Origin: an uncultured Eubacteriales bacterium
Lineage (GTDB): Bacteria; Bacillota; Clostridia; Oscillospirales; Oscillospiraceae
Direction: 5' to 3'
DNA: 64,000 bases
Assembly (NCBI GenBank): GCA_900319635.1
Contig: ONPF01000003.1
Location: 1 to 64,000, forward strand
Part shown: positions 1-64,000 of the stretch, piece by piece
Position numbering within the stretch: position 1 is the stretch's first letter
Layout: each line of letters begins with the position of its first letter
Made by a program: the position numbers and the translations under genes
The notes under the pieces: model-generated
What the model saw: the letters and a program-made list of their open reading frames with translations, nothing else
Told to the model about the DNA's origin: nothing
Database searches by the model: none

Positions 1-110
1 TGCTCACACTGGCGTGGCAATCCGTTCTTCTTCAAAAAGCCCGTGTTTTCAAGGCTTTCAGGTTACGGATCGCCACACCAGTGACATCGGTCACTGGTTA
101 GCAATGACAA
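1..110. repeat. Two REP-like palindromic units, head to head
   Basis: Positions 1-24 look like the end of one unit (CACTGGCGTGGCAATCCG). Positions 66-108 hold an inverted copy: CGGATCGCCAC, then an 8-bp hairpin (78-85 with 90-97, loop ATCG), then GCAATGACA. Related units lie at 47739-47773 and 50451-50492. All share a CGGATTGC-like end, a variable hairpin and a GCAATGACA end. No coding sequence is evident here. Confidence 0.6.
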
Positions 111-133
111 AAACCGACTTTGTCTACAGTCTG

Positions 134-157
134 AAAGAGCACCTCCGGGTGCTCTTT
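134..157 (-). terminator. Hairpin downstream of the glutaminase gene
   Basis: A perfect 10-bp stem (134-143 with 148-157, loop TCCG) lies just after the glutaminase stop codon on the minus strand. The T-run is short on that strand (CTCTTTC), so it is a plausible but not strong intrinsic terminator. A 16-nt motif at 119-134, TTTGTCTACAGTCTGA, abuts it and recurs at 42750-42765. Confidence 0.5.
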
Positions 158-178
158 TCATGTCTCTGGATACGATGT

Positions 179-1129
179 TCAGATGTCGAAGGTGTGCAGC
201 CCGAGCCGGTTGGAGAGATGCTCCATGGCGCGCACCGCGGCCACGCTGTTGCCGTATTCGTCCAGCGCAGGGCCGTAGAGCCCGATACCCATGGCGCCCC
301 GGGGCGCGCAGACCAGGCCGCCGCCCACGCCGCTCTTGGCGGGCACGCCCACCTTCACGCCGAACTTGCCGGAGTAGTCGTAGAGCCCGCAGGTGAACAT
401 CAGACTCTTGATGGTGCGCACATGCTCCCGGGCGATGAGCTGCTCCCCGGTGAAGGGGTTCAGCCCGCCGTTGGAGAGCACAAGTCCCAGGGCGGCCAGG
501 GATTTCGCCGTCACCGACAGGGAGCAGAGCTTGAAGTACAGATCGGCTGTGCGCTCCGGGTCGCCCTGGAGCACGCCCTTGCTCTTGAGCAGATAGGCGA
601 TGGCACGGTTGCGGTTGCCGGACTCAAACTCGCTGCGATAGACCGCCTCGTCCAGGCAGATATCCGGGTCCATGCAGAGCGCGCGGGCGAAGTCTGCGAT
701 CTCCTCAAAGCCCAGCTCCTCCTCCATGGTGCTCACCAGCTGGATGGCGCCGGCGTTGATGAGGGGGTTGAAGGGGCGGTTGCTGCGGGTGTCCAGCTTG
801 AGGATGGAGTCAAAGGCGTCGCCGGAGGGCTCCATCATCACGTTGGAGAAGGTCTCCCGATGCCCCTTGATCTTCAGGGACAGCGCCAGGATGATGACCT
901 TGGAGACAGATTGGATGGAAAAACGGGTGTCCGCGTCCCCAAGGGACAGGCTGTGTCCCTGACCGTCCAGCAGCGCGACGCCGAAGTTGCGGCGGTCGGC
1001 CTTGGCAAGCTCCGGTATGTAATCTGCGACCCGGCCGGTCCTGGTCACAGCCCGGCCGATCTCATAAGCCTCCCGAAAGGCGCTCTCCACTTCCGGAGAG
1101 AGCGGGACATTTTGTTCGATTTCTGCCAT
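179..1129 (-). CDS. glsA: Glutaminase A
   Basis: This 316-aa protein matches the serine-dependent beta-lactamase-like glutaminase family (L-glutamine to L-glutamate plus ammonia, cytoplasmic). Visible family features are the FSIQSVSKV segment with the SxxK nucleophile/base pair, the RPFNPLINAGAI segment and the glycine-rich AKSGVGGG loop near the C-terminus. I chose the ATG at 1129 because GGAGG lies just upstream; a longer frame to 1171 would run into the mnmA stop region. It follows mnmA by 38 nt in the same direction, so the two may be cotranscribed. Length is normal for the family. Confidence 0.93.
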   Translation of the reverse strand: MAEIEQNVPLSPEVESAFREAYEIGRAVTRTGRVADYIPELAKADRRNFGVALLDGQGHSLSLGDADTRFSIQSVSKVIILALSLKIKGHRETFSNVMMEPSGDAFDSILKLDTRSNRPFNPLINAGAIQLVSTMEEELGFEEIADFARALCMDPDICLDEAVYRSEFESGNRNRAIAYLLKSKGVLQGDPERTADLYFKLCSLSVTAKSLAALGLVLSNGGLNPFTGEQLIAREHVRTIKSLMFTCGLYDYSGKFGVKVGVPAKSGVGGGLVCAPRGAMGIGLYGPALDEYGNSVAAVRAMEHLSNRLGLHTFDI

Positions 1130-1167
1130 AATGTGATCCTCCTGATTCTGTTCAAATAGGGCGGCGG

Positions 1168-2247
1168 TCAAACAGAGGGGGAAACTTCGTCGATGATCCC
1201 ACCGCCGATCACACGCTCTTCTTTATCATAAAACACGGCGGATTGCCCGGGCGCCGGGGCTCTGACTGGCTTATCGAAAGATACGGCCACTCTGCCATCC
1301 CTCCCCATCGCAATCGAGGCGGATTGTCCGTTGTGGTGATAGCGGATCTTCACCGTGCAGGGGAGCGTCTCGCCCTCCGCCAGACCGGGAATGCTCAGAA
1401 AACTGACGTCCCGGCAGATGAGCACCCTGCAGAACAGAGATTGCGCATCGCCTAAAACCACTTCGTTTGTCTCCGCACGGATTTCTTTCACATATACCGG
1501 CACACCCAAGGCAATGCCGAGACCTTTTCGCTGCCCGACAGTATAGCGAATGATGCCCTTGTGCTTGCCTAAAATGTTCCCGGCTTCATCTACAAAAGCC
1601 CCCTCGCCCGGAAGCTCTGCGTCCGTTGCCTTTTCAATGAAGTCTGCATAAGTCCCGTTTGTCACGAAGCAGACCTCCTGGGAATCCGGCTTGGAAGCCA
1701 CGGGCAGCCCCGCATCCCTTGCGATCTGCCGAACCTCGTCCTTGGTGAGCCGGCCGAGCGGCATCAGCGTTGCCGCAAGCTGCTCCTGTGTGAGTTTGTA
1801 GAGCATGTAGGTCTGATCCTTTTCCGCGTGCAGCGCTTTTTGGACAGTGTATCTCCCATTGTCAAGCCGGAGCACAGAGGCATAGTGCCCGGTCGCAATG
1901 TGGCTCGCGCCGAGGATCCTGGCGTAATAGAGCAGCTTTTCCCACTTGACAAAGCGGTTGCATTCCACGCAGGGATTCGGCGTCCGACCGCGCAGGTATT
2001 CTGCCGCAAACGGATCGACGACCTTCTTTTGAAATTCCAGCGTGCAGTTGACGGGGAGATAGGCGATGCCGAGCCTGTTTGCAACGCTTCTTGCGTCGTC
2101 GATCTCACAGCAGCGGCTTTCGCTTCCATCCTCCGACTGCCAGGTGCGCAGTGTGATCCCGATCACATCATACCCGGCCTGCTTCAGCAAATACGCGGCC
2201 ACCGCGCTGTCTACGCCGCCGGACATGCCCACGACGACCTTATCCAT
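1168..2247 (-). CDS. mnmA: tRNA-specific 2-thiouridylase MnmA
   Basis: MnmA activates U34 of Lys/Glu/Gln tRNAs with ATP and inserts sulfur to give 2-thiouridine. The 359-aa product begins with the PP-loop GMSGGVDS. It contains the first catalytic cysteine in NPCVECN and the second in SQEVCFV, the two residues that relay persulfide sulfur. The ATG at 2247 is chosen because the protein then starts at MDKVVVGMSGG, as homologues do; an upstream ATG at 2283 would add 12 residues without a better ribosome site. It lies 39 nt downstream of an alpha/beta hydrolase gene of very different base composition. Confidence 0.95.
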   Translation of the reverse strand: MDKVVVGMSGGVDSAVAAYLLKQAGYDVIGITLRTWQSEDGSESRCCEIDDARSVANRLGIAYLPVNCTLEFQKKVVDPFAAEYLRGRTPNPCVECNRFVKWEKLLYYARILGASHIATGHYASVLRLDNGRYTVQKALHAEKDQTYMLYKLTQEQLAATLMPLGRLTKDEVRQIARDAGLPVASKPDSQEVCFVTNGTYADFIEKATDAELPGEGAFVDEAGNILGKHKGIIRYTVGQRKGLGIALGVPVYVKEIRAETNEVVLGDAQSLFCRVLICRDVSFLSIPGLAEGETLPCTVKIRYHHNGQSASIAMGRDGRVAVSFDKPVRAPAPGQSAVFYDKEERVIGGGIIDEVSPSV

Positions 2248-2286
2248 CTTCTTCAACTCCTGTTGTTCACGGAAAGCCCGCATGCT

Positions 2287-3042
2287 TTAAAAGCCAAAGA
2301 ATTCCAGGACCTTCTTTGTCGCCAAGTCCATGCAGGCCGGATTTTGAAATCTGTGGTCGGCATTTTCAACCGGAATAAATTCGATCAGATTATTCTCCGC
2401 AAATGTCTTGCCGGATTCAAACGGCACAACCTCGTCCTTTGTACCGTGAAGGATCAAAATATCATCGGCATAATCCAAATAATCGAGCTTTTGTATATCA
2501 GATTCTTTCAGGTCTGTAAGGAATTGCCGGTTAACTTCGATCTTCCGGTCAAATCCGACCTGCACATTTTTCCCTTTCTGGATCATCTCAAGCTCATCAT
2601 TTTTCATGATGGCGCCGGTGAGCACATCGGCCATATTGACAGCCGGGCAGCGCAGGGCGATTTTGACAAACGGGTTCTCATGCTCCGAAATGTATTTCAA
2701 AACAAGATATCCGCCGAAGCTGGTCGCGTAAGAATAGATGGAATTTGTGTGGAATTCCGAATGAATATAGTCAATGACAATTTCCAGATAGGTCATGCAG
2801 TCCTGGAGAACCATTTTCTTTTTGATATCGTCTCCATGGCAGGGAAGATTAAAGATCAAAACCGCGATGCCCTTGTATTTGGATAATACGCGATCGGCGA
2901 ATTTGTGCGCCGCACCGTTATCCTTGTGGCCAGCAAATCCGTGCCCAAACAGCACGACTTTTTCAATGGGATGCCGGGTATCGTAATACAGCTTGCATCT
3001 GATATTCTGATTGTTTTTGTTGATCTCGAAGTATTTTTCCAT
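2287..3042 (-). CDS. Alpha/beta hydrolase
   Basis: This 251-aa cytoplasmic protein has an alpha/beta-hydrolase layout. HGFAGHKD forms the oxyanion-side loop near the N-terminus, and the nucleophile elbow is ATSFGG, a GxSxG variant with Ala in the first position. Late in the protein come HGTKDEVVP (acid) and NADHR (His). No signal peptide is seen. The substrate cannot be told; it resembles carboxylesterase/acyl-peptidase-like proteins. An AAGGA ribosome site precedes the ATG. The gene is clearly more AT-rich than its flanks, as is the next gene upstream, which suggests acquisition by transfer. Confidence 0.8.
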   Translation of the reverse strand: MEKYFEINKNNQNIRCKLYYDTRHPIEKVVLFGHGFAGHKDNGAAHKFADRVLSKYKGIAVLIFNLPCHGDDIKKKMVLQDCMTYLEIVIDYIHSEFHTNSIYSYATSFGGYLVLKYISEHENPFVKIALRCPAVNMADVLTGAIMKNDELEMIQKGKNVQVGFDRKIEVNRQFLTDLKESDIQKLDYLDYADDILILHGTKDEVVPFESGKTFAENNLIEFIPVENADHRFQNPACMDLATKKVLEFFGF

Positions 3043-3130
3043 TGTTATTTTTCCTTATGGTGTGACAAAAGAACCACCGTCTCAACTGACTACAACCGAA
3101 GAAACAGGTCAACATATTCGAAGGCAGCAA

Positions 3131-3547
3131 CTAAAATACGTACCTTGTACCATGCGAGAGCAATAATCCATCTGTCAATCTGATACACAGGATGATCGTG
3201 TTTTCATCGGAAAAATCATTATGTCCATTGTCGATCCATTTCGCAAAAACATCTCTTAGCTTTGCAGCTATATGCTTATTCTCTGGTTTTTCAAAATAAC
3301 CCAGATTTATTCCTTTTCCATGTGCAGTAAACCATTCTCCAGTAACTGCTACAACAGGGTTATTGCGAATTTGCTGCATTTTGTTCGAAAGTGCGTAGGT
3401 AATAACATAAAAGCATTCATCCTCATAATATGCATTCACATAACGGACATATGGGATTCCATTTTCTTCTGTTGCTAAAGCGATCACGCTGTCTTTTCCA
3501 AAACGTTCTTTCATTATTTGTTCTGCTTCAATACTTAGTCTTTTCAT
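3131..3547 (-). CDS. Pyridoxamine 5'-phosphate oxidase-like FMN-binding protein
   Basis: This small (138 aa) split-barrel flavoprotein is of the PPOX-like family. It has the N-terminal strand pattern VIALATEENGIPYVRYVNAYYED, a central NPVVAVTGEWF segment and a C-terminal ILCIRLTDGLLLSHG strand. Such proteins bind FMN or F420 and reduce small molecules; the substrate is unknown. AGGAGAG sits at good distance from the ATG. Codon use is AT-rich, like the adjacent alpha/beta hydrolase, and the two probably arrived together. Confidence 0.75.
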   Translation of the reverse strand: MKRLSIEAEQIMKERFGKDSVIALATEENGIPYVRYVNAYYEDECFYVITYALSNKMQQIRNNPVVAVTGEWFTAHGKGINLGYFEKPENKHIAAKLRDVFAKWIDNGHNDFSDENTIILCIRLTDGLLLSHGTRYVF

Positions 3548-3571
3548 GGCTGCTCTCCTATTCTTTTGTTT

Positions 3572-4786
3572 TTAGCGCTGTTTTAGATAGCTCGCATCTT
3601 TCGGTTCATACGGTACGGAAATGAAGTCTTTCTTTTGGTGGTACAAGCAGCATACAGTTTCCACATGCTCTGTCCAGGGGAACATGTCCACCGGCTGGAT
3701 CTTCTCCGCCCGGTAGCCGCCGGCGGTGAGCAGCTTCAGATCCCGCGCCAGGGTCCTGGGATCGCAGGAGACGTAGACCACCCGCTCCGGCGCGCATTTG
3801 AGCAGGGAGCGGAGAAAGCGCTCGTCACAGCCGGCGCGGGGCGGGTCGAGGAAGACCACCTCCGGCCGCAGGCCGCCGCGGGCCGTCTGCTCCATGTATT
3901 CGCCCGCGTCCCCGGCGGTGAACCAGCAGTTTTTCAGCCCGTTCAGGCGGGCGTTGGCGATGGCGTCATGCACCGCGTCCCGGTTCAGCTCCACGCCGAT
4001 GACCTGCCTGGCCTTGTCGGACGCGGTGATGCCGATGGTACCGATGCCGCAGTAGGCGTCCAGCACCGTCTCCTTTCCCGTGAGGGCTGCGAAGTCCACC
4101 GCGCAGCGATAGAGCTTTTCGGTCTGGACGGGGTTGATCTGATAAAAGGAGCGGGGGGAGATGCGAAAGCGTTTCCCGCAGAGCTCGTCTTCGATATAGG
4201 GCGTGCCGAAGAGCAGCTTCTCCCGGGTGCCCAGCACCACCGGGCCGAAGCGGTCGTTCAGATTCAGGACGATGCCGGTGATCTCCGGGTGCAGCTCGGT
4301 GAGCTTTTTTACAAAGGGCTTTTGCAGCGGGAAGATGGGGGACACCGCCACCAGCACCACCAGCATCTGCCCCGTGGCGAAGCCCCGGCGGATCAGCACA
4401 TGCCGCAGCCAGCCGGTTCCGCTGCGCTCGTCAAAGACCTTGATCTTGAACTCCGGCAGCATGGCGCGGATGTCCCGGATCACGGCGTCGGACGCCGCGT
4501 CCTCGATCATGCAGTCGTCCACCGGGACGATGGCGTGGCTTCCGGGCTGGTAAATGCCGGAGACGAGCTTCCGCCGGTTGTCCAGGGCAAAGGCCGCGTG
4601 CACCTTGTTGCGGTAGCGCGTGGGCTCGTCCATGCCCCAAATGGGCTCCACATGGCCAAAGTCTCCCAGCAGGGCGATACAGCGCCCCGTTTTGCGGCGC
4701 AGCTGCTCGGCGTAGGGCAGATGCTGCAGCTGGCAGCCTCCGCACTTTTTGAAATAGGGGCAGGGGGGCGTAAAGGTGCTTTCCAT
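3572..4786 (-). CDS. rlmD: 23S rRNA (uracil-5-)-methyltransferase, RlmD/RumA type
   Basis: This 404-aa SAM-dependent methyltransferase makes 5-methyluridine in rRNA (or, in some members, tRNA). An N-terminal Fe-S cluster motif is visible as PPCPYFKKCGGCQLQH. The SAM motif is DAYCGIGTIGI, the FLDPPRAGC motif follows, and the catalytic Cys lies in YVSCDPRT. There is no N-terminal TRAM domain, so it is a short RumA-like member. The ATG at 4786 follows GGGAGGAAG; a much longer open frame continuing to 5578 is antisense to the pseudouridine synthase gene and is not real. It is divergently transcribed from that gene. Whether the target is U1939, U747 or another uridine cannot be read from sequence. 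Confidence 0.88.
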   Translation of the reverse strand: MESTFTPPCPYFKKCGGCQLQHLPYAEQLRRKTGRCIALLGDFGHVEPIWGMDEPTRYRNKVHAAFALDNRRKLVSGIYQPGSHAIVPVDDCMIEDAASDAVIRDIRAMLPEFKIKVFDERSGTGWLRHVLIRRGFATGQMLVVLVAVSPIFPLQKPFVKKLTELHPEITGIVLNLNDRFGPVVLGTREKLLFGTPYIEDELCGKRFRISPRSFYQINPVQTEKLYRCAVDFAALTGKETVLDAYCGIGTIGITASDKARQVIGVELNRDAVHDAIANARLNGLKNCWFTAGDAGEYMEQTARGGLRPEVVFLDPPRAGCDERFLRSLLKCAPERVVYVSCDPRTLARDLKLLTAGGYRAEKIQPVDMFPWTEHVETVCCLYHQKKDFISVPYEPKDASYLKQR

Positions 4787-4843
4787 GGACGCTTCCTCCC
4801 AGTCATTGGAATTTTTCAATTCAGTATAGCACGTTTTTTGGAC

Positions 4844-4872
4844 TTTGCATAGGGCAAGAGCTGTGTTATTAT
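4844..4872 (+). promoter_or_regulatory. Sigma-A promoter for the pseudouridine synthase gene
   Basis: TTTGCA (4844-4849) is followed after 17 bp by TATTAT (4867-4872). The first in-frame ATG, at 4871, overlaps this -10 box and has no ribosome site. That is the main reason for placing the translation start at TTG 4907. Confidence 0.6.
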
Positions 4873-4906
4873 GAGAATAGAAGCAAGAGGAAAGGAAGGA
4901 AACAGT

Positions 4907-5548
4907 TTGAAGATCCTGCATCGAGACCAGGCGATTCTGGTCTGTGTGAAGCCCGCGGGCGTCCTGTCCACAGACGAGCCCGGCGGTCTGCCGGAGCTGC
5001 TGCGCCGGGAGCTGGGGGACGCGGGGGCGGAGCTCCGCACCGTGCACCGGCTGGATCGGGTGGTGGGCGGACTGATGGTGCTGGGCTGCAGCGCCGAGGC
5101 CGCGTCCGAGCTCTCCCGCCAGATGCGGGAGGGGGAATTTCACAAGGAGTATCTGGCCGTCGTCCACGGGGAGACGCCGGAGGCGGGGTCTATGCGGGAT
5201 CTGCTCTGGCGGGACAAGGCGCGGAAGATGACCTTCGTGACCGAGAGGCCCGGCAAGGGCGTGCAGGAGGCGCTTTTGGATTACACCACTCTGGAATGCC
5301 GGAAGGGCATGAGCCTGGTACGGATCCGGCTGCACACCGGCCGCACCCACCAGATCCGCTGCCAGTTTGCCGCCCGGGGCTGGGCGCTGGCGGGGGAGAG
5401 GAAGTACGACACCCGGGAGGATCCCTGGCCCCTGGCCCTGTGGTCGGCGCGGATTCACTTCCGCCATCCGGAGACGGGGGAGGCCTTGGACTATCACTTG
5501 CCGCCGCCCGAGACGGAACCCTGGAGCTACTTCGGGAAGTTTGAATAA
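4907..5548 (+). CDS. RluA-family rRNA pseudouridine synthase
   Basis: The protein (213 aa from TTG 4907) isomerises uridine to pseudouridine in RNA. The catalytic Asp is in VHRLDRVVGG, and the HTGRTHQIRCQ motif typical of RluA enzymes follows near the C-terminus. There is no S4 domain; it starts straight at the catalytic fold (KILHRDQAILVCVKPAGVLS), so it is a short member. The TTG start is preceded by GGAAGGA, whereas ATG 4871 lies in the promoter. It is divergent from the RlmD-type methyltransferase; both act on structured RNA. The target position is unknown. Confidence 0.88.
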   Translation: MKILHRDQAILVCVKPAGVLSTDEPGGLPELLRRELGDAGAELRTVHRLDRVVGGLMVLGCSAEAASELSRQMREGEFHKEYLAVVHGETPEAGSMRDLLWRDKARKMTFVTERPGKGVQEALLDYTTLECRKGMSLVRIRLHTGRTHQIRCQFAARGWALAGERKYDTREDPWPLALWSARIHFRHPETGEALDYHLPPPETEPWSYFGKFE

Positions 5549-5572
5549 TCTGAAAATAGACAAGCCCCACCC

Positions 5573-5601
5573 TTGCAAAGCCCGGCGGGGAAGGGTATAA
5601 T
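5573..5601 (+). promoter_or_regulatory. Sigma-A promoter of plsY
   Basis: TTGCAA (5573-5578), a 17-bp spacer and TATAAT (5596-5601) lie just upstream of plsY, making plsY its own transcription unit. Confidence 0.75.
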
Positions 5602-5631
5602 GGCGGCAATCATGAAATAGGTGCGAGGCTT

Positions 5632-6246
5632 ATGATGGAAGTCATAAAATATGCCGTTGTGATCATCAGCGGCTATCTTCTCGGATCGGTGAGCGCGTCG
5701 ATTCTCCTCTCCCGCTCCGCCTGGGGCGGGGATGTGCGCGGCAAGGGCAGCGGCAACGCCGGCGCCACCAACATGGCGCGGGTCTACGGGCTGGGCGCAG
5801 GCTTCCTGACCCTGGGCTGTGATATGCTGAAAGCGGTGCTGGCCTGCTGGATCGGCAGCCTGCTGCTGGGCGACGTGGGGCTGGCTGTCGGCGGCATCTG
5901 CTGCATGATCGGGCACTGTTTCCCGGTGTTTCATCGCTTCAAGGGCGGCAAGGGCATCTCCGTGGGCGCGGCGCTGGGACTTATGATCGACTGGCGGGTC
6001 TTCGTGTGCATCATCGGAGTGTTCCTGATCGTCGCCTTTCTGAGCAAGAAGGTGTCGCTGGGCTCCGTCTTTGCCTCCGTTGGCATCGCGGCCTTCTCGA
6101 TCGTCTTCCAGGTGGGCACGCCCAAGATCGTTCTGGCGGTCTGTGCCATGTGCCTGGCCATCTTCCAGCACCGGAGCAACATCAAGCGGCTCCTCAACGG
6201 AAAGGAACCGGACTTCAAGGCCGCCGGCGGGAAAAAGAAAAGCTGA
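5632..6246 (+). CDS. plsY: Acyl-phosphate:glycerol-3-phosphate acyltransferase PlsY
   Basis: PlsY is an integral membrane enzyme that transfers the acyl group from acyl-phosphate to glycerol-3-phosphate, the first step of phospholipid synthesis in Gram-positives. The 204-aa sequence has about five membrane helices and the three conserved loops: GSGNAGATN after helix 1, GHCFPVFHRFKGGKGISVG in the middle, and the FQHRSNIKRLLNGKE tail. The start may be either of two adjacent ATGs (5632 or 5635). It is monocistronic, with a consensus promoter upstream and a very strong terminator downstream. Confidence 0.96.
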   Translation: MMEVIKYAVVIISGYLLGSVSASILLSRSAWGGDVRGKGSGNAGATNMARVYGLGAGFLTLGCDMLKAVLACWIGSLLLGDVGLAVGGICCMIGHCFPVFHRFKGGKGISVGAALGLMIDWRVFVCIIGVFLIVAFLSKKVSLGSVFASVGIAAFSIVFQVGTPKIVLAVCAMCLAIFQHRSNIKRLLNGKEPDFKAAGGKKKS

Positions 6247-6254
6247 CGATTTTA

Positions 6255-6307
6255 CAACATAAAAAACTCTCTGTGACCGCAACGGTCACAGAGAGTTTTT
6301 TATGTTG
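6255..6307. terminator. Bidirectional terminator, 24-bp perfect stem
   Basis: A 24-bp perfect inverted repeat (6255-6278 with 6284-6307, 5-nt loop) has A6 and T6 tracts inside its arms. It can end transcription from plsY on the plus strand and from the convergent heptad-repeat gene on the minus strand. Confidence 0.95.
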
Positions 6308-6315
6308 GGTGCGGC

Positions 6316-8361
6316 TCAGGCCTTGGGCACCGCGGGCTTCGCCATGATCGCGGGTACAGACTGCGCGACGCCGGCAACGGCCGTGGATGCCCCCGCTGCA
6401 GTGAACAGCGTGGGAGCTGCTGCGCCGGCGATCTCCGAGAAGGTCATACCGGCGTTCAGGGAAAGGATCACACCGACGGCGGCGGCAGCGGCGCCGACAA
6501 GCGCCATGACGCCGGAGATCTTGGTCTTCTTGCCCGCCAGGCCCAGCACACCGGCGACTGCGGCGATCACCGAGCCGACCAGGGTAAGGATGGCGCCGAC
6601 GGCCTTGGAGGTGATCTCCTTGGTGACGGCGTCGGTGGTATCGGAGGCGAAGGCGCGGGCGGCGCCGACGACCTCAAGACCCTTGTCGATGTCCAGATCC
6701 GTATCGTTCTTCATAAAGCTGAAATCGTCGCCCAGACGATCCTGAATGCTGTCGATGCCGGGGTAGGTCTCCATGGCCATGGCCTGGTTCAGACCGTCGA
6801 TGACCTGATCGCGGCCATCCTCAAAGACGGCCAGCTGGGCCTCGCCGTCAGCGATCTGCTGCTCGGCGGCCTTCAAGGTCTCTTCGCCTTCCTCTAAGGT
6901 CTTCACGCCGGCTTCGTACTCGGCGGTCTTCTCCTCCAGGAGCTTCACGCCGGCTTCGTACTCGGCGGTCTTCTCCTCCAGGAGCTTCACGCCCTCGTCG
7001 TACTGCTTCTGACCCTCGGCCAGCTGGGCCTTGCCCTCATCCAGCTGCTTCTTGGCGGCGGCGAGCTTGGCTTTGCCGGCCTCGTACTCGGCCATGCCTG
7101 CATTATAGGCGGCCCAGCCCTCGTCCAGCTGCTTTCTGCCCTCGTCCAGCTGCTGCTGACCGGCGGCGATCTGATCGGCCAGGCCGCCCTCGCTGTTGAC
7201 CAGCTTGTCGGCCAAGGTCATCAGCTTGGTCATGGTGGCGTCAAAGGTGGCGTAGTCCATGCTGGGCAGCGCCTCGATAGTGGCCTTGAGCTCATCCTCG
7301 CTCATGCCGCTGGCAGCGACCAGCTTCTGTGCCATGTCCTCATTGCTCAGGATACCGGTGACAGCGGTCTTGGTGCCGGCGGCCAGCTGCTGCTGACCCT
7401 GGGCGACTGCCTGGGGCACGCCGGTGAGCTGATCCAGCATGGCCTTCTGCTGGGTGAGAGATTCTCTGGTCTGGCCGCCGAGACCGGCCTCGATCTGGGC
7501 GATGCCGGCGTTGACCTGGGCAAGCTGCGCCTCCAGCTCGGTGGTATCCTGGCCGGCTGCCTTCATCTGAGCGATGGCGTCCTCCAGCTGCTGCTTCTGC
7601 GCCTTCAGCGTATCCAGCTGATCGCAGTAGCCCAGACCGGTCTCCACCTTCTCCTTTGTCTGCGCGATGGCGGCGTCATAGACCTCCGCGTTGGCGGCGC
7701 TGGGATCGGGCAGCGTCGTGCCCTGGGCTGCCGCAGCCTGCTGGAAGCTCTTCAGGCCGTTGTAGCCCTGCTGCCAGGTGCCGTAGCCCTCCTGCAGCTG
7801 ACCGAGACCGTCCAGCAAGGTCTTGGCCTGCTCCAGGTTTTTAACGCCCGCGGCATACTCGGCTTCCTTCTCATCCAGAGTCTTCTTGCCCTCCGCCAGC
7901 TGCGCGGCGGCGGCGTTCAGCTGCTGCTGACCGGCGTCATACTCCCGCTGACCGGCGGCCAGCTTGGCCTTGCCTTCCTCCAGCTGCTTGGCGGCTTCCT
8001 CCAGCTTGGCCTTGCCTTCCTCCAGCTGCTTTGCGCCGTCCTCCAGCTTGGCTTTGCCTTCCTCCAGCTGCTTTGCGCCGTCCTCCAGCTGAGCTTTGCC
8101 TTCCTCCAGTGCGGTCTGCCCTTCTTCATAGGCGAGCTTGCCCGCCTCCAGAGCTTCGCGCCCATCCAGGTAAGTCTGTTCGTTTTCCTTGAGCTGATTC
8201 AGACCGTCCTCCAGCATCCCGATGCTGTCGCCTCCGGAAGAGGCGGCTTCCCAGTATGCCTTGCTTCCCAGCGCGTCCTTGAGGGCCAAACCGCCGCCCA
8301 CAAGACCGAACACGGAAGCCGCGATCAGAACCACGCTCAGCACTTTTACCGCTTTCCTCAT
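6316..8361 (-). CDS. Heptad-repeat (xxxLxxG) coiled-coil envelope protein
   Basis: This 681-aa protein of unknown function has an N-terminal membrane anchor or signal (VLSVVLIAASVFGLVGGGLAL). A long helical region with many LEEGKAQ/LEDGAKQ-type heptads (xxxLxxG) runs over roughly residues 55-190 and 410-540. Near the C-terminus are two hydrophobic, Ala/Gly-rich segments separated by GKKTKISG, followed by an Ala-rich tail. Similar heptads occur in YhgE/Pip-type and MmpL-adjacent membrane proteins, but the flanking domains of those families are not clear here. AGGAGGAAAAAG precedes the ATG. The likely topology is a membrane-anchored extracytoplasmic coiled coil. DNA-level tandem repeats lie inside the gene. 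Confidence 0.75.
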   Translation of the reverse strand: MRKAVKVLSVVLIAASVFGLVGGGLALKDALGSKAYWEAASSGGDSIGMLEDGLNQLKENEQTYLDGREALEAGKLAYEEGQTALEEGKAQLEDGAKQLEEGKAKLEDGAKQLEEGKAKLEEAAKQLEEGKAKLAAGQREYDAGQQQLNAAAAQLAEGKKTLDEKEAEYAAGVKNLEQAKTLLDGLGQLQEGYGTWQQGYNGLKSFQQAAAAQGTTLPDPSAANAEVYDAAIAQTKEKVETGLGYCDQLDTLKAQKQQLEDAIAQMKAAGQDTTELEAQLAQVNAGIAQIEAGLGGQTRESLTQQKAMLDQLTGVPQAVAQGQQQLAAGTKTAVTGILSNEDMAQKLVAASGMSEDELKATIEALPSMDYATFDATMTKLMTLADKLVNSEGGLADQIAAGQQQLDEGRKQLDEGWAAYNAGMAEYEAGKAKLAAAKKQLDEGKAQLAEGQKQYDEGVKLLEEKTAEYEAGVKLLEEKTAEYEAGVKTLEEGEETLKAAEQQIADGEAQLAVFEDGRDQVIDGLNQAMAMETYPGIDSIQDRLGDDFSFMKNDTDLDIDKGLEVVGAARAFASDTTDAVTKEITSKAVGAILTLVGSVIAAVAGVLGLAGKKTKISGVMALVGAAAAAVGVILSLNAGMTFSEIAGAAAPTLFTAAGASTAVAGVAQSVPAIMAKPAVPKA
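6901..6984 (-). repeat. Two perfect 42-bp tandem repeats inside the heptad gene
   Basis: Units 6901-6942 and 6943-6984 are identical at the DNA level and each encodes two heptads (EEKTAEYEAGVKLL). Exact identity including silent sites indicates recent slippage duplication. Confidence 0.9.
8005..8088 (-). repeat. Two near-identical 42-bp tandem repeats inside the heptad gene
   Basis: Units 8005-8046 and 8047-8088 differ at one base and encode the heptad pair LEDGAKQLEEGKAK. Partial copies continue on both sides. Confidence 0.9.
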
Positions 8362-8564
8362 CTTTTTCCTCCTGATACCTCTAAAATAAAGCGGAGAATC
8401 CCATCAAGGTATCAAATGAATTTAATACAAACATTACATTCAAGCAACTATAATCCGGAGAATCGCGTTGATTTGTGCAAGTCTGCCAGAATTTACGGCA
8501 AAAATGTGTGAAAGATTACGAGTGCCTTCCGCGGCCGCTTCCGGCCTGCACGCGGCCTTCGCTC

Positions 8565-8593
8565 TTGCAAAAAGCAGCGCCCGGACTTATAAT
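8565..8593 (+). promoter_or_regulatory. Sigma-A promoter of the dipeptidase gene
   Basis: TTGCAA (8565-8570), 17 bp, TATAAT (8588-8593), about 40 bp before the ATG. In the same 272-bp gap, the minus strand carries a weaker candidate for the heptad gene: TTGCTT, 17 bp, TAAATT, around 8416-8444. Confidence 0.75.
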
Positions 8594-8633
8594 AAATGAC
8601 ACCTCATCATTCTTTTTGAAAAGGAGCGATCTC

Positions 8634-10019
8634 ATGAACGAAGCCTTGCGCCGCGATCTGGAGCGATTTGTGGAAGAAAACGAAGCGGGGATCTTTCGGG
8701 ACATTGCCCGCCTGGTTGCGATCAACAGCGTGGAAGGGGAGGCGCTGCCCGGCGCGCCCTTTGGCGCAGGCCCCAAGGCCGCGCTGGAGCTTGGATTGGA
8801 GATCGCCCGGGAGCTTGGCCTGAAGGCGGTCAACTGCGCGGATAAGATCGGCTACGCCCAGCTGGGCGAGGGGGAGGACGATCGGTATCTGGCCACCATC
8901 ACCCACCTGGACGTGGTGCCCACCGGCGACGGATGGGAGCACGATCCCTTTACCATGCGGGAGCGGGAGGGCTGGATCATCGGCCGCGGCGTCATGGACG
9001 ACAAGGGGCCCAGCGTCCTCTGCCTCTACGCGCTGAAATATTTAAAGGAAAAAGAGATCCCTCTGAAGCTTCCTGTCCGCGCCCTGCTCGGCGCCAATGA
9101 AGAGACCGGTATGGGCGATGTGGAGTACTATCTGGCAAACTACCCCGCGCCCCTCTTCTGCTTCAGCCCGGACGCCAACTTCCCCCTCTGCAACGGGGAG
9201 AAGGGCATCTACCACGGCCAGATCCGCTTCAAGCTCCCACTGAGCCGGATCGTGGACATCCGCGGCGGCATCGTCTCCAACGCCATCCCCGACAAGGCGG
9301 AGGCCACGGTGAAGGCGGAGCATCTGGAGAACGCAGAACGGGTCACGGCAGAGGAGCTGGAGCCCGGTCTCTGGCGCGTAAGCACCACCGGCATCGGCGG
9401 CCACGCCTCCCTGCCCGAGGGCACCGTCAACGCCATCGGCGTGCTGGTGGACTATCTGCTGGCCAACGGCGTGGGCGATGAGAATGAGAAGCGGATGCTT
9501 TCTCTGCTGCAGCGCCTGCACAGCGCCTGGGACGGCAGCGCCCTGGGCGTCCAGGCGGACGACGGGCTCTTTGAGCCGCTGACCATCGTGGGCGGCGTCA
9601 TTGGCCTGGAGGACGGGAAGATCGTCCAGAGCCTGGACAGCCGTTATCCCACCAACACCAGCGGCGCCAAGATCGCCGCCGCCATCCAGAAGCTGGCGGG
9701 GGATATGGCGGAGGTCACCGTGGATCGGGACGCCGAGCCCTTCTATATGAGCCTGGACAATCCCGCCGTGCAGGTCTGCATCAATGCCTATAACGACGTG
9801 ACCGGCGAGAAGGCCAAGCCCTATACCATCGGCGGCGGCACCTACGCCCGGGATTTCCCCAACGCCGTCTCCTTCGGCCCGGAGCATCCGGAGCGTCCCG
9901 CGCCCGATTTTGCCGGCCCCATCCACGGCGTGGACGAGGCGGCCAGCAAGGCCTGGCTCCTGGAGGCGCTGAAGGTCTATATTCTGGCGCTCATTGAGCT
10001 GGAGAAGCTGGATTTCTGA
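8634..10019 (+). CDS. pepV: M20 family dipeptidase, PepV-like
   Basis: This 461-aa cytoplasmic zinc dipeptidase cleaves a range of dipeptides, often beta-Ala or D-Ala containing. The metal-site motifs are present in order: THLDVVPTGDGW (His, with the conserved Asp), GRGVMDDKGP (bridging Asp), ANEETGMGD (Glu pair), FSPDANFP (metal Asp) and PIHGVDE (last His). The lid insertion between them is typical of PepV. I chose the ATG at 8634 because AAGGAGCG precedes it and the promoter lies just upstream; longer in-frame extensions cross the promoter. It is monocistronic, followed by two hairpin terminators. Confidence 0.92.
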   Translation: MNEALRRDLERFVEENEAGIFRDIARLVAINSVEGEALPGAPFGAGPKAALELGLEIARELGLKAVNCADKIGYAQLGEGEDDRYLATITHLDVVPTGDGWEHDPFTMREREGWIIGRGVMDDKGPSVLCLYALKYLKEKEIPLKLPVRALLGANEETGMGDVEYYLANYPAPLFCFSPDANFPLCNGEKGIYHGQIRFKLPLSRIVDIRGGIVSNAIPDKAEATVKAEHLENAERVTAEELEPGLWRVSTTGIGGHASLPEGTVNAIGVLVDYLLANGVGDENEKRMLSLLQRLHSAWDGSALGVQADDGLFEPLTIVGGVIGLEDGKIVQSLDSRYPTNTSGAKIAAAIQKLAGDMAEVTVDRDAEPFYMSLDNPAVQVCINAYNDVTGEKAKPYTIGGGTYARDFPNAVSFGPEHPERPAPDFAGPIHGVDEAASKAWLLEALKVYILALIELEKLDF

Positions 10020-10132
10020 ACCGGATCCCGGGTTCCGAGCCGGAGCTGATCCAGGCCCCGGGGAAGAGAGAAAAATGATCCGGCAGATGGAAACTTTTTT
10101 TGAACAATCCGCAAAAGGAAATACATGGAAAT

Positions 10133-10162
10133 TGCCGAAACCATCCAATTTTCGGCATTTTT
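10133..10162 (+). terminator. Terminator after pepV
   Basis: An 8-bp stem TGCCGAAA/TTTCGGCA (10133-10140 with 10150-10157) is followed by T5. Confidence 0.75.
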
Positions 10163-10170
10163 AACAAAGA

Positions 10171-10204
10171 GTTCCGGGGTGTCCCACCCCGGAACCATTC
10201 TTTT
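10171..10204 (+). terminator. Second terminator-like hairpin
   Basis: A perfect 11-bp GC-rich stem (10171-10181 with 10185-10195, loop TCC) is followed by CATTCTTTT. With the preceding hairpin it isolates pepV from the lysozyme promoter. Confidence 0.7.
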
Positions 10205-10221
10205 GCCACTCGGTTTTTACA

Positions 10222-10250
10222 TTGACAAACGAGGGGAAAAACAGTATACT
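10222..10250 (+). promoter_or_regulatory. Near-consensus promoter of the lysozyme-protease locus
   Basis: TTGACA (10222-10227), exactly 17 bp, TATACT (10245-10250). This is among the strongest promoters in the window, and its -10 box lies inside a large palindrome, suggesting repression control. Confidence 0.85.
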
Positions 10251-10272
10251 GAATTCATGTATAATTCAGTAT
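10246..10272. promoter_or_regulatory. Palindromic operator overlapping -10 and transcription start
   Basis: A perfect 10-bp inverted repeat, ATACTGAATT (10246-10255) and AATTCAGTAT (10263-10272), has a 7-nt centre. It covers the -10 box and the expected +1, so a dimeric repressor bound here would block initiation. The half-site style would suit a GntR-, MarR- or BlaI-type winged-helix repressor; no such gene is adjacent. Confidence 0.7.
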
Positions 10273-10316
10273 TGTGGGGGGATTCCAGCCTCATGATCGG
10301 GAAAGGAGGATGTGCC

Positions 10317-10976
10317 ATGAAGAGAAAAATGCTGCGCGCCGCGGCGTCTTTCCTGTTGGCGTTCACCCTCCTGATCTGCGCCCTGCCCCTGAGCGCCCAC
10401 GCGGTCTGTCTGCGGGAGTTTCTGGATCCCGAGCTGGAGAGAGAGAGCCTGAGCGACGAGCAGCGGGAAGAAAATCTGCTGATCATCACAGATTTCCTGC
10501 GCACGGAGATGCAGCTTCCGGACTCCGCCGTGGCGGCCATTCTGGCCAATATGGATCGGGAGAGCAGCCTGAATCCCCGGGCTATCGACGAGAGCGGGAA
10601 CTTCTTCGGCCTGTGCCAGTGGAGTCGTACCCGCTGGCTGAATTGCTTCCACTTCTGCCGGGAAAATGGCCTGGATCGCTTCTCGGTGGAGGGCCAGCTG
10701 GCCTTCCTGCAATATGAGCTGTCCGGCGAATATGAGTGGGTCTATACCCAGTTCCTGGTCAATGCAGAGGACTGTGAGGACGGCGCGCAGGATGCGCAGT
10801 ATGCCTTCTGCCTGCACTTTGAGGCGCCGCTGGACATGGAATGGGAACAGGTGATCCGCTCCAAGCTGGTGGCTGAGGTCTACTGGCCGATGATCTCGGA
10901 GGGGGAGCTGATGTGCGAGGAGGAAACTCCCGCTGACCCTGAGAGCTTGACTCCGGCACATGCCAGCGTGAATTGA
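10317..10976 (+). CDS. Secreted phage-tail-lysozyme-like protein
   Basis: The 219-aa product has a clear signal peptide (MKRKMLRAAASFLLAFTLL then SAHA). A domain resembling the phage tail lysozyme family (Phage_lysozyme2) spans about residues 50-165. Its conserved elements are visible: FLRTEMQLPDSAVAAILANMDRES, where the Glu of DRES is the likely catalytic acid, then SLNPRAIDESGNFFGLCQWS. The role is probably peptidoglycan hydrolysis at the cell surface. The tail is acidic and lacks a wall-binding motif. AAAGGAGGA precedes the ATG. It is the first gene after the operator-controlled promoter. No other phage genes are near, so it is a domesticated chromosomal copy. Confidence 0.8.
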   Translation: MKRKMLRAAASFLLAFTLLICALPLSAHAVCLREFLDPELERESLSDEQREENLLIITDFLRTEMQLPDSAVAAILANMDRESSLNPRAIDESGNFFGLCQWSRTRWLNCFHFCRENGLDRFSVEGQLAFLQYELSGEYEWVYTQFLVNAEDCEDGAQDAQYAFCLHFEAPLDMEWEQVIRSKLVAEVYWPMISEGELMCEEETPADPESLTPAHASVN

Positions 10977-10992
10977 CGGAAGGAACGGCGAG

Positions 10993-11253
10993 ATGCGAGA
11001 GGAACGGATTCGGGTTGCGGTGAGGCTTGCACCGGAATGGGACGCGGACACCTTCCTTGCCGCGGCGGAGGAGGCCTTGGGGCACCCCGTGCCTGTGGCG
11101 CAGCGTCTGCGCACCGCGCCGGTCCTGTCGCTGTGGCTGCGCCGCGGCGAACTGGAGATCATTCAGACGATGCCGGGTGTGGAACAGGCGTCACAGGAGA
11201 GAAAAAACCAGATCCCGCCCAGGCCGCCGCTCCCTAAGCAGGAACGGGAGTGA
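10993..11253 (+). CDS. Small stand-alone protein resembling a subtilase propeptide (I9-like)
   Basis: This 86-aa protein has no signal peptide. Residues 5-65 show the layout of an inhibitor I9/propeptide fold: strand RIRVAVRLA, helix WDADTFLAAAEEAL, strands with VLSLWL, helix RRGELEIIQTM, then PGVEQ. This parallels the giant protease's own propeptide (QIEDIRNVIGVKDV). Assignment is by pattern only and similarity is weak. It begins 16 nt after the lysozyme stop and lies 76 nt before the protease start, so it may be cotranscribed and act as a chaperone or inhibitor for a subtilase. Lack of an export signal argues for a cytoplasmic role or for a misassigned start. Confidence 0.5.
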   Translation: MREERIRVAVRLAPEWDADTFLAAAEEALGHPVPVAQRLRTAPVLSLWLRRGELEIIQTMPGVEQASQERKNQIPPRPPLPKQERE

Positions 11254-11329
11254 ATACCCGAATACTTTAGCGAAATATGTATATAAAGTGGAGACACCTT
11301 ATATAAATTTATTGAAGGAGGAAAGAAGT

Positions 11330-14300
11330 ATGAGAAGGACTTGGAAGAACTTCCTGTCCTTGCTGCTGGTCTTTGCGATGATCCTTTCGCTGGGCGCCAC
11401 AGGCTTTGCTCTCGAGGATGAGAATGAAGTCACCGCCCCCGCGGAAGAGACCACCGAGGAGCCCGGCAGCACCGGCGTCGAGCTCTCGTTTGAGAAGGTC
11501 GACAACGACATCATTTCCGAGCGGCTCCCCTTTGCCCATGACCCCATGGAAGAGGAAGAGCCAGTCTACGCCGACGATGAATACGTCCGTGTATCCATCG
11601 TGCTGTTAGGGGCATCCGCCATTGATGCAGGCTATGCGCCTGCCAATGCCGGAGCCTACCGTGCCGGCCTGAAGGCTGACCAGCAGGCTATGGCGCAGAA
11701 GATCTCCGCCGAAGCTCTCGGCGGCGCAGATCTGGATGTTGTCTGGAATCTGACGCTTGGCGCGAACATCATTTCCGCCAACGTGGAGTACGGCCAGATC
11801 GAGGATATCCGCAACGTCATCGGCGTTAAGGATGTCATCATCGAGACCCGCTACTACCCCACGGAGGATGAGGTTCAGAACATCACTGCCACCGAGATGA
11901 CCGGCGCCACGGAAGCCTGGAATCTGGGCTACACCGGCGCAGGCAGCAAAATCGCAATCGTCGATACCGGCCTGGACATCGATCACCAGTCCTTCGACGA
12001 GGGCGCTTTTGAGTATGCCATCGACGAGCTGAACGAGACCCGCGAGACCCCGGTCGTCCTCATGACCGAGGACGATGTGGCCGCCGTGTGGGATCAGCTG
12101 AACGCGGCTTCCTTTATCGGCAGCTATGACGGTGTGTACCGTGGTGCGAAGGTCCCCTTCGGTGTCAACTACGTTGATCAGGATCTGGATATCACCCACA
12201 TCAACGACACCCAGGGCGAGCACGGCTCTCACGTGGCCGGCATCGCCTCTGCCAACAAGTACGTCCCCAGCGGCGACGGCTACGCCCCCGCGCTGGAGGT
12301 CGTGAAGACCCAGGGCGAAGCTCCTGACGCTCAGCTGCTGATCATGAAGGTGTTCGGCAAGGGCGGCGGTGCTTACGATTCCGACTACATGGCCGCCATC
12401 GAAGACGCCATGACCCTGGGCTGCGACACGGTGAACCTGTCTCTGGGCTCCTCTGTCGCCGGCTACACCACCAACAACACCTACCTTGAGACCCTGGACA
12501 AGCTGACCCAGTTCGGCCTTGTCTGGGCCAACTCCGCCGGCAACAACTACAGCTGGACGCACTTCTCCACCGGCGACCACTACCTGTATGCCGACGACGT
12601 GAACTATCAGACCGGCGGCTCTCCCGCTACCTACCACAACACCCTGTCCGTGGCTTCCGTGGACAACAAGGGCTCCGTCGGCTACACGCTTGAGGCCAGC
12701 GACGGTACCCAGATCGCCTACTCCGAGACCAGCGGCTACGGCAACGAGCCGATCCGGAACATTGCGGGCGAGTACACCTACATCATGATCACCCGCGCCG
12801 GTTCCGAAGAGGAAGACTTTGGTGCTCTGGGCTCTGAGATCCTGGAGGGCAAGGTCGCTGTCGCGTGGCGCGGCGGTTCCTCCTTCTATGTGAAGGCCAA
12901 CGCTGCTGTTGCCAACGGCGCGGTTGCCACAGTTGTGGCCAACAACCAGGCCGGTATCATCAACATGAACCTGACCGGCTACTCCTACACCGCTCCGGCT
13001 GTCTCCATCACCCAGAACGATGGCTATCTGCTGATGAATCTGGGCGAGGTGAAGGAGGCCAACGGCGTCACCTACATCGAGGGCACCCTCACCATCGGTG
13101 CTGAGCTCAGCGCCACCAACGTCGGCACGCCCACCAGCGAGTTCCAGACCATGAGCTCCTTCAGCTCCTGGGGCGGCAACGGCGGCCTGACCATGAAGCC
13201 CGAGATCACCGCGCCCGGCGGCAACATCTGGTCCGTCTGGGGCGCCAATAACGGCTCCAGCAGCCCCACCGCTTCTCATACGGACTATGAGATCATGTCC
13301 GGTACCTCCATGGCCTCTCCTCAGGTGGCTGGCGTCACTGCCGTTTTGAAGCAGTACATCCGCGAGACCAACCTGATGGAGAAGTTCCCCGGACTGACCG
13401 AGCGTGCGGTTGCGCAGTCTCTGCTGATGTCCACCGCTATGCCTCTGCGTGAGTCCGCTACGGGCAACTACTGGTCCATCATGAAGCAGGGCGCCGGCCT
13501 TGTGGACGTGAACGCGGCCATCACTGCCCGCTCCCTGATTCAGATCGTTGGCCTGCCCGCCACCGCTCCCGAATCTGCTTACGCCTCCATTGCCGACGGC
13601 AAGGTGAAGGTCGAGGCCGGCGAAGTGTACAACTACGTGTACACCGCCTTTACCGTGACCAACTTCTCCGAGGAGGACATGTCCCTGTATCTGAACGGTG
13701 ACTTCTTCACCCAGTGGATCAAGGACGAGAGCTTCCGTACCGAGTACACCCTGCCCGTCTTTGCGCACATCAACTGGACGGTCAACGGCGAGGACTACAA
13801 GCCCGCTGATCTGGCTCTGGACTTCAACGGCGACGGCGTCTCCAACGGCCTGGATGCCCAGCGCCTCCTGGATTGGTGCGCTGACGACACCGTTGAGATC
13901 TACAACCTGGAGTATGCCGACCTGGACGGCGACGGCAATGTGGATACGGCCGACGCCAAGATCGCTTTCGAGACGCTGAACGGCGCCGCCCTGGAGCTGG
14001 CTGCCGGTGAGACCGCGCTCATCACCGCCGGCATCAGCTACGACCTGGGCTCCTATGATGCGTTCAACGGCAACTACATCGAGGGCTTCCTGTTCGTCCG
14101 CGAGGGCGACACCAACGACGGCGCCCTGGGTGTGACCCACTCCATCCCCGTCTTCGGCTTCAACGGCAAGTTCTCCGACGCCACCATGTTCGACCGTGGC
14201 TCCCGTCTGGAGTACATGTATGAGTTTGGCGACGCCGAGATGTGGGCTCCTTACATGTATTACGCCGATCCCTCTCAGGGCGGTCTCGGTGAGGACGCTC

Positions 14301-17300
14301 TGAACGTCGAGACCTTCCTGGTGCAGTATGCCGGCGACAGCGATGCATACTTCTTCGGCGGCAACCCGATGATCGACGACGAAAGCTACCATCCCGAGCG
14401 CAACGCTCTGAATGCCGGCGACGTGCTGGCTGGCGTCCGCTACACGCAGATCCGCAACGCCGGCGCCTCCCGCTTCTTCGTCACCGACAAGTACGATCGC
14501 ACGGTGCCCGGTACGGAGCTTGTGGGCGGCCCCTCCTATGCTGCCTACTACTACCAGAACCAGAGCACCTGGCAGCAGACCACTACGACCTCCGGCTTCA
14601 ATTACATCCCCCGCAACGTGAAGGAAGGCGATGAGCTGACCGCCCACTTCCAGCTGGCGCTGGAGTACTATGTGAATTCCGACGGTTCCGTCCGTTGGGA
14701 GGATCTGGGCAAGGGCAGCGAGCTGTCGATCCCCTTCGTGATCGATAACACCGCCCCCGACATCGTGAAGGTGTACCGCAACACCACCGAGGAGCCCGGT
14801 GAGGATGACTTTGAGCTGCCCGTCAACGGCACTGTGGCGCAGCCCAATGACGATGAGACTCCGATCATTACCGATCCCGATCCCGAGCCCACGGAAGAGC
14901 CTGTTGAGGAAGAAGAGGCTGCCACGGATACTCTGGAGATCATCACCCACGATAACCAGTACATCGCGGCTGTCGCCGTCTTCACCGACGAAGGCGAGCT
15001 GCTGGATGCCAAGGGCGCTGTGGAAGACACCATCCGCGGCAAGGAAGTGTACTACAGCTTCGACCTGAAGGAGATCTTCGGCGAAGAGGAAGTGCACCCC
15101 TACCTGCTGGTTCAGGTGTATGACTACGCCGCCAACCTCTCCACCTACAAGGTCAACTTTGTGGACGATCTGGAGACCGCTGAGGTCGAGTCCGTCACCG
15201 TCGATCCCGCCGAGGCGATCATCATCGGCACCGGCACCATCCGCCTGTCCGCCGACGTGCGGCCTTGGGGCATTGACGACGCGGTCGAATGGACCTCTTC
15301 CGACGAGACCGTCGCTGTGGTTGATGACAAGGGCGTTGTCACCGGCGTAGCCGAGGGCACTGCCACCATCACCGCTACCTCTCTGCTGGATCCCACCAAG
15401 TCCGGCACCTGCGAGGTCACCGTCAAGTTCATTGACAAGCCTCTGAGCGGTATCGTGTGGGATGAGAACGGTGAAGTCTGGTTCGCTGACTTCAACCTGA
15501 ACTCCCTGCCCGAGTACAGCAAGCTGAACGCCTCCAATCTGCGTCTGCAGCTGAGCTCTGCGGCGTATGACGAAAACGGTGTCCTGTACGCTGCTGACCT
15601 TGACTCCAGCGATCTGGTCTCCACGCTGTACACCGTGAACACGGCTGACTGGTCCGTTGAGCCCATCGGCGCTTCCTCGATCGGCTACATGGATCTGTGC
15701 CAGTCTCCCAGCCTTGGCAGCAACCATATGCTGGCTGTCTACGGGCCTTACGTGGTCATCGTGAACAAGGAGACCGGCGATTACGATGGCGTCTTCAACC
15801 TGGCCTCCTCCACCGGCAACCAGCCGCTGGTCGGCATTGCCTACGAGGAGCAGTTCAATCATCCCTCTTACGGCAACACCGACTGGGTCTTCCTGCTGGA
15901 TAAGGCCGGCAACATCTACAGCACCGGCTTCCTGCCCTATGGCGGCAGCTACACCCGCTTCGGCGTCAGCAAGATCGGCCAGATCGGCGCCGGCGTTGAT
16001 CTGGACTACTGGCAGTCCCTGTACTATGACGGTGACAGCCTGTTCTGGAGCCGCTTCAACATGGCCTCCAACAAGGTCGAGATCGTCATGGTCGACCACC
16101 TGTACACCGATGGCAGCATCTACACCGTTGGCGGCTTTGCTGACGGCGTGTGGCCTGTCGGCGGCATCTTCGAGAACGGTTTGAACCCGTACTTCGGACC
16201 TGTCGAGCCCAATGACCACAGCGATGCGGTTCTGGATCCCAATGCGGAATTCCTGGTTCGCATCCCCGGCACTGGGCCTGATGCAGAGATCAACGAAGAA
16301 GAGCCCGTTGAGGAGCCTGTTGTGGACGAAGAGCCCGTTGAGGAGCCCGTTCCCAGCGAGGAGCCTGTGGGCGGCGGTCTGGACTTCGCCCGCGTGCAGC
16401 TGCCCGGCGACGCCGAGCAGGAGAAGGTGGAGACCGAGGTCGTGGTCTACATCACCGCGGACGAGCTCATGTACAATGGCAAGATCGAGATCAACTTCGA
16501 TCCCACTACCGTGAAGCTGATTGAGGCCATCCCCGCTGCACAGTACACCGCTGTTCTGGATCGCACCGACGATCTGGGCCGCTATGTCCTGGCCTGGGTT
16601 GACCTGAACGGCATTGAGACCGACGGCGTCATCCTGACCCTGAAGTTCACCACCGACAGCGTCGGCACCGTCACCATTACCACGCATGAAGAGAACTTCA
16701 AGGACAGCGACGTCGAGGAGGCCAACCTGCCTCGCGAGGAGCTGGTCTTCCTGGGCTCCACCTCTATCCCCGAGGATCATGAGCATACCTACGAGCTGAC
16801 CCACTGGAACTGGGCTGAGGACTTCAGCGCTGCTGCCGCCGTGTTTGCCTGCCCGCAGGACGGCGCTTCCAAGAGCTACGAGGCTGTTGTGACCAGCGAG
16901 ACCACCGATCCCACCTGCACCGAAGCCGGCAAGATCGTCTACACCGCCACTGTTGAGGTGGACGGCGAGACCTACACCGACGTCAAGGAAGTGGAGATCG
17001 AGGCTCTGGGCCACGAGTATGGCAAGCCCACCTGGACCTGGACCGAGGACTTCACCGCCACCGCCACCTTCGCCTGCGTCCGCGGCGATGATGAGCAGGT
17101 CGTGGAGGCCACTGTGACCAGCGAGACCACCGAGCCCACCTGCGAGGAAGCCGGCGAGACCGTCTACACCGCGACTGTGGAGTTCGAGGGCGAGACCTAC
17201 ACCGATACCAAGACCGCTCCCATTGAGGCCCTTGGCCACGAGTGGGGCGAGCCCACCTGGACCTGGGAAGGCTACACCGCTGCGACCGCGGAGTTCGTCT

Positions 17301-18319
17301 GCGCCCGCAACGAGGAGCACACCACCACCGTCGAGGCTGAGATCGCTTCTGTGACCAACGAGGACAACACCATCACCTTCACTGCCACGGTTGAGCTGGA
17401 AGGCGAGACCTACACCGATGAGAAGACCGCTCCTGTCGGCGCCAACGTCTACGGCAGCACCCTGGTCATCGGCGAGAAGTTCGCCGCCAAGGGCTACCTG
17501 TTCCTGGCTCCCGAGGTTCTGGCCGACACGGACGCTTACGCGACCGTCAACGGCGCCAAGGTCCTGGTGAAGGACGCCGGCAAGCTGAAGGTCAGCGGCA
17601 AGTATGCCTACAGCTTCGACTTCAACCTCGGTCCCAAGATGTTCAACGACGAGATCGTCATCAAGCTCTATAACGGCGAGGATGAAGAGCTCGTGATCCT
17701 GGACAAGGACGGCAACTACCTGCCTGACGGCTTCGTGTTTACCGGCCAGGAGTACATCGACAAGGTGATCGCTGCCAACTCCAACGAGAAGCTGGTCAAC
17801 ACCATGATCGCGCTGAACGACATGGGCCACTACGCTCAGGTGTACTACAAGTACAACACCGAGAATATGGCGGAGCTCCTGGGCGACGTCAGCTCTGTCA
17901 CCGAGGAGGATCTGGCCGCCTATGCCGGCAAGGTCATCACGGCTGACGAGACCGTCATCAAGTACGTTGGCTCCACCATGCTGCTGCAGAACGAGATGAA
18001 GATCCGGCAGTACTTCACCCTGGGCGAGGGCGTTGAGCTGAGTGATCTGACCTTCAAGATCAACGGCAGCAAGGTGACCGCAGTCGAAAAGAACGGCATG
18101 GTTTTCATCGAGAGCAAGAACGTTCCCGCCAAGAACCTGGATGTTGCCTACAAGTTTGTTGTCACCGACAGCACCGGCGCCGTGGTTTACAGCGGCGAGT
18201 ACAGCGCGTTCAGCTACGTTCTCAGCACCTTGAAGAACAGCAGCGATGCTGACCTGGCCAACCTGGTCAAGTCCATGGTGCTGTACAACCAGGCTGCGAA
18301 GATCTATTTTGCCAAGTAA
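11330..18319 (+). CDS. Giant secreted S8 subtilisin-like protease with dockerin-, Big2- and cohesin-like modules
   Basis: 2329 aa, with signal peptide MRRTWKNFLSLLLVFAMILS. In order: acidic linker; I9-type propeptide (about 83-180); S8 catalytic domain with Asp212 (IVDTGLD), His298 (HGSHVAGI) and Ser660 (SGTSMASPQ); a PA-like insert (about 478-577); a beta-sandwich with two EF-hand-like loops, FNGDGVSNGLDAQ and LDGDGNVDTADA (about 829-884, dockerin-like); a Big2 domain (about 1285-1369); a region of unclear fold; an EEPVEEPV linker (about 1656-1683); a cohesin-like beta domain (about 1683-1810); three tandem 75-aa ALGHxW repeats (about 1819-2035); and an unassigned C-terminal domain. No LPxTG or SLH anchor is seen. 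AAGGAGGAAAG precedes the ATG at 11330. It probably degrades extracellular or dietary protein; the architecture resembles lactocepin-type proteases. Confidence 0.93.
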   Translation: MRRTWKNFLSLLLVFAMILSLGATGFALEDENEVTAPAEETTEEPGSTGVELSFEKVDNDIISERLPFAHDPMEEEEPVYADDEYVRVSIVLLGASAIDAGYAPANAGAYRAGLKADQQAMAQKISAEALGGADLDVVWNLTLGANIISANVEYGQIEDIRNVIGVKDVIIETRYYPTEDEVQNITATEMTGATEAWNLGYTGAGSKIAIVDTGLDIDHQSFDEGAFEYAIDELNETRETPVVLMTEDDVAAVWDQLNAASFIGSYDGVYRGAKVPFGVNYVDQDLDITHINDTQGEHGSHVAGIASANKYVPSGDGYAPALEVVKTQGEAPDAQLLIMKVFGKGGGAYDSDYMAAIEDAMTLGCDTVNLSLGSSVAGYTTNNTYLETLDKLTQFGLVWANSAGNNYSWTHFSTGDHYLYADDVNYQTGGSPATYHNTLSVASVDNKGSVGYTLEASDGTQIAYSETSGYGNEPIRNIAGEYTYIMITRAGSEEEDFGALGSEILEGKVAVAWRGGSSFYVKANAAVANGAVATVVANNQAGIINMNLTGYSYTAPAVSITQNDGYLLMNLGEVKEANGVTYIEGTLTIGAELSATNVGTPTSEFQTMSSFSSWGGNGGLTMKPEITAPGGNIWSVWGANNGSSSPTASHTDYEIMSGTSMASPQVAGVTAVLKQYIRETNLMEKFPGLTERAVAQSLLMSTAMPLRESATGNYWSIMKQGAGLVDVNAAITARSLIQIVGLPATAPESAYASIADGKVKVEAGEVYNYVYTAFTVTNFSEEDMSLYLNGDFFTQWIKDESFRTEYTLPVFAHINWTVNGEDYKPADLALDFNGDGVSNGLDAQRLLDWCADDTVEIYNLEYADLDGDGNVDTADAKIAFETLNGAALELAAGETALITAGISYDLGSYDAFNGNYIEGFLFVREGDTNDGALGVTHSIPVFGFNGKFSDATMFDRGSRLEYMYEFGDAEMWAPYMYYADPSQGGLGEDALNVETFLVQYAGDSDAYFFGGNPMIDDESYHPERNALNAGDVLAGVRYTQIRNAGASRFFVTDKYDRTVPGTELVGGPSYAAYYYQNQSTWQQTTTTSGFNYIPRNVKEGDELTAHFQLALEYYVNSDGSVRWEDLGKGSELSIPFVIDNTAPDIVKVYRNTTEEPGEDDFELPVNGTVAQPNDDETPIITDPDPEPTEEPVEEEEAATDTLEIITHDNQYIAAVAVFTDEGELLDAKGAVEDTIRGKEVYYSFDLKEIFGEEEVHPYLLVQVYDYAANLSTYKVNFVDDLETAEVESVTVDPAEAIIIGTGTIRLSADVRPWGIDDAVEWTSSDETVAVVDDKGVVTGVAEGTATITATSLLDPTKSGTCEVTVKFIDKPLSGIVWDENGEVWFADFNLNSLPEYSKLNASNLRLQLSSAAYDENGVLYAADLDSSDLVSTLYTVNTADWSVEPIGASSIGYMDLCQSPSLGSNHMLAVYGPYVVIVNKETGDYDGVFNLASSTGNQPLVGIAYEEQFNHPSYGNTDWVFLLDKAGNIYSTGFLPYGGSYTRFGVSKIGQIGAGVDLDYWQSLYYDGDSLFWSRFNMASNKVEIVMVDHLYTDGSIYTVGGFADGVWPVGGIFENGLNPYFGPVEPNDHSDAVLDPNAEFLVRIPGTGPDAEINEEEPVEEPVVDEEPVEEPVPSEEPVGGGLDFARVQLPGDAEQEKVETEVVVYITADELMYNGKIEINFDPTTVKLIEAIPAAQYTAVLDRTDDLGRYVLAWVDLNGIETDGVILTLKFTTDSVGTVTITTHEENFKDSDVEEANLPREELVFLGSTSIPEDHEHTYELTHWNWAEDFSAAAAVFACPQDGASKSYEAVVTSETTDPTCTEAGKIVYTATVEVDGETYTDVKEVEIEALGHEYGKPTWTWTEDFTATATFACVRGDDEQVVEATVTSETTEPTCEEAGETVYTATVEFEGETYTDTKTAPIEALGHEWGEPTWTWEGYTAATAEFVCARNEEHTTTVEAEIASVTNEDNTITFTATVELEGETYTDEKTAPVGANVYGSTLVIGEKFAAKGYLFLAPEVLADTDAYATVNGAKVLVKDAGKLKVSGKYAYSFDFNLGPKMFNDEIVIKLYNGEDEELVILDKDGNYLPDGFVFTGQEYIDKVIAANSNEKLVNTMIALNDMGHYAQVYYKYNTENMAELLGDVSSVTEEDLAAYAGKVITADETVIKYVGSTMLLQNEMKIRQYFTLGEGVELSDLTFKINGSKVTAVEKNGMVFIESKNVPAKNLDVAYKFVVTDSTGAVVYSGEYSAFSYVLSTLKNSSDADLANLVKSMVLYNQAAKIYFAK

Positions 18320-18334
18320 GAGAGGAATTCTGGC

Positions 18335-18688
18335 ATGAAACGCAGGAATCTTTGGATCCTGCTGGCAGCCCTGGCAGTGGTGGGCATCGTGGTGCTCGCC
18401 CTGCTGGGACTCCTGGGCGGGAAAGAAGACGCGAAACCCGTTGATGGGGATACGAAAGAGGAAGCGGAAACGGTTGACGTTACCGCTACACCGGAACCCA
18501 CACCTGTGGATCCGGAGCTTCCGATGGACGAATCTCCGCTGGCACCGGTCGAGGAGGGCTCTGAGGAAGAGTCCGGCGAGAACGGCGACCAAGGGGAGGA
18601 GCCCGTTCCCGGCAACGAGGATCCGGCGGAAACGACGAATCCCGAGGAAGATTCCCGGGATGAGGATGAGCTTCCGATTCTTCCCTGA
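18335..18688 (+). CDS. Membrane-anchored acidic protein with C-terminal DELPILP tail
   Basis: 117 aa: basic N-terminus MKRRN, one membrane helix (about residues 6-28, WILLAALAVVGIVVLALLGL), then an acidic, Pro/Glu/Thr-rich unstructured tail ending in EDELPILP. By the positive-inside rule the tail faces outward. It starts 15 nt after the subtilase stop, with AGAGGAA upstream, so it is translated from the same transcript. The last residues match those of the 39-aa and 73-aa proteins downstream (DELPIMP, DELPIMTP), and its N-terminal third resembles that of the 73-aa protein. I do not recognise a described family. It may be an accessory or substrate of the protease. Confidence 0.8.
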   Translation: MKRRNLWILLAALAVVGIVVLALLGLLGGKEDAKPVDGDTKEEAETVDVTATPEPTPVDPELPMDESPLAPVEEGSEEESGENGDQGEEPVPGNEDPAETTNPEEDSRDEDELPILP

Positions 18689-18727
18689 CCCGGCACGGTT
18701 CAAACCCTCAGCAGACAAATTAGCAGG

Positions 18728-18760
18728 AACCTTCCGGCTGCAAAGCCGGGAGGTTTTCTG
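18728..18760 (+). terminator. Terminator of the protease transcription unit
   Basis: A 12-bp stem with one G-U pair (18728-18739 with 18744-18755, GCAA loop) is followed by TTCTG. It separates the protease unit from the small-peptide unit. Confidence 0.65.
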
Positions 18761-18839
18761 CGAAAAAAAGAATTTTCGTTGTCATAAAAAAGTTTACATA
18801 AAAAATACAAGAAATGAAAGAAATGTCATCTTCTTGTAC

Positions 18840-18868
18840 TTGACAAGGAAAACAAACTGGTGTATATT
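18840..18868 (+). promoter_or_regulatory. Strong promoter of the small-peptide unit
   Basis: TTGACA (18840-18845), 17 bp, TATATT (18863-18868), in an AT-rich stretch that contrasts with the surrounding GC-rich DNA. The expected leader is about 110 nt. Confidence 0.85.
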
Positions 18869-18922
18869 TCAACATGTAGCATAGCTTGTATCGTTATGTC
18901 TACCGTAAAAGTTAGGAGTTTT

Positions 18923-18958
18923 CGCTTCGCTCTCCCTTCCGGAACGTGAGGCGAAGCG
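18923..18958 (+). other. Hairpin in the leader of the 39-aa peptide mRNA
   Basis: CGCTTCGC (18923-18930) pairs perfectly with GCGAAGCG (18951-18958); the 20-nt loop contains a smaller TTCCGGAA palindrome. It lies between the promoter and the GGAGGA ribosome site and has no T-run. It is more likely a stabilising or regulatory 5' structure than a terminator. Confidence 0.6.
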
Positions 18959-18987
18959 TATTTGGCAGGAAAGTGGAGGAACGCAAA

Positions 18988-19107
18988 ATGAAGAAGACTT
19001 ACGAGATCCCTGAGCTGAAGATCGCTCTTCTCGCGAAGACCGACATCATCGTCACCAGCGACAATGCCCCCGGCGGAGACGATGACGAGCTCCCCATCAT
19101 GCCCTGA
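18988..19107 (+). CDS. 39-aa leaderless peptide with C-terminal DELPIMP tail
   Basis: The peptide begins MKKTYEIPELKIALLAKTD, continues IIVTSDNAPGG and ends DDDELPIMP. It has no signal peptide and no membrane helix. A GTGGAGGAA ribosome site is well placed, a near-consensus promoter lies 120 bp upstream, and codon use is that of well-expressed genes, so it is very likely real. It lacks the Cys/Ser/Thr-rich core expected of a lanthipeptide, and no maturation enzyme is adjacent. The C-terminal motif is shared with the proteins on either side, which suggests a common recognition or processing step. Function unknown. Confidence 0.8.
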   Translation: MKKTYEIPELKIALLAKTDIIVTSDNAPGGDDDELPIMP

Positions 19108-19109
19108 GC

Positions 19110-19331
19110 GTGAAGAAGTATCGCTGGCTTCTGCTGGCTCTCATTGCAGTAGTGGCGATCATTCTTATGATCGCCCTGCTGGGAGGGCCGAACGAAGAAA
19201 AAAGTGACAAGAGCGACAGCTATTCGGTTGACGCCGAAGAGCTGAAGGAAGAGAACGAATATGTCCCCAACATCGATCCTAACACGGGAATGGAGTTGGA
19301 GGAAGATGAGCTGCCTATTATGACGCCCTGA
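19110..19331 (+). CDS. Membrane-anchored protein with C-terminal DELPIMTP tail
   Basis: 73 aa from a GTG start 2 nt after the stop of the 39-aa peptide. There is no ribosome site of its own, so translation is probably coupled. A basic N-terminus (KKYR) leads into one membrane helix (WLLLALIAVVAIILMIALLGG) and an acidic tail ending LEEDELPIMTP. It is a shorter paralogue of the 117-aa protein at 18335-18688: the anchor has the same spacing and the tail end is the same. Predicted topology is N-in, tail outside. No known family recognised. Confidence 0.8.
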   Translation: MKKYRWLLLALIAVVAIILMIALLGGPNEEKSDKSDSYSVDAEELKEENEYVPNIDPNTGMELEEDELPIMTP

Positions 19332-19394
19332 GCGTGTCAGGGAACACGGCAGTCTGGTTTTTGCGCCTTAAATTTGAATGTAATTATTTGTATG

Positions 19395-19422
19395 AGCCGC
19401 CCGGTTTCCGGGCGGCTTTTTT
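19395..19422 (+). terminator. Terminator of the small-peptide unit
   Basis: A perfect 10-bp stem AGCCGCCCGG/CCGGGCGGCT with TTT loop is followed by a T-run. Confidence 0.95.
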
Positions 19423-19442
19423 GATCTTGTTTTTTGGAATCC

Positions 19443-19471
19443 TTGATTTCCGTATAGGGATGCTATATACT
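19443..19471 (+). promoter_or_regulatory. Promoter of the hydroxyacid dehydrogenase gene
   Basis: TTGATT (19443-19448), 17 bp, TATACT (19466-19471), 45 bp before the ATG. Confidence 0.75.
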
Positions 19472-19515
19472 AAAACTATAGAAGAGTAAAGAAATAACGA
19501 AGGGAGCTTGTTCAT

Positions 19516-20475
19516 ATGAAAACTGTTCTTGTGAATCTGACGCTGGAGGAGCGGCATAAGAGAAGACTGGAGGCGGCTGCACCGGATTGCCGTTTTGTTT
19601 ATGCGCCGGACGGCGTTTTGACCAAGGAACTGGCACAGCAGGCGGAGATCATCGTGGGCTTTCCTCCGGCGAGCTGGATCGCCGGTTCGACCCGACTGGA
19701 GTGGCTGCAGCTCATGTCCGCAGGAGCGGACGCCTATCTGAAGCCCGGTATCCTTGCTCCGGGCGTCAAACTGACCAACGCCACCGGCGCCTATGGAAAA
19801 GCGGTCTCCGAGCACGGCCTTGCCATGACCATGACGCTGATGAAGAAGCTGCATACCTATCGGGACTATCAGCAGCAGCATGTGTGGAAGGACGCCGGCC
19901 CCGTCACCTCTCTGACCGAGGCTACAGTGCTGGTGGTCGGGCTGGGGGACATCGGCCAGTCCTATGCCCGCATGGTCAAGGCCCTGGGTGCGCCGCGAGT
20001 GATCGGCGTGAAGCGCCGCCCGGGAGACTGCCCCGCCTGTGTGGACGAGCTCTGCCTTACGGCTGATCTGGATCGGGTACTGCCCGAGGCGGATGTGATC
20101 TTCTCTGTTTTGCCCGGTACGGCGGACACCATCCACTTTTACACCCGGGAGCGTTTTGCCTTAATGAAGCCCGGCGCCATTTTCGTCAACTGCGGGCGGG
20201 GAAGTGCCGTGGAGACCCAGGTACTGCTGGACGCCCTGCGGCAGGGGCAGATCCGCGCGGCCGGCATCGACGTGGCCGAGCAGGAGCCCATCCCGGCGGA
20301 GAGCCCGCTGTGGGATCAGGAAAACCTGCTGATCACCTCCCACGTGGCGGGGAACTTCCATCTGACGGACATTCTGGAGCAGGTGGTGAACATCACGGAA
20401 AAGAATCTGCGTGCTTACTTTGCCGGAGAGCCCCTGCAGAATGTGGTGGATTTCACAACAGGCTACAAGAAATAA
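19516..20475 (+). CDS. D-2-hydroxyacid dehydrogenase family protein
   Basis: This 319-aa NAD(P)-dependent oxidoreductase interconverts a 2-oxoacid and a D-2-hydroxyacid. The Rossmann motif is VVGLGDIGQSYA (about residue 138). The catalytic triad is visible: Arg in NCGRGSAVE, Glu in AEQEPIP, and His in ITSHVAGN. The N-terminal substrate domain has LQLMSAGAD in place of the more common SAGVD. It resembles the glyoxylate/hydroxypyruvate-reductase-like branch; the substrate cannot be assigned. AGGGAG precedes the ATG. It has its own promoter and is followed by nrdR with a separate promoter. Confidence 0.88.
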   Translation: MKTVLVNLTLEERHKRRLEAAAPDCRFVYAPDGVLTKELAQQAEIIVGFPPASWIAGSTRLEWLQLMSAGADAYLKPGILAPGVKLTNATGAYGKAVSEHGLAMTMTLMKKLHTYRDYQQQHVWKDAGPVTSLTEATVLVVGLGDIGQSYARMVKALGAPRVIGVKRRPGDCPACVDELCLTADLDRVLPEADVIFSVLPGTADTIHFYTRERFALMKPGAIFVNCGRGSAVETQVLLDALRQGQIRAAGIDVAEQEPIPAESPLWDQENLLITSHVAGNFHLTDILEQVVNITEKNLRAYFAGEPLQNVVDFTTGYKK

Positions 20476-20482
20476 AAAAGCG

Positions 20483-20511
20483 TGGAAAAACCCCGGATCT
20501 TGTGTTATAAT
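20483..20511 (+). promoter_or_regulatory. Extended -10 promoter of nrdR
   Basis: TATAAT (20506-20511) is preceded by the TGn extension (20503-20505); the -35 element TGGAAA is weak. Confidence 0.65.
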
Positions 20512-20556
20512 AATTCAGATTTCCGCATAGATAGAATGGGATAGGAGAGATCAGAC

Positions 20557-21015
20557 ATGAAGTGCCCGTTTTGCGCCTATACAGAGAGTAAGGTTATCGA
20601 TTCCCGCCCCGCCGAGGAGGGGGCGACCATCCGCCGCCGGCGGGAGTGCCTGGCCTGCCAGAAGCGGTTTACCACCTATGAGATCATCGAGCGGCTGCCG
20701 CTGGTAGTCGTGAAGCGGGACGGCAGCCGCCAGTCCTTTGACAAGGTCAAGCTCATCAACGGCATGGTGCGCGCCTGTGAAAAGCGCCCCGTCTCCCTCC
20801 AGACCCTGGAGCAGATCGCGGACGACATCGAGCAGGAGCTGCAGAGCAATCTGGAGCGGGAGATCAGCACCGTCGCCATTGGCGAGATGGTGATGAGCCG
20901 CCTGAAGGATGTGGACGAGGTGGCCTACGTGCGCTTTGCCTCCGTCTACCGCAGCTTCAAGGACATCAACACCTTCATGGAGGAGCTCTCCAAGCTGCTC
21001 ACCGAAAAGCAGTAA
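20557..21015 (+). CDS. nrdR: Transcriptional repressor NrdR
   Basis: 152 aa, the standard length. NrdR represses ribonucleotide reductase genes according to bound ATP/dATP. The N-terminal zinc ribbon has Cys pairs CPFC and CLAC, with the family signature [10 protein letters not shown] between them and KRFTTYE after. The ATP-cone follows ([16 protein letters not shown] through [15 protein letters not shown]). AGGAGAG lies upstream of the ATG. No ribonucleotide reductase gene is in the window, so it acts in trans. Confidence 0.97.
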
Positions 21016-21021
21016 GACCGC

Positions 21022-21399
21022 TCAGAAGATCGTGCGGATGCTGGGGTGCTCCATGTCTCCCAGCGCCTCCAGGTGATAGCGCAGCAGCGTCAGTGCGGCC
21101 GGCCAGGCCGGATCCTCCTGCCGCAGCAGCTGTTCCAGAGAGGCAAAGGCGTCCTGCAGGGCGTCCAGATCCGGGTGACGGAAAAAAGCCTGGGCATAGC
21201 TGCGGTGCTTGTCCCACAGGCTGTGCGCGCTGTCCAGCGCCCGGAGCGCCGCCTTATAGTCGCCCGCTCGGGCGGCCTGCTCCGTTTGGTCGAGACCGTG
21301 TTCCACGCCTTCGATCAAGCTGTCGGTATACTGCAGATGCAGCACTGTGCCAAGGATCAGCAGGAGCAGGAGCCCTGCGGCAATCGCTTCCCGCCTCAT
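21022..21399 (-). CDS. DUF4363 family protein
   Basis: A 125-aa protein with an N-terminal membrane helix (IAAGLLLLLILGTVLHLQY) and a helical remainder of TPR-like character. Its position directly after a DUF421 membrane protein, with a 4-bp ATGA overlap, is the usual setting of DUF4363 proteins in Clostridia, often sporulation-associated. The function is unknown; it probably forms a membrane complex with its partner. It converges with nrdR, 6 nt apart, with no clear terminator between. Confidence 0.75.
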   Translation of the reverse strand: MRREAIAAGLLLLLILGTVLHLQYTDSLIEGVEHGLDQTEQAARAGDYKAALRALDSAHSLWDKHRSYAQAFFRHPDLDALQDAFASLEQLLRQEDPAWPAALTLLRYHLEALGDMEHPSIRTIF

Positions 21400-22076
21400 G
21401 GCTGTGCCTCCTTTGCGGCGTAGTAGACCTGCCCGGAGGCGGTGGCGGTCATCAGATACACCTGCTTCGGAGAGCTTGCGCCTTTTTCCTTGAGCTGCCT
21501 GTCCAGCCAGCGGCGGTCAAAGCCCAGGTGCTTGAGATTGGCCTCCAGCACCCGCCCGTCGCTGATGACGATGCTGGGGTAGCCGCCCTCGCCGGCGTCC
21601 AGCTTGAGCTGAGCCGCGGTGGCGGGGCGCTCCGCCGGAAAGAGGATCGCGTTGAGCCTGCCGTTGGTTTCCAGCACGGCGAATTCGATCTGGCTCAGAT
21701 CGGTGATGCCCTGGGCGCGCAGCTCCTGCATCAGCTCGTCCGGCGTAAAGCGGTTTTTGAGCATTTCCTGCTGCAAAATCTCACCGCGGACGATCAGCAG
21801 GCTGGGCTTGCCGAAGATCAGACTGCGCAGGCGGATGTTCCGCAGGCTGAAGCCGGCGATCAGCAGCTCGCAGCAGAAGAGCACCAGAATGGGGATCAAG
21901 CCGTTCAGCAGCGGGATTCCCATGTCCTGCAGCGGATGGGCGGCCAGATCCGCGATCAGCGCCGCCAGCACGAATTCCGAGAGCTCCATCTCGCCCAGCT
22001 GCCGCTTGCCCAGCAGGCGCATGATCAGCAGCAGGGTAAAGTAGATAATCAGCGTTCGCAGTAAAACAATGGCCAA
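21396..22076 (-). CDS. DUF421 (YetF-like) membrane protein
   Basis: 226 aa from TTG 22076. Two or three N-terminal membrane helices are followed by a cytoplasmic alpha/beta domain with the DUF421 hallmarks MRLLGKRQLGEMEL, PSLLIVRGEI and LRAQGITDLSQIEFAVLETNG. B. subtilis YetF/YdfS relatives sit in spore or vegetative membranes; the biochemical role is unsettled. TTG is chosen because AAAGGAGGG stands 7 nt upstream; the longer frame from ATG 22151 would overlap the divergent gene's start. It forms an operon with DUF4363. Confidence 0.85.
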   Translation of the reverse strand: MAIVLLRTLIIYFTLLLIMRLLGKRQLGEMELSEFVLAALIADLAAHPLQDMGIPLLNGLIPILVLFCCELLIAGFSLRNIRLRSLIFGKPSLLIVRGEILQQEMLKNRFTPDELMQELRAQGITDLSQIEFAVLETNGRLNAILFPAERPATAAQLKLDAGEGGYPSIVISDGRVLEANLKHLGFDRRWLDRQLKEKGASSPKQVYLMTATASGQVYYAAKEAQP

Positions 22077-22137
22077 GGGGATCCCTCCTTTCAGCCTATT
22101 ATGCCCGATTTTCGGGGGAATTATCGAGGTATACAAG

Positions 22138-22836
22138 ATGAAAACGATCATTCGCAGCCGGGAGGACTGCTGCCGGGAGGCCGCGCAGCAGATCTGCCGG
22201 CTGCTGGAAAAGAAGCCGGACGCCGTGCTGGCGCTGGCTGCCGGGCGGACGGTGGCGCCGCTCTATGAGGAGCTTGCGCGTCTGTGCGACGCGGGAGAGC
22301 TGAGTATGAAGCAGGCGCGCGTATTTGCCGTCACGGAGTTTGAAGGCGTGCCCGAGGAGCAGAGCTGCCGCCATATGCTGGAGCAGGCGCTGCTTTCCAG
22401 GACCGATCTGGCTCCGGAAAACTGCCATTTTCTCTCCGCTGAGACGGCGGAGCGCTACGAGGACGACATTCAGGCCGTCGGCGGCTTGGATCTGGCTGTC
22501 TTGGGGCTGGGGGACAACGCCCATGTGGGCTATAACGAGCCCGCCACGCCCTATGATTCCCGCACCCACCGGCAGAAGCTCACCGACAGCACCCGCCGCC
22601 AGCTGGCAGATCAGTTTGGCGGGGCGGAGCGGGTTCCCGCCTATGCCTGGACCATGGGCATCAAGACCCTGGTGGAGGCCCGGCAGATCCTGGTGCTGGC
22701 CTTCGGCGAGGAGAAGGCGAAGCCCGCCTTCCAGATGCTCTATGCCCGGGACGACAGCTTTGTGCCCGCCGCCTTCCTGCAGCTCCCGCCGGAGGTGACG
22801 GTGCTGCTGGACGAGGCTGCCGCCGCAAAGATTTGA
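22138..22836 (+). CDS. Glucosamine-6-phosphate deaminase-like protein (altered active site)
   Basis: 232 aa with the NagB/6-phosphogluconolactonase fold. LAAGRTVAPLYEEL binds phosphate, and LGLGDNAHVGYNEPATPYDSRT keeps the active-site His and Glu and the SRT substrate segment. The usual FNMDEY motif reads FAVTEF, so the Asp equivalent to E. coli Asp72, the proposed proton-transfer residue, is Thr. It may be a deaminase with shifted chemistry or a related isomerase/lactonase. It starts a probable operon with glmM and a GlmU-like acetyltransferase, consistent with amino-sugar phosphate metabolism. The start ATG is preceded by a weak GAGGT ribosome site. Confidence 0.78.
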   Translation: MKTIIRSREDCCREAAQQICRLLEKKPDAVLALAAGRTVAPLYEELARLCDAGELSMKQARVFAVTEFEGVPEEQSCRHMLEQALLSRTDLAPENCHFLSAETAERYEDDIQAVGGLDLAVLGLGDNAHVGYNEPATPYDSRTHRQKLTDSTRRQLADQFGGAERVPAYAWTMGIKTLVEARQILVLAFGEEKAKPAFQMLYARDDSFVPAAFLQLPPEVTVLLDEAAAAKI

Positions 22837-22882
22837 ATTGCTTCATCCGGCAAAGACCGGAATGATCATAAGGAGGAAAAGC

Positions 22883-24232
22883 ATGGGTAAATATTTCGGG
22901 ACCGACGGTTTCCGCGGAGAGGCCAACAAGGGCCTGACCGTCGATCACGCTTTCCGCATCGGCCGGTATCTGGGCTGGTACTACGGTCAGAAGCACAAGG
23001 CCGTGGTGGTCATCGGCAAGGACACGCGCCGCTCCAGCTACATGTTTGAAAGCGCCCTCTGCGCGGGGCTCACCGCCTCCGGGGCGGACGCCTTCCTGCT
23101 GCACGTCACCAGCACCCCCAGCGTCTCTTACATCACGAGGGTGGACGATTTCGACTGCGGCATCATGATCTCCGCCAGCCACAATCCCTACTTCGACAAC
23201 GGCATCAAGCTCATCAACTCCAACGGGGAGAAGATGGAGGAGTCCGTGCTGGAGGGGATCGAGGCCTATTTGGACTCCGATGAGGAGCTGCCGCTGGCCA
23301 CCGGCTCCGCCATCGGGCAGACAGTGGACTATTCTGCCGGCCGCAACCGCTACATCGGCTATCTGATCTCCCTGGCCACCCGCTCTTTCAAGCGTTTTCG
23401 CGTCGGCCTGGACTGCGCCAACGGCAGCACCTGGATGATGGCCAAGAGCGTTTTCGACGCCCTGGGCGCCGATACCTATGTGATCGCCAATCACCCCGAC
23501 GGGCTGAACATCAATGTGGACTGCGGCTCCACCCATATCGAAAACCTGCAGAAGCTGGTGAAGGAGAATCACCTGGACATCGGCTTTGCCTTCGACGGGG
23601 ACGCGGATCGCTGCCTGGCGGTGGACGACAAGGGCGAGGTCGTCAACGGCGACAAGATCATGTACGTCTGCGCCAAGTACATGCAGGAGCACGGCAAGCT
23701 GGGGGACAGCAAGGTGGTCACCACCATCATGTCCAACATGGGCCTCTACAAGGCGCTGGACGAGCTGGGCATCGGTTATGAAAAGACCGCCGTGGGCGAC
23801 AAGTACGTGGCGGAGAATATGCGCCAGAACGGTCACCTGCTGGGCGGCGAGCAGTCCGGCCACATTATTTTCAGCCGCTATGCCACTACCGGCGACGGCC
23901 TGCTTACCGCCCTCAAGGTCATGGAGGCGGTGATCGAGTCCAAGATGAGCCTGTCCGAGCTGGCCTCGGGGATGCAGACCTATCCCCAGCGGCTCAAGAA
24001 CGTGGTTGTCACCGATAAGGACGAGACGCTGAACTGCCCGGAGGTGAAGGCCGCCAAGGCCGCCGTGGAGGCGTCCCTGGGCGAGAACGGCCGGGTCGTC
24101 CTCCGCAAAAGCGGCACCGAGCCCCTGCTGCGGGTGATGGTGGAGGCCACTACCCAGGAACTTTGCGAGGAGAAGTGCGACGAGATTATCGAGGCCATGC
24201 GCCAGGCCGGAAAGCTCATCCAGGTGAAGTGA
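22883..24232 (+). CDS. glmM: Phosphoglucosamine mutase
   Basis: This 449-aa alpha-D-phosphohexomutase interconverts glucosamine-6-phosphate and glucosamine-1-phosphate for UDP-GlcNAc and peptidoglycan synthesis. Motifs in order are GTDGFRGEANKGLT, the phosphoserine loop ISASHNPYFDNGIK, metal loop AFDGDADRCLAVD, sugar loop GGEQSGHIIF and phosphate loop RKSGTEPLLRVMVE. ISASHNPYFDNGIK is the GlmM rather than PgcA form. AAGGAGGAAAAGC precedes ATG 22883. It sits between a NagB-like protein and a hexapeptide acetyltransferase that starts 1 nt after its stop. Confidence 0.93.
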   Translation: MGKYFGTDGFRGEANKGLTVDHAFRIGRYLGWYYGQKHKAVVVIGKDTRRSSYMFESALCAGLTASGADAFLLHVTSTPSVSYITRVDDFDCGIMISASHNPYFDNGIKLINSNGEKMEESVLEGIEAYLDSDEELPLATGSAIGQTVDYSAGRNRYIGYLISLATRSFKRFRVGLDCANGSTWMMAKSVFDALGADTYVIANHPDGLNINVDCGSTHIENLQKLVKENHLDIGFAFDGDADRCLAVDDKGEVVNGDKIMYVCAKYMQEHGKLGDSKVVTTIMSNMGLYKALDELGIGYEKTAVGDKYVAENMRQNGHLLGGEQSGHIIFSRYATTGDGLLTALKVMEAVIESKMSLSELASGMQTYPQRLKNVVVTDKDETLNCPEVKAAKAAVEASLGENGRVVLRKSGTEPLLRVMVEATTQELCEEKCDEIIEAMRQAGKLIQVK

Positions 24233-24233
24233 C

Positions 24234-24896
24234 ATGATCGAGATCGAAGAACTGCTGGATCTGAGCCATACCATCGCCGCGCCCCTTTTCGCGGGCAAAA
24301 CCTACCCCTGGGAGGTGCTGGACGGCATCAAAAGCTTCATCCTGGAGCTGGGGGAGACCCTGAGCCCGGAGGAGTTCGATCACCCGGAGGAGGGCGTCTG
24401 GATCGCAAAGGACGCCAAGGTGTTCCCCTCGGCCTACATCGGCGCCCCCTGCATCATCGACCATGAGGCCGAGGTGCGGCACTGCGCCTTCATCCGCGGC
24501 AGCGCCATCGTGGGCAAGGGCGCCGTGGTGGGAAACTCCGTGGAGCTCAAGAACGTGGTGCTCTTCGACAAGGTGCAGACGCCGCATTACAACTATGTGG
24601 GCGACTCCGTGCTGGGCTACAAGGCCCACATGGGCGCGGGCTCCATCACCTCCAACGTGAAGAGCGACAAGACCCTGGTGGTGGTCAAGGAGCCGGGAGC
24701 GCCCCATGAGACCGGCCGGAAGAAGTTCGGCGCCATCCTGGGTGACAATGTGGAGGTCGGCTGCAACAGCGTGCTGAACCCCGGCACCGTGGTGGGCCGC
24801 CGCTCGAACATCTATCCCACCTCCAGCGTCCGCGGCGTGATCCCGGCAGACAGCATCTACAAGGACAGGGAACACATCGTCATCAAGAAAAAATAA
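24234..24896 (+). CDS. GlmU C-terminal-like left-handed beta-helix acyltransferase
   Basis: 220 aa with hexapeptide repeats from about residue 58 on (VWIAKDAKVFPSAYIGAPCII through VVGRRSNIYPTSS). The middle region is close to the GlmU acetyltransferase half: HYNYVGDSVLGYKAHMGAGSI and TGRKKFGAILGDNVEVGCNSV. There is no N-terminal pyrophosphorylase domain. By context it probably acetylates glucosamine-1-phosphate or handles a related sugar nucleotide, completing a NagB-like/GlmM/GlmU-C set. Whether a separate uridylyltransferase exists elsewhere cannot be seen. Its terminator overlaps the next gene's ribosome site. Confidence 0.8.
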   Translation: MIEIEELLDLSHTIAAPLFAGKTYPWEVLDGIKSFILELGETLSPEEFDHPEEGVWIAKDAKVFPSAYIGAPCIIDHEAEVRHCAFIRGSAIVGKGAVVGNSVELKNVVLFDKVQTPHYNYVGDSVLGYKAHMGAGSITSNVKSDKTLVVVKEPGAPHETGRKKFGAILGDNVEVGCNSVLNPGTVVGRRSNIYPTSSVRGVIPADSIYKDREHIVIKKK

Positions 24897-24910
24897 AATA
24901 TCGCAAAACG

Positions 24911-24959
24911 ACCCCTTTCGATCCGTTCAAACGTATTTGGATTGAAAGGGGTGTTTTTT
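24911..24959 (+). terminator. Terminator whose right arm contains the next gene's ribosome site
   Basis: A 14-bp stem with one G-U pair (24911-24924 with 24939-24952) is followed by GT6, directly abutting ATG 24960. The right arm GATTGAAAGGGGT holds the only Shine-Dalgarno-like sequence for the following lipoprotein. Confidence 0.85.
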
Positions 24960-27149
24960 ATGAAAAGGATCATCGTTTTGCTGCTTTTGCTGGGCTTCTG
25001 CCTGAGCCTTGCGGCCTGCGGCCGGGGGGAGGGAAGCGCCAAAGCCCCGGCAGAGCCCACAGAGCTCTCCGTGAAGTCCACGCTGGACAGTCGGGAGCGC
25101 CTGCGCTATGCGGCGGAGCCGGTGAGCTTGCCGGAGGGGCTGCGGATCGACCTGGTGAGCGGTCTGGTGCCGCTGGAGGGGCGGGTGTACTTCAGCGCGT
25201 CCCGGGGGGAGCAGAGCCTTCTCTGCTCGGTAGCGCCCGACGGCAGCGATTATCAGGTGCTGCTGCCGAATGTGAGGCAGATTTGGCAGCTCTCAGCCGA
25301 CGGGGGGAAGCTCTATGCCCTGGTGGATCTGGGGGACGAGAACGAAAGCCGCTATTGCCTGGCGGAGCTGAGTACAGCCGGAGAGACCCTCCGCAGCATT
25401 GCCCTCTCGCCGGAAGGCGCTCCGACGGGCTGGCTGCCCTACCGGGTGGAGGTGAGCGGCGGGCGCATTTATGCTCTCGGCACTGACGCGGGCGGCAGAA
25501 GCTCCCTCTGCGTGCTGGAGGGAGAGACCCTGCTCTATAGTCTCTCCTGCGGCTCCGCGTCCCTGGTGAAGCTCTCGGACGGCAAAGTGCTGCTGGGGCG
25601 GAGCGGAGAGGGCGTTTTTCGCCTGCAGGAGATCGACGCCGGAGAAAAGGCGCTGCGGGATTATCTCACGCTGGATCTGCCGCTGCGCTATGTGGGCGGA
25701 GACGAGAGCGGCCAGTATTTCAGCTATCAGGGGAGCCTTCTGCGCATGAACCCGGACTATTCCGGAGTGGAAAAGGTGCTGACCTTTGCCCGCGCCGGCA
25801 TCGCGGAGCGGGTGCTGCTGCCGGCAGGGGAGGACTGTTTCCTCTGCGTTGACCAGGAGGGGCTGCTCTTCCGCCTGCGCCCCGCCGGAGAGCTGGGGGA
25901 GGAGGACGGCTCCTGCGTCCTCACCATCGCCGTGAACGCGGAGTTTTCGGTCTATCCGCTGGATCAGTATGTGCTGGAGTGGAACCGGACACACCCGGAT
26001 TGCATCGTGGAGATCAGGAACTACTATGTCCCCACCGGCGTGGAGGGAGATCCGGCGGGCTATGAGAAGGGGATGGACGCCCTGGTGATGGACATTACCA
26101 CCGGGAACATCCCGGATCTCTACCTGCTGGGGCGGGACATGGATCCCATGCTCCTCACCCGCAAAGGCTATTTGGAGGATCTCTACCCCTACATGGACGC
26201 CGACGCGGAGATGGGGCGGGACGCCTTTTATCAGCCCCTGCTGCGGGCTATGGAGTATCGGGGCGGCCTGTATGAGTTGCCCGGCTGGTTCTTCGTGGAG
26301 ACCTGCATCGCCCAAAAATCCCTTGTCGGCGGGCCGGAGAACTGGAACTTCGAGACCCTGAACCGCCTGCGGGAGGAAAACGGCTGTGAGATGCTGTTTC
26401 GGAATGAAAGGAACCATGATCAGATGTTCGAGCTGCTGTATCTGACCCATCTATACAGCAGCAGGCTGGTGGATTGGGAGACAGGCACCTGCGCGTTTGA
26501 CAGCCCCCTCTATATCTCCCTCCTGGAGGCCGCGGCGGAGTTCCCCGCGGAGGAGGACGAGGACTGGTGGCAATATGGCGCAAATCTGCAGCAGCCCCCG
26601 GAACCGCCCTCGGCCCTGCTGCAGCAGGACTGGTCGGCGGACTGCTGGGTGCCGCCGCTGCACTGCTGGCAGAACTACGGCACGGAGGACTATGTATTCC
26701 TGGGCTACCCGGAGCTGGGAGACGTGTATGACGCGGCCAGCAGCGTGGCCATCTCCGCCTACTCCCTGCACAAGCGGGAGTGCTGGGACTTTCTCAAGTT
26801 CTATGTTGGCGGCACGCTGGACGGCCATGAGGAGAGCTTCAATGTGCTCTCCCGGAACATGGACGCGAACTATGACTGCATGACGAAGCGGGCCAGCACC
26901 AAGGATCCCTATTGGCCGAACGACGTGGTCTGGGAGAACCTGCTGGAGAAGTATGCCGGCATCGAGCCGATCATGCGGGAATACATGCAGCGGGTGGACG
27001 GCTGCACCGCGGTACTGCGGCAGGATCGGCAGATCGACAGGATCGTACAATCCGAAGCGGCCCGGTACTTCGCCGGGGACCTGAGCGCCGAGGACTGCGC
27101 CGCCAATATCCAGCGCCGGGTGCGCCTGTACCTTGCCGAGCAGGGATGA
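24960..27149 (+). CDS. Extracellular solute-binding-like lipoprotein with N-terminal propeller-like region
   Basis: This 729-aa lipoprotein has the lipobox LAAC near residue 20. Residues about 40-310 look like a beta-propeller (repeated blades such as VYFSASRGEQSLLCSVAPDG and KLYALVDLGDENESRYCLAEL). Residues about 325-720 resemble a family 1 ABC solute-binding protein (LTIAVNAEFSVYPLDQYVLEW, GNIPDLYLLGRDMDPML, a Trp-rich ligand side, SVAISAYSLHKRECWDFLKFYV). No permease or ATPase adjoins, so it is an orphan receptor or sensor. Its ribosome site is inside the preceding operon's terminator hairpin. Confidence 0.78.
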   Translation: MKRIIVLLLLLGFCLSLAACGRGEGSAKAPAEPTELSVKSTLDSRERLRYAAEPVSLPEGLRIDLVSGLVPLEGRVYFSASRGEQSLLCSVAPDGSDYQVLLPNVRQIWQLSADGGKLYALVDLGDENESRYCLAELSTAGETLRSIALSPEGAPTGWLPYRVEVSGGRIYALGTDAGGRSSLCVLEGETLLYSLSCGSASLVKLSDGKVLLGRSGEGVFRLQEIDAGEKALRDYLTLDLPLRYVGGDESGQYFSYQGSLLRMNPDYSGVEKVLTFARAGIAERVLLPAGEDCFLCVDQEGLLFRLRPAGELGEEDGSCVLTIAVNAEFSVYPLDQYVLEWNRTHPDCIVEIRNYYVPTGVEGDPAGYEKGMDALVMDITTGNIPDLYLLGRDMDPMLLTRKGYLEDLYPYMDADAEMGRDAFYQPLLRAMEYRGGLYELPGWFFVETCIAQKSLVGGPENWNFETLNRLREENGCEMLFRNERNHDQMFELLYLTHLYSSRLVDWETGTCAFDSPLYISLLEAAAEFPAEEDEDWWQYGANLQQPPEPPSALLQQDWSADCWVPPLHCWQNYGTEDYVFLGYPELGDVYDAASSVAISAYSLHKRECWDFLKFYVGGTLDGHEESFNVLSRNMDANYDCMTKRASTKDPYWPNDVVWENLLEKYAGIEPIMREYMQRVDGCTAVLRQDRQIDRIVQSEAARYFAGDLSAEDCAANIQRRVRLYLAEQG

Positions 27150-27214
27150 AAGATTTGCGCTTTGAGAGTTGAGTTTTGAGGAGAACACCGGCTCAAAACG
27201 TCAAACGAAAAACT

Positions 27215-27256
27215 GCCCTCTATGGGATGCGGCACGCATCCCATAGAGGGCTTTTC
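27215..27256. terminator. Bidirectional terminator, 16-bp perfect stem
   Basis: GCCCTCTATGGGATGC (27215-27230) pairs with 27236-27251 around loop GGCAC, with TTTTCT after it and AAAAACT before it. It serves the convergent lipoprotein and the hypothetical gene at 27257-28048. Confidence 0.9.
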
Positions 27257-28048
27257 TCATACCATGCTGCGGTAATCTTCCGCGTTTTCCACAGAGTTGG
27301 GCGGGAAGAACTCCTCCACCGGGAAGCGGATCCGGCTGAAGAGCTCGCAGGGATCGTCCTGGTCGGCGCTGGGGCACTCCTTGTCGGGCAGGCTGTACTC
27401 GTAGGCCGGAATCAGCAGCTGGGTGTCCCGCTCCAGGCGGATGATGCTGAACTGGCCGATGGTGGCATACCAGCGCCGCGCTGTATCCGTGAGCACCAGG
27501 GGCTCCGGGAAGGCGTCTGCAATGAAGTCGGGAATGGCCCGCTGCTCCAGCTCGGTGGAGCCGAGACCGTCCGCGTCCACCAGCTTCATGTAGAGTGCGA
27601 TGGGATCCACGGAGTTCACCACGGCGATGGGGAGATCGTTGCTCTCCGGCGGGGGCGTGGGATCCTCCGAGGAGAAGCTCTTGACGCTGCCCTCGCTGCC
27701 GAAGAGCATGGCGCGCTTGTCAAACACCGCGAGACCCTGGATGCTCTGCCCGTTGGGGAAGGTCTCGCCGGTGATGCGGTAAAAGTAGCTGCAGTCCACG
27801 GTGTAGTAGCCCCGGTTGAAGCTGATGGGCTCTACATTCACCGCGCAGTAGAGCAGCTCAGCGCTGCGGGGACGGATGCTCAGCGCGTTTTCTATGTAGG
27901 TCTGGCTGGATACCGTCGGATAGACCCGCAGGTCGTCGATGCAGTCCTTGTCGCGGCAGCTGTCAAAGATTTTTCGGGTGTTGATGGATACGGCCTCCCG
28001 GATCACGGCGTTCTGATTCACCGGCCCGGGTACGACACGATCTGCCAT
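27257..28048 (-). CDS. Conserved hypothetical protein with SCRDKDCIDDLRVY motif
   Basis: 263 aa, soluble, no signal peptide or membrane helix. Its most distinctive part is near residue 30: SCRDKDCIDDLRVYPT, a short Cys-x4-Cys motif before a beta-rich body (ELLYCAVNVEPISFNRGYYTVDCSYFYRITGE). Acidic and proline stretches follow, then a C-terminal region with a further Cys. AGGAGGGC precedes ATG 28048. I do not recognise a named family; a spore-coat-like or virion-like structural role is possible but unsupported. It is monocistronic. Confidence 0.6.
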   Translation of the reverse strand: MADRVVPGPVNQNAVIREAVSINTRKIFDSCRDKDCIDDLRVYPTVSSQTYIENALSIRPRSAELLYCAVNVEPISFNRGYYTVDCSYFYRITGETFPNGQSIQGLAVFDKRAMLFGSEGSVKSFSSEDPTPPPESNDLPIAVVNSVDPIALYMKLVDADGLGSTELEQRAIPDFIADAFPEPLVLTDTARRWYATIGQFSIIRLERDTQLLIPAYEYSLPDKECPSADQDDPCELFSRIRFPVEEFFPPNSVENAEDYRSMV

Positions 28049-28118
28049 AAAAAAGCCCTCCTGTCCTTCGGAATTCAGTACAGTCTATGCACCCGGGGCG
28101 GACAGCGTGAATTTGGCC

Positions 28119-28146
28119 TTGAAAAAAGTCGGGATTGCAGTATAAT
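28119..28146 (+). promoter_or_regulatory. Promoter of the DUF4364 gene
   Basis: TTGAAA (28119-28124), 16 bp, TATAAT (28141-28146); the ATG follows about 30 bp later after GGGGGAGGG. Confidence 0.7.
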
Positions 28147-28177
28147 AAAATGAAAGAAAAAAGGGGGAGGGCTGGAT

Positions 28178-28693
28178 ATGGATCAGCTGGGCTTCATTCA
28201 CGATAAACTGGATATCAAGATCCTGATCCTCTTTGTGCTGCGGCGTCTGCCCGCGCCTGTGGATCCCCAGACGCTGCTGGATCTCTGCCAGGTGGACGAT
28301 GGCATGGGCTACTTTGACTATTCAGACTGCATCAGCGACCTGCTGCAATCCGGGCACATGACGGAGGGCGAGGAGGGCTTCCGGATCACCGAGAAGGGCG
28401 AGCGCAACGCCGACGCGACGGAGAGCAGCCTGCCCTATTCCGTCCGCTCCCGGGCGCTCCGGCGCATTGCCCCGGTGGAGGAGCGGATGCGGCGCATGGC
28501 CATGATCACCGCCCGCCACAGCGTGGACGAGAACGGCTGCATGGTGGAGCTGGCCGTGGCGGACGGCAAGGGCGAGATGATCCATCTGCACCTGCTCTGC
28601 GCCGGCGAGGAGCAGGCAAAGGCCATGGAGAAGCGCTTCCGCAGGGACGCGGAGGGCTATTATCAGAAGATTGTGGAGCTTTTGAGCGAGTGA
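28178..28693 (+). CDS. DUF4364 family winged-helix protein
   Basis: 171 aa. The N-terminal two fifths reads as a winged helix-turn-helix (LDIKILILFVLRRLPAPVDPQTLLDLC, SDCISDLLQSGHMTEGEEGFRITEKG). The rest is a small alpha/beta domain. This layout matches DUF4364, a Clostridia-wide putative transcriptional regulator family without an assigned regulon. It has its own promoter and terminator, and lies beside the convergent hydrogenase operon. Confidence 0.8.
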   Translation: MDQLGFIHDKLDIKILILFVLRRLPAPVDPQTLLDLCQVDDGMGYFDYSDCISDLLQSGHMTEGEEGFRITEKGERNADATESSLPYSVRSRALRRIAPVEERMRRMAMITARHSVDENGCMVELAVADGKGEMIHLHLLCAGEEQAKAMEKRFRRDAEGYYQKIVELLSE

Positions 28694-28709
28694 TTTGAAC
28701 ACAATAGAT

Positions 28710-28748
28710 AATCCCGAATCCGGGGAGATCCGGATTCGGGATTTTTGC
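28710..28748. terminator. Bidirectional terminator between DUF4364 and hydrogenase operon
   Basis: A perfect 14-bp stem (28710-28723 with 28730-28743, 6-nt loop) is followed by a T-run on the plus strand. It also ends the leftward hydrogenase operon. Confidence 0.85.
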
Positions 28749-28774
28749 GTTTTATTCAGCCCTGCGGCGGGAGA

Positions 28775-30466
28775 TCAGTGCTGGCCGTGGGCGGGGTAGT
28801 GGATGTGCAGCAGCTCGTGGGCCCGGCCGTGCAGCAACTCCTCGTAGATGTAGCTCAGATCCGGGTTCTGCTGGGGCAGCTTGAGATCGCATTCGGTGTC
28901 GGCCTTGAAGATGGCCGTGGCGCGCTGCGCCTTGCGGGCGTTGGAGGCGGGCAGCTGACCGCCGCCGCCGATGCAGCCGTTGGGGCAGGCCATGACTTCC
29001 ACGAAGTCAAAGGTCTCCTCGCCGCTCTCGATCTTCTCAATGAGCCGGTCGGCATTGGCAAGGCCGTTGGCCACGGCGATGCGCAGCTTCAGATCGCCCG
29101 CGGCAACCTCGAAGGCCTTGATGCCGGTGAGACCGCGGACGCCGCACTCAGCAATGGTCTTCAGCGCGTCGGGAGAGGCGTCGTCCAGCACGCGGCGGAT
29201 GACAGCCTCGGTGACGCCGCCGGTGACGCCGAAGATGACGCCGGCGCCGGTGTAGTGACCCAGAGGCGCGTCAGGCTCGGAATCGGGCAGGTTCTTGAAG
29301 TCGATGCCGGCCTCCTTGATCATGCGCACCAGCTCGTCGGTGGTGATGACCAGGTCGATCAGCCGCTCGCCGTCCTTCGTAAGCTCGGGGCGCTTGGCCT
29401 CGAACTTCTTGGCGGTGCAGGGCATGATAGCCACAGAGTAGACCTCCGCGCCCTTGAACTGCTGGCGGATCAGAGCGCCCAGCATTTCCATGGGGCTGCC
29501 GCAGGTGGAGACCTGAGGCATCAGGTGCGGGTGGGCGTGCTCCACATGCTGGATCCAGCCGGGGCAGCAGGAGGTGAACATGGGCAGCTTCGCGCCGCTC
29601 TTTACCTTCTCCAGGAACTCCGCGCTCTCCTCCATGATGGTCAGGTCAGCGGTGATGTTGGTGTCATACACCACGTCCACGCCCAGGCGGCGCAGAGCGG
29701 TGACCAGCTTACCGGTGACGGGCTCGTCCACTGGCATCCCAAACTCCTCCGCCATGCCAACGCGCACGCTGGGCGCGTACTGCACCACGACCTTCTTGTT
29801 GGGGTCGTGGATCATCTGCCACATCTCGGGGATCTGGCGGTTGATGGTGATGGCGCCGGTGGGACACACCGCGGCGCACTGGCCGCAGCCGACACAGGCG
29901 GTCTCGCTGAGCATCTTGCCGAAGCCGGGTGCCACGAAGACCTTCTTGCCGCGCAGGTTAAAGTCGATGGCGCCCACGTTCTGGATCTCGGAGCAGGTGC
30001 GCACGCACAGGCCGCAGAGGATGCACTTGGAGGGGTCGCGGGTGATGCAGGGGGAGGAGACGTCCAGACGCTCCCGGCAGTAGGTGTTCTCCCCGAAGCG
30101 GCGCTCCTCCACGTTGTACCGGTGGGCGTATTCCTGCAGCTTGCAGTGTCCGCTCTGCTCACAGGTGATGCAGTCGGCCCGGTGGCTGCTCATCAGCAGC
30201 TGCAGCGTAGTGCGGCGGCTCTCCATCACCTTCTTGGTGTGGGTGTAAACCACCATCCCGTCCCGGGGCTTCATGGAGCAGGCGGCGTCCAGGGCACCAC
30301 GGTCGCTCTCCACAAGACACAGGCGGCAGCCGCCGTAGATGGACAGGTTCTCACAGTAGCAGAGCGTGGGGATGTCGATGCCGTTTTTGCGGGCGACCTC
30401 CAGAACATTGCGCTCGTTGGTAAACGGGCATTCCACGCCGTCGATGAACATTTTCTTTTCAGCCAT
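28775..30466 (-). CDS. hydA: [FeFe]-hydrogenase catalytic subunit HydA
   Basis: This 563-aa cytoplasmic enzyme interconverts protons and H2. An N-terminal [2Fe-2S] domain (Cys36, 47, 50, 63) is followed by the His-Cys3 [4Fe-4S] region (HRADCITCEQSGHC), two [4Fe-4S] ferredoxin motifs (CILCGLCVRTC and CVGCGQCAAVC), and the H-cluster domain. All three H-cluster signatures are present: TSCCPGW (Cys300/301), MPCTAKKFE (about 350) and MACPNGCIGGGGQ (about 493). This is the group A trimeric (HydABC/HndD) type that couples H2 formation to NADH and ferredoxin. It is the last gene of the operon, 3 nt after hydB. Confidence 0.96.
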   Translation of the reverse strand: MAEKKMFIDGVECPFTNERNVLEVARKNGIDIPTLCYCENLSIYGGCRLCLVESDRGALDAACSMKPRDGMVVYTHTKKVMESRRTTLQLLMSSHRADCITCEQSGHCKLQEYAHRYNVEERRFGENTYCRERLDVSSPCITRDPSKCILCGLCVRTCSEIQNVGAIDFNLRGKKVFVAPGFGKMLSETACVGCGQCAAVCPTGAITINRQIPEMWQMIHDPNKKVVVQYAPSVRVGMAEEFGMPVDEPVTGKLVTALRRLGVDVVYDTNITADLTIMEESAEFLEKVKSGAKLPMFTSCCPGWIQHVEHAHPHLMPQVSTCGSPMEMLGALIRQQFKGAEVYSVAIMPCTAKKFEAKRPELTKDGERLIDLVITTDELVRMIKEAGIDFKNLPDSEPDAPLGHYTGAGVIFGVTGGVTEAVIRRVLDDASPDALKTIAECGVRGLTGIKAFEVAAGDLKLRIAVANGLANADRLIEKIESGEETFDFVEVMACPNGCIGGGGQLPASNARKAQRATAIFKADTECDLKLPQQNPDLSYIYEELLHGRAHELLHIHYPAHGQH

Positions 30467-30469
30467 GTC

Positions 30470-32353
30470 TTAACCCTCCTTGATCGCGCCGACCGGGCAG
30501 TTGTCCTTGCAGGTGCCGCACTTGATGCACCTGGTGGTGTCGATGACGTGCTTGTGGCGCACGGAGCCGGTAATGGCGTTCACCGGGCAGTTGCGTGCGC
30601 ACTTGGTGCAGCCGATGCACTTGTCGGTGATGACGTACTTGGCCAGCCCCTTGCAGACACCGCAGCGGCAGCGCTTGTCGCGGATGTGCTCCACATACTC
30701 GTCCTCAAAGTTCAGCAGGGTGGATAGCACCGGGTTCGGCGCAGTCTTGCCCAGACCGCAGAGGGAGGAGACCTGGATCATCTTGGCCAGGCTCTTCAGC
30801 TCCTCAATGTCGCTCATGCGGCCGTTGCCCTCGGTGATGCGGTTGAGGATCTCCTTCATGCGGGTGGTGCCTTCGCGGCAGGGGGTGCACTTGCCGCAGG
30901 ACTCCTCGCAGATGAAGTTCATGAAGAACTGGGCCATGTTGACCATGCAGCTGTCCTCGTCCATGACCACCAGACCGCCGGAGCCGATGATGGCGCCCAC
31001 CTTCTTCAGCGAGTCGAAGTCCATGGGCAGATCCAGGTGCTCCTCAGTGAGGCAGCCGCCGGAGGGGCCGCCGATCTGCACGGCCTTGAACTTTTTGCCG
31101 TTCTTGATGCCGCCGCCGATCTCGTAAACGACTTCCCGCAGGGTGGTGCCCATGGGAACCTCGATGAGGCCCGTGTTCATGACATTGCCGGTCAGGGCGA
31201 AGGCCTTGGTGCCGGGGCTGGATTCGGTGCCCAGGGAGCGGAACCAGGCAGCGCCCTTCTTGATGATGTCGGGGACGTTGGCAAAGGTCTCCACGTTGTT
31301 CAGGCAGGTGGGCTTTCCAAACAGACCCTTGTCCACACTCCGGGGAGGCTTGGTGCGCGGCATGCCGCGGTGACCCTCGATGGAGGCGGTCATGGCGGAG
31401 CCCTCGCCGCAGACGAAGGCGCCGGCGCCGCGGTTGATGTGCATGTGGAAGCTCTTGCCGCTGCCCAGGATGTTGTCGCCCAGGATGCCCAGCTCCTCTG
31501 CCTGCTGGATGGCGATGGTCAGGCGGGAGACAGCCAGGGGATACTCCGCGCGGACGTAGATGTAGCCCTCGGTGGAGCCGGTGGCAACGCCGGCGATGAT
31601 CATGCCCTCCAGCACCTTGTGGGGGTCGCCTTCCATGCAGGAGCGGTCCATGAAGGCGCCGGGGTCGCCCTCGTCGCCGTTGCAGACGATGTACTTGATG
31701 GGCTCTTCGGTATGTGCAGCGACCTGCGCCCACTTCTTGCCGGTGGGGAAGCCCGCGCCGCCGCGGCCGCGGAGGCCGGAGTCGGAGACTTCCTGGATGA
31801 TCTGCTCGCCGCTGAGCTCGAAGAGACACTTGGCAAGGGCGGTGTAGCCGCCGATGGAGATGTATTCCTCAATGCTCTCCGCGTCGATGTGGCCGCAGTG
31901 CTCCAGCACCCGGCGGGTCTGCTTCTTATAGAAGGGAATGTCCTCCTGGCGCTTGTAGAGCGCCCCGTCGCGGACATAGCCCAGACGCTCGATGAACTCG
32001 CCCCCGATGATGGTCTTTTCCACGATCTCCTTGACGTCGCTCACCTTGCACTTGGTGTAGAGCCAGCCTTCCGGCTCGATGCGCACCAGGGGACCCATTT
32101 CGCAGAAGCCGTGGCAGCCGGATTTCTTCACGCCGACGGAGCTGCTGCCGGTGTTGTCGTTGAGGGAGAGCTCATAGGGGAGACCGTGGGCGGCCATCTC
32201 CTTTTTCAGCTCCTCATACAGCGCCAGGTTGCCGCCGGCCATGCAGCCGGTGCCGCAGCAGACGAGCACCTTGCGGGTCTCCGCCTTGTGGGCGGCGATG
32301 CACTTGGTCTGCAGCGCGCGGAACTCTTCCAGGGTGTTCAGCTTGTTGCGCAT
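30470..32353 (-). CDS. hydB: NADH-linked hydrogenase subunit HydB (NuoF-like)
   Basis: This 627-aa flavoprotein carries electrons between NAD(H) and the hydrogenase. It has an N-terminal thioredoxin-like [2Fe-2S] domain (VLVCCGTGCMAGG, GCHGFCEMGP); an FMN/NAD domain with GRGGAGFPTGKKW and the CNGDEGDPGAFMDR segment; an SLBB-like part; SCGKCTPCREG for a [4Fe-4S] cluster; and a C-terminal bacterial ferredoxin pair (CIGCTKCARNCP and CIKCGTCKDNCP). This full composition matches HydB of electron-bifurcating hydrogenases (Thermotoga, Ruminococcus). Three nucleotides separate it from each neighbour in the operon. Confidence 0.95.
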   Translation of the reverse strand: MRNKLNTLEEFRALQTKCIAAHKAETRKVLVCCGTGCMAGGNLALYEELKKEMAAHGLPYELSLNDNTGSSSVGVKKSGCHGFCEMGPLVRIEPEGWLYTKCKVSDVKEIVEKTIIGGEFIERLGYVRDGALYKRQEDIPFYKKQTRRVLEHCGHIDAESIEEYISIGGYTALAKCLFELSGEQIIQEVSDSGLRGRGGAGFPTGKKWAQVAAHTEEPIKYIVCNGDEGDPGAFMDRSCMEGDPHKVLEGMIIAGVATGSTEGYIYVRAEYPLAVSRLTIAIQQAEELGILGDNILGSGKSFHMHINRGAGAFVCGEGSAMTASIEGHRGMPRTKPPRSVDKGLFGKPTCLNNVETFANVPDIIKKGAAWFRSLGTESSPGTKAFALTGNVMNTGLIEVPMGTTLREVVYEIGGGIKNGKKFKAVQIGGPSGGCLTEEHLDLPMDFDSLKKVGAIIGSGGLVVMDEDSCMVNMAQFFMNFICEESCGKCTPCREGTTRMKEILNRITEGNGRMSDIEELKSLAKMIQVSSLCGLGKTAPNPVLSTLLNFEDEYVEHIRDKRCRCGVCKGLAKYVITDKCIGCTKCARNCPVNAITGSVRHKHVIDTTRCIKCGTCKDNCPVGAIKEG

Positions 32354-32356
32354 AGC

Positions 32357-32830
32357 TTATGCCTCCTCTCTCAGCTGGGCGATCAGCTCTCTGGCCTTGT
32401 CCGGATTCATGGCCGCGTGAACGGTGTCGTTGACCATGACCACCGGGCTCAGACCGCAGGCGCCCAGACAGGAAACGATTTCGATGGAGAACAGCCCGTC
32501 GTCCGAAGTGGGCTTCTGCACGCTGGTGCCGGTGGCCTCATAGAGCGCGGCGAGCACATTGCTGCTCTTGCGCACGTGGCAGGCGGTGCCGCGGCAGACC
32601 TTCAGCACGTATTTACCCTTGGTGTCCAGAGAGAAGTTGCCGTAGAAGGTGGCAACGCCGTAGAGCTTGGCCTCGCTCATGTGAACCTCTTTGGCGATGT
32701 ACTCCAGCACCTCACGCGGCAGATAGCGGTAGTGCTCCTGTACATCCTGCATGATCGCGATGATTCTGGTGCTGTCACGGTCATACTTATCCAGGACAGA
32801 GTTCACAAAATCCAGGTCTACGTTTTGCAA
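32357..32830 (-). CDS. hydC: Hydrogenase subunit HydC (NuoE-like [2Fe-2S] protein)
   Basis: 157 aa from TTG 32830 (161 aa from ATG 32842). The thioredoxin-like [2Fe-2S] fold has its four Cys ligands in VCRGTACHVR and SCLGACGLSP, and YLPREVLEYIAKEV and GVATFYGNFSL are NuoE hallmarks. The ATG directly abuts AAAGG, leaving no spacing, so the TTG about 11 nt downstream of that site may be the real start. It is first in the hydC-hydB-hydA operon. It mediates NADH-side electron transfer in the trimeric hydrogenase. Confidence 0.93.
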   Translation of the reverse strand: MQNVDLDFVNSVLDKYDRDSTRIIAIMQDVQEHYRYLPREVLEYIAKEVHMSEAKLYGVATFYGNFSLDTKGKYVLKVCRGTACHVRKSSNVLAALYEATGTSVQKPTSDDGLFSIEIVSCLGACGLSPVVMVNDTVHAAMNPDKARELIAQLREEA

Positions 32831-32891
32831 AATTGATCGCATCCTTTCTTGTTGTTTAGTTTGACAAAAAAATGACAGATTCACAATTACT

Positions 32892-32920
32892 ATCATATAC
32901 CATAAAACACGATTAGGCAA
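32892..32920 (-). promoter_or_regulatory. Promoter of the hydrogenase operon
   Basis: Read on the minus strand: TTGCCT (32915-32920), 17 bp, TATGAT (32892-32897). The surrounding stretch is AT-rich. I see no clear Rex-type palindrome. Confidence 0.6.
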
Positions 32921-32997
32921 GACAAACTTGAAAAATGTGTATAAATATATGATCGTTATTCGTGCTGTCATACGTGCCTCAAGTGAAAAAGGAGGAC

Positions 32998-33026
32998 TTG
33001 ACAAAGGCGCGGAATCGCTCTATGAT
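32998..33026 (+). promoter_or_regulatory. Consensus promoter of the TM1266/ABC operon
   Basis: TTGACA (32998-33003), exactly 17 bp, TATGAT (33021-33026). Transcription should begin near 33033, at the 5' edge of the structured leader. Confidence 0.85.
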
Positions 33027-33029
33027 AAG

Positions 33030-33172
33030 GCCGCCGAGCCGCGAGACGCTCTTGCGGTGAGGATCGAATGAGGAACTGACGCCGAAACAGCGCTTGAGGC
33101 GGAAGACATTGCTGCCCGCCCGTCGAATGAGACGGGGAGATTGCCATGCCTTCCGGCATGGCTTTTTGTTTT
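33030..33172 (+). ncRNA. Structured leader RNA with intrinsic terminator (riboswitch candidate, possibly Moco/Tuco-like)
   Basis: From the expected +1 the leader holds several helices: CCGCGA/TTGCGG (about 33039-33057), CGCC/GGCG (about 33080-33101), and CCCGTC/GACGGG closing a GAATGA loop (about 33119-33135). A terminator follows, GCCATGCC-TTCC-GGCATGGC (33143-33162) then TTTTTGTTTT. The ribosome site and the TM1266-family gene come after it. From memory, the CCGAGCC segment near the start and GGGAGATTGCC near the end recall the molybdenum/tungsten cofactor riboswitch, but I cannot run a covariance model. A transcription-attenuating leader is well supported; its ligand is not. Confidence 0.6.
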
Positions 33173-33193
33173 GACGCGGAAAGGAGAGAAAGC

Positions 33194-33451
33194 ATGGAAA
33201 CCAGGATTGCCGCCATCTCGCTGATCATCGACCAGCCCGATTCGGTGGAGACGCTCAACGCCATCCTCCACGACTACGCCCCCTACATCCTTGGCCGCAT
33301 GGGGATCCCGTACCGGGAGAAGGGGCTGAACATCATCTGTCTTGCGGTGGACGCACCGCTGAACGTCATCAACGCCCTCACCGGGAAGCTTGGCAGACTC
33401 AAGGGTGTCAGCGCCAAGGCCGTCTACGCCCCCGGCGAGAAGAACGAATAA
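33194..33451 (+). CDS. TM1266-family iron-only hydrogenase system putative regulator
   Basis: 85 aa with a ferredoxin-like (ACT/NikR-C-like) fold pattern: strand ETRIAAISLII, helix VETLNAILHDYAPYILGRMGIPY, then LNIICLAVDAPLNVINALTGKLGRLKGVSAKAVY. This matches the TM1266 family, usually encoded with [FeFe]-hydrogenase or hydrogenase maturation genes and thought to be regulatory; it has no DNA-binding domain. AAGGAGAG lies upstream of ATG 33194. It is first in an operon with an ABC transporter and is divergent from hydCBA. Confidence 0.88.
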   Translation: METRIAAISLIIDQPDSVETLNAILHDYAPYILGRMGIPYREKGLNIICLAVDAPLNVINALTGKLGRLKGVSAKAVYAPGEKNE

Positions 33452-33472
33452 AATAATCAGGAGGAAACCAAC

Positions 33473-34543
33473 ATGAATACCGCAAAAAAATGGATTGCAC
33501 TGCTTTTGACCTGCTGCCTTTGCCTGGCGCTGATCGCCTGCGGCGAGGCCGCGAAGGAGGAACCCGCCGCCCAGGAAGAGGAGCAGCAGGAGCCCGCGCA
33601 GGAGACGGAGCCCGAAGCGCCCGTTGAAGAAGCGGAGGAGCCTGCAGCGGTGGATGAGAGTCTGCCCGTCCGGGTGATGACCCTCAACGGCACTACCGGC
33701 TTCGGCATGGCGCAGCTCATCCAGAAGGCGGAAGCCGGAGAGGCGAGCCTCAACTACGCCTTCTCCGTGGAGACCGACCCCTCCAATGTCATGGCCGCTC
33801 TGGTGAACGGCGACTGCGACATCGCCGCCCTGCCCACCAACGCCGCCGCCGCCCTCTACAACAAGACCAGTGGCAAGGTGCAGGTGCTGGCGCTGAACAC
33901 CCTGGGTGTGCTGTACCTGGTGACCGACGGCAGCGTCACTGTGGAGAGCTTTGCGGATCTGGAGGGACAGACCGTCTATGTCCCGGCGCAGAATCCGACC
34001 TTTATCTTTAACTACCTCTGCGAGGCCAACGGCGTGAACGTGGAGGTGGATAACAGCTACGCGCAGCCCGCGGAGCTGAACACCGCCGTCGCCTCCGGCC
34101 AGGTGGCCATCGCCGTGCTGCCGGAGCCGTTGCTCACGGTCGCCCGGAGCCAGAACCCGGATCTGGTGGTGGCGCTGGATCTCACCGCCGAGTGGGATAA
34201 GGTCGCCCAGCCCGGAAGCCTGGTGCAGGGCTGCGTGGTGGTGCGTACGGACTTTGCTGCGGAGCATCCCGCGGAGCTTGCCCGCTTCCTGGAGGAATAC
34301 GGCGCGTCCGTCGCCTTTCTGGAGGAGGACCCCGCCGCAGCCGGGCAGATGATCGAAGCTGCCGGCATCTTTGCCAAGGCCGCTGTGGCGGAGAAGGCCA
34401 TTCCCCGCTGCAATCTCTGCTTCATCACCGGCGAGCAGATGCAGGCGCAGCTTGCCGCCTTCCTGCAGATCATGGGCGAGACCGCACCCAACTCCATCGG
34501 CGGCCAGATCCCCGGGGATGACTTCTACTGCATCCTGAAATGA
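33473..34543 (+). CDS. NitT/TauT-type ABC transporter substrate-binding lipoprotein
   Basis: 356 aa with lipobox LIAC (Cys about 22), then an acidic E/P/A-rich linker to about residue 60, then a periplasmic-binding fold of the NMT1/SsuA kind. Supporting segments are PVRVMTLNGTTGFGMAQLI, NGDCDIAALPTNAAAALYN, LEGQTVYVPAQNPTF and SGQVAIAVLPEPLLTVA. Known ligands of the family include sulfonates, taurine, nitrate and pyrimidine thiamine precursors; the ligand here is unknown. AGGAGGAAACC precedes the ATG. The stop overlaps the permease start by 4 bp (ATGA). Confidence 0.88.
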   Translation: MNTAKKWIALLLTCCLCLALIACGEAAKEEPAAQEEEQQEPAQETEPEAPVEEAEEPAAVDESLPVRVMTLNGTTGFGMAQLIQKAEAGEASLNYAFSVETDPSNVMAALVNGDCDIAALPTNAAAALYNKTSGKVQVLALNTLGVLYLVTDGSVTVESFADLEGQTVYVPAQNPTFIFNYLCEANGVNVEVDNSYAQPAELNTAVASGQVAIAVLPEPLLTVARSQNPDLVVALDLTAEWDKVAQPGSLVQGCVVVRTDFAAEHPAELARFLEEYGASVAFLEEDPAAAGQMIEAAGIFAKAAVAEKAIPRCNLCFITGEQMQAQLAAFLQIMGETAPNSIGGQIPGDDFYCILK

Positions 34544-35307
34544 AGCGAGCACGGCTTCGGAAAATTCTGATTCCCCTTGCCGTGGCGCTGTTCTGGCTGG
34601 GGCTGTGGGAGTTGCTGTCCCTTCTGGTGGGGCAGGAGCTGTTGCTGCCCTCGCCGCTGCAGGTGCTGCGGAAGCTGTATCAGCTCGCAGGCACTGCGGC
34701 TTTTTGGAGCCAGACCGCCCACAGCATCCTCCGGGTGCTGACGGGGCTGGTCTCCGCCGCGGTGCTGGGGCTGCTGCTGGCCTTCGCCAGCCACAGGAGC
34801 AAGCCGGTTCGCGCGCTGCTCTCTCCTATCATGACCCTGGTGAAGAGCACGCCTGTGGCCTCCTTCATCGTGCTGGCACTGGTCTGGCTGGGGCGGGACG
34901 TGGTTCCGGTCATCATCACCGGGCTCATGGTGCTGCCGGTGGTCTGGGCCAATGTGACCGAGGGGCTTGCGGGGATCGACCCGCAGCTTCTGGAGCTGGC
35001 GCAGGTCTACGGGCTGCCGAGGGCGCGGCTGCGCCGGCGTATCGTGCTGCCCTCGGTACTGCCCTCCTTTCGGGCGGCGCTGAGCTCCGCCCTGGGGCTG
35101 GGCTGGAAGGCCGGCATTGCCGCCGAGGTGCTGACCGTCCCGCGGAAGTCCATCGGACGGATGATCTTTGAATCCAAGCAGTATCTGGAGACCACGGAGC
35201 TCTTTGCCTGGACGGTGACGGTAATCCTGCTGAGCCTTGTGATCGAGCGGCTGCTGCTGCGGATGGTCTCCCGGATCGGACGGAGAAGGGAGGCGAGCCA
35301 TGCTTGA
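34540..35307 (+). CDS. ABC transporter permease, SsuC/TauC type
   Basis: This 255-aa inner membrane protein has six predicted helices and the EAA-type coupling loop around ELAQVYGLPRARLRRRIVLPSVLPSF, followed by GLGWKAGIAAEVL. PVASFIVLALVWLG and the late helix WTVTVILLSLVIERLLLR are typical of BPD_transp_1 permeases paired with NMT1-like binding proteins. It overlaps the binding-protein gene by 4 bp and the ATPase gene by 8 bp, so the three form one importer. Confidence 0.9.
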   Translation: MKRARLRKILIPLAVALFWLGLWELLSLLVGQELLLPSPLQVLRKLYQLAGTAAFWSQTAHSILRVLTGLVSAAVLGLLLAFASHRSKPVRALLSPIMTLVKSTPVASFIVLALVWLGRDVVPVIITGLMVLPVVWANVTEGLAGIDPQLLELAQVYGLPRARLRRRIVLPSVLPSFRAALSSALGLGWKAGIAAEVLTVPRKSIGRMIFESKQYLETTELFAWTVTVILLSLVIERLLLRMVSRIGRRREASHA

Positions 35308-35899
35308 ACTGAAAGGGATCTGCGTTTCCTTCGACGGCAAAGAGGTGCTGCGAGACTGCAATCTCACGCTGCCCGAGGGCGGCCGCGTTGCCTTGATGGG
35401 CCCCTCCGGCTGCGGCAAGAGCACCCTCCTGCGTGTGGCGCTGGGACTGCAGAAGCCCGATGCCGGCACGGTGTCGGGAAGACCCGGCCGCACCGCCGCC
35501 GTATTCCAGGAGCCCCGGCTGCTGCCCTGGCGCACAGCGGAGGAGAATGTGAACTTGGTGCTCTCCGACAATGCCTCGACCCTGCCGAATGCAAGAAAGT
35601 GGCTCGGACGGGTGGAGCTGGAGGAGGCCGCCGGGCTCTATCCGGCAGAGCTCTCCGGCGGGATGCAGCAGCGGGTGTCTCTGGCCCGGGCGCTGGCTTT
35701 TCGGCCGGAGCTGCTGGTGCTGGACGAGCCCTTCAAGGCCATGGACGATGCACTGTGTCAACGGATGCTCTGCATGGTGGGGGAGCAGCTTGCCGGCGTT
35801 TCGCTGCTGATGGCGACCCACAGCGAAGAGGAGGCGCGGCGTCTCGGCTGTCGGATCCTCCGCTATCGGGACGGCGCCTTTTTTGAAACAGGGGACTGA
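35300..35899 (+). CDS. ABC transporter ATP-binding protein, SsuB/TauB type
   Basis: 199 aa. Walker A GPSGCGKST, Q-loop FQEPRLLPWRTAEENV, signature LSGGMQQRVSLARAL, Walker B LLVLDEPF and the switch His in MATHSEEEA are all present, so it should be active. It is about 40 residues shorter than common SsuB proteins because loops and the C-terminal tail are trimmed. It energises the preceding permease and ends the operon that began with the leader RNA. Confidence 0.9.
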   Translation: MLELKGICVSFDGKEVLRDCNLTLPEGGRVALMGPSGCGKSTLLRVALGLQKPDAGTVSGRPGRTAAVFQEPRLLPWRTAEENVNLVLSDNASTLPNARKWLGRVELEEAAGLYPAELSGGMQQRVSLARALAFRPELLVLDEPFKAMDDALCQRMLCMVGEQLAGVSLLMATHSEEEARRLGCRILRYRDGAFFETGD

Positions 35900-35911
35900 T
35901 AGATACAGTTT

Positions 35912-35940
35912 AGACCTCCGCAGGGCCGGAGGTCTTTCCC
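35912..35940 (+). terminator. Terminator of the TM1266/ABC operon
   Basis: A perfect 9-bp stem AGACCTCCG/CGGAGGTCT (35912-35920 with 35927-35935) is followed by TTCCC. The T-run is short. Confidence 0.6.
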
Positions 35941-35957
35941 TTGCGGCTATTTCGCGC

Positions 35958-35986
35958 TTGACGCTGTTGCACGACGGTCGTATAAT
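35958..35986 (+). promoter_or_regulatory. Promoter of the zinc-ribbon membrane protein gene
   Basis: TTGACG (35958-35963), 17 bp, TATAAT (35981-35986). Confidence 0.8.
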
Positions 35987-36042
35987 GTACCCTGGTTATC
36001 ACTTCTGCGCGGTGAATAAGCGCAGCAACAGGAAAGGAAAGA

Positions 36043-36969
36043 GTGAATGGCATGGAAAAAGTAAAGAAAAGATTATCCGAATTCACGCTTGCGCATCTTT
36101 TGATTCTGGTCGCCATGGTGCTGACCCTCATGAACACTCTGGACACATTTAAGAATGGCATGCATTTTGGTATCGGCACCCTTCAGAGTCTTATTCTGCT
36201 GGCTGTCCCGGTTCTGGTTTTCCTGCAGGATCAGAAGAATATGAAGGAGATCATCGGCTGGCTTCTGGTCGGCGCAGGCGGGATATGGCTTTTTACCTTT
36301 GTAATGAATGCTGCGCGAGTCTTCACCGGCGGGATACTCGGTATCTCGGAAAACTTGCCCCGCTACACGCCCTCCCTTTGCCTGCTTGGCGCCGGTCTGC
36401 GCATTGCCCTGGGGGAGAAATGCCCGAAGGGACTGGATCTTGCGCTGGAATGGATCGGCGCTGTGCCGACCTTGTTTTTTGGCATCGCCTTTTATGCAGC
36501 CTCGAAGCTGAACGGGCAGATGATCCTTACGAACTGCCTGATCGCGGTGGGCTATTCGCTGCTTCCCGTTATGGAATTCTCCGGAGTCAAGAAGGGGATC
36601 GTGAAGGGAAAAACGCTTGCCTGGCTTGTGGCTGCTGCAGTGGCGATCTTTTTGCTTGGGCAGATCGACTTCTCCGGAACCAGCAGCGGCGGCGGCGGAA
36701 GCGACAGCAGGGTCTGCAAGAGCTGCGGCAGAACCTTTACGGACAGCGCCAATAAGAACAGCATAGCCAGAACCGGCATGTGCAAGAACTGCTACAACAA
36801 CTTCCAGTGGGGCATGGAAGCAACCGGCCGGGATACGGCCTGGCATATCCACGGCGAGAATGAGGACTGCGAGAGCATGACCCTCACCTTCCGCAGCACG
36901 GAGGAGACGGAGCTGCAGGAATTACTCTGTAAATTGGAACCCGCTGCGGATTGGAGCGACGCCGCATAA
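36043..36969 (+). CDS. Multipass membrane protein with C-terminal zinc ribbon
   Basis: 308 aa from GTG 36043 (305 from ATG 36052); the GTG is better spaced from AGGAAAGG. There are about six hydrophobic helices in residues 15-205, then a Ser/Gly linker. A cytosolic zinc ribbon follows, CKSCGRTFTDSANKNSIARTGMCKNCYNNF (Cys-x2-C...C-x2-C), then a short C-terminal acidic tail. I do not recognise a characterised family; similar ribbons occur in gut Clostridia proteins of unknown function. It is monocistronic between its own promoter and a strong terminator. Confidence 0.7.
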   Translation: MNGMEKVKKRLSEFTLAHLLILVAMVLTLMNTLDTFKNGMHFGIGTLQSLILLAVPVLVFLQDQKNMKEIIGWLLVGAGGIWLFTFVMNAARVFTGGILGISENLPRYTPSLCLLGAGLRIALGEKCPKGLDLALEWIGAVPTLFFGIAFYAASKLNGQMILTNCLIAVGYSLLPVMEFSGVKKGIVKGKTLAWLVAAAVAIFLLGQIDFSGTSSGGGGSDSRVCKSCGRTFTDSANKNSIARTGMCKNCYNNFQWGMEATGRDTAWHIHGENEDCESMTLTFRSTEETELQELLCKLEPAADWSDAA

Positions 36970-36995
36970 GATTTATAGATCTTGAATTGCATACA

Positions 36996-37034
36996 AAAAA
37001 GAGGCTGGAGAGCGACGCTCTCCGGCCTCTTTTT
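36996..37034. terminator. Strong bidirectional terminator
   Basis: An 18-bp stem with one wobble (36996-37013 with 37017-37034, loop GAC) has A5 and T5 ends. Confidence 0.9.
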
Positions 37035-37327
37035 GTGCCAGGGAGGCAGAGAAGCCGTCCTCATTTTACGACCCCGGAAAAGGGCGGACACGTCAAATGC
37101 CGGGATAGACAAGCGACTGACAATCTGCAACCAAATTGTTTCTGCTATTTACCGAGAAGAAACAAAAATGAAGCAAAAAGTTAGATTTAACATACATTTT
37201 ACAACTTTTTTGTCCCTTTTCTGCGAAAAAAATATGGTAATTCCGGAAAAGCTATGCTATACTCAGACTACACCGAAATTATGTAAATCATTTTCATTAT
37301 GCAGAGAGAAAACGGAGGCGGTCTGCC
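37035..37327 (+). other. Gap with only a promoter recognisable
   Basis: This 293-bp stretch falls from GC-rich to AT-rich toward the Nudix gene. The only signal I see is an extended -10 element, TGC-TATACT (37255-37263), with a poor -35. I see no RNA gene or convincing small ORF. Confidence 0.5.
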
Positions 37328-37867
37328 ATGGACTTCACCGAGAAGCGCATCGACGGAGAGGAGAAATACAAGGGCGTCATTATCCGGGTGCGCCTGGATC
37401 GGGTGGAGCTCTGCGACGGGAAGCTCACCCGGCGCGAGGTGGTGGAGCACCCCGGCGGCGTCTGCATCCTGCCGGTGGACGAGAACGGCTGCTGCACCAT
37501 GGTGCGCCAGTTCCGCTATCCCTTCTGCCGCATGATGCTGGAGGCGCCAGCGGGCAAGCTGGAGTACGGGGAGGATCCCCTGGACTGCGCGGTGCGGGAG
37601 CTCTCGGAGGAGACGGGCTACACCGCGGACGAGCTCGTGGATCTGGGCGCCATGTGCACCTCTCCCGGTTTTTCCACCGAGGTGCTGCACATCTATCTGG
37701 CACTGGGACTCCATGGGGGCGAGACTCATCCCGACGAGGGAGAGTTCCTCAACCAGGAGAAGATCCCGCTCAAGACCCTGGTGGAGATGGTCATGCGCAA
37801 TGAAATCGACGACGGAAAGACCATCGCCGCGGTGCTGAAAGCGGACAAATATCTGCAAAGTCGCTGA
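37328..37867 (+). CDS. Nudix hydrolase, ADP-ribose pyrophosphatase-like
   Basis: 179 aa. The Nudix box spans about residues 77-99, GKLEYGEDPLDCAVREL then SEETGY, with all catalytic Glu residues. VCILPVDENGCCTMVRQFRYPF before it and the CTSPGFSTEVLHIYLA segment after it are typical of ADP-ribose pyrophosphatases (NudF/YqkG), which split ADP-ribose to AMP and ribose-5-phosphate. GGAGGCGG lies upstream of the ATG. It may be cotranscribed with murA, 123 nt downstream. Confidence 0.87.
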   Translation: MDFTEKRIDGEEKYKGVIIRVRLDRVELCDGKLTRREVVEHPGGVCILPVDENGCCTMVRQFRYPFCRMMLEAPAGKLEYGEDPLDCAVRELSEETGYTADELVDLGAMCTSPGFSTEVLHIYLALGLHGGETHPDEGEFLNQEKIPLKTLVEMVMRNEIDDGKTIAAVLKADKYLQSR

Positions 37868-37990
37868 CTTTTTACGATTTATTTCGGCAAAACGAGAAAA
37901 ACAGTTGCCAACAGCCACAAGATCTGGTAGAATCTATGATCGGTGCTTCTCAAGCTGGAGAGGCGCCGACAAGTTTGGAAGGTGCTTACT

Positions 37991-39295
37991 TTGGAAAAAT
38001 ACCGTATCAACGGCGGAAGATCCCTCCGCGGTGAAGTGGAAATCAGCGGCGCCAAGAACGCCGCCGTGGCCATCATTCCCGCAGCCCTGCTGGTGGAGGG
38101 CGTGTGCCGCATTGAGAATATCCCCCAGATCAGCGATACCGACATGCTTCTGACCATCCTGGCCGAGCTGGGAGCCAAGGTCAGTTATATCAATAAAACG
38201 ACCATTGAAATCGACTGCAGCAATGCCCGCTATCAGGACGCCCCCTATGAACTGATGCGCAAGATCCGCGCATCCTATTACCTGATCGGCTCCATGCTGG
38301 GCCGCTTCGGCAGCGCCAAGACCACCATGCCCGGCGGCTGCAACTTCGGCGTGCGCCCCATCGACCAGCACATCAAGGGCATGACCGCCCTGGGCGCGAC
38401 CATCGACGTAAAGAACGGCTTTATCTATGCCGACGCCGCCGGCGGACGGCTGCACGGGGCCCGGATCTATCTGGATAAGGTCTCCGTGGGCGCCACCATG
38501 AACATCATGATCGCCGCGGTGCTGGCCTCCGGCCGCACCATCATTGAGAACGCCGCCCGGGAGCCTCATATCGTGGATCTGGCCAACTTCCTCAACTCCA
38601 TGGGCGCGGACGTGCGCGGCGCCGGCACCGACACTATCAAGGTCAACGGCGTGGATAAGCTCCACGGCGGCAGCTATTCCATCATTCCCGACCAGATCGA
38701 GGCGGGCACCTACATGGTTGCCGCCGCGGCCACCGGCGGGGAGGTGCTGGTGAAGAACGTGATCCCCAAGCACCTGGAGTGCATCAGCGCCAAGCTCCGC
38801 GAGACCGGCACCATCGTACAGGAGTATGAGGACTCCGTGCTGGTCAAGGGTGCCAGCAACCTGCGCCGGGTGAACGTGAAGACCATGCCTTACCCCGGCT
38901 TCCCCACGGATATGCAGCCCCAGATGGGCACGCTCCTGTGCCTGGCAAACGGCACCTCCGTCATCACCGAGGGCATTTACGACAATCGTTTCAAATACGT
39001 CAACGAGCTGCGCAAGATGGGCGCGGAGATCCAGGTGGACGGGCGCATCGCCATCATCGAGGGCGGCCGCCGTCTCACCGGCGCCAAGGTTCTGGCCTGC
39101 GATCTGCGGGCCGGCGCCGCCATGGTGATCGCGGGGCTCTGCGCCGCCGGCGTCACCGAGGTGGAGGATATCCACTTTATCGAGCGCGGCTATGAAAACT
39201 TCGTGGGCAAGCTCCAGGGCCTGGGCGCGGACATCTGCCTTGTGGACGTTCCGGAGAGCGTGGAGCTGAGCGAGAAGATCATCTCCCTGGGCTGA
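37991..39295 (+). CDS. murA: UDP-N-acetylglucosamine 1-carboxyvinyltransferase
   Basis: 434 aa. MurA transfers enolpyruvate from PEP to UDP-GlcNAc, the first committed step of peptidoglycan synthesis. It starts EKYRINGGRSLRGEVEISGAKNAAVAI, has the catalytic Cys in PGGCNFGVRP (the fosfomycin target) and KVSVGATMNIMIAA, and ends with the standard ERGYENFVGKLQGLGAD. TTG 37991 is chosen because GGAAGGTG stands upstream and homologues begin at this point. The stop codon overlaps the next ATG by 1 nt. Confidence 0.95.
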   Translation: MEKYRINGGRSLRGEVEISGAKNAAVAIIPAALLVEGVCRIENIPQISDTDMLLTILAELGAKVSYINKTTIEIDCSNARYQDAPYELMRKIRASYYLIGSMLGRFGSAKTTMPGGCNFGVRPIDQHIKGMTALGATIDVKNGFIYADAAGGRLHGARIYLDKVSVGATMNIMIAAVLASGRTIIENAAREPHIVDLANFLNSMGADVRGAGTDTIKVNGVDKLHGGSYSIIPDQIEAGTYMVAAAATGGEVLVKNVIPKHLECISAKLRETGTIVQEYEDSVLVKGASNLRRVNVKTMPYPGFPTDMQPQMGTLLCLANGTSVITEGIYDNRFKYVNELRKMGAEIQVDGRIAIIEGGRRLTGAKVLACDLRAGAAMVIAGLCAAGVTEVEDIHFIERGYENFVGKLQGLGADICLVDVPESVELSEKIISLG

Positions 39296-40086
39296 TGCGG
39301 ATTCATGTGTTTGCCAGCGGCTCCGGCGGCAACTGCCTGCTGCTGGAGGATCGGGAGACAAGAATACTGATCGACGCCGGAATCTCCAAGCGCAGAGTGA
39401 TGGAGACCCTGGCTGGCCTGGGTCTCAGAATGGAACAAATCGGCGGAGTGCTCATTACCCATGAGCACTCCGATCATATTTCCGGGCTGGAGAGCCTGGT
39501 GAAGGGACGGACGATCCCAGTCTGCGCGCCCCACACGGTGGCGGCGCGGCTGCTGGGCGCGAAACCGTCCCTGCAGGAGCATCTGCAGGTGATCCCGGTG
39601 GGGGAGCCCTTTTCGCTGGGGAGCCTCCGCGTCACCGCCTTCCACACCTCCCACGATACGGACGAGAGCGTGGGCTACCGGATCGAGGGGGAGGGCGTCT
39701 ACGCCCACGCCACGGATACCGGCTGCGTCACGGAGGGGATGCGCGCGGGGCTTCTGGGGGCGGACACGGTGCTGCTGGAGTCCAACCACGACGAGGACAT
39801 GCTGCGCTATGGCCCCTACCCCTTTTATCTGAAGAAGCGGATCCTGTCGGATCGGGGGCACCTTTCTAACGCCGCCTGTGCCGCCTTTGCCCGGGAGCTG
39901 GCGGAGAGCGGCACAAGGCGCATCATCCTCGGCCACCTGAGCCGGGAAAACAATACCCCCGGCAAGGCCATGGCGGAGACCGGCGCGGCGCTGCTGGGGA
40001 CGGATACAGAGCTCTACTGCGCCCCGGTGCTGGGCTGCCTCACGGTGGAAATTCAGAATGAAGTGCAGACCGGCCTTCTCCTGTAG
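39295..40086 (+). CDS. MBL-fold metallohydrolase, WalJ/YycJ-like
   Basis: 263 aa. It opens with FASGSGGNCLLLE and has the metal motif THEHSDHISG (HxHxDH), later metal ligands in FHTSHDTDES, HATDTGC and LESNHDEDML, and the C-terminal ILGHLSRENN. These are features of the YycJ/WalJ branch, 5'-exonuclease-like proteins linked to DNA repair and cell wall control. The ATG overlaps the murA stop (TGATG), implying coupled translation. The exact substrate is not known. Confidence 0.88.
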   Translation: MRIHVFASGSGGNCLLLEDRETRILIDAGISKRRVMETLAGLGLRMEQIGGVLITHEHSDHISGLESLVKGRTIPVCAPHTVAARLLGAKPSLQEHLQVIPVGEPFSLGSLRVTAFHTSHDTDESVGYRIEGEGVYAHATDTGCVTEGMRAGLLGADTVLLESNHDEDMLRYGPYPFYLKKRILSDRGHLSNAACAAFARELAESGTRRIILGHLSRENNTPGKAMAETGAALLGTDTELYCAPVLGCLTVEIQNEVQTGLLL

Positions 40087-40290
40087 GGGCTGGCGTCCTC
40101 GACAGCCCTGCCCATCGCTTTCGCAGATCGCAGCTTTAGGGTCGTCTAGCGACCACAGGCAGCTTGCTGCCTGTGTAGTCCCCAGCGGGGAGACCTCGAC
40201 CCCCCCTGCGGGGGATCGAAGGATCCGCAAGAGGCCGTTCACGAAGGGCCGGCGTCCTGGCCTCCCCCTTTCTGGGGAGCGGAACAAGTT
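40087..40290. repeat. Mosaic of short GC-rich palindromes
   Basis: No gene is seen. The stretch opens with a GTAGGGGCTGGC...GCCC unit (related to 50382-50410 and 53038-53063). It holds a perfect 9-bp hairpin ACAGGCAGC/GCTGCCTGT (40155-40174), CCCCAGCGGGG and CCCCCTGCGGGGG. It reads as nested REP-like repeats between the MBL gene and the next terminator. Confidence 0.55.
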
Positions 40291-40293
40291 CGT

Positions 40294-40346
40294 CCGGACG
40301 CAAGCAAAAGCACCACGTTTTTGCTTGCGTCCGGGCGGCTTTTTTG
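40294..40346 (+). terminator. Terminator after murA/MBL operon
   Basis: A perfect 16-bp stem CCGGACGCAAGCAAAA/TTTTGCTTGCGTCCGG (40294-40309 with 40319-40334) is followed by GCGGCTTTTTTG. Confidence 0.8.
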
Positions 40347-40407
40347 TTATAGTTATTTTGGGCAGATACACAGAAACGAGATTTAGACGACAAAGGAGGA
40401 AACGGGC

Positions 40408-42504
40408 ATGAAACGCATACAGAAGCTGCTGGCGCTGCTGATGACGCTTGCACTGGTTTTGAGTCTCGCGCCGGCTTTCGCCCTGGCCGAGGGTGAGCAT
40501 ACCCACGTGTGGAAGGAACGAAAACGCACAGAACCCACCTGCACCCAGGAGGGCTCCGTGACCTATGTCTGCTCCTGCGGAGAGAAAAAGACAGAGACCA
40601 TCCCCGCCCTGGGACATGATTGGGACGAGGGGAAGATCGTGGATGACCCGCACCACCCCGGCGGGAAGCGGCTGCGCTTCCGCTGCCGGCGCTGCGACGC
40701 GCTGATGTTCCGGGATCTGCCCCAGGAGGAAGCAGAGGACGAATACGGCTGGGAGCCGCCCGAAGAGCCGGAGGAGCCGGAGATCCCTGAGGGTGCCGTA
40801 TCCCCCGCCAGCGGGGAGCCGGAGGGTACCGCCAAGATCGAGCTGCAGCACACTCTTATACTATATTACTCTTCCACTTCCATGCTACATAGACCGGGCT
40901 GCAAAATTTGGCTCTGGTGGATGTTTTACAATACCGGAGACGTCATGGTCTATGACCTGGAATGTGACCTGTATCACTGGAACAAGAACGAGGGAGCCTA
41001 CGTCCCCTTCGATCCGGGAAACACGTTTTTCGTCGATTGGCCTTTTTATCTTCATCCCTATTCTGAAATCGGAAAGGGCGCATGGTTCAGACTCGAACCG
41101 TATATCTACAGCGAGGAAGATCTGGAAAACGCGAAGGACGGTTTCCTTGAGATCATGATCATCGGTCACGCCCGTACAGAGGAGGGCGTGGAACTGGAGT
41201 CGGAGCCGCTGATTTACCGCTTACCCATCTTTGACCCCTCCCTGGTGGTGGAGGCGGAGGACTGCTCCGCGGGACGGGTTCCGGAGGACGGGGTTGTGAA
41301 GGTGGGCCTCACGGCGACCAGCACGGGGACCGAGACCTTCACATACCTCTGGTTCAACTCCATCGGATATGATAAAGACGGCTATCCCTATTCCGGCACC
41401 TGGGAAGAACTTGAGGGGGATCTGAGCTGGCTTACGCCGGGAAACCCTCAGAATGCGGTGCTCAACATCCATGTGACAGAGGCGGATGTGGAGGCAGGAG
41501 AGGTCAGGCGGAATCTGACGCTCCGGTTCATGCGCAGGTACCGGACGGGCGGCGGAACCGTGTTCCCCGACACGCCGGAAGATCAGATCGTCAGCATGGA
41601 AGACCGTAAACTGGACGACATGTTTCCTTATGGAGGGGCCGTAACCAGCAGTTCGAATGAGTTCGACTTTGGATATCCTGTCACGGTGGAGATCGTAGTG
41701 CCCCTGTTGGAGCCGCCGGAGGAGCCCGCTCCTGTGCCGGAGCCCCGACGCTTCTGCCAGCCCGCCTTGACCGGCCTGGGCGACGGGGCGGCGGAATGGA
41801 CGCTGACGCGCTGCGGCGAGCATGCGGCTCTGGCCGGGACAGCGGAGAGCAAAACGCCGGAGGAGGCGCTGGCCCTGTGGGCGGAGGCCCTGGACGCCGA
41901 GTATGAGGAATGGCTTGCCGAGGCGGACGAAAGTCTGCGCCCCCTGATCGAGGCGGAGCAGGCGGCCTTCCGGGAGCAGCTGGCCGCATACGCGGCCGCC
42001 TGGATGCGGCTTGGGGGCGAGGAAATCGCCGCCGAGAAGGCCGCGGAACTGGTGATGCACAAGGTCTCTCTGCTCTGCTTTGCCCGGGAGGCCTCGACTG
42101 AGGACTGGGCAGCCCTCTTCGCCGGGGGAGAGGCCGCGGACGCCGCCGACCCGGAGCAGGCGGCTTGCCTGCGGTATAGCAATGATTTCGTCGTGGGCCT
42201 GGAGGTCTGGGAAAGCCTCTGCCCGGAGCACGCGCAGCTCACCACCGCAGCGGAGGACGCCGAGGGCTGGCGGGAGCTGAAGACGCTGTGGCTGGCCGCC
42301 CTGAATGCAGAGACGGACGCCCGTTGGCTCTCTGCGGACGTGGAGGCACGGGAGCTGATCGCGGCGGAGCGGCAGAGCTACGGCAAGTGGCTCTCCGCCT
42401 GGGAGGCCCTTCTGACGGCCAGCTATCCCGAGGATCCCGCCCTGGTACAGCAGCTCTTGACCCAAGCCATCCGCGCCAGGACTATCGACGGCTGCGGAAG
42501 ATAA
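40408..42504 (+). CDS. Secreted protein with ALGHxW repeat and helical LprI-like C-terminal region
   Basis: 698 aa with a clear signal peptide ending FALA (about residue 27). Residues 30-75 form one PTCTxxGxxTYxCxCGxxxTExIPALGHDW unit, also found in the giant subtilase. A second Cys pair (CRRC) and an E/P-rich linker follow. The middle (about 150-440) is beta-rich and unassigned. The C-terminal region (about 455-698) holds two similar helical segments (ALDAEYEEWLAEADESLRPL and ALNAETDARWLSADVEAREL, each followed by an EAE/AERQ-type helix), loosely resembling LprI/DUF1311 domains. AAAGGAGGAAAC precedes the ATG. Function unknown. Confidence 0.72.
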   Translation: MKRIQKLLALLMTLALVLSLAPAFALAEGEHTHVWKERKRTEPTCTQEGSVTYVCSCGEKKTETIPALGHDWDEGKIVDDPHHPGGKRLRFRCRRCDALMFRDLPQEEAEDEYGWEPPEEPEEPEIPEGAVSPASGEPEGTAKIELQHTLILYYSSTSMLHRPGCKIWLWWMFYNTGDVMVYDLECDLYHWNKNEGAYVPFDPGNTFFVDWPFYLHPYSEIGKGAWFRLEPYIYSEEDLENAKDGFLEIMIIGHARTEEGVELESEPLIYRLPIFDPSLVVEAEDCSAGRVPEDGVVKVGLTATSTGTETFTYLWFNSIGYDKDGYPYSGTWEELEGDLSWLTPGNPQNAVLNIHVTEADVEAGEVRRNLTLRFMRRYRTGGGTVFPDTPEDQIVSMEDRKLDDMFPYGGAVTSSSNEFDFGYPVTVEIVVPLLEPPEEPAPVPEPRRFCQPALTGLGDGAAEWTLTRCGEHAALAGTAESKTPEEALALWAEALDAEYEEWLAEADESLRPLIEAEQAAFREQLAAYAAAWMRLGGEEIAAEKAAELVMHKVSLLCFAREASTEDWAALFAGGEAADAADPEQAACLRYSNDFVVGLEVWESLCPEHAQLTTAAEDAEGWRELKTLWLAALNAETDARWLSADVEARELIAAERQSYGKWLSAWEALLTASYPEDPALVQQLLTQAIRARTIDGCGR

Positions 42505-42800
42505 AGAATCGCAGGGAGGCATAAGCTCATGCCTCCGCGATACCTTACGGATCGCCCGCCAACAGCGCCGCGGATCAAGCCGCAGGCGGCCAAAGGCCAC
42601 CCCAAGCTGTCGACAAAGTGTCGACAGCTTGAGGGCAAGAATGGGAACTTCCGAAAAGAGTTCCCATTCTTGCGTAAATTGAACGTGAAGGGGGGCATCC
42701 CCTCCCCCTTCACAATCCCCCCATGCGTGTCGAAGCTCTGCCGCAAAGGTTTGTCTACAGTCTGAGGCGGCCAAAGGCCGCCCCCGTGGCGGAGACGAAA
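42505..42800. repeat. Hairpin-dense intergenic region
   Basis: No gene is seen in 307 bp. There are four perfect hairpins in a row: 42515-42536 (8-bp arms), 42604-42630 (12-bp arms AAGCTGTCGACA), 42636-42672 (14-bp arms) and 42685-42713 (10-bp arms). The element TTTGTCTACAGTCTGA (42750-42765), identical to 119-134, follows. GGCGGCCAAAGGCC occurs twice (about 42586 and 42766). It looks like clustered dispersed repeats. Confidence 0.7.
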
Positions 42801-42811
42801 GGAACGCTCTT

Positions 42812-43294
42812 ATGCTATCAGTCAAATTCATCTGCGTCGGCAAAATGAAGGAGCGCTTTTATCTGGACGCCTTTGCCGAGTATCAGAAGCGCCTTGGCGC
42901 CTACTGCCGTCTGGAGCTGGCGGAGCCCGCCGAGCAGCGCCTGCCGGAGAAGCCCTCCCGGGCGGAGATCGACGCCGCCCTGGAAAAGGAGGCGGGGGAG
43001 ATCCTGAAGGCCATCCCGCCCGACGCCTATGTGGTGGCTCTCTGCGTGGAGGGAAGAGAACTTCCCAGCGAGGCTATGGCGGAGCTGGTGGAGGGAAGAG
43101 AGAATTCCGGCAAGCCAAAACTGTGTTTTGTGGTGGGGGGCTCCTTCGGCCTGTCAGAAACTGTAAAAAAACGGGCGGATTTGCGCTTGAGCATGAGCAA
43201 AATGACATTTCCTCATCATTTGGCAAGAATAATGCTTGCAGAACAGCTCTATCGGGGGTATAAAATAAGAGAAGGATCACGCTATCATAAATAA
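42812..43294 (+). CDS. rlmH: 23S rRNA (pseudouridine1915-N3)-methyltransferase RlmH
   Basis: This 160-aa SPOUT methyltransferase methylates pseudouridine 1915 in helix 69 of 23S rRNA. The SAM-binding knot is shown by LCFVVGGSFGLS, SMSKMTFPHHLARIMLAEQL and the invariant C-terminal YRGYKIREGSRYHK. GAAAGGAA lies upstream of the ATG. The last third of the gene is noticeably more AT-rich than the first, without loss of any conserved residue. Confidence 0.96.
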   Translation: MLSVKFICVGKMKERFYLDAFAEYQKRLGAYCRLELAEPAEQRLPEKPSRAEIDAALEKEAGEILKAIPPDAYVVALCVEGRELPSEAMAELVEGRENSGKPKLCFVVGGSFGLSETVKKRADLRLSMSKMTFPHHLARIMLAEQLYRGYKIREGSRYHK

Positions 43295-43295
43295 T

Positions 43296-43321
43296 CCCTT
43301 GCGAAACGTGTTTCGCAAGGG
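43296..43321. repeat. Palindrome CCCTTGCGAAAC-GT-GTTTCGCAAGGG
   Basis: Perfect 12-bp arms with a 2-nt centre immediately follow rlmH. The core TTGCGAAAC-NN-GTTTCGCAA recurs at 48127-48146. The remaining gap to 43473 holds further small GC hairpins (for example GCGGGC-AGTC-GCCCGC) and no gene. Confidence 0.75.
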
Positions 43322-43473
43322 AGAGCTCGCGCTTATCGCAGCGGGCAGTCGCCCGCTTTGGTCGGCGCGAGGGCTCGCATTGCTCGCCTTATGGTGTTTT
43401 TAGGCGGCAAAGCCGCTTCCAAAACAAATTGTATTTCATAAGACTGTAATCATCAATCAAGGAGAGGATCCCA

Positions 43474-43788
43474 ATGAGCGAACCGAAAATCAAGTGGGGA
43501 CGCGCCGAGCTTGGCGGCCTCCTGGAGCGCTGGCCAAAGGGCGAGGACGAAGCGCCGGTGAAGGCGCGCCTGCTCTGCCACCGCAGCTGTGTGGACATGT
43601 CGGATCGGCTTCTGGTGAACATGCTGGAGGCCTATGGCATTCCTTGCCTCTGTGTCGATCCCGGTGACGGCGGCTTTGGCCGCGTGGTGCTGGGCATGAG
43701 CGGCCAGGGCGTAGATATTTATGTACCCGAAAGTCTTTATGACGATGCTATAGCATTATCAAAGGAGGAAAACAATGAGGAATTATAA
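43474..43788 (+). CDS. DUF2007-like small protein
   Basis: 104 aa. The C-terminal 60 residues, SDRLLVNMLEAYGIPCLCVDPGDGGFGRVVLGMSGQGVDIYVPESLYDDAIAL, follow the pattern of DUF2007/putative signal-transducing proteins: a compact fold built around one helix and a VPE...A strand-helix. The N-terminus (IKWGRAELGGLLERWP) is variable. AAGGAGAGG precedes the ATG. It overlaps the phosphoglucomutase start by 14 bp, so the two are translationally linked. Role unknown. Confidence 0.7.
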   Translation: MSEPKIKWGRAELGGLLERWPKGEDEAPVKARLLCHRSCVDMSDRLLVNMLEAYGIPCLCVDPGDGGFGRVVLGMSGQGVDIYVPESLYDDAIALSKEENNEEL

Positions 43789-45502
43789 AGAAGAGTATCA
43801 GCGCTGGCTGGACAGCCCCGCCCTCAGCGATGCGGAGTGGAAGGAACTGGACGCCATCCGCGAGGATGAAAAAGAGATCGAGAGCCGCTTCTTTGCGCCC
43901 CTGGAGTTCGGCACCGCGGGGCTTCGCGGCACCATGAAGGTCGGCCTGCATCACATGAACGTGCATGTGATCCGCTGGGCGACTCAGGCCTTCGCCAACG
44001 TCATCTGCGCCGAAGGCGAAGAGGCCAAGGAGCGGGGCATTGCCATCGCACATGACTGCCGTCTCAACGGCGAGGACTTTGCCCGGGAGGCCGCCTGCGT
44101 CATGGCTGCAAACGGCGTCCACGTCCGCATCTTCGACGCCCTGCGCCCCACCCCGGAGCTGAGCTTCGCCGTGCGCTACTACGGCTGCACCGCGGGTCTC
44201 AACGTCACCGCCAGCCACAACCCCAAGGAGTACAACGGCTATAAGGTCTACTGGTCTGACGGCGCCCAGCTTCCGCCCCGCCATGCCGAGGCCATTGCCC
44301 GCCAGATGGACGCCATTGACATCTTCTCCGGTTTCAAGACCTGCGATTTCGACGAGGCCGTGCAGAAGGGCCTGATCGAGGTCATCGGCGAAGAGACCGA
44401 CGAGGCCTTCCTGGAGCGCGTGCTGGCCCAGGCCATTGACCCGGAGGCGGTGAAGCAGGCGGCGGACAATTTGAAGATCGTCTACACCCCCTTCCACGGC
44501 TGCGGCTACAAGCTGGTACCCGAAGCGCTGAAGCGTCTCGGCATCAAGCACCTCTTCCCCGTGCCCGAGCAGATGGTCATCGACGGCAACTTCCCCACGG
44601 TGGTCTCTCCCAACCCGGAGAATCCCGAGGGCTTCTACCTGGCGGTGGATCTGGCCAAGAAGGTGGGCAGCGACCTCATCATCGGCACCGACCCGGACTC
44701 TGACCGCATCGGCACCATGGTACGCAAGGGCGACGAGTATGTGACCATCACCGGCAACCAGATGGGCGTGCTGCTGCTGGACTACATCATCCAGGCGCGC
44801 AAGGCCACCGGCAAGCTCCCCGCCAACGCCGGCGCCGTGGCCAGCATCGTCACCACCGGCATGGCCCGCACGGTCTGCGAACGAAACGGCGTCCACTTTG
44901 AGGATACCTTCACCGGCTTCAAGTTCATGGCCGAGCGCATTGCCGAGTGGGAAGCTGCCGGCAGCTGGCAGTATATCTTTGCCTACGAGGAGAGCTACGG
45001 CTACATGGTGGGCGACTATGTCCGCGACAAGGACGCTGTCACCGCCTCCATGATGGTGGCCGAGATGGCGGCCCACTACAGCCTCAAGGGCATGACCCTG
45101 CTGGACGCCATGAACGCCCTGTATGAGAAGTACGGCTGGTTTGCGGAGAAGACCGTGAACCTGGTGATGCCGGGCCTGGAGGGTATGGCCAAGATGAAGG
45201 CCATCATGGACAATATGCGCGCCAATCCTCCCGAGGAGATCGCCGGCGAGGCTGTGATCCGTCTGCGGGACTATCTGGACGGCAGCATCGACGTCAAGGG
45301 CCTGGGCAAGGTGGATCGGACCCCCTTCTTTGGCTCCAACGTCCTGTACTTCGAGCTGGCCGACGGCTCCAGCTTCATCGTGCGTCCCTCCGGCACCGAG
45401 CCGAAGATCAAGGTCTATCTGCTGGTGCGCGGCAAGAACAGTGACGACTGCGCCGCCAAGGTGGAGAAGTATAAGGAGTTTACCGAGGCGATCGGCAAAT
45501 GA
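43775..45502 (+). CDS. pgcA: Phosphoglucomutase (PgcA-type phospho-sugar mutase)
   Basis: This 575-aa alpha-D-phosphohexomutase interconverts glucose-1- and glucose-6-phosphate and feeds cell-wall glycolipid and glycogen pathways. FGTAGLRGTMKVG, phosphoserine loop TASHNPKEYNGYKVYW, metal loop GTDPDSDRIGTM, sugar loop FAYEESYGYMVG and phosphate loop RPSGTEPKIKVYLLV are all present. Length and the FGTAGLRG motif fit the PgcA/YhxB group. AAAGGAGGAAAACA precedes the ATG inside the DUF2007-like gene. The stop overlaps the first chromate-transporter ATG. Confidence 0.94.
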   Translation: MRNYKEEYQRWLDSPALSDAEWKELDAIREDEKEIESRFFAPLEFGTAGLRGTMKVGLHHMNVHVIRWATQAFANVICAEGEEAKERGIAIAHDCRLNGEDFAREAACVMAANGVHVRIFDALRPTPELSFAVRYYGCTAGLNVTASHNPKEYNGYKVYWSDGAQLPPRHAEAIARQMDAIDIFSGFKTCDFDEAVQKGLIEVIGEETDEAFLERVLAQAIDPEAVKQAADNLKIVYTPFHGCGYKLVPEALKRLGIKHLFPVPEQMVIDGNFPTVVSPNPENPEGFYLAVDLAKKVGSDLIIGTDPDSDRIGTMVRKGDEYVTITGNQMGVLLLDYIIQARKATGKLPANAGAVASIVTTGMARTVCERNGVHFEDTFTGFKFMAERIAEWEAAGSWQYIFAYEESYGYMVGDYVRDKDAVTASMMVAEMAAHYSLKGMTLLDAMNALYEKYGWFAEKTVNLVMPGLEGMAKMKAIMDNMRANPPEEIAGEAVIRLRDYLDGSIDVKGLGKVDRTPFFGSNVLYFELADGSSFIVRPSGTEPKIKVYLLVRGKNSDDCAAKVEKYKEFTEAIGK

Positions 45503-46041
45503 AAAAGCTCTGGCGGCTCTTTCTGGCCTTTGCCAAGGTCGGCGTCATGACCTTTGGCGGCGGCTACGCCATGATCCCCATCCTGGAGCGGGAGATCGTG
45601 GATCGGCACGGCTGGGCCTCCAGTGAGGAGCTGATGGACTACTATGCGGTGGGGCAGTGCACCCCCGGCGTCATCGCGGTGAACACCGCCACCTTCATCG
45701 GCTATAAGGTGGCGGGCCTCCTGGGCGGCGTCGTCGCCACCCTGGGCGTGGTGTTCCCATCGCTGTGCATCATCACCCTCATCGCCGGGGTGCTCACCCA
45801 CTTTGCGGACATTCCCCAGGTGAAGAGCGCCTTTGCCGCCATCCGCGTCTGCGTGTGTGTGCTCATTTTCAACGCCGTCCTCAAGCTCTGGAAGGGCGCG
45901 GTGAAGGATAAGGGCGCCCTGGCGCTCTTTCTGCTGGTGTTCATCCTGTCCATCTTCCTGGACATCTCCCCGGTGTTCTATGTGCTTGTCTGCGCTGCCG
46001 CCGGCATCCTCTTCACCAGATGGGGGGTGCGCGGAAAATGA
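45499..46041 (+). CDS. Chromate transporter family protein (half-size, first of pair)
   Basis: This 180-aa membrane protein corresponds to one CHR domain. The signature FAKVGVMTFGGGYAMIPILEREIV is at the N-terminus, YYAVGQCTPGVIAVNTATFIG follows, and five or six helices are predicted. Half-size CHR proteins occur as adjacent pairs that form a heterodimeric transporter. Chromate or sulfate export is the family assignment, but the physiological substrate in anaerobes is uncertain. It is coupled by ATGA overlaps to pgcA and to the second half. Confidence 0.88.
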   Translation: MKKLWRLFLAFAKVGVMTFGGGYAMIPILEREIVDRHGWASSEELMDYYAVGQCTPGVIAVNTATFIGYKVAGLLGGVVATLGVVFPSLCIITLIAGVLTHFADIPQVKSAFAAIRVCVCVLIFNAVLKLWKGAVKDKGALALFLLVFILSIFLDISPVFYVLVCAAAGILFTRWGVRGK

Positions 46042-46613
46042 TCCTGCTTCGCCTCTTCTGGGAGTTTTTCAAGACCGGCCTCTTCGCCGTGGGCGGCGGG
46101 ATGGCGACCCTGCCCTTCCTCTACAGCATGGCGGAAGCGACCGGCTGGTTCACCGCCGCGCAGCTTGCGGACATGATCGCCGTCTCCGAGTCTACCCCCG
46201 GCCCCATCGGCGTCAATATGGCCACCTATGTGGGCTTCACCGTGGCCGGGATCCCCGGCGCCATCATCGCCACCTTGGGGCTGATCGCACCGGAGGTCAT
46301 CATCATCCTGATCATCGCCCGGGTGCTGCAGAAGTTTCGGCAGAACAAGCTGGTGGACGCCGCCTTCTACGGTCTGCGCCCCTGTTCGGTGGGATTGATC
46401 GCCGCGGCTGGGCTGCTGGTGGTGAAGGTCGCCATGCTGCACGTGGATCTCTATTTCCAGACCGGCCGGCTCGCGGAGCTGGTGGACTGGAAGGCCATTC
46501 TCCTGGCGGCGGTGCTGATTGTGCTGACCCGCTGGGTCAAGAAGACGAAGAAGCTGCACCCCATCTTCTTCATTCTGGGCTCCGCCCTGGTGGGCGTGGT
46601 GTTGTCATTCTGA
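46038..46613 (+). CDS. Chromate transporter family protein (half-size, second of pair)
   Basis: 191 aa from ATG 46038, which overlaps the first half's stop; an alternative in-frame ATG lies at 46020. The CHR signature FFKTGLFAVGGGMATLPFLYSM is followed by MIAVSESTPGPIGVNMATYVG and several helices. With the preceding gene it forms a short-chain CHR pair. A strong bidirectional terminator follows. Confidence 0.88.
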   Translation: MILLRLFWEFFKTGLFAVGGGMATLPFLYSMAEATGWFTAAQLADMIAVSESTPGPIGVNMATYVGFTVAGIPGAIIATLGLIAPEVIIILIIARVLQKFRQNKLVDAAFYGLRPCSVGLIAAAGLLVVKVAMLHVDLYFQTGRLAELVDWKAILLAAVLIVLTRWVKKTKKLHPIFFILGSALVGVVLSF

Positions 46614-46650
46614 ATGAAAAATGAAGAATGAAAAATGAAGAATTGCGGTG
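46614..46650. repeat. ATGAAAAATGAAGA direct repeats after a stop codon
   Basis: Immediately after the chromate-transporter stop come near-identical direct repeats AATGAAAAATGAAGAATG. A related run follows the uvrC stop (57793-57842). This is a dispersed simple-repeat type, with no ORF evidence. Confidence 0.55.
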
Positions 46651-46669
46651 TCGCTGACGCGACAGATTG

Positions 46670-46707
46670 AAAAACACGGGTCATCCTGTTGGGTGACCCG
46701 TGTTTTT
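46670..46707. terminator. Bidirectional terminator
   Basis: A 17-bp stem with one G-U pair (46670-46686 with 46691-46707, loop TGTT) has A and T ends. It lies between the convergent CHR pair and ylbJ. Confidence 0.9.
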
Positions 46708-46712
46708 TGAAA

Positions 46713-47675
46713 TTAGAGGAATATCCGACCCAACCCATAGGCCAGCGCCGCGCCGAAGACGGCGCTCATGAACCTCCCTGCCAGGTGCAGGGAGGTTTTC
46801 ATTTTGCTGTCCGCCAGAACGGCCAGTGTCTGGAACTGGACAGAGACGCCGCCCCAGCCTACCAGCGCCGCGGCCAGCGCCAGATTCCCCGGCGTTGGCG
46901 CGAGCCCCCGCAAAGCGCCGATGCCGCCGCCCAGCTCCCAGAAGCCCAGCAGCAGCGAGCGCGCCTGAGCCTCACTAAGCCCCGGAAGAAGGGCGAGGCG
47001 GGCGGCCAGCGCGTCCAGAAAGCCGGTGGCGTCCAGAAAGCCGCAGAACACGGTGAAGAATACCACAAAGCCGCAGACGTTCAGCAGCGCGGGCACCGCC
47101 TGCCGCACGGCCTCCGAGAGCGCCCGGGCAAAGGACGGGGACGCGGAAAGGGGCGGGACAGTCTCCGGTGCATCAAAATCCGTCCGGCTTCGCAGCAGCA
47201 GCCCACTGAAAACGGCGGCAAGGACGTGGGAGAGGTATAGCAGCAGCCCGATTCCGGACGAGCCGAAGATCCCCGTGCCGATGGCGCCGATGAGAAAGGC
47301 GGGGCCGGAGTTGTTGCAAAAGCCCAGCAGCCGCGACCCCTCATCACTGCCGATCTCGCCCCGCTCTTCCAGCTCCGCAAGATAGGCCGCGCCCAGAGGA
47401 TAGCCCCCTGTGAGGCCGATCAGCAGCGCCGTGATCCCCGCCCCGGAGGTGCGGAACAGCCGCCGCGCCAGGGGAGCCAGCCGCTGGCCGGCCAGCCTTG
47501 GAAAGCCCAGACGCCCCAGCAGGGAGGAGACGACAAAGAAGGGGAACAGGGAGGGGAGGATCAGCTCCCAGCAGAGCCGCAGGCCGTAGGCTGCCCGCTC
47601 GATGGCGGTGTCGGAGGCAATGATCAGGAGAAAGAGCGCGCAGAGCGCTGCCAGAATGGGGAGCTTTTGTTTCAT
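46713..47675 (-). CDS. ylbJ: Sporulation integral membrane protein YlbJ
   Basis: This 320-aa multipass protein has the nucleoside-recognition (Gate) fold pattern: LILPSLFPFFVVSSLLG, LIGLTGGYPLGAAYLAELEERGEI, LLGFCNNSGPAFLIGAIGTGIF and a C-terminal ELGGGIGAL segment. These are hallmarks of YlbJ, a sigma-E-dependent membrane protein needed for spore cortex formation in B. subtilis. It is somewhat shorter than the Bacillus protein. ATG 47675 is chosen for the GGAGG 6 nt upstream; ATG 47687 is an alternative. Confidence 0.87.
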   Translation of the reverse strand: MKQKLPILAALCALFLLIIASDTAIERAAYGLRLCWELILPSLFPFFVVSSLLGRLGFPRLAGQRLAPLARRLFRTSGAGITALLIGLTGGYPLGAAYLAELEERGEIGSDEGSRLLGFCNNSGPAFLIGAIGTGIFGSSGIGLLLYLSHVLAAVFSGLLLRSRTDFDAPETVPPLSASPSFARALSEAVRQAVPALLNVCGFVVFFTVFCGFLDATGFLDALAARLALLPGLSEAQARSLLLGFWELGGGIGALRGLAPTPGNLALAAALVGWGGVSVQFQTLAVLADSKMKTSLHLAGRFMSAVFGAALAYGLGRIFL

Positions 47676-47693
47676 GGGAACCTCCATGAATTT

Positions 47694-47773
47694 GGAGTTT
47701 TGAGTTTTCAGTTTTGAGTTTTGAGGAGACGGGAAAAGCGGATTGCTTTGTTGCTGCGCTCCTCGCAATGACA
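47694..47773. repeat. GTTTTGAG direct repeats plus a REP-like unit
   Basis: 47694-47725 is built of GAGTTTTGAGTTTTCAGTTTTGAG-type repeats; a related short run lies at 27163-27181. 47739-47773 runs CGGATTGC...CTCGCAATGACA, with the same ends as the units at 66-108 and 50451-50492 but a different centre. No gene is seen in the 177-bp gap. Confidence 0.6.
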
Positions 47774-47852
47774 GAGGAAGTGGTATGCAGCCTGTCCGGT
47801 TATCAAAGTATGCGCGGCGGCATAGAGATATACGGAAAAGGGGATGATGCGG

Positions 47853-48122
47853 ATGAAGAGAGCACCGAGCTTCGCGGGTGCGCTGTCGGAGCGGCTGATG
47901 CTGCCGGGAGAGCTCCTGGGCGAGCTGAAAATAAGCGTTGTGGGCGCTCGACGGGCGCTGATTGAAAATCACCAGGGACTTCTGCTCTGCAGCCCGGAGC
48001 TGATCTCCGTGCGTGGCGGGCGGGGAAGCCTGAGCCTGCGAGGCTCGGAGCTGCGGATCGAGGCCATGAACGAGAGAGAATTGCTGATCTGCGGCAGGAT
48101 TGCCCTGGCGGAGTGGGATTAG
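47853..48122 (+). CDS. yqfC: Sporulation protein YqfC
   Basis: 89 aa from ATG 47853; ATGs at 47844 and 47847 are also possible, but AAAAGGGG abuts them. The YabP/YqfC beta fold is visible: PGELLGELKISVVGARRALIENHQGL, LLCSPELISVRGGRGSLSLRGSEL, LLICGRIALAEW. YqfC is a sigma-E-controlled sporulation protein encoded next to yqfD, as here. Confidence 0.87.
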   Translation: MKRAPSFAGALSERLMLPGELLGELKISVVGARRALIENHQGLLLCSPELISVRGGRGSLSLRGSELRIEAMNERELLICGRIALAEWD

Positions 48123-48125
48123 GCC

Positions 48126-48147
48126 ATTGCGAAACTCGTTTCGCAAT
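48126..48147. repeat. Palindrome ATTGCGAAAC-TC-GTTTCGCAAT
   Basis: Perfect 10-bp arms lie between yqfC and yqfD. The core is the same as the palindrome after rlmH (43296-43321). Confidence 0.75.
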
Positions 48148-48179
48148 CTGCTAAGTGTGATATAAATAGGAGGAGAAGC

Positions 48180-49346
48180 ATGGATCGGATCACAAAGCTG
48201 CTGGGACTTGCCCGGGTGGAGCTCCTCTGTCCGGAGCCGGAGCTGCTGTTGAATCGCTGTGGAAAAGCGGGACTGGAGCTGCGGCAGATCCGGCGAAAGG
48301 ATGGGCTCACGCTCCAGGCGGTGGTGCCGGAGCGGGAGCTTTCTGCACTGCGGGAGCTGACAGAGCGCTGCCGGGGCGAGCTGCGGGTGCTGGAGCTGCG
48401 GGGCGGAAGCAAAAGCCGGGCGCGGCTCCGGGCCAGGAAGGCGCTGCTGTTGGCGCTGGCGCTGGTTTTAGCGCTGCTGCTGAGCTCCTCTCTCTTTATC
48501 TGGGAGATCCAGGTGCAGGGCTGCGAGACTCTGAGCCAGGGGCAGATCCTCCGTGCGCTGGCCGACTGCGGGGTGGAGCCGGGCTGCTTCTGGCCGGGGA
48601 TCTCCGTGGATCTGGTGCGCAGCCGGATGCTGACGGAGCTTCCGGAGCTTGCATGGATGACGCTGCGCATCTCCGGCTCCCGGGCGGTGGTGCTGGTACA
48701 GGAGCGGCGGGAGAAGCCGGAGATCTATCGGGAGGAGCAGGCGGCGGACATCGTGGCCGCCGCCCCCGGCGTGATCCGGGAGATGACGGTGCTCAACGGC
48801 CGGGCACTGGTGCAGCCGGGGGACGCGGTGCTGGCGGGGGAAGTGCTTGTCAGCGGCAGCATGGAGAGCCAGACGGCGCCGAGCCGTTCCGTTCGCGCCC
48901 GGGCGGAGATCCGGGCGGACACCTGGCATGAACTCACGGCGGCATGCCCCCTGGAGATGCTGCAGCAGCGGGAGTCGGGGCGCTCTTCCAGCCGATTTTC
49001 CCTGCAATTCGGAAAAAAGCGGCTGAAAATCAGCGGTTTTTCCGGAAAAGCCCTTGACGAATGTGATACAATCGTGCATGAATATAGCTTGGGGATTGAG
49101 GGGCTTTTCTCGCTTCCGGTGAAGCTGATCCGGGAGGAGCGGCGGAGCCTGTCCCCCACAGGGACGGAGGCGGCACGGGAGCAGGAGATGGAGACCGCGC
49201 TTGTGCGGCGGCTGGAGGAGCAGATCGACGGGGAGATCCTGGAGAGCAGCTTTTCCGTCGGCCGGGCGGACGGCCTGCTGCTGGTGACCCTTCGCGCCCA
49301 TTGCGTTGAGAATATTGCACAGACGGCGGAGCTTTCGCCGCCGTGA
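48180..49346 (+). CDS. yqfD: Sporulation protein YqfD
   Basis: 388 aa. A cytosolic N-terminal domain (to about residue 75) is followed by a basic stretch and one membrane helix (ALLLALALVLALLLSSSLFIW). The extracytoplasmic part begins WEIQVQGCETLSQGQILRALADCGVEPG, a POTRA-like segment, and continues with the YqfD domain (GVIREMTVLNGRALVQPGDAVLAGEVLVSG). It is expressed in the mother cell of Bacillus. GGAGGAGAAGC precedes the ATG. Confidence 0.9.
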   Translation: MDRITKLLGLARVELLCPEPELLLNRCGKAGLELRQIRRKDGLTLQAVVPERELSALRELTERCRGELRVLELRGGSKSRARLRARKALLLALALVLALLLSSSLFIWEIQVQGCETLSQGQILRALADCGVEPGCFWPGISVDLVRSRMLTELPELAWMTLRISGSRAVVLVQERREKPEIYREEQAADIVAAAPGVIREMTVLNGRALVQPGDAVLAGEVLVSGSMESQTAPSRSVRARAEIRADTWHELTAACPLEMLQQRESGRSSSRFSLQFGKKRLKISGFSGKALDECDTIVHEYSLGIEGLFSLPVKLIREERRSLSPTGTEAAREQEMETALVRRLEEQIDGEILESSFSVGRADGLLLVTLRAHCVENIAQTAELSPP

Positions 49347-49360
49347 AGGGAAGACTGCAC

Positions 49361-50377
49361 ATGATTGATAAAACCATCGAAGTGGAACGGATGGACGATG
49401 TGATCCAGGTTTTCGGCTCCTTTGACCAGAACCTGCGGATCATTGAGAGCGAGCTGGGCGTCAAGGTGCTGGATCGGGACGATCAGCTCCATATCTGCGG
49501 CGAGGCGGAGGACGTGATGCTGGCGGAGAAGGCCATCAACGGCCTGCTGACCCTGGCCGCCAAGGGGGAGAATATCGACGCGCAGAACGTGCGCTATATC
49601 CTCAAGCTGGTGGCCGAGGGCAAGGAAAAGCAGATCGAGGAGCTGGCAGGCGACGTCATCTGCATCACCGCCAAGGGCAAGCCCATCAAGCCCAAGACCC
49701 TGGGCCAGCGGGACTACTGCAAGGCCATTCAGGACAACACCATCACCCTGGGCATCGGCCCGGCGGGCACCGGCAAGACCTATCTGGCCGTGGCCGCCGC
49801 GGTGGCGGCCTTCCGGGCGGAGGAGGTCAACCGCATCATCCTGACCCGCCCCGCGGTGGAGGCGGGGGAGCGGCTGGGCTTTTTGCCCGGCGACCTGCAG
49901 AGCAAGGTGGATCCCTATCTCCGCCCGCTCTACGACGCGCTGTTCGACATGCTGGGCCCCGACACCTATCAGAAGTACCTGGAGCGGGGCAATATCGAGG
50001 TGGCGCCCCTGGCCTACATGCGCGGCCGCACCCTGGACGACAGCTTTATCATCCTGGACGAGGCGCAGAACACCTCCCGGGAGCAGATGAAGATGTTCCT
50101 GACCCGCATCGGCTTCGGCTCCAAGGTGGTCATCACCGGCGACATCACCCAGATCGACCTGCCGGAGGACAAGGTCAGCGGCCTGAAGGTGGCCATGAAG
50201 GTGCTGGACGGCATTGAGGACATTGACATCTGCACTCTCACCGGCGCGGACGTGGTGCGCCACCGCCTGGTGCAGAAGATCATCGAGGCCTATGAGGTCT
50301 ATGACAAGAAAAACCCGCCCGAGACGGCGAAGAAGCCCCAGCCCAACGCCCCCCGGGGGAGATACCGGAAATTATGA
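49361..50377 (+). CDS. PhoH family protein (PhoL-type ATPase)
   Basis: 338 aa. An N-terminal KH-like region is followed by the PhoH ATPase core: Walker A GIGPAGTGKTYLAVA, ILTRPAVEAGERLGFLPGDLQSKVDPYLRPLYDAL, Walker B FIILDEAQNTSREQMKMFLTRIGFGSK, and ITGDITQIDLP. PhoH proteins are thought to be RNA helicase- or RNase-associated ATPases and are typically encoded with ybeY, as here. I prefer ATG 49361 over GTG 49343, which overlaps the yqfD stop; both are possible. Confidence 0.9.
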   Translation: MIDKTIEVERMDDVIQVFGSFDQNLRIIESELGVKVLDRDDQLHICGEAEDVMLAEKAINGLLTLAAKGENIDAQNVRYILKLVAEGKEKQIEELAGDVICITAKGKPIKPKTLGQRDYCKAIQDNTITLGIGPAGTGKTYLAVAAAVAAFRAEEVNRIILTRPAVEAGERLGFLPGDLQSKVDPYLRPLYDALFDMLGPDTYQKYLERGNIEVAPLAYMRGRTLDDSFIILDEAQNTSREQMKMFLTRIGFGSKVVITGDITQIDLPEDKVSGLKVAMKVLDGIEDIDICTLTGADVVRHRLVQKIIEAYEVYDKKNPPETAKKPQPNAPRGRYRKL

Positions 50378-50381
50378 AAGC

Positions 50382-50492
50382 GTAGGGGCGACCTGCGGTC
50401 GCCCGTCGACCCGCGCCAGATCCACGGGGAACCACAGGGCGCTCTTATGATGTCATTGCGAGGCCAGTGCGTACACTGGCCGTGGCAATCCG
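50382..50492. repeat. GTAGGGGCG palindrome and REP-like unit
   Basis: 50382-50410 contains GGGGCGACC-TGC-GGTCGCCC, a member of the GTAGGGGC family. 50451-50492 is TGTCATTGCGAG, then GCCAGTG-CGTA-CACTGGC, then CGTGGCAATCCG, the fullest copy of the REP-like family. Both lie between phoH and ybeY. Confidence 0.7.
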
Positions 50493-50523
50493 TTTTTCTC
50501 AACATAAGAAAGAAGGAAAAACC

Positions 50524-51003
50524 ATGAACCATGAGATCTATGTGAGCCGGGAAGTCAAAAACCTCGGCCATAACAACGCCGCGCGGCTCATCAAGGCCGC
50601 GGCCATCCGCGCCCTGGACGCGGAAAAGGTTGACGTAAATTGTGTTATTTCAGTTATGTTAACCGACGACGAGGGTATCCGCCAGGTGAACCGGGAGTTT
50701 CGGGACATCGACCGGGAAACGGACGTGCTGTCCTTCCCGCTGAACGAGCTCACGCCGGGAGAATTTGACCCGGCCTGCTGTGAAAGAGATCTGGACACCG
50801 GCGCGGTGCTGCTGGGGGACATGATGATCTCCCTGCCTCGCTGCGAGGAGCAGGGCGCGGAGTTCGGCCACGGCTTTGACCGGGAGATCCAGTATCTGAC
50901 GGTGCATTCGGTGCTCCATCTGCTGGGCTACGACCATGTGGACGAGGGCCCCATGAAAGCCCAGATGCGGGCCCGGGAGAAGGCCATTATGGGGGACGAA
51001 TAA
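50524..51003 (+). CDS. ybeY: rRNA maturation endoribonuclease YbeY
   Basis: 159 aa. This zinc metalloendoribonuclease acts in 16S rRNA 3' maturation and ribosome quality control. The metal motif HSVLHLLGYDHVDE (HxxxHxxxxxH) is near the C-terminus, with FRDIDRETDVLSFPL and LLGDMMISLPRCEEQ before it. ATG 50524 is preceded by AAGAAGGAAAA. It lies in the usual phoH-ybeY-era order, although a MITE-like element separates it from era. Confidence 0.93.
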   Translation: MNHEIYVSREVKNLGHNNAARLIKAAAIRALDAEKVDVNCVISVMLTDDEGIRQVNREFRDIDRETDVLSFPLNELTPGEFDPACCERDLDTGAVLLGDMMISLPRCEEQGAEFGHGFDREIQYLTVHSVLHLLGYDHVDEGPMKAQMRAREKAIMGDE

Positions 51004-51005
51004 GC

Positions 51006-51158
51006 CCCCCTTGCCTAAAGGGGGGTGCCCCAGTTCGCAAACTGGGGCGGGGGGATAGTTCTCGTGGTCATCACCTCGCCATGAGCGCTCAATGGTCCGA
51101 AAGAATCCCCCAGTCACCCTCGCTTTGCTCGGATGACAGCCCTCTTTAGGCAAGGGGG
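51006..51158. mobile_element. 153-bp MITE-like element with 15-bp terminal inverted repeats
   Basis: CCCCCTTGCCTAAAG (51006-51020) and its exact complement CTTTAGGCAAGGGGG (51144-51158) bound a non-coding interior with a CCCCAGTTCGCAAACTGGGG hairpin. There is no transposase. It sits 3 nt after the ybeY stop and 28 nt before era. I see no clear target-site duplication. Confidence 0.75.
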
Positions 51159-51186
51159 CCAATAAAGAATTACGGGAGATATTGTA

Positions 51187-52074
51187 ATGACAAAATCGGC
51201 AATGATTACCCTGTGCGGGCGGCCCAATGTGGGCAAGTCCACGCTGACAAACGCCCTGGTGGGCGAGAAGGTGGCCATCGTATCCAATAAGCCCCAGACC
51301 ACCCGCAACCGCATCACCGCCATCGTGAACCGGGGGGACACCCAGTTCGTGCTGATGGACACCCCGGGCTTCCACAAACCCCGGACCCGCTTGGGCGACT
51401 ACATGGTGAACGTGGTGAAGGAGAGCGTGGCGGACGTGGACTGCGTCCTGCTGCTGGTGGAGCCCGTGGCCGCCGTCGGCCCCCAGGAGGAGGCGCTGAT
51501 CGAGCGCTTGAAGCAGTCCGGCGCCCCGGCGATCCTGGTCATCAACAAGATCGACACCGTGGACAAGGCCCGGCTGCTGGAGGTCATGGCCCTCTATTCC
51601 CAGGCCTATGACTTTGACGCCATTCTGCCCATTTCCGCCAAGACCGGGGACGGACTGGAGGAGCTGATGGCGGAGCTGGAGAAGTACGCCGCCGAGGGGC
51701 CCCACTTTTTCCCCGAGGACATGATCACCGATCAGCCGGAGCGGCAGATCTGCGCGGAGCTGGTGCGGGAGAAGCTGCTGCAGTGCCTGGACAAGGAGAT
51801 CCCCCACGGCACGGCGGTGGAGGTCACCCGCTTTAGCGAGCGGGACAACGGCATCATCGACCTGGAAGTGACCATTTACTGCGAAAAGGACAGCCACAAG
51901 GGCATTATCATCGGCAAAAAAGGCGCGATGCTGAAAAAAATCGGGGAGCTGGCCCGGCAGGACATCGAGGACTTCATGGGCACGAAGGTTTTCCTGCAGA
52001 CCTGGGTGAAGGTGAAGGAGAACTGGCGGGACTCCCTGGCGCAGCTGCGCAACTTCGGCTTTACGGAAGACTGA
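51187..52074 (+). CDS. era: GTPase Era
   Basis: 295 aa. Era binds the 3' end of 16S rRNA and assists 30S assembly. G1 GRPNVGKST, G2 in KPQTTRNRI, G3 DTPGFH, G4 NKID and G5 SAKTGDG are all present. The KH domain has YCEKDSHKGIIIGKKGAMLKKIG near the C-terminus. GGGAGATATTGTA precedes the ATG, perhaps supplied partly by the edge of the MITE-like insertion. Confidence 0.97.
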   Translation: MTKSAMITLCGRPNVGKSTLTNALVGEKVAIVSNKPQTTRNRITAIVNRGDTQFVLMDTPGFHKPRTRLGDYMVNVVKESVADVDCVLLLVEPVAAVGPQEEALIERLKQSGAPAILVINKIDTVDKARLLEVMALYSQAYDFDAILPISAKTGDGLEELMAELEKYAAEGPHFFPEDMITDQPERQICAELVREKLLQCLDKEIPHGTAVEVTRFSERDNGIIDLEVTIYCEKDSHKGIIIGKKGAMLKKIGELARQDIEDFMGTKVFLQTWVKVKENWRDSLAQLRNFGFTED

Positions 52075-52154
52075 TCTTCAGCCTGTTTGTATAACAAAAA
52101 CTGGCGCTGATGTTCCGCCCTGCTCTGCGCACACTAAGGGCAGAGGTGGTCAAC

Positions 52155-52295
52155 ATGGAACTCGACGCGATCTGGCAGACCTTCGCCGAGACCGGCGACC
52201 CCGTCTGCTACATGCTTTACAAGGCCGCGAAGAACGCGAAGCCGGAGCAGAAAAACGACGCGGGGACGGATGAAAAGCCCCGCGCCTCGGACTGA
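52155..52295 (+). CDS. yqzL: YqzL family small protein
   Basis: 46 aa. The N-terminal half, MELDAIWQTFAETGDPVCYMLYKAAK, matches the short conserved core of YqzL (W-x-x-F-x-x-TG...YLLYK). The tail is charged and variable. It lies between era and recO exactly as in Bacillus. AGAGGTGG stands upstream of ATG 52155. The function is unknown in the family. Confidence 0.8.
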   Translation: MELDAIWQTFAETGDPVCYMLYKAAKNAKPEQKNDAGTDEKPRASD

Positions 52296-52307
52296 GGTTT
52301 ACATAAC

Positions 52308-53054
52308 GTGTTTAACACCACCAAGGGTCTCGTCCTGCGGGAGACCCGCTACAAGGAGGCCGACCGGATCCTGACGATCCTGACGGAGACGGACGGCAAA
52401 ATCACCGCCAAGGCGCGGGGCGCCCTGCGCAAGTCCAGCCGCACGGCGGCGGCCACCCAGCAGCTCACCTGGTCGGAGCTGACTCTCTTCGGCAACCGGG
52501 GCAAGTGGACGGTGAACGAGGGCAGCGTGATCGAGGGCTTTGCCGGTCTGCGGCAGGACATTCAGCTTCTGGCCCTGGGCAGCTATTTTGCCGAGTGCCT
52601 GGAGGCCTTCGCCGTGGAGGAGCAGCCGGATCCCCGGCTTCTGCAGCTGGGGCTCAATTCCCTCTACGCCCTCAGTGAGAATCTGGGGGAGCCGGAGAAA
52701 ATCAAGGCCGCCTTCGAGCTGCGGCTGATGTGTCTCGCGGGCTTTCAGCCCAACGTCCAGGGCTGCGCCGTCTGCGGCAAGACAGAGCCGGAGGACCCGG
52801 TGCTGAGCCTGGGGGACGGGGTGCTCTGCTGCCGGAGCTGCAGCAGAGCTGCCTGGGACGGCGTGCTGCTGGAGGAGGATGCGCTGGCCGCCATGCGCTA
52901 CATTGTGGCGGCTCCGGCGAAAAAGCTCTTTTCCTTCCGCCTGGAGGGGAAGGCGCTGCAAAACCTCTCCCGCAGGCCCACGCCGAGCGGCACTTTTCCA
53001 CACTGGAATATTATAAACAATTTCGATAGAACCACACGTAGAGGCGATTCATGA
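52308..53054 (+). CDS. recO: DNA repair protein RecO with aberrant C-terminus
   Basis: 248 aa from GTG 52308. RecO loads RecA with RecR. The N-terminal OB-fold (TKGLVLRETRYKEADRILTILTETDGKITAKARGALR) and the zinc site (CAVCGK and CCRSC) are intact. The last 25 or so residues (NLSRRPTPSGTFPHW onward) do not look like RecO. The +2 frame over 52970-53029 encodes AHAERHFSTLEYYKQFR and a stop, which is the usual RecO ending. A small insertion or deletion near 52965-52985 therefore seems to have shifted the frame; activity may be kept because the core is complete. Confidence 0.88.
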   Translation: MFNTTKGLVLRETRYKEADRILTILTETDGKITAKARGALRKSSRTAAATQQLTWSELTLFGNRGKWTVNEGSVIEGFAGLRQDIQLLALGSYFAECLEAFAVEEQPDPRLLQLGLNSLYALSENLGEPEKIKAAFELRLMCLAGFQPNVQGCAVCGKTEPEDPVLSLGDGVLCCRSCSRAAWDGVLLEEDALAAMRYIVAAPAKKLFSFRLEGKALQNLSRRPTPSGTFPHWNIINNFDRTTRRGDS

Positions 53055-53139
53055 ATCGCCCGCAGAACAGGAACTGTGTCCGATAGCGGGCCGTTCGTGA
53101 ACGGCCCCTACAGAAAAATGCGGAGCCCCGCCCCTACAA
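53038..53139. repeat. GTAGGGGC-family palindromes, two opposed copies
   Basis: CGTAGAGGCGATTCATGAATCGCCCG (53038-53063) and, inverted, CGGGCCGTTCGTGAACGGCCCCTAC (about 53087-53111), then a further CCCCTACA. They overlap the shifted recO 3' end and fill the gap to mutS2. Confidence 0.65.
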
Positions 53140-53158
53140 GAGATAACGGAGATTTAAC

Positions 53159-55531
53159 ATGAGTTTTTTTGAAAAATCCCTGAATACACTGGAGCTGCCT
53201 GCCGTGCTGAACATGCTGGCGCAGCAGGCCGTGGGCGACGTGGCCAAGGAGCGGGCGCTGCTGCTCACCCCCGCCTCGGATCCCTTTGAGGTCAAGCACC
53301 GTTTGGAAGAGACCAGCGCCGCCAAAACCATGATGGTGGTGCGGGGCAGTCCCTCCTTTTCCGGCGTCAAGGACGTACGCGCCTCCCTGGCGAGAGCCGA
53401 TCTGGGCGGCGCTCTGAACACCCGGGAGCTGCTGGACATTGCGAGAGTGCTGCAGTGCGCAAGGCTGGTGCGAGGCTATATCGCGGATGACAAGCTGGGG
53501 CAGACCTGCATCGACTCGCTCTTCCACGCCCTGCGGGCCAACAAGTTCCTGGAGGAAAAGATCACCACCTCTATTGTTGGGGAGGACGAGATCGCAGACG
53601 GCGCCTCCAACGAGCTGGCGGACATCCGCCGCAAGATGCGCGCCGCCGCCGCCCGCGCCCGGGAGGCGCTGCAGAAGATTCTCTCCTCGCCCTCCTATGC
53701 CAAGGCCCTGCAGGAGCCCATCATCACCATGCGCTCCGACCGCTATGTGGTGCCGGTGAAGGCAGACCACAAGGGCGCGGTGCCAGGGCTGGTGCATGAT
53801 ATTTCCGCTACCGGACAGACGCTCTTTGTGGAGCCCATGGCGGCGGTGAAGGCCAACAATGAGCTGCGGGAGCTGGCCGCCAAGGAGAAACTGGAGATCG
53901 AGCGGATCCTGGCCGAGCTCTCCGCCGACTGCGCTGAGCACCGCACGGATATCGACTCGGACTTTGACCTGCTGGTGCGGCTGGATCTGATCTTCGCCAA
54001 GGCCAAGCTCAGCTACAAGCTGGACTGCCAGGAGGCCAGTCTGGAAGGGGAGGGCATCGTCCTGCGCAAGGCGCGGCACCCGCTGCTGGACCCCGCCAAG
54101 GCCGTGCCCATCAACGTGGAGCTGGGGGACGCCTTTGATACCCTGGTCATCACCGGCCCCAATACCGGCGGCAAGACCGTGTCGCTGAAGACCATCGGCC
54201 TGCTCGCCGCCATGAACCAGTGCGGCCTGCACATCCCCGCCGCCGACGGCAGCAATCTGCCCGTCTTCCGCCACATCCTGGCGGACATCGGCGACGAGCA
54301 GAGCATCGAGCAGAGCCTTTCCACCTTCTCAGCCCACATGACCAACATTGTGAGCATTCTGGCCGAGTGCGACGAGAAATCCCTGCTGCTCTTTGATGAG
54401 CTGGGCGCGGGCACCGACCCCACCGAGGGGGCGGCGCTGGCCATCTCCATCATCGAATACGCCCGGCAGAAGGGCGCCATGATCGCCGCCACCACCCACT
54501 ACGCGGAGCTGAAGGTCTACGCCACCAACGAGCCGGGGGTGCAGAACGCCTCCTGCGAGTTTGATGTGGAGACCCTGCGCCCCACCTACCATCTGCTGGT
54601 GGGCATCCCCGGCAAGTCCAACGCCTTTGCCATTTCCAAGCGTCTGGGGCTGGGAGAGGACATCATCGAGGACGCCAAAAAGCGCGTCAACACCGACAGC
54701 GCCAGCTTCGAGGCCACCATCGAGAAGCTGGAGCAGACCCGGCTTCTGCTGGAGAAGGATCGGGAAGAGGCGTCCAAAAAGCTCCGGCAGGCAGAGGAGC
54801 AGGCCAAGAAGGCCTCCTTCCTGCGGGCGGAGCTGGAGGTGCGGCTGGAGAAGGCCGACCAGAAGGCTAAGCGGGACGCGGAGCGCATCATCCGCGAGGC
54901 CCGGGACACCGCCGAGGCCACCTTCCGGGAGCTGGACGAGATGCGGGAGAAGATCAACGAGGAGGACAACGTCCAGCGCATCAACGAGGCCAGAAGCGAG
55001 CTCAGACGGAAGCTGAACCAGTCCGAGGAGGCGCTGCGCAGCCAGGACGCGCCCCCGGCGGAGGAGCAGAAATCCGCCCGCCCCGTGCGCCCCGGGGACA
55101 CCGTGCAGATCAAGTCCATGGGCATGAAGGCGGAGGTCATCTCCGTCTCCCCCGAGCGGGTGCTGACCCTGCGTGCGGGCATCATGAACGTGACCGCCAG
55201 GGAGGACGAGGTGCTGCTGCTGGAGGGCGTGAGCCAGAAGCCCAAAGCCGTGGGCGGCACCGGCCCGGCCACCCTCCGCGCCGCCGCCTTCCCGGCGGAG
55301 GTGGATCTCAGGGGCATGGAGGTCATCGACGCCCTGCTGACTGCCGAGCAGTACCTGGACGGCGCGGTGATGGCCAAGCTCAAGACCGTCACCATTATCC
55401 ACGGCAAGGGCACCGGCGCCCTGCGTACCGCCGTGCAGAACATGCTGCGGCATAACAAGAGCGTCAAATCCTTCCGCCTGGGGCGCTATGGCGAGGGCGA
55501 AGCCGGGGTCACCGTGGTCGAACTGAAATAA
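53159..55531 (+). CDS. mutS2: Endonuclease MutS2
   Basis: 790 aa, full length. MutS2 resolves branched DNA or rescues stalled ribosomes depending on species. The core/lever region is followed by ATPase Walker A ITGPNTGGKTVSLKT, Walker B LLLFDELGAGTDPTEG, and STFSAHMTNIVSIL. A long charged coiled coil (about residues 510-640) comes next, then a KOW-like segment (RPGDTVQIKSMGMKAEV). The C-terminal Smr nuclease domain has VDLRGMEVIDALLTAEQYLD and TIIHGKGTGALR. The ribosome site is weak (ACGGAG). Confidence 0.96.
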   Translation: MSFFEKSLNTLELPAVLNMLAQQAVGDVAKERALLLTPASDPFEVKHRLEETSAAKTMMVVRGSPSFSGVKDVRASLARADLGGALNTRELLDIARVLQCARLVRGYIADDKLGQTCIDSLFHALRANKFLEEKITTSIVGEDEIADGASNELADIRRKMRAAAARAREALQKILSSPSYAKALQEPIITMRSDRYVVPVKADHKGAVPGLVHDISATGQTLFVEPMAAVKANNELRELAAKEKLEIERILAELSADCAEHRTDIDSDFDLLVRLDLIFAKAKLSYKLDCQEASLEGEGIVLRKARHPLLDPAKAVPINVELGDAFDTLVITGPNTGGKTVSLKTIGLLAAMNQCGLHIPAADGSNLPVFRHILADIGDEQSIEQSLSTFSAHMTNIVSILAECDEKSLLLFDELGAGTDPTEGAALAISIIEYARQKGAMIAATTHYAELKVYATNEPGVQNASCEFDVETLRPTYHLLVGIPGKSNAFAISKRLGLGEDIIEDAKKRVNTDSASFEATIEKLEQTRLLLEKDREEASKKLRQAEEQAKKASFLRAELEVRLEKADQKAKRDAERIIREARDTAEATFRELDEMREKINEEDNVQRINEARSELRRKLNQSEEALRSQDAPPAEEQKSARPVRPGDTVQIKSMGMKAEVISVSPERVLTLRAGIMNVTAREDEVLLLEGVSQKPKAVGGTGPATLRAAAFPAEVDLRGMEVIDALLTAEQYLDGAVMAKLKTVTIIHGKGTGALRTAVQNMLRHNKSVKSFRLGRYGEGEAGVTVVELK

Positions 55532-55587
55532 AATCGCGCCGAAGCCTCTTTCGGAAATAGGCAAAATCACGAAAGAGCGGAAAGCAG

Positions 55588-55616
55588 TTGACGTTCTGTC
55601 GTTTTTTTGATAGAAT
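55588..55616 (+). promoter_or_regulatory. Promoter of the HPr gene
   Basis: TTGACG (55588-55593), 17 bp, TAGAAT (55611-55616). Confidence 0.75.
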
Positions 55617-55665
55617 GATACAGAATCCAATGGGGATTCTCATAAAGATTAAGGGAGATGCGGGC

Positions 55666-55929
55666 ATGATTTCCAAGGAAGTAGTTATCAACAATCAGGT
55701 GGGCCTTCACGCCAGACCCGCGACGTTCTTCATTCAGAAAGCCAATGAGTTCAAGAGCAGCATCTGGGTCGAGAAGGAAGAGCGGCGTGTCAACGCCAAG
55801 AGCCTTCTGGGCGTTCTGTCTCTGGGCATCGTAAAGGGCACCGCCATCACCATTATTGCTGACGGCGCGGATGAGGAAGCGGCGATTGCAACGCTCTCGG
55901 AGCTGATTGATTCCGATTTCTCCGAGTAA
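55666..55929 (+). CDS. ptsH: HPr family phosphocarrier protein
   Basis: 87 aa. HPr carries phosphate from PTS enzyme I to sugar-specific EIIA and, when Ser46-phosphorylated, serves carbon catabolite control. The active-site His is in NQVGLHARPATFF, and the regulatory Ser is in AKSLLGVLSLGI. Both are present, so it is HPr rather than Crh. ATG 55666 follows AAGGGAG. It is monocistronic, with its own promoter and terminator; no enzyme I gene is in the window. Confidence 0.94.
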   Translation: MISKEVVINNQVGLHARPATFFIQKANEFKSSIWVEKEERRVNAKSLLGVLSLGIVKGTAITIIADGADEEAAIATLSELIDSDFSE

Positions 55930-55952
55930 TACAGCAACATACACAAAAAATC

Positions 55953-55981
55953 GGGGTGTGCCTTGGCACACCCCATTTTTT
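55953..55981 (+). terminator. Terminator of ptsH
   Basis: A perfect 10-bp stem GGGGTGTGCC/GGCACACCCC (55953-55962 with 55965-55974) is followed by AT6. Confidence 0.93.
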
Positions 55982-55998
55982 CAAAACGGGAGGCCGCC

Positions 55999-57816
55999 AT
56001 GCTGGATACCCTGCGGGAAAAAGCGAATAATCTGCCCCTGCTGCCCGGGGTCTATATCATGCTGGATGAGCACAATGAGGTCATCTATGTGGGCAAGGCC
56101 AAGAAGCTCAAGAACCGGGTCAGCAGCTATTTCCACGGGGAGCATCTGCCCAAGGTGGCCGCCATGGTGGAGAAGGTGGCGGACTTCAACGTCATCGTCG
56201 CCGGCAGCGAGTTTGAGGCGCTGGTGCTGGAAAACTCCCTCATCAAGCGCCATAAGCCCCATTACAACATCCTCCTGAAGGACGACAAGGGCTATCCCTT
56301 CGTGCGGGTGGATCAGCGGGAGGAGTACCCGACCATGAGCATCTCCAGCCGCGCCGCCAAGGACGGAGCCAAGTACTACGGCCCCTTCGGCGGGCGCTAC
56401 CAGTCCCGGGAGATCATCAACACCATCTGCAAGGCGCTTCTGCTGCCGGACTGCAGCCGGAAGTTTCCCCGGGACATCGGCAAGGATCGCCCCTGTCTCA
56501 ACTACCACATGGGCGCCTGCGCCGGCTGGTGCCTCAAGGACAGCGACCCGGAGGATTACCGGGCGCGGATGCGCCAGGCGGTGCAGATCCTGGAGGGCAA
56601 GAGCGGCGAGCTCATCGAGGAGCTGCGGCGGGAGATGGAGCAGGCGGCGGAGGAGCTGCGTTTTGAAAAGGCCGCCCAGCTGCGGGATCGGATCCGCGCG
56701 GTGGAGGGCGTCAGCGTGAAGCAGCGGGTCATCGCCACCGCCTTTGCCGATACCGACGCCATCGGCTTTTGCCGGGGCGCCAAGAGCTGCTTTACCGTGC
56801 TGCACTTTGTAAACGGCGACCTGGCGGGCAAGGATGTGGAGATGCTGGACGAGCCCCTGGAGGAGGACGCGGAGGCCGTGTCTGACCTGGTGCGGGAGTA
56901 CTACACCGCTCACCGGGGCGGCTGGCCGAAATCCATCCTCCTGCCCTGCGAGATCGAGGACCGGGAGGAGCTGGAAAACCTCCTCAGCGAGACGGCGGGA
57001 CGGCGGATCTATATCGAACGGCCCCAGCGGGGAGAGCGGATGCGTCTCATCGAGAGCGCGGCGCTCAACGCCCGGGAGGAGATCCAGCGCCGCACCACCA
57101 TGGCGCAGCGCCGCTCCAAGACCCTGGAATGGCTGCAGAAGGCGCTGGAGCTGGAGGACTTTCCCCGGCGCATCGAGGCCTTCGACATTTCAAACCTGGG
57201 GGACACGGGCATTGTGGCCGCCATGACCGTCCATGTGGACGGCAAGCCTCTCAAGCGGGACTATCGGAAGTTCCGTATCAAGGATCTGGAGGGAGCGGAC
57301 GACTACGCCAGCATGTACCAGGCGGTGTACCGGCGCTTCAAGCGCTATGTGGACGGGGACGAGCATTTCGCGCCCCTGCCCGATCTGCTGCTTATCGACG
57401 GGGGAGAGATCCACGCCGCCACCGCCGTCCGCGCCCAGGAGGATCTGGGGCTTCGGGTGCCCACCTTCGGCATGGTGAAGGACGATCGGCACCGCACCCG
57501 CGCCCTCATCACCCCCGAGGGGCGGGAGATCGGCATCCAGCAGAACCAGGCGGTCTTTGCCCTGGTGGGGAACATCCAGGAGGAGACCCACAACACCGCC
57601 ATCGGCTATCAGCGTTCGCTGCGGAATGAAAGCTACGCCTCCGCTCTGGACAAGATCGAGGGCGTGGGGCCGCGGCGGAAAAACGACCTGCTGAAGGCCT
57701 TCAAGACCGTAAAAGCCATTCGGGAGGCCACGGAGAGCCAGCTCAACCTGGTGGTACCGAAGAACACGGCCAGGGCGGTATACGATTATTTTCACAATGA
57801 AGAAATGAAGAAGTGA
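55999..57816 (+). CDS. uvrC: UvrABC system protein C
   Basis: 605 aa. UvrC makes the dual incisions in nucleotide excision repair. The GIY-YIG domain (LPGVYIMLDEHNEVIYVGKAKKLKNRVSSYF) starts near residue 15. A UVR motif follows (ELRREMEQAAEELRFEKAAQLRDRI, about 205-230), then the RNase H-like domain (EAFDISNLGDTGIVAAMTVHVDGKP and LLIDGGEIHAA) and the C-terminal helix-hairpin-helix (IEGVGPRRKNDLLKAF). ATG 55999 has GGGAGG upstream; in-frame codons before it fall in the ptsH terminator. Confidence 0.96.
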   Translation: MLDTLREKANNLPLLPGVYIMLDEHNEVIYVGKAKKLKNRVSSYFHGEHLPKVAAMVEKVADFNVIVAGSEFEALVLENSLIKRHKPHYNILLKDDKGYPFVRVDQREEYPTMSISSRAAKDGAKYYGPFGGRYQSREIINTICKALLLPDCSRKFPRDIGKDRPCLNYHMGACAGWCLKDSDPEDYRARMRQAVQILEGKSGELIEELRREMEQAAEELRFEKAAQLRDRIRAVEGVSVKQRVIATAFADTDAIGFCRGAKSCFTVLHFVNGDLAGKDVEMLDEPLEEDAEAVSDLVREYYTAHRGGWPKSILLPCEIEDREELENLLSETAGRRIYIERPQRGERMRLIESAALNAREEIQRRTTMAQRRSKTLEWLQKALELEDFPRRIEAFDISNLGDTGIVAAMTVHVDGKPLKRDYRKFRIKDLEGADDYASMYQAVYRRFKRYVDGDEHFAPLPDLLLIDGGEIHAATAVRAQEDLGLRVPTFGMVKDDRHRTRALITPEGREIGIQQNQAVFALVGNIQEETHNTAIGYQRSLRNESYASALDKIEGVGPRRKNDLLKAFKTVKAIREATESQLNLVVPKNTARAVYDYFHNEEMKK

Positions 57817-57960
57817 AGTTTGCTTCGCAAATGAAGAAAAAATGGGTTCGCCTATGGCGATGTATTCAAATCCGTCCCGCAGAGCGGGACACCTCAATTT
57901 CTTCATTGGCCGAAGGCTCTTCATTCCTTCGTTAGGCGAAGCCGCGCTTCATTGTTTTGA
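57817..57960. repeat. Repeat-rich gap after uvrC
   Basis: It begins with ATGAAGAA-type direct repeats (57793-57842, overlapping the uvrC end), then TTTGCTTCGCAAATG, TCCCGCAGAGCGGGA and further small palindromes up to the rsmD ribosome site. No gene is seen. Confidence 0.55.
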
Positions 57961-57976
57961 AAGAAAGGTGTGCATT

Positions 57977-58519
57977 ATGCGCGTGATCACTGGCACGGCC
58001 CGGGGGCGGAAGCTCAAGACCCCGGAAAATTATGACATTCGCCCCACCACGGACAATGTGAAGGAGGCGCTCTTCAATATCATCCAGTTCGATGTGGAGG
58101 GACGGCGGGTGCTGGATCTCTTCGCCGGCACGGGACAGCTGGGCATCGAGGCGCTGAGCCGGGGCGCCAAAAGCTGCGTTTTCATCGACGAGAGCCGGGA
58201 CGCGGTGAAGATCGTGAAGGAGAATCTGAAGAGCTGCGGCCTGAACGGAACGGTTTTTCAGATGAATGCCCTGGACTATCTGCGCCGGGGGGAGCGCTTT
58301 GACCTGATCTTCGTGGACCCGCCTTACGATGCGGGGCTCTACGAGCCGGTGCTGAAAAGCCTCAATCTGGTTGACAACTTGTCGGATGGTGGTATAATTA
58401 TCTGTGAGGCTCGCCGCGAGGAAAGCCTTCCCGAGATGGAGGAGCCATACCGGAAGGGGAAGGAATACCGCTACGGCAAGGTAAAAATCTGTATCTACAC
58501 AAAGGAAAGCCGCATATGA
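57977..58519 (+). CDS. rsmD: 16S rRNA (guanine966-N2)-methyltransferase RsmD
   Basis: 180 aa. RsmD methylates G966 of 16S rRNA using SAM. The start MRVITGTARGRKL is typical, the SAM motif is VLDLFAGTGQLGIEALSRGA, and the catalytic motif is FVDPPYDAG (DPPY). ATG 57977 follows GAAAGGTG; longer in-frame readings cross the repeat-rich gap. The stop overlaps the coaD ATG by 4 bp. Confidence 0.95.
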   Translation: MRVITGTARGRKLKTPENYDIRPTTDNVKEALFNIIQFDVEGRRVLDLFAGTGQLGIEALSRGAKSCVFIDESRDAVKIVKENLKSCGLNGTVFQMNALDYLRRGERFDLIFVDPPYDAGLYEPVLKSLNLVDNLSDGGIIICEARREESLPEMEEPYRKGKEYRYGKVKICIYTKESRI

Positions 58520-59007
58520 GCATTGCCATCTGCCCGGGCAGCTTTGACCCGATCACCCTCGGCCACCTGAACATCGTCCGCCGTTCTTCGCGGATCTTCG
58601 ATCGGGTGATCGTCTGCATCATGCACAACGCCATGAAGCCCAACCCCATGTTCACCGTGGAGGAAAAGGTGGAGATGGTGCGCAAGGCGACGGAGCGCTA
58701 CCCCAACGTGACAGTGGACAGCTGGGACGGGCTGCTGGCGGAATATGCCCGGCAGTACCCCGGCGCCGTGATCGTCAAGGGTCTGCGCGCGGCCTCGGAT
58801 TTTGAGTACGAGTTTCAGATGAACCTCATCAACAAGAAAATAAACCCCGATCTGGAGACCATGTTCCTCACCTCGAGCGAGAAGTATACCTTCCTCTCGT
58901 CCTCCGTGGTGCGGGAGATGGCCGTCTACGGCGCGGATCTCACGGGCCTGGTGCCCCATGAGCTGATCGGCCAGATCGAGGAAAAGGCCAAGCTGTGGAG
59001 GAAATAA
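58516..59007 (+). CDS. coaD: Phosphopantetheine adenylyltransferase
   Basis: 163 aa. CoaD makes dephospho-CoA from 4'-phosphopantetheine and ATP, the penultimate step of CoA synthesis. The nucleotidyltransferase motif CPGSFDPITLGHLNI (T/HxGH) is at the N-terminus. VKGLRAASDFEYEFQMNLINKKI and TFLSSSVVREMAVYGADLTGLVP complete the active site, including the SSS-x-VRE segment. It forms an operon with rsmD and the following coiled-coil gene. Confidence 0.97.
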   Translation: MSIAICPGSFDPITLGHLNIVRRSSRIFDRVIVCIMHNAMKPNPMFTVEEKVEMVRKATERYPNVTVDSWDGLLAEYARQYPGAVIVKGLRAASDFEYEFQMNLINKKINPDLETMFLTSSEKYTFLSSSVVREMAVYGADLTGLVPHELIGQIEEKAKLWRK

Positions 59008-59008
59008 C

Positions 59009-59506
59009 ATGGAAAACAACGACGTGATGGAGCTGCTGGACATTCTGTTCGGCATGATCAGTGAAGCCTGGGGCGTCCCCCTGGGCAACGACAAGTGCAT
59101 CATCGAACGGGAAAAGGCCCTGCGCGTGATCAGCGACATCAAGGCCGCCCTTCCCACCTCCATTGCGGAGGCCAAGCGGCTGGTGGCCGCGCGGGACGAG
59201 TTTATCGGCAACGCCAAGCGGGAGGCCGAGGCCATGCGCAAGAGCGCGGAGGAGAAGGCCCGCCTGCTGGTGGACGAGCAGGAGATCACCCGCATTGCCC
59301 GCGCCCGCTCGGCGGAGATGATCAACGCGGCGGAGAACAAGTCCGCGGAGCTGCGCAAGCTCGCCAAGGACTATGTGGACGATCTGATGCGCCAGACGGA
59401 GGAGAGCCTGACGGCCTCCCTCAGCACCATCCGGGACGCCCGCAGCACCTTCCGCGGCGGCAAGCCCGCCCGCAGGATGCCCGCAGCAAACCCGGAAGAG
59501 CTGTAA
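59009..59506 (+). CDS. Coiled-coil protein of unknown function (ATP synthase B-like)
   Basis: 165 aa, soluble, helical throughout. An N-terminal conserved-looking block (VMELLDILFGMISEAWGVPLGNDKCIIEREKALRVISDIKAALP) leads into a long Ala/Glu/Lys-rich coiled coil (about 55-140), then a basic tail. It resembles proteins in Clostridia often labelled ATP synthase subunit B-like or DivIVA-like after coaD, but it lacks a membrane helix. It starts 1 nt after the coaD stop. Function unknown. Confidence 0.7.
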   Translation: MENNDVMELLDILFGMISEAWGVPLGNDKCIIEREKALRVISDIKAALPTSIAEAKRLVAARDEFIGNAKREAEAMRKSAEEKARLLVDEQEITRIARARSAEMINAAENKSAELRKLAKDYVDDLMRQTEESLTASLSTIRDARSTFRGGKPARRMPAANPEEL

Positions 59507-59525
59507 AATCGAATACGAAAACCCA

Positions 59526-59577
59526 CCGCCCGGGATCCCTGTCATAGATGCGTGACGAGGATCCCGGGCGGCTTTTT
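59526..59577 (+). terminator. Terminator of the rsmD-coaD operon
   Basis: A 13-bp stem CCGCCCGGGATCC/GGATCCCGGGCGG (59526-59538 with 59559-59571) is followed by CTTTTTG; the 20-nt loop has a small inner GTCA/TGAC helix. Confidence 0.88.
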
Positions 59578-59628
59578 GCGCCCCGTGTCACCGGCTGAAA
59601 AAAGACAAAAAGTAACAAACATTTGCTC

Positions 59629-59657
59629 TTGCAATTTGCAAAACGCTCCCCTATAAT
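59629..59657 (+). promoter_or_regulatory. Promoter of the division/cell-wall cluster
   Basis: TTGCAA (59629-59634), 17 bp, TATAAT (59652-59657), directly upstream of the MraZ boxes. Confidence 0.85.
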
Positions 59658-59659
59658 GG

Positions 59660-59694
59660 AGGTGCAAAGTGGTTTGAAGTGGTGGAAAATGGTG
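59660..59694 (+). promoter_or_regulatory. MraZ boxes: four repeats at 10-bp spacing
   Basis: AGGTG (59660), TGGTT (59670), TGGTG (59680) and TGGTG (59690) stand exactly 10 bp apart just after the -10 box, around the expected +1. This matches known MraZ autoregulatory sites (TGGKG-type repeats one helical turn apart). Confidence 0.85.
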
Positions 59695-59751
59695 CAGATT
59701 CCCCTCCCAAAAGGGGAACTGCCCTCTGTATAGATAAAAGGAGCGATTTGC

Positions 59752-60168
59752 GTGACAGGCGAATACCAACACTCTCTTGACAATAAAGGACGTCTTTTTA
59801 TTCCTGCCAAGCTCCGGGACGAGCTGGGCGAGATTTTTTTCATTACCCTTTCGATGGATCGCTGCCTGAGCGCCTACAGCAGCGAGGCCTGGCAGAGCTT
59901 TTCCGATAAGGTCAGCGCCATGCCCTATGTGAAGCAGCGGAAAATGCGCCCGCTCTTCGCCCACGCCGCCCGCTGCGAGCTGGACGCCCAGGGACGCGTG
60001 CTGATCCCCCAGAATCTGCGGGACTACGCGGGCTTTACCAAAAATGTGACCGTGGTGGGCTGCAACAACCACGCGGAGCTCTGGGATTCTGAGGCCTGGA
60101 ACGCGGTGTATGAGGCCGAGACCACGCCGGAGAATATCGCGTCTGTGATGGAGGAACTGGAGTTCTGA
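59752..60168 (+). CDS. mraZ: Transcriptional regulator MraZ
   Basis: 138 aa from GTG 59752 (GGAG upstream). There are two SpoVT-AbrB-like halves, each with its signature: YQHSLDNKGRLFIPAKLRDEL and CELDAQGRVLIPQNLRDYAG. MraZ autorepresses the dcw cluster through the repeats at 59660-59694. Its stop overlaps the rsmH ATG (TGATG). Confidence 0.96.
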   Translation: MTGEYQHSLDNKGRLFIPAKLRDELGEIFFITLSMDRCLSAYSSEAWQSFSDKVSAMPYVKQRKMRPLFAHAARCELDAQGRVLIPQNLRDYAGFTKNVTVVGCNNHAELWDSEAWNAVYEAETTPENIASVMEELEF

Positions 60169-61103
60169 TGGCCGAGCCGAGACATGTGTCCGTGCTGCTG
60201 CAGGAATGCATCGAGAACCTGAACATCCGCCCGGACGGGATCTATCTGGACGGGACGCTGGGACTTGGCGGCCATTCGTATGAGATCGCCTCCCGGCTCA
60301 CCACCGGGCGGCTCATCGGCATTGACCGGGATCCCAGCGCCATCGAGCGGGCGGGAGCCCGGCTTTCGCCCTTTGCCGACCGGGTGACCCTGGTGCACGG
60401 CAATTTCAGCGACGCAGCGCAGATCCTGGACGAGCTGGGGATCCCCGGCGCGGACGGGATGCTCTTCGACCTGGGGGTGTCCTCACCGCAGCTGGATGAG
60501 GCGCAGCGGGGCTTTTCCTATATGCAGGACGCGCCGCTGGACATGCGCATGGACAGCAGCGCCGCCCTCACCGCCTATGAAGTGGTGAACGGCTGGAGCG
60601 AGGATCGGCTCAACCGCATCCTCTGGGACTACGGGGAGGAACGATATGCCCGGCGCATCACCGCCGCCATCCTGGCCGCAAGAGCGAAAAAGCCCATCGA
60701 GAGCACCCTGGAGCTGGTGGAGCTTATCCGAGGCGCCATGCCGGCCGCCGCGCTGCGGGAAAAGCAGCACCCGGCCAAGCGGAGCTTCCAGGCCATCCGC
60801 ATCGCGGTGAACGACGAGCTGGGCGAGGTGGAGCGCATGATGGACACCGCGCCGGACAAGCTGAACCCCGGCGGAAGGCTCTGCGTCATCAGCTTCCACT
60901 CCCTGGAGGATCGCATCGTGAAAAGCGGAATCGCCCGCCGGGAAAACGGCTGTACCTGCCCCCGGGAGGCGCCCATCTGCACCTGCGGCTTCGTGCAGAC
61001 CCTGCGCAGCGTGAGCCGCAAACCGATTTTGCCGAGCGCGGAGGAAATAGAGATAAATCCACGCTCCCGCAGCGCCAAACTGCGCGTGGCGGAGAGAGTG
61101 TGA
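60168..61103 (+). CDS. rsmH: 16S rRNA (cytosine1402-N4)-methyltransferase RsmH
   Basis: 311 aa. RsmH (MraW) N4-methylates C1402 of 16S rRNA. It starts RHVSVLLQECIENL, then has YLDGTLGLGGHSYEI (SAM motif), DGMLFDLGVSSPQLDEAQRGFSYMQDAPLDMRMD, HPAKRSFQAIRIAVNDEL and CVISFHSLEDRIVK. All diagnostic motifs are present and the length is normal. It is second in the dcw cluster. Confidence 0.97.
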   Translation: MAEPRHVSVLLQECIENLNIRPDGIYLDGTLGLGGHSYEIASRLTTGRLIGIDRDPSAIERAGARLSPFADRVTLVHGNFSDAAQILDELGIPGADGMLFDLGVSSPQLDEAQRGFSYMQDAPLDMRMDSSAALTAYEVVNGWSEDRLNRILWDYGEERYARRITAAILAARAKKPIESTLELVELIRGAMPAAALREKQHPAKRSFQAIRIAVNDELGEVERMMDTAPDKLNPGGRLCVISFHSLEDRIVKSGIARRENGCTCPREAPICTCGFVQTLRSVSRKPILPSAEEIEINPRSRSAKLRVAERV

Positions 61104-61107
61104 GGAT

Positions 61108-61392
61108 ATGAATCGACCGGGAGAAAACCTGTTTCGGGCAGTGTGCCTGGGCTTTTCCCTCCTGCTTCTGGTGGGGAGCCTGCTGTACGGCATCCAAACA
61201 ACAGCCTATAATGACGCTGCCGCCGCGTATCGGCGGGAGGCGGAACGGCTGCGAAGCGAAAACGCCATCCTTCTGGCCCGCTGCGAGAGCAGTCTGAGCC
61301 TGGAGGAGATCGAGCGCTACGCCGTGGAGGAGCTGGGGATGCAGCGCCTCTGCGCCGAGCAGATGAGAAATGTGGGAGAGCCGGTCGAGTAA
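61108..61392 (+). CDS. ftsL: FtsL-like cell division protein
   Basis: 94 aa, bitopic: short basic N-terminus, one membrane helix (AVCLGFSLLLLVGSLLYGIQ), then a coiled coil with leucine heptads (AAAYRREAERLRSENAILLARC) and the LEEIERYAVEELGMQ end common to FtsL/DivIC. Its place between rsmH and the PBP gene supports FtsL. It bridges FtsQB-type complexes to the septal synthase. Confidence 0.85.
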   Translation: MNRPGENLFRAVCLGFSLLLLVGSLLYGIQTTAYNDAAAAYRREAERLRSENAILLARCESSLSLEEIERYAVEELGMQRLCAEQMRNVGEPVE

Positions 61393-61470
61393 GAGAGAGC
61401 CGATTCCGGAAGGGAATCCTTGGATCAGCCGCAGAATATACTTTTGTATCATGAAATGCGGGTGATCAAC

Positions 61471-63795
61471 ATGAAGAACAATCGCAATGCCGGCGCCCCT
61501 GCCGAACAGGAGCCCAGCCGTCAGATGCTCCGCCGCACGCTGCTGCTGATGGCAGTGTGCGGCGTCGCAGCGTTTGCCCTGCTGCTTGCAAGGCTTACAA
61601 AGCTGCAGCTGGTCGACCATGATTTTTACGAGCAGCGCGCCATTGAGCAGCAGCTGCGGGAGGCGCCCACCGCGCCCCAGCGCGGCACTATCTACGACAC
61701 CAAAGGACGGGTGCTGGCCGTCAGCGCCTCGGTGGACAACGTCTACCTGAGCCCGGCGGAGATCCAGCAGTACGGCGAGGATCGGGAGCTGATCGCCCGG
61801 GAGCTGAGCCGCATCCTGGAGCTGGATTATCAGGACCTGCTGGACAAGACCGGGCAGACAGGCTCCTGGTATGTGACGGTGGCGCGGAAGGTGGAGCGGG
61901 AGACCGCGGACGAGATCCGCGCCTTCAAGAACCAGTACGGGATCCGGGGCGTGCGCCTGGAGACCGACACCAAGCGCTATTACCCCAACTCCTCCCTGGC
62001 CTGCCATCTGATCGGCTTTGTGGGGATGGACAACACCGGCCTGGAGGGGATCGAGGCGCGCTATGACAGCGCCCTCACAGGCAGCGCCGGCCGCACCGTG
62101 CGCGCCACCAACGCCTACGGGACGGAGCTGCTGTTCTCGGAGTATGAGCAGTTCCAGCCGGGGGAGGACGGCTACGATATCGTCACCACCCTGGACGCCG
62201 CGATCCAGTACATGATCGAGAAGCACCTGGAGCAGGCCATTGCGGATTTTGACATTCAAAACGGCGCGGGGGCCATCTGCATGGACGTGAACACCGGCGC
62301 GATCCTGGCCATGGTGTCCCTGGACGGCTACGATCTCAACGCCTTCCTGGACGTGAGCGACGAGGCGCAGGCTTTCATCGACGCCGCGGATTCGGAGGAA
62401 GAGGCCCAGCGGCGGCTGGACGAAGCCCGGGCCCGCCAATGGCGCAACAAGGCCCTCTCCGACACCTACGAGCCCGGCTCTACCTTCAAGATCATCACCC
62501 TCTCCATGGCTTTGGAGGAGGGCGCGGTGACGCCGGCAAGCAGCTTCTACTGCGGGGGAAGCGTAACCGTCAAGGGGCGCACCAGCCCCATCCGCTGCTG
62601 GAAAAGCGGCGGCCACGGTTCCCAGAATCTGACCCAGGCGGTGCAGCACTCCTGCAACGCGGCCTTTGTGAATATCGGCCTGCGTGTCGGCGCGGAGCGC
62701 TTCTATGACTACTGCGAGGCCTTTGGCTTTTTGGAGCGCAGCGGGGATCCGGACGCGAATCTGACAGCGGTCACCGGCATTGACCTCTCGGGCGAGAGCG
62801 GCAGCATCTGGTGGAGCGAGAACGTGTTCTGCTCCGAACGAAACCAGTCTCAGCTGGCGGCGGCCTCCTTCGGCCAGACCTTTACCATCACGCCCCTGCA
62901 GCTCATCACCGCGGTCTCCGCCTGCGTCAACGGCGGGCGGCTGATGCAGCCCTACGTGGTGCGGCAGATGCTCCGGCCGGACGGCTCTGTTGCCTGGGAG
63001 CGGGAGCCCACCCTGGTGCGCCAGGTGATTTCCCCCGAGACCAGCGCCCAGGTGCGCGGCATCCTGGAGCAGGTGGTGGGCGACCCCAAGGAGGGCACCG
63101 GGCGCAACGCCGCTGTGGCGGGCTACCGCATCGGCGGCAAGACCGGCACCAGCGAAAAGGTCAGCCTGGAGGCGCAGACCGGCCAGAAAGAATACATCGT
63201 CTCCTTCATCGGCTTTGCCCCGGCGGACGATCCGCAGATCGCCCTGCTGGTATTTCTGGACACCCCATCCGATAAGTCCGGAATCTACATCAGCGGCGGC
63301 CAGATGGCGGCGCCGGTTGTGGGCAACATGCTGGCGGACATCCTGCCCTACCTGGGGGTGGAGCCTGAAGAGGATACGGAGCGGGAATCCGCGGTGGTGC
63401 CGGAGCTCACCGGGCGGGAGCTGACCGAGGCGGCCTCGCTGCTGCAGAAGGAGGGGCTCCGGATGCGCACGGTGGGGGAGGGCGACACGGTGAGCGCCCA
63501 GCTTCCCCGCAGCGGCCGGCGCATTGCCCTGGACAGCCAGGTGATCCTCTACCTGGGGGCGGAACCCTCGGGGGAGACGCAGACCGTGCCGGATCTCAGC
63601 GGCATGAGCCTGGAGCAGGCGCGGGATGTTCTTGCGGAAAGAGGGCTGTTCCTGCGCAGCCGAAGCCCCCTTGGGCAGGGAGACCGGAGAACGGTGGCCT
63701 ATCAGAGCGTGCCGGCCGGTACGCTGCTGCAGCAGGGGGAGATCGTGACCGTGACCCTGATCAGCGCGGACGATTCGATTTTAGGAAAGTATTGA
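61471..63795 (+). CDS. Class B penicillin-binding protein with PASTA domains (FtsI/SpoVD type)
   Basis: 774 aa from ATG 61471 (GGGTGATC upstream); TTG 61420 with AAGGGA is an alternative start. An N-terminal membrane anchor (TLLLMAVCGVAAFALLLARL) is followed by a PBP dimerisation domain (from about RGTIYDTKGRVLAVSASVDNVYLS). The transpeptidase carries SxxK in PGSTFKIIT, SxN in HSCNAAF and KTG in GGKTGTSEK. Two PASTA domains lie at the C-terminus (VPELTGRELTEAASLLQKEG and VPDLSGMSLEQARDVLAERG). It cross-links peptidoglycan, in septation (PBP2B/FtsI) or spore cortex (SpoVD); sequence alone does not separate these. Confidence 0.93.
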   Translation: MKNNRNAGAPAEQEPSRQMLRRTLLLMAVCGVAAFALLLARLTKLQLVDHDFYEQRAIEQQLREAPTAPQRGTIYDTKGRVLAVSASVDNVYLSPAEIQQYGEDRELIARELSRILELDYQDLLDKTGQTGSWYVTVARKVERETADEIRAFKNQYGIRGVRLETDTKRYYPNSSLACHLIGFVGMDNTGLEGIEARYDSALTGSAGRTVRATNAYGTELLFSEYEQFQPGEDGYDIVTTLDAAIQYMIEKHLEQAIADFDIQNGAGAICMDVNTGAILAMVSLDGYDLNAFLDVSDEAQAFIDAADSEEEAQRRLDEARARQWRNKALSDTYEPGSTFKIITLSMALEEGAVTPASSFYCGGSVTVKGRTSPIRCWKSGGHGSQNLTQAVQHSCNAAFVNIGLRVGAERFYDYCEAFGFLERSGDPDANLTAVTGIDLSGESGSIWWSENVFCSERNQSQLAAASFGQTFTITPLQLITAVSACVNGGRLMQPYVVRQMLRPDGSVAWEREPTLVRQVISPETSAQVRGILEQVVGDPKEGTGRNAAVAGYRIGGKTGTSEKVSLEAQTGQKEYIVSFIGFAPADDPQIALLVFLDTPSDKSGIYISGGQMAAPVVGNMLADILPYLGVEPEEDTERESAVVPELTGRELTEAASLLQKEGLRMRTVGEGDTVSAQLPRSGRRIALDSQVILYLGAEPSGETQTVPDLSGMSLEQARDVLAERGLFLRSRSPLGQGDRRTVAYQSVPAGTLLQQGEIVTVTLISADDSILGKY

Positions 63796-63804
63796 GGATA
63801 CAAC

Positions 63805-64000
63805 ATGAAACTGAAGGAGCTTCTTTCTCATATTCGGGTGCTGCAGATGACGGCGGATCCGGAGCTGGAGATCGGCGGCGTGAGCTACGATTCCCGCCAG
63901 ACCCAGCCGGGGGATCTCTTCGTGGCGGTGCGGGGCTTTGAGTCCGACGGCCACCGCTTCATTCCCAAGGCGATGGAGCGAGGCGCCGCGGCGGTGCTCT
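63805..64000 (+). CDS. murE: UDP-N-acetylmuramyl-tripeptide synthetase MurE, 5' part
   Basis: Only the first 65 codons are in the window. MKLKELLSHIRVLQM, then IGGVSYDSRQTQPGDLFVAVRGFESDGHRFIPKAMERGAAAVL, is the Mur ligase N-terminal domain of MurE (GVSYDSRxVxPGDLFVAxxGxxxDGHxF). MurE adds the third stem-peptide residue, usually meso-diaminopimelate in this lineage. It starts 9 nt after the PBP stop, with GAGG upstream, and runs off the right edge. Confidence 0.93.
   Translation, partial: MKLKELLSHIRVLQMTADPELEIGGVSYDSRQTQPGDLFVAVRGFESDGHRFIPKAMERGAAAVL

Follow-up and report, generated by a model that had tools for sequence, protein, structure and literature searches.

Gene order ties a RiPP-precursor-like peptide and tailed membrane stalks to a C-terminal module of large secreted proteins in Clostridia

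In an uncultured Eubacteriales bacterium, three adjacent small proteins behind the gene of a giant subtilase end in nearly the same residues, which raises the question of what recognises such a tail and why a 39-residue peptide carries it together with two other proteins. The window analysed here is the whole stretch of 64,000 nucleotides (positions 1 to 64,000 of contig ONPF01000003.1), and all features described in it lie on the forward (+) strand. As the first-pass annotation had claimed, the frames and their ends are exactly so: the 117-aa, 39-aa and 73-aa products have DELPILP, DELPIMP and DELPIMTP at their C-termini. The preceding gene (11330..18319) encodes a giant secreted S8 subtilase of 2329 aa with PA and Big_2 domains (Pfam: S8 2.6e-39, PA 4.5e-9, Big_2 1.3e-15) and a weak internal dockerin match (Dockerin_1, 22.3 bits against a cut-off of 22.9), and it ends in a C-terminal module (CTM; 17450..18316 by alignment, with a profile match at 17600-18316, E 1.2e-105). 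Behind it comes stalk A (117 aa, 18335..18688), which has an N-terminal membrane helix, an acidic stalk and the tail DELPILP (codons 18665..18685). The 39-aa RiPP-precursor-like peptide (18988..19107; tail codons 19084..19104) is followed by stalk B (73 aa, 19110..19331), whose GTG start lies 2 nt downstream of the 39-mer stop and which has an N-terminal membrane helix, an acidic stalk and, in family alignments, a conserved end IDPxTGxELEEDELPIxTP (DELPIMTP codons 19305..19328). A promoter-like site of the 39-mer's own was found as proposed, near-consensus and sigma-A-like (TTGACA-17-TATATT at 18840..18868, with 11 of 12 consensus bases and a 17-nt spacer). Downstream of it and ahead of the ribosome site, the 5' region of the 39-mer mRNA (18915-18965) shows by eye an inverted repeat, CGCTTCGCTC...GGCGAAGCG. 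A terminator-like hairpin of 11 pairs with a T-run lies past the island (19394..19418), one being found where 1.4 were expected by chance.

Judged from their translations, the 117- and 73-aa proteins are membrane stalks. They had been described as paralogous single-helix proteins; the helix is N-terminal, and BLASTP agrees with the paralogy (53 columns over the membrane-helix region, 40% identity, E 3e-8, the tail lying outside the alignment). A profile of stalk B matched 8 of the 102 genus genomes strongly (E up to 1.1e-19) and 28 of 102 at E<=0.01, those beyond the strong 8 scoring far lower. In these 8 genomes a D-2-hydroxyacid dehydrogenase gene lies beyond the island, and the subtilase precedes the island in seven; the island of G006 is found on two contigs, one with the subtilase and stalk A, the other with the peptide and stalk B. 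The end [DN]ELP[IL] is present in all nine stalk-B proteins, G030 counted, and stalk A, found in 5 genomes, ends in [DN]ELPI-x-P in 5 of 5. In the end common to 48 stalk-B relatives the Pro is invariant and E-L-E-E-D-E-L is at least 90% conserved; the tail is the most conserved part of the protein and the stalk itself is variable. The 16 end residues of the 73-aa family are under purifying selection (pN/pS 0.118/0.673, 9 genomes). Outside the own genome, a search of 400 family genomes with the stalk-B alignment gave weak matches only; the best had E 2.1e-6, and almost all of them fell within long open frames.

Fifteen of the 102 genus genomes have an S8 relative at E<=1e-20, and in the ten with an S8 of at least 63% identity, tailed stalks and/or a peptide of the 39-mer's YxxP type lie behind it. 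All nine stalk-B genomes are among these ten; the tenth, G101, has only the peptide, 16 nt past the S8 gene in place of the stalk. The tail is conserved and linked, as the annotation had supposed, with a tailed stalk behind the S8 gene in 9 of 10 genus genomes that have it (G006 split over two contigs).

The pattern DE[LF]PI-[LVIMF]-[PTAS] has four matches in the own genome, namely the three island tails and one lipoprotein linker, against none in the reversed control, and the island tails are more than chance. As a C-terminal feature the tail holds for the three proteins, but the motif is also internal, in lipoproteins. In 20 genomes, [DN]E[LF]PI gave 64 matches against 13 in the reversed control; read by eye, 28 of the 48 matches of the ten S8-CTM genomes lie in stalks, YxxP peptides or acidic lipoprotein linkers, compared with 0 of 16 in ten comparison genomes. 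For one lipoprotein, the linker contains ELP[IVL] in all 7 orthologs from island genomes (in G006 no ortholog was found) and in none of 7 others, a clade pattern that is confounded by common descent. In two lipoproteins (L181, G036:C15; L224, G040:C66) the ELPI linker is followed by what by eye is a cyclophilin-type prolyl isomerase-like domain.

It might be argued that the tails are alike through the composition bias of acidic, Pro-containing linkers together with recent duplication, with no shared recognition, as the two stalks are paralogous and strong acidity is also seen in the subtilase (net -7 to -36 per 200 residues across positions 1-2200 of the protein). We give this explanation little chance, for it is set against a tail that is conserved while the stalk varies, a 39-mer leader region that is unlike the stalks, the contrast of motif contexts just given, and the return of a shared tail on a Ser-rich stalk in another family (L394, below). 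DDELPI resembles the acidic C-terminus of SSB; this resemblance was given no weight, as the tail on stalks and lipoproteins would face the exterior. One shared recognition partner for the tails is the most economical reading.

The 39-mer (YEIPELKIALLAKTDIIVTS) is not leaderless, contrary to its first description. It has YEIP at residues 5-8, and residues 1-24 agree with the leader region of RiPPs that depend on an RRE, with YxxP and a conserved Ser, closest to that of LPP in the main text of Popov et al. 2026 (PMC13381572). LPP are linear polyphosphorylated peptides, in which LppK phosphorylates Ser3 of the core, and LppS, an SpI-like enzyme, cleaves off the YxxP leader aided by the RRE (PMC13381572). 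Their role is left open there, and a search of that paper's main text for the words surface, membrane protein and Clostridia gave no match. By analogy with the LPP motif given there, the predicted leader covers about residues 1-23 (18988..19056; cut position approximate) with YEIP as its RRE-binding element, and Ser24 (19057..19059), a Ser in 19 of 19 alignment rows, is the predicted counterpart of the phosphorylated Ser3. The Ser stands 16 residues past the Pro, versus 15 in the LPP motif YxxPxVLxHQxIxFETxxS, whose Y-to-S span is 19 (PMC13381572, main text).

A family search found 340 relatives at E<=10, and motif counts were made on the 120 matches listed. Among these, the leader-plus-Ser regex fits 118, with a Y-to-S span of 20 in 106, 19 in 10 and 21 in 2; the other two have the Ser too, at a span of 18. 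Common to the relatives are [YF]xxP, a hydrophobic stretch, D-[VI]-[IV]-x-x-S and an acidic, variable end, the tail being net negative in 117 of the 118 regex-fitting matches listed. The 39-mer leader is under purifying selection (pN/pS 0.103/0.419, 4 genomes) and is kept in six of the eight strong stalk-B genomes, while no peptide of this type was found in the island interval of G100 and G116. These six YxxPEL peptides end in DELPI-x-P in two genomes (own and G006), and in DTLPIQHD in G040; that of G044 has GELPV, and those of G036 (NETPIF) and G021 (FPVDDDL) have no ELP. DELPI plus one to four end residues is found in 10 of 11 close metagenome relatives, and in other genera many YxxP peptides among the matches listed have different tails, some of them Cys-rich. 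In one genus genome (G027; L277, L287, L289) YxxP peptides with Cys-containing tails lie behind CTM genes, so the tail type changes within the genus. Peptides with this kind of leader occur in 93 of 394 sampled genomes of the order. Several named relatives are MAGs, from the omasum of sheep or goat and from elsewhere. On its sequence features, the 39-mer is best called LPP-like and not a proven LPP member.

The annotation had noted no RiPP maturation enzyme nearby; such genes were found about 136 kb off on the same contig (C12) and on contig C32, and in two sister genomes a radical SAM and an RRE adjoin related peptides. The C32 operon contains an HprK-like kinase, an RRE, an SpI-like peptidase and an ABC exporter; near 155-157.6 kb of C12 there are an HprK-like kinase, an RRE, a membrane stalk that lacks the tail, and an NTP transferase. 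Both RREs are discrete and PqqD-like (PF05402: E 7.9e-16 on C32, 1.0e-11 on C12), and no solved structure relative of the own RRE was found at E<=0.01. The HprK-like genes adjoin both RREs and the P-loop is present; the HprK_rel models score 19.6 and 16.3 bits on the C32 kinase against a cut-off of 200. The C32 peptidase matches models for an SpI-like, archaeal-type signal peptidase below their cut-offs (TIGR02228 2.8e-6, 27.3 bits with a cut-off of 51.85; Pfam S26 15.2 bits with a cut-off of 22.9), the exporter matches general, not MsbA-specific, ABC models (PF00664 1e-27, PF00005 9e-24), and the C12 nucleotidyltransferase matches PF14907 at 1.8e-46. By homology, the peptide family and genes for RRE, kinase-like, peptidase-like, exporter and nucleotidyltransferase proteins are thus all in the own genome.

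The RRE is present in 10 of 10 S8-CTM genomes, 12 of 13 other genomes with a CTM or linked peptide, and 5 of 10 comparison genomes. HprK-RRE-ABC also occurs in G006, G021, G030, G036, G044 and G116, with SpI listed in all but G036. In G006 and G040, YxxP peptides with DELPII lie just upstream of a radical SAM gene and an RRE. The radical SAM proteins of G006 and G027 score 115 and 139 bits with a TIGR04463-like model, so far below its cut-off of 525 that they are not of this family; beside the two own RREs, no radical SAM gene was seen in the stretches read. Before the HprK-RRE-stalk-NTase genes of G100 (L351, G100:C1) a 97-aa Gly/Pro-rich frame with a strong ribosome site (375-668) is a possible other precursor.

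A variable core behind a conserved leader and an exporter in the cassette would also suit an ordinary secreted RiPP, such as a pheromone or bacteriocin, with tailed stalks and lipoproteins as mimics, receptors or immunity proteins, and Popov et al. (PMC13381572) describe a patchy pattern of gain and loss of the kind that is typical of biological-conflict genes. DELPI in 10 of 11 close relatives is unlike a diversifying toxin, and the link to large exoproteins also speaks against such a role, which we consider improbable.

The ends of the S8 proteins differ. Nine of the ten close orthologs were aligned (G100 was left out), and all nine end in the CTM. Four more distant orthologs (G122, G023, G019 and G047; L166, L167, L168 and L169) end in a dockerin-like repeat, as do S8 paralogs of the own genome, G036 and G040 (the G040 frame lies at a contig end). 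A secreted cohesin-like gene stands behind the dockerin-ended S8 in these four orthologs and the own paralog; the L166 match is below the Pfam cut-off and the other neighbours were judged by sequence. The dockerin-ended S8 and cohesin-like genes of L166-L169 form an enzyme-scaffold pair for a protease. The own cohesin-like frame (L172, G000:C32, 15543-16730) runs at the contig end into the start of a CTM (profile positions 2-58, E 2e-13), and G040 has a 971-aa frame that contains a complete CTM, overlaps with a cohesin frame (PF00963 2e-7) and is followed 1 nt on by a peptide with NELPII. From these dockerin/cohesin gene arrangements of the S8 relatives, the CTM occupies the place of their docking module or ends a scaffold-like protein.

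The CTM, about 240 residues long, is common to other large secreted proteins, and YxxP peptides often start directly behind it. Its profile matched 29 of 400 family genomes. Of 76 CTM ends, 21 have a YxxP peptide within 450 nt of the gene end by a fixed regex, whereas with this regex the reverse strand gave 0 of 76 and the following 490 nt gave 1 of 76; four more were recognised by eye (L277, L287, L289 and L312), giving 25 of 76. Sixteen of the 21 regex-found peptides start 13-36 nt past the CTM stop. The remaining 51 of 76 ends, the window's own included (peptide at 668 nt), have no YxxP peptide within 450 nt. The count leaves out profile matches ending before position 225, ends with no stop in the locus, duplicates, tails of more than 25 residues and 3 ends behind which less than 150 nt of sequence remained. 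The own genome has a further CTM protein (L269, G000:C26:11093-11809), with no YxxP peptide within 450 nt. At the peptide loci L176, L178, L234 and L239 there is no CTM gene within 900 nt upstream, and L177 is too near a contig end to tell. In an order-wide sample, the longest upstream frame has a CTM match for 6 of 28 peptide frames, a count that omits the window and L391, where the CTM gene is more distant; at three loci the regex yielded no peptide. In G315 a CTM protein carries a tail itself, ending in EEIELPILEFT.

These data bear on the suggestion that the neighbouring protease is the tail partner, with the tail as ligand, inhibitor or cleavage site of the S8 domain itself. The tailed stalk behind the S8 gene in 9 of 10 genomes agrees with it, but the suggestion is weakened because the same peptide class lies behind CTM proteins that match no protease, namely a 2621-aa Cna_B/beta-helix protein without an S8 match in Pfam at E<=0.001, and another cut by the locus edge, whose last 488 residues have no Pfam match. 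A peptide also follows the 1220-aa CTM protein of L394 (the Pfam scan covered the other two proteins), and behind the dockerin-ended S8 orthologs are cohesin-like genes and no tailed proteins. The protease itself is accordingly an unlikely partner, and by sequence comparison the element linked to tails and peptides is the CTM and not the protease domain. Gene order shows stalks, YxxP peptides and CTM proteins to be parts of a single system.

The CTM resembles little that is known. Pfam gave matches of single members at E 0.013 or worse, none of them dockerin; a PDB sequence search with the CTM gave two chance matches (E 0.49); and with its structure model (pLDDT 76, pTM 0.58) Foldseek returned partial Ig-like fits with TM about 0.2 and no clear fold relative. 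Its net charge is -7 to -16 in five orthologs, the last 110 residues having -4 to +4, and there are conserved K/R residues in its second half.

The most complete arrangement was found on a contig from another family of the order (L394, G747:C143, 336-12149), on which all genes lie on one strand. It starts with a 1220-aa secreted CTM protein (E 2.1e-22), a Ser-rich membrane stalk ending in IELPIITV and two YxxP peptides (IELPIIPVK and NELPVIKD), and continues with HprK, radical SAM, RRE, SpI-like peptidase, ABC exporter, a 314-aa membrane protein and an NTP transferase-like protein. Identity to the own genome is 52% for HprK (C32 copy), 56% for RRE, 54% for ABC, 35% for SpI and 23% for NTase, and the window looks like this system with the enzymes encoded apart. 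With the CTM protein, tailed stalk, two YxxP peptides and RiPP cassette with radical SAM together, L394 is the best candidate locus. When the last 14 residues of a peptide were compared with those of same-strand neighbours, a score of at least 30 was reached by 3 of 29 (the window, L368 and L391, which lies in L394), compared with 4 of 841 in the null; the 29 frames include at least one spurious frame (L377, + strand). In L368/L395 (G746:C43) a secreted 1581-aa protein ends in NDGSGWT, and 263 nt on a YxxP peptide ends in IDGGGWT, which makes a common tail of another sequence.

As the best explanation we propose that the 39-mer, which matches an LPP-type precursor, is predicted to be bound by the RRE, phosphorylated at Ser24, trimmed and exported, and then to dock with its tail on the subtilase CTM as the stalk tails would; we put the chance of this whole course at about even. 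The RRE is predicted to bind through the YxxP leader, and kinase, peptidase and exporter would act in trans. Ser24 would likely be phosphorylated and the leader removed as in the enzyme set of Popov et al. (PMC13381572). Since stalks and lipoproteins would display the tail on the outer side of the membrane, it is probably read there. That the CTM is its reader is the least certain step; stalks might then keep CTM proteins on the membrane, with the tailored peptide as a possible second carrier of the same epitope, either a phosphate-joined anchor on surface glycan or a soluble competitor that releases the protein. From the kinase and the NTP transferase, a link between peptide and surface glycan is plausible, and a soluble competitor is equally allowed. 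More generally, the RiPP core might be a docking barcode, so that the phosphorylated peptide and the stalks carry the same tail, read by the CTM of giant exoproteins; lineages would keep the principle and change the barcode, with DELPI in this genus, IELPII in G747 and perhaps DG-x-GWT in G746. We put this forward tentatively, as a possibility that is doubtful at present.

Counting against docking are the many CTM genes that have no peptide, the varied tails, RREs in half of the comparison genomes and the net acidity of the CTM itself, for which an acidic tail is an awkward ligand. The same acidity, the motif in lipoprotein linkers (the cyclophilin-like one included) and the YxxP peptides without an upstream CTM gene would fit a tail read by a partner other than the CTM, such as a surface glycan enzyme, a lipoprotein receptor or the exporter, with CTM, stalk and peptide co-regulated in a surface programme but not in direct contact. 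We regard this as rather unlikely, given against it the 16 of 21 linked peptides that begin 13-36 nt past the CTM stop and the CTM protein of G315 that bears the tail in cis.

With respect to significance, gene order ties peptides with an LPP-like leader to large secreted proteins through one CTM, and to stalks that repeat the peptide tail. If docking is true, such RiPPs would be part of surface architecture rather than chemical warfare, and a function would be offered for an unannotated module that ends many large clostridial secreted proteins. If the barcode reading is true as well, the cell would attach or release its surface machines through a code that is ribosomally made and tailored by enzymes, in addition to sortases and cohesin-dockerin pairs, and LPP-type RiPPs would have a first concrete role. 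None of the papers listed by our literature searches deals with the CTM, the shared tails, or a pairing of RiPP tail, stalks and C-terminal module.

Compared with known systems, the peptide is less isolated than it had seemed, and the statement that no described system fits has to be given up, as LPP RiPPs in the main text of PMC13381572 fit it in most points. Alike are the YxxP leader, the conserved Ser near the leader end and the variable C-terminus; the own genome also has a discrete RRE, an ABC exporter and an NTP transferase, besides candidates for the HprK-like kinase and the SpI-like peptidase that score below the cut-offs of the named models. Unlike LPP as described there, the precursor lies outside the cluster in the own genome, apart from the C32 and C12 cassettes (in L394 it is inside), the VL, HQ and FET positions of VLxHQ/FET are not kept in the 39-mer, several sister clusters contain radical SAM, and the system is linked to CTM exoproteins with the core tail repeated on stalks and lipoproteins. 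Paeninodin-type lasso peptides also have an RRE-bound [Y/W]xxP leader, an HprK kinase and an NTP transferase (PMC13381572, main text), but the tails here have no fixed ring position. No macrolactam cyclase or B2 peptidase was recognised in the own cassettes or the eleven genes of L394 (by gene order, BLASTP against the own cassette and eye, without a lasso HMM), and a lasso peptide is not favoured, since no cyclase was recognised and the acidic tail residues keep no ring position. Radical SAM/SPASM RiPP clusters of TIGR04463-like type share the adjacent YxxP peptide, radical SAM and RRE of G006 and G040, and differ in that the radical SAM proteins here score far below the cut-off and the stretches read next to the two own RREs showed none. 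LPXTG sortase anchoring likewise uses a short C-terminal motif with LP on surface proteins; here there is no LPXTG and the anchor helix is N-terminal, and a sortase-like signal was rejected as the proteins end at the tail with nothing beyond it. With cohesin-dockerin the system would share non-covalent module pairing at the end of giant exoproteins, and related S8 proteins do have a C-terminal dockerin-like repeat and a cohesin-like next gene; in contrast, the CTM has no dockerin or cohesin match, and its candidate partners are short linear tails.
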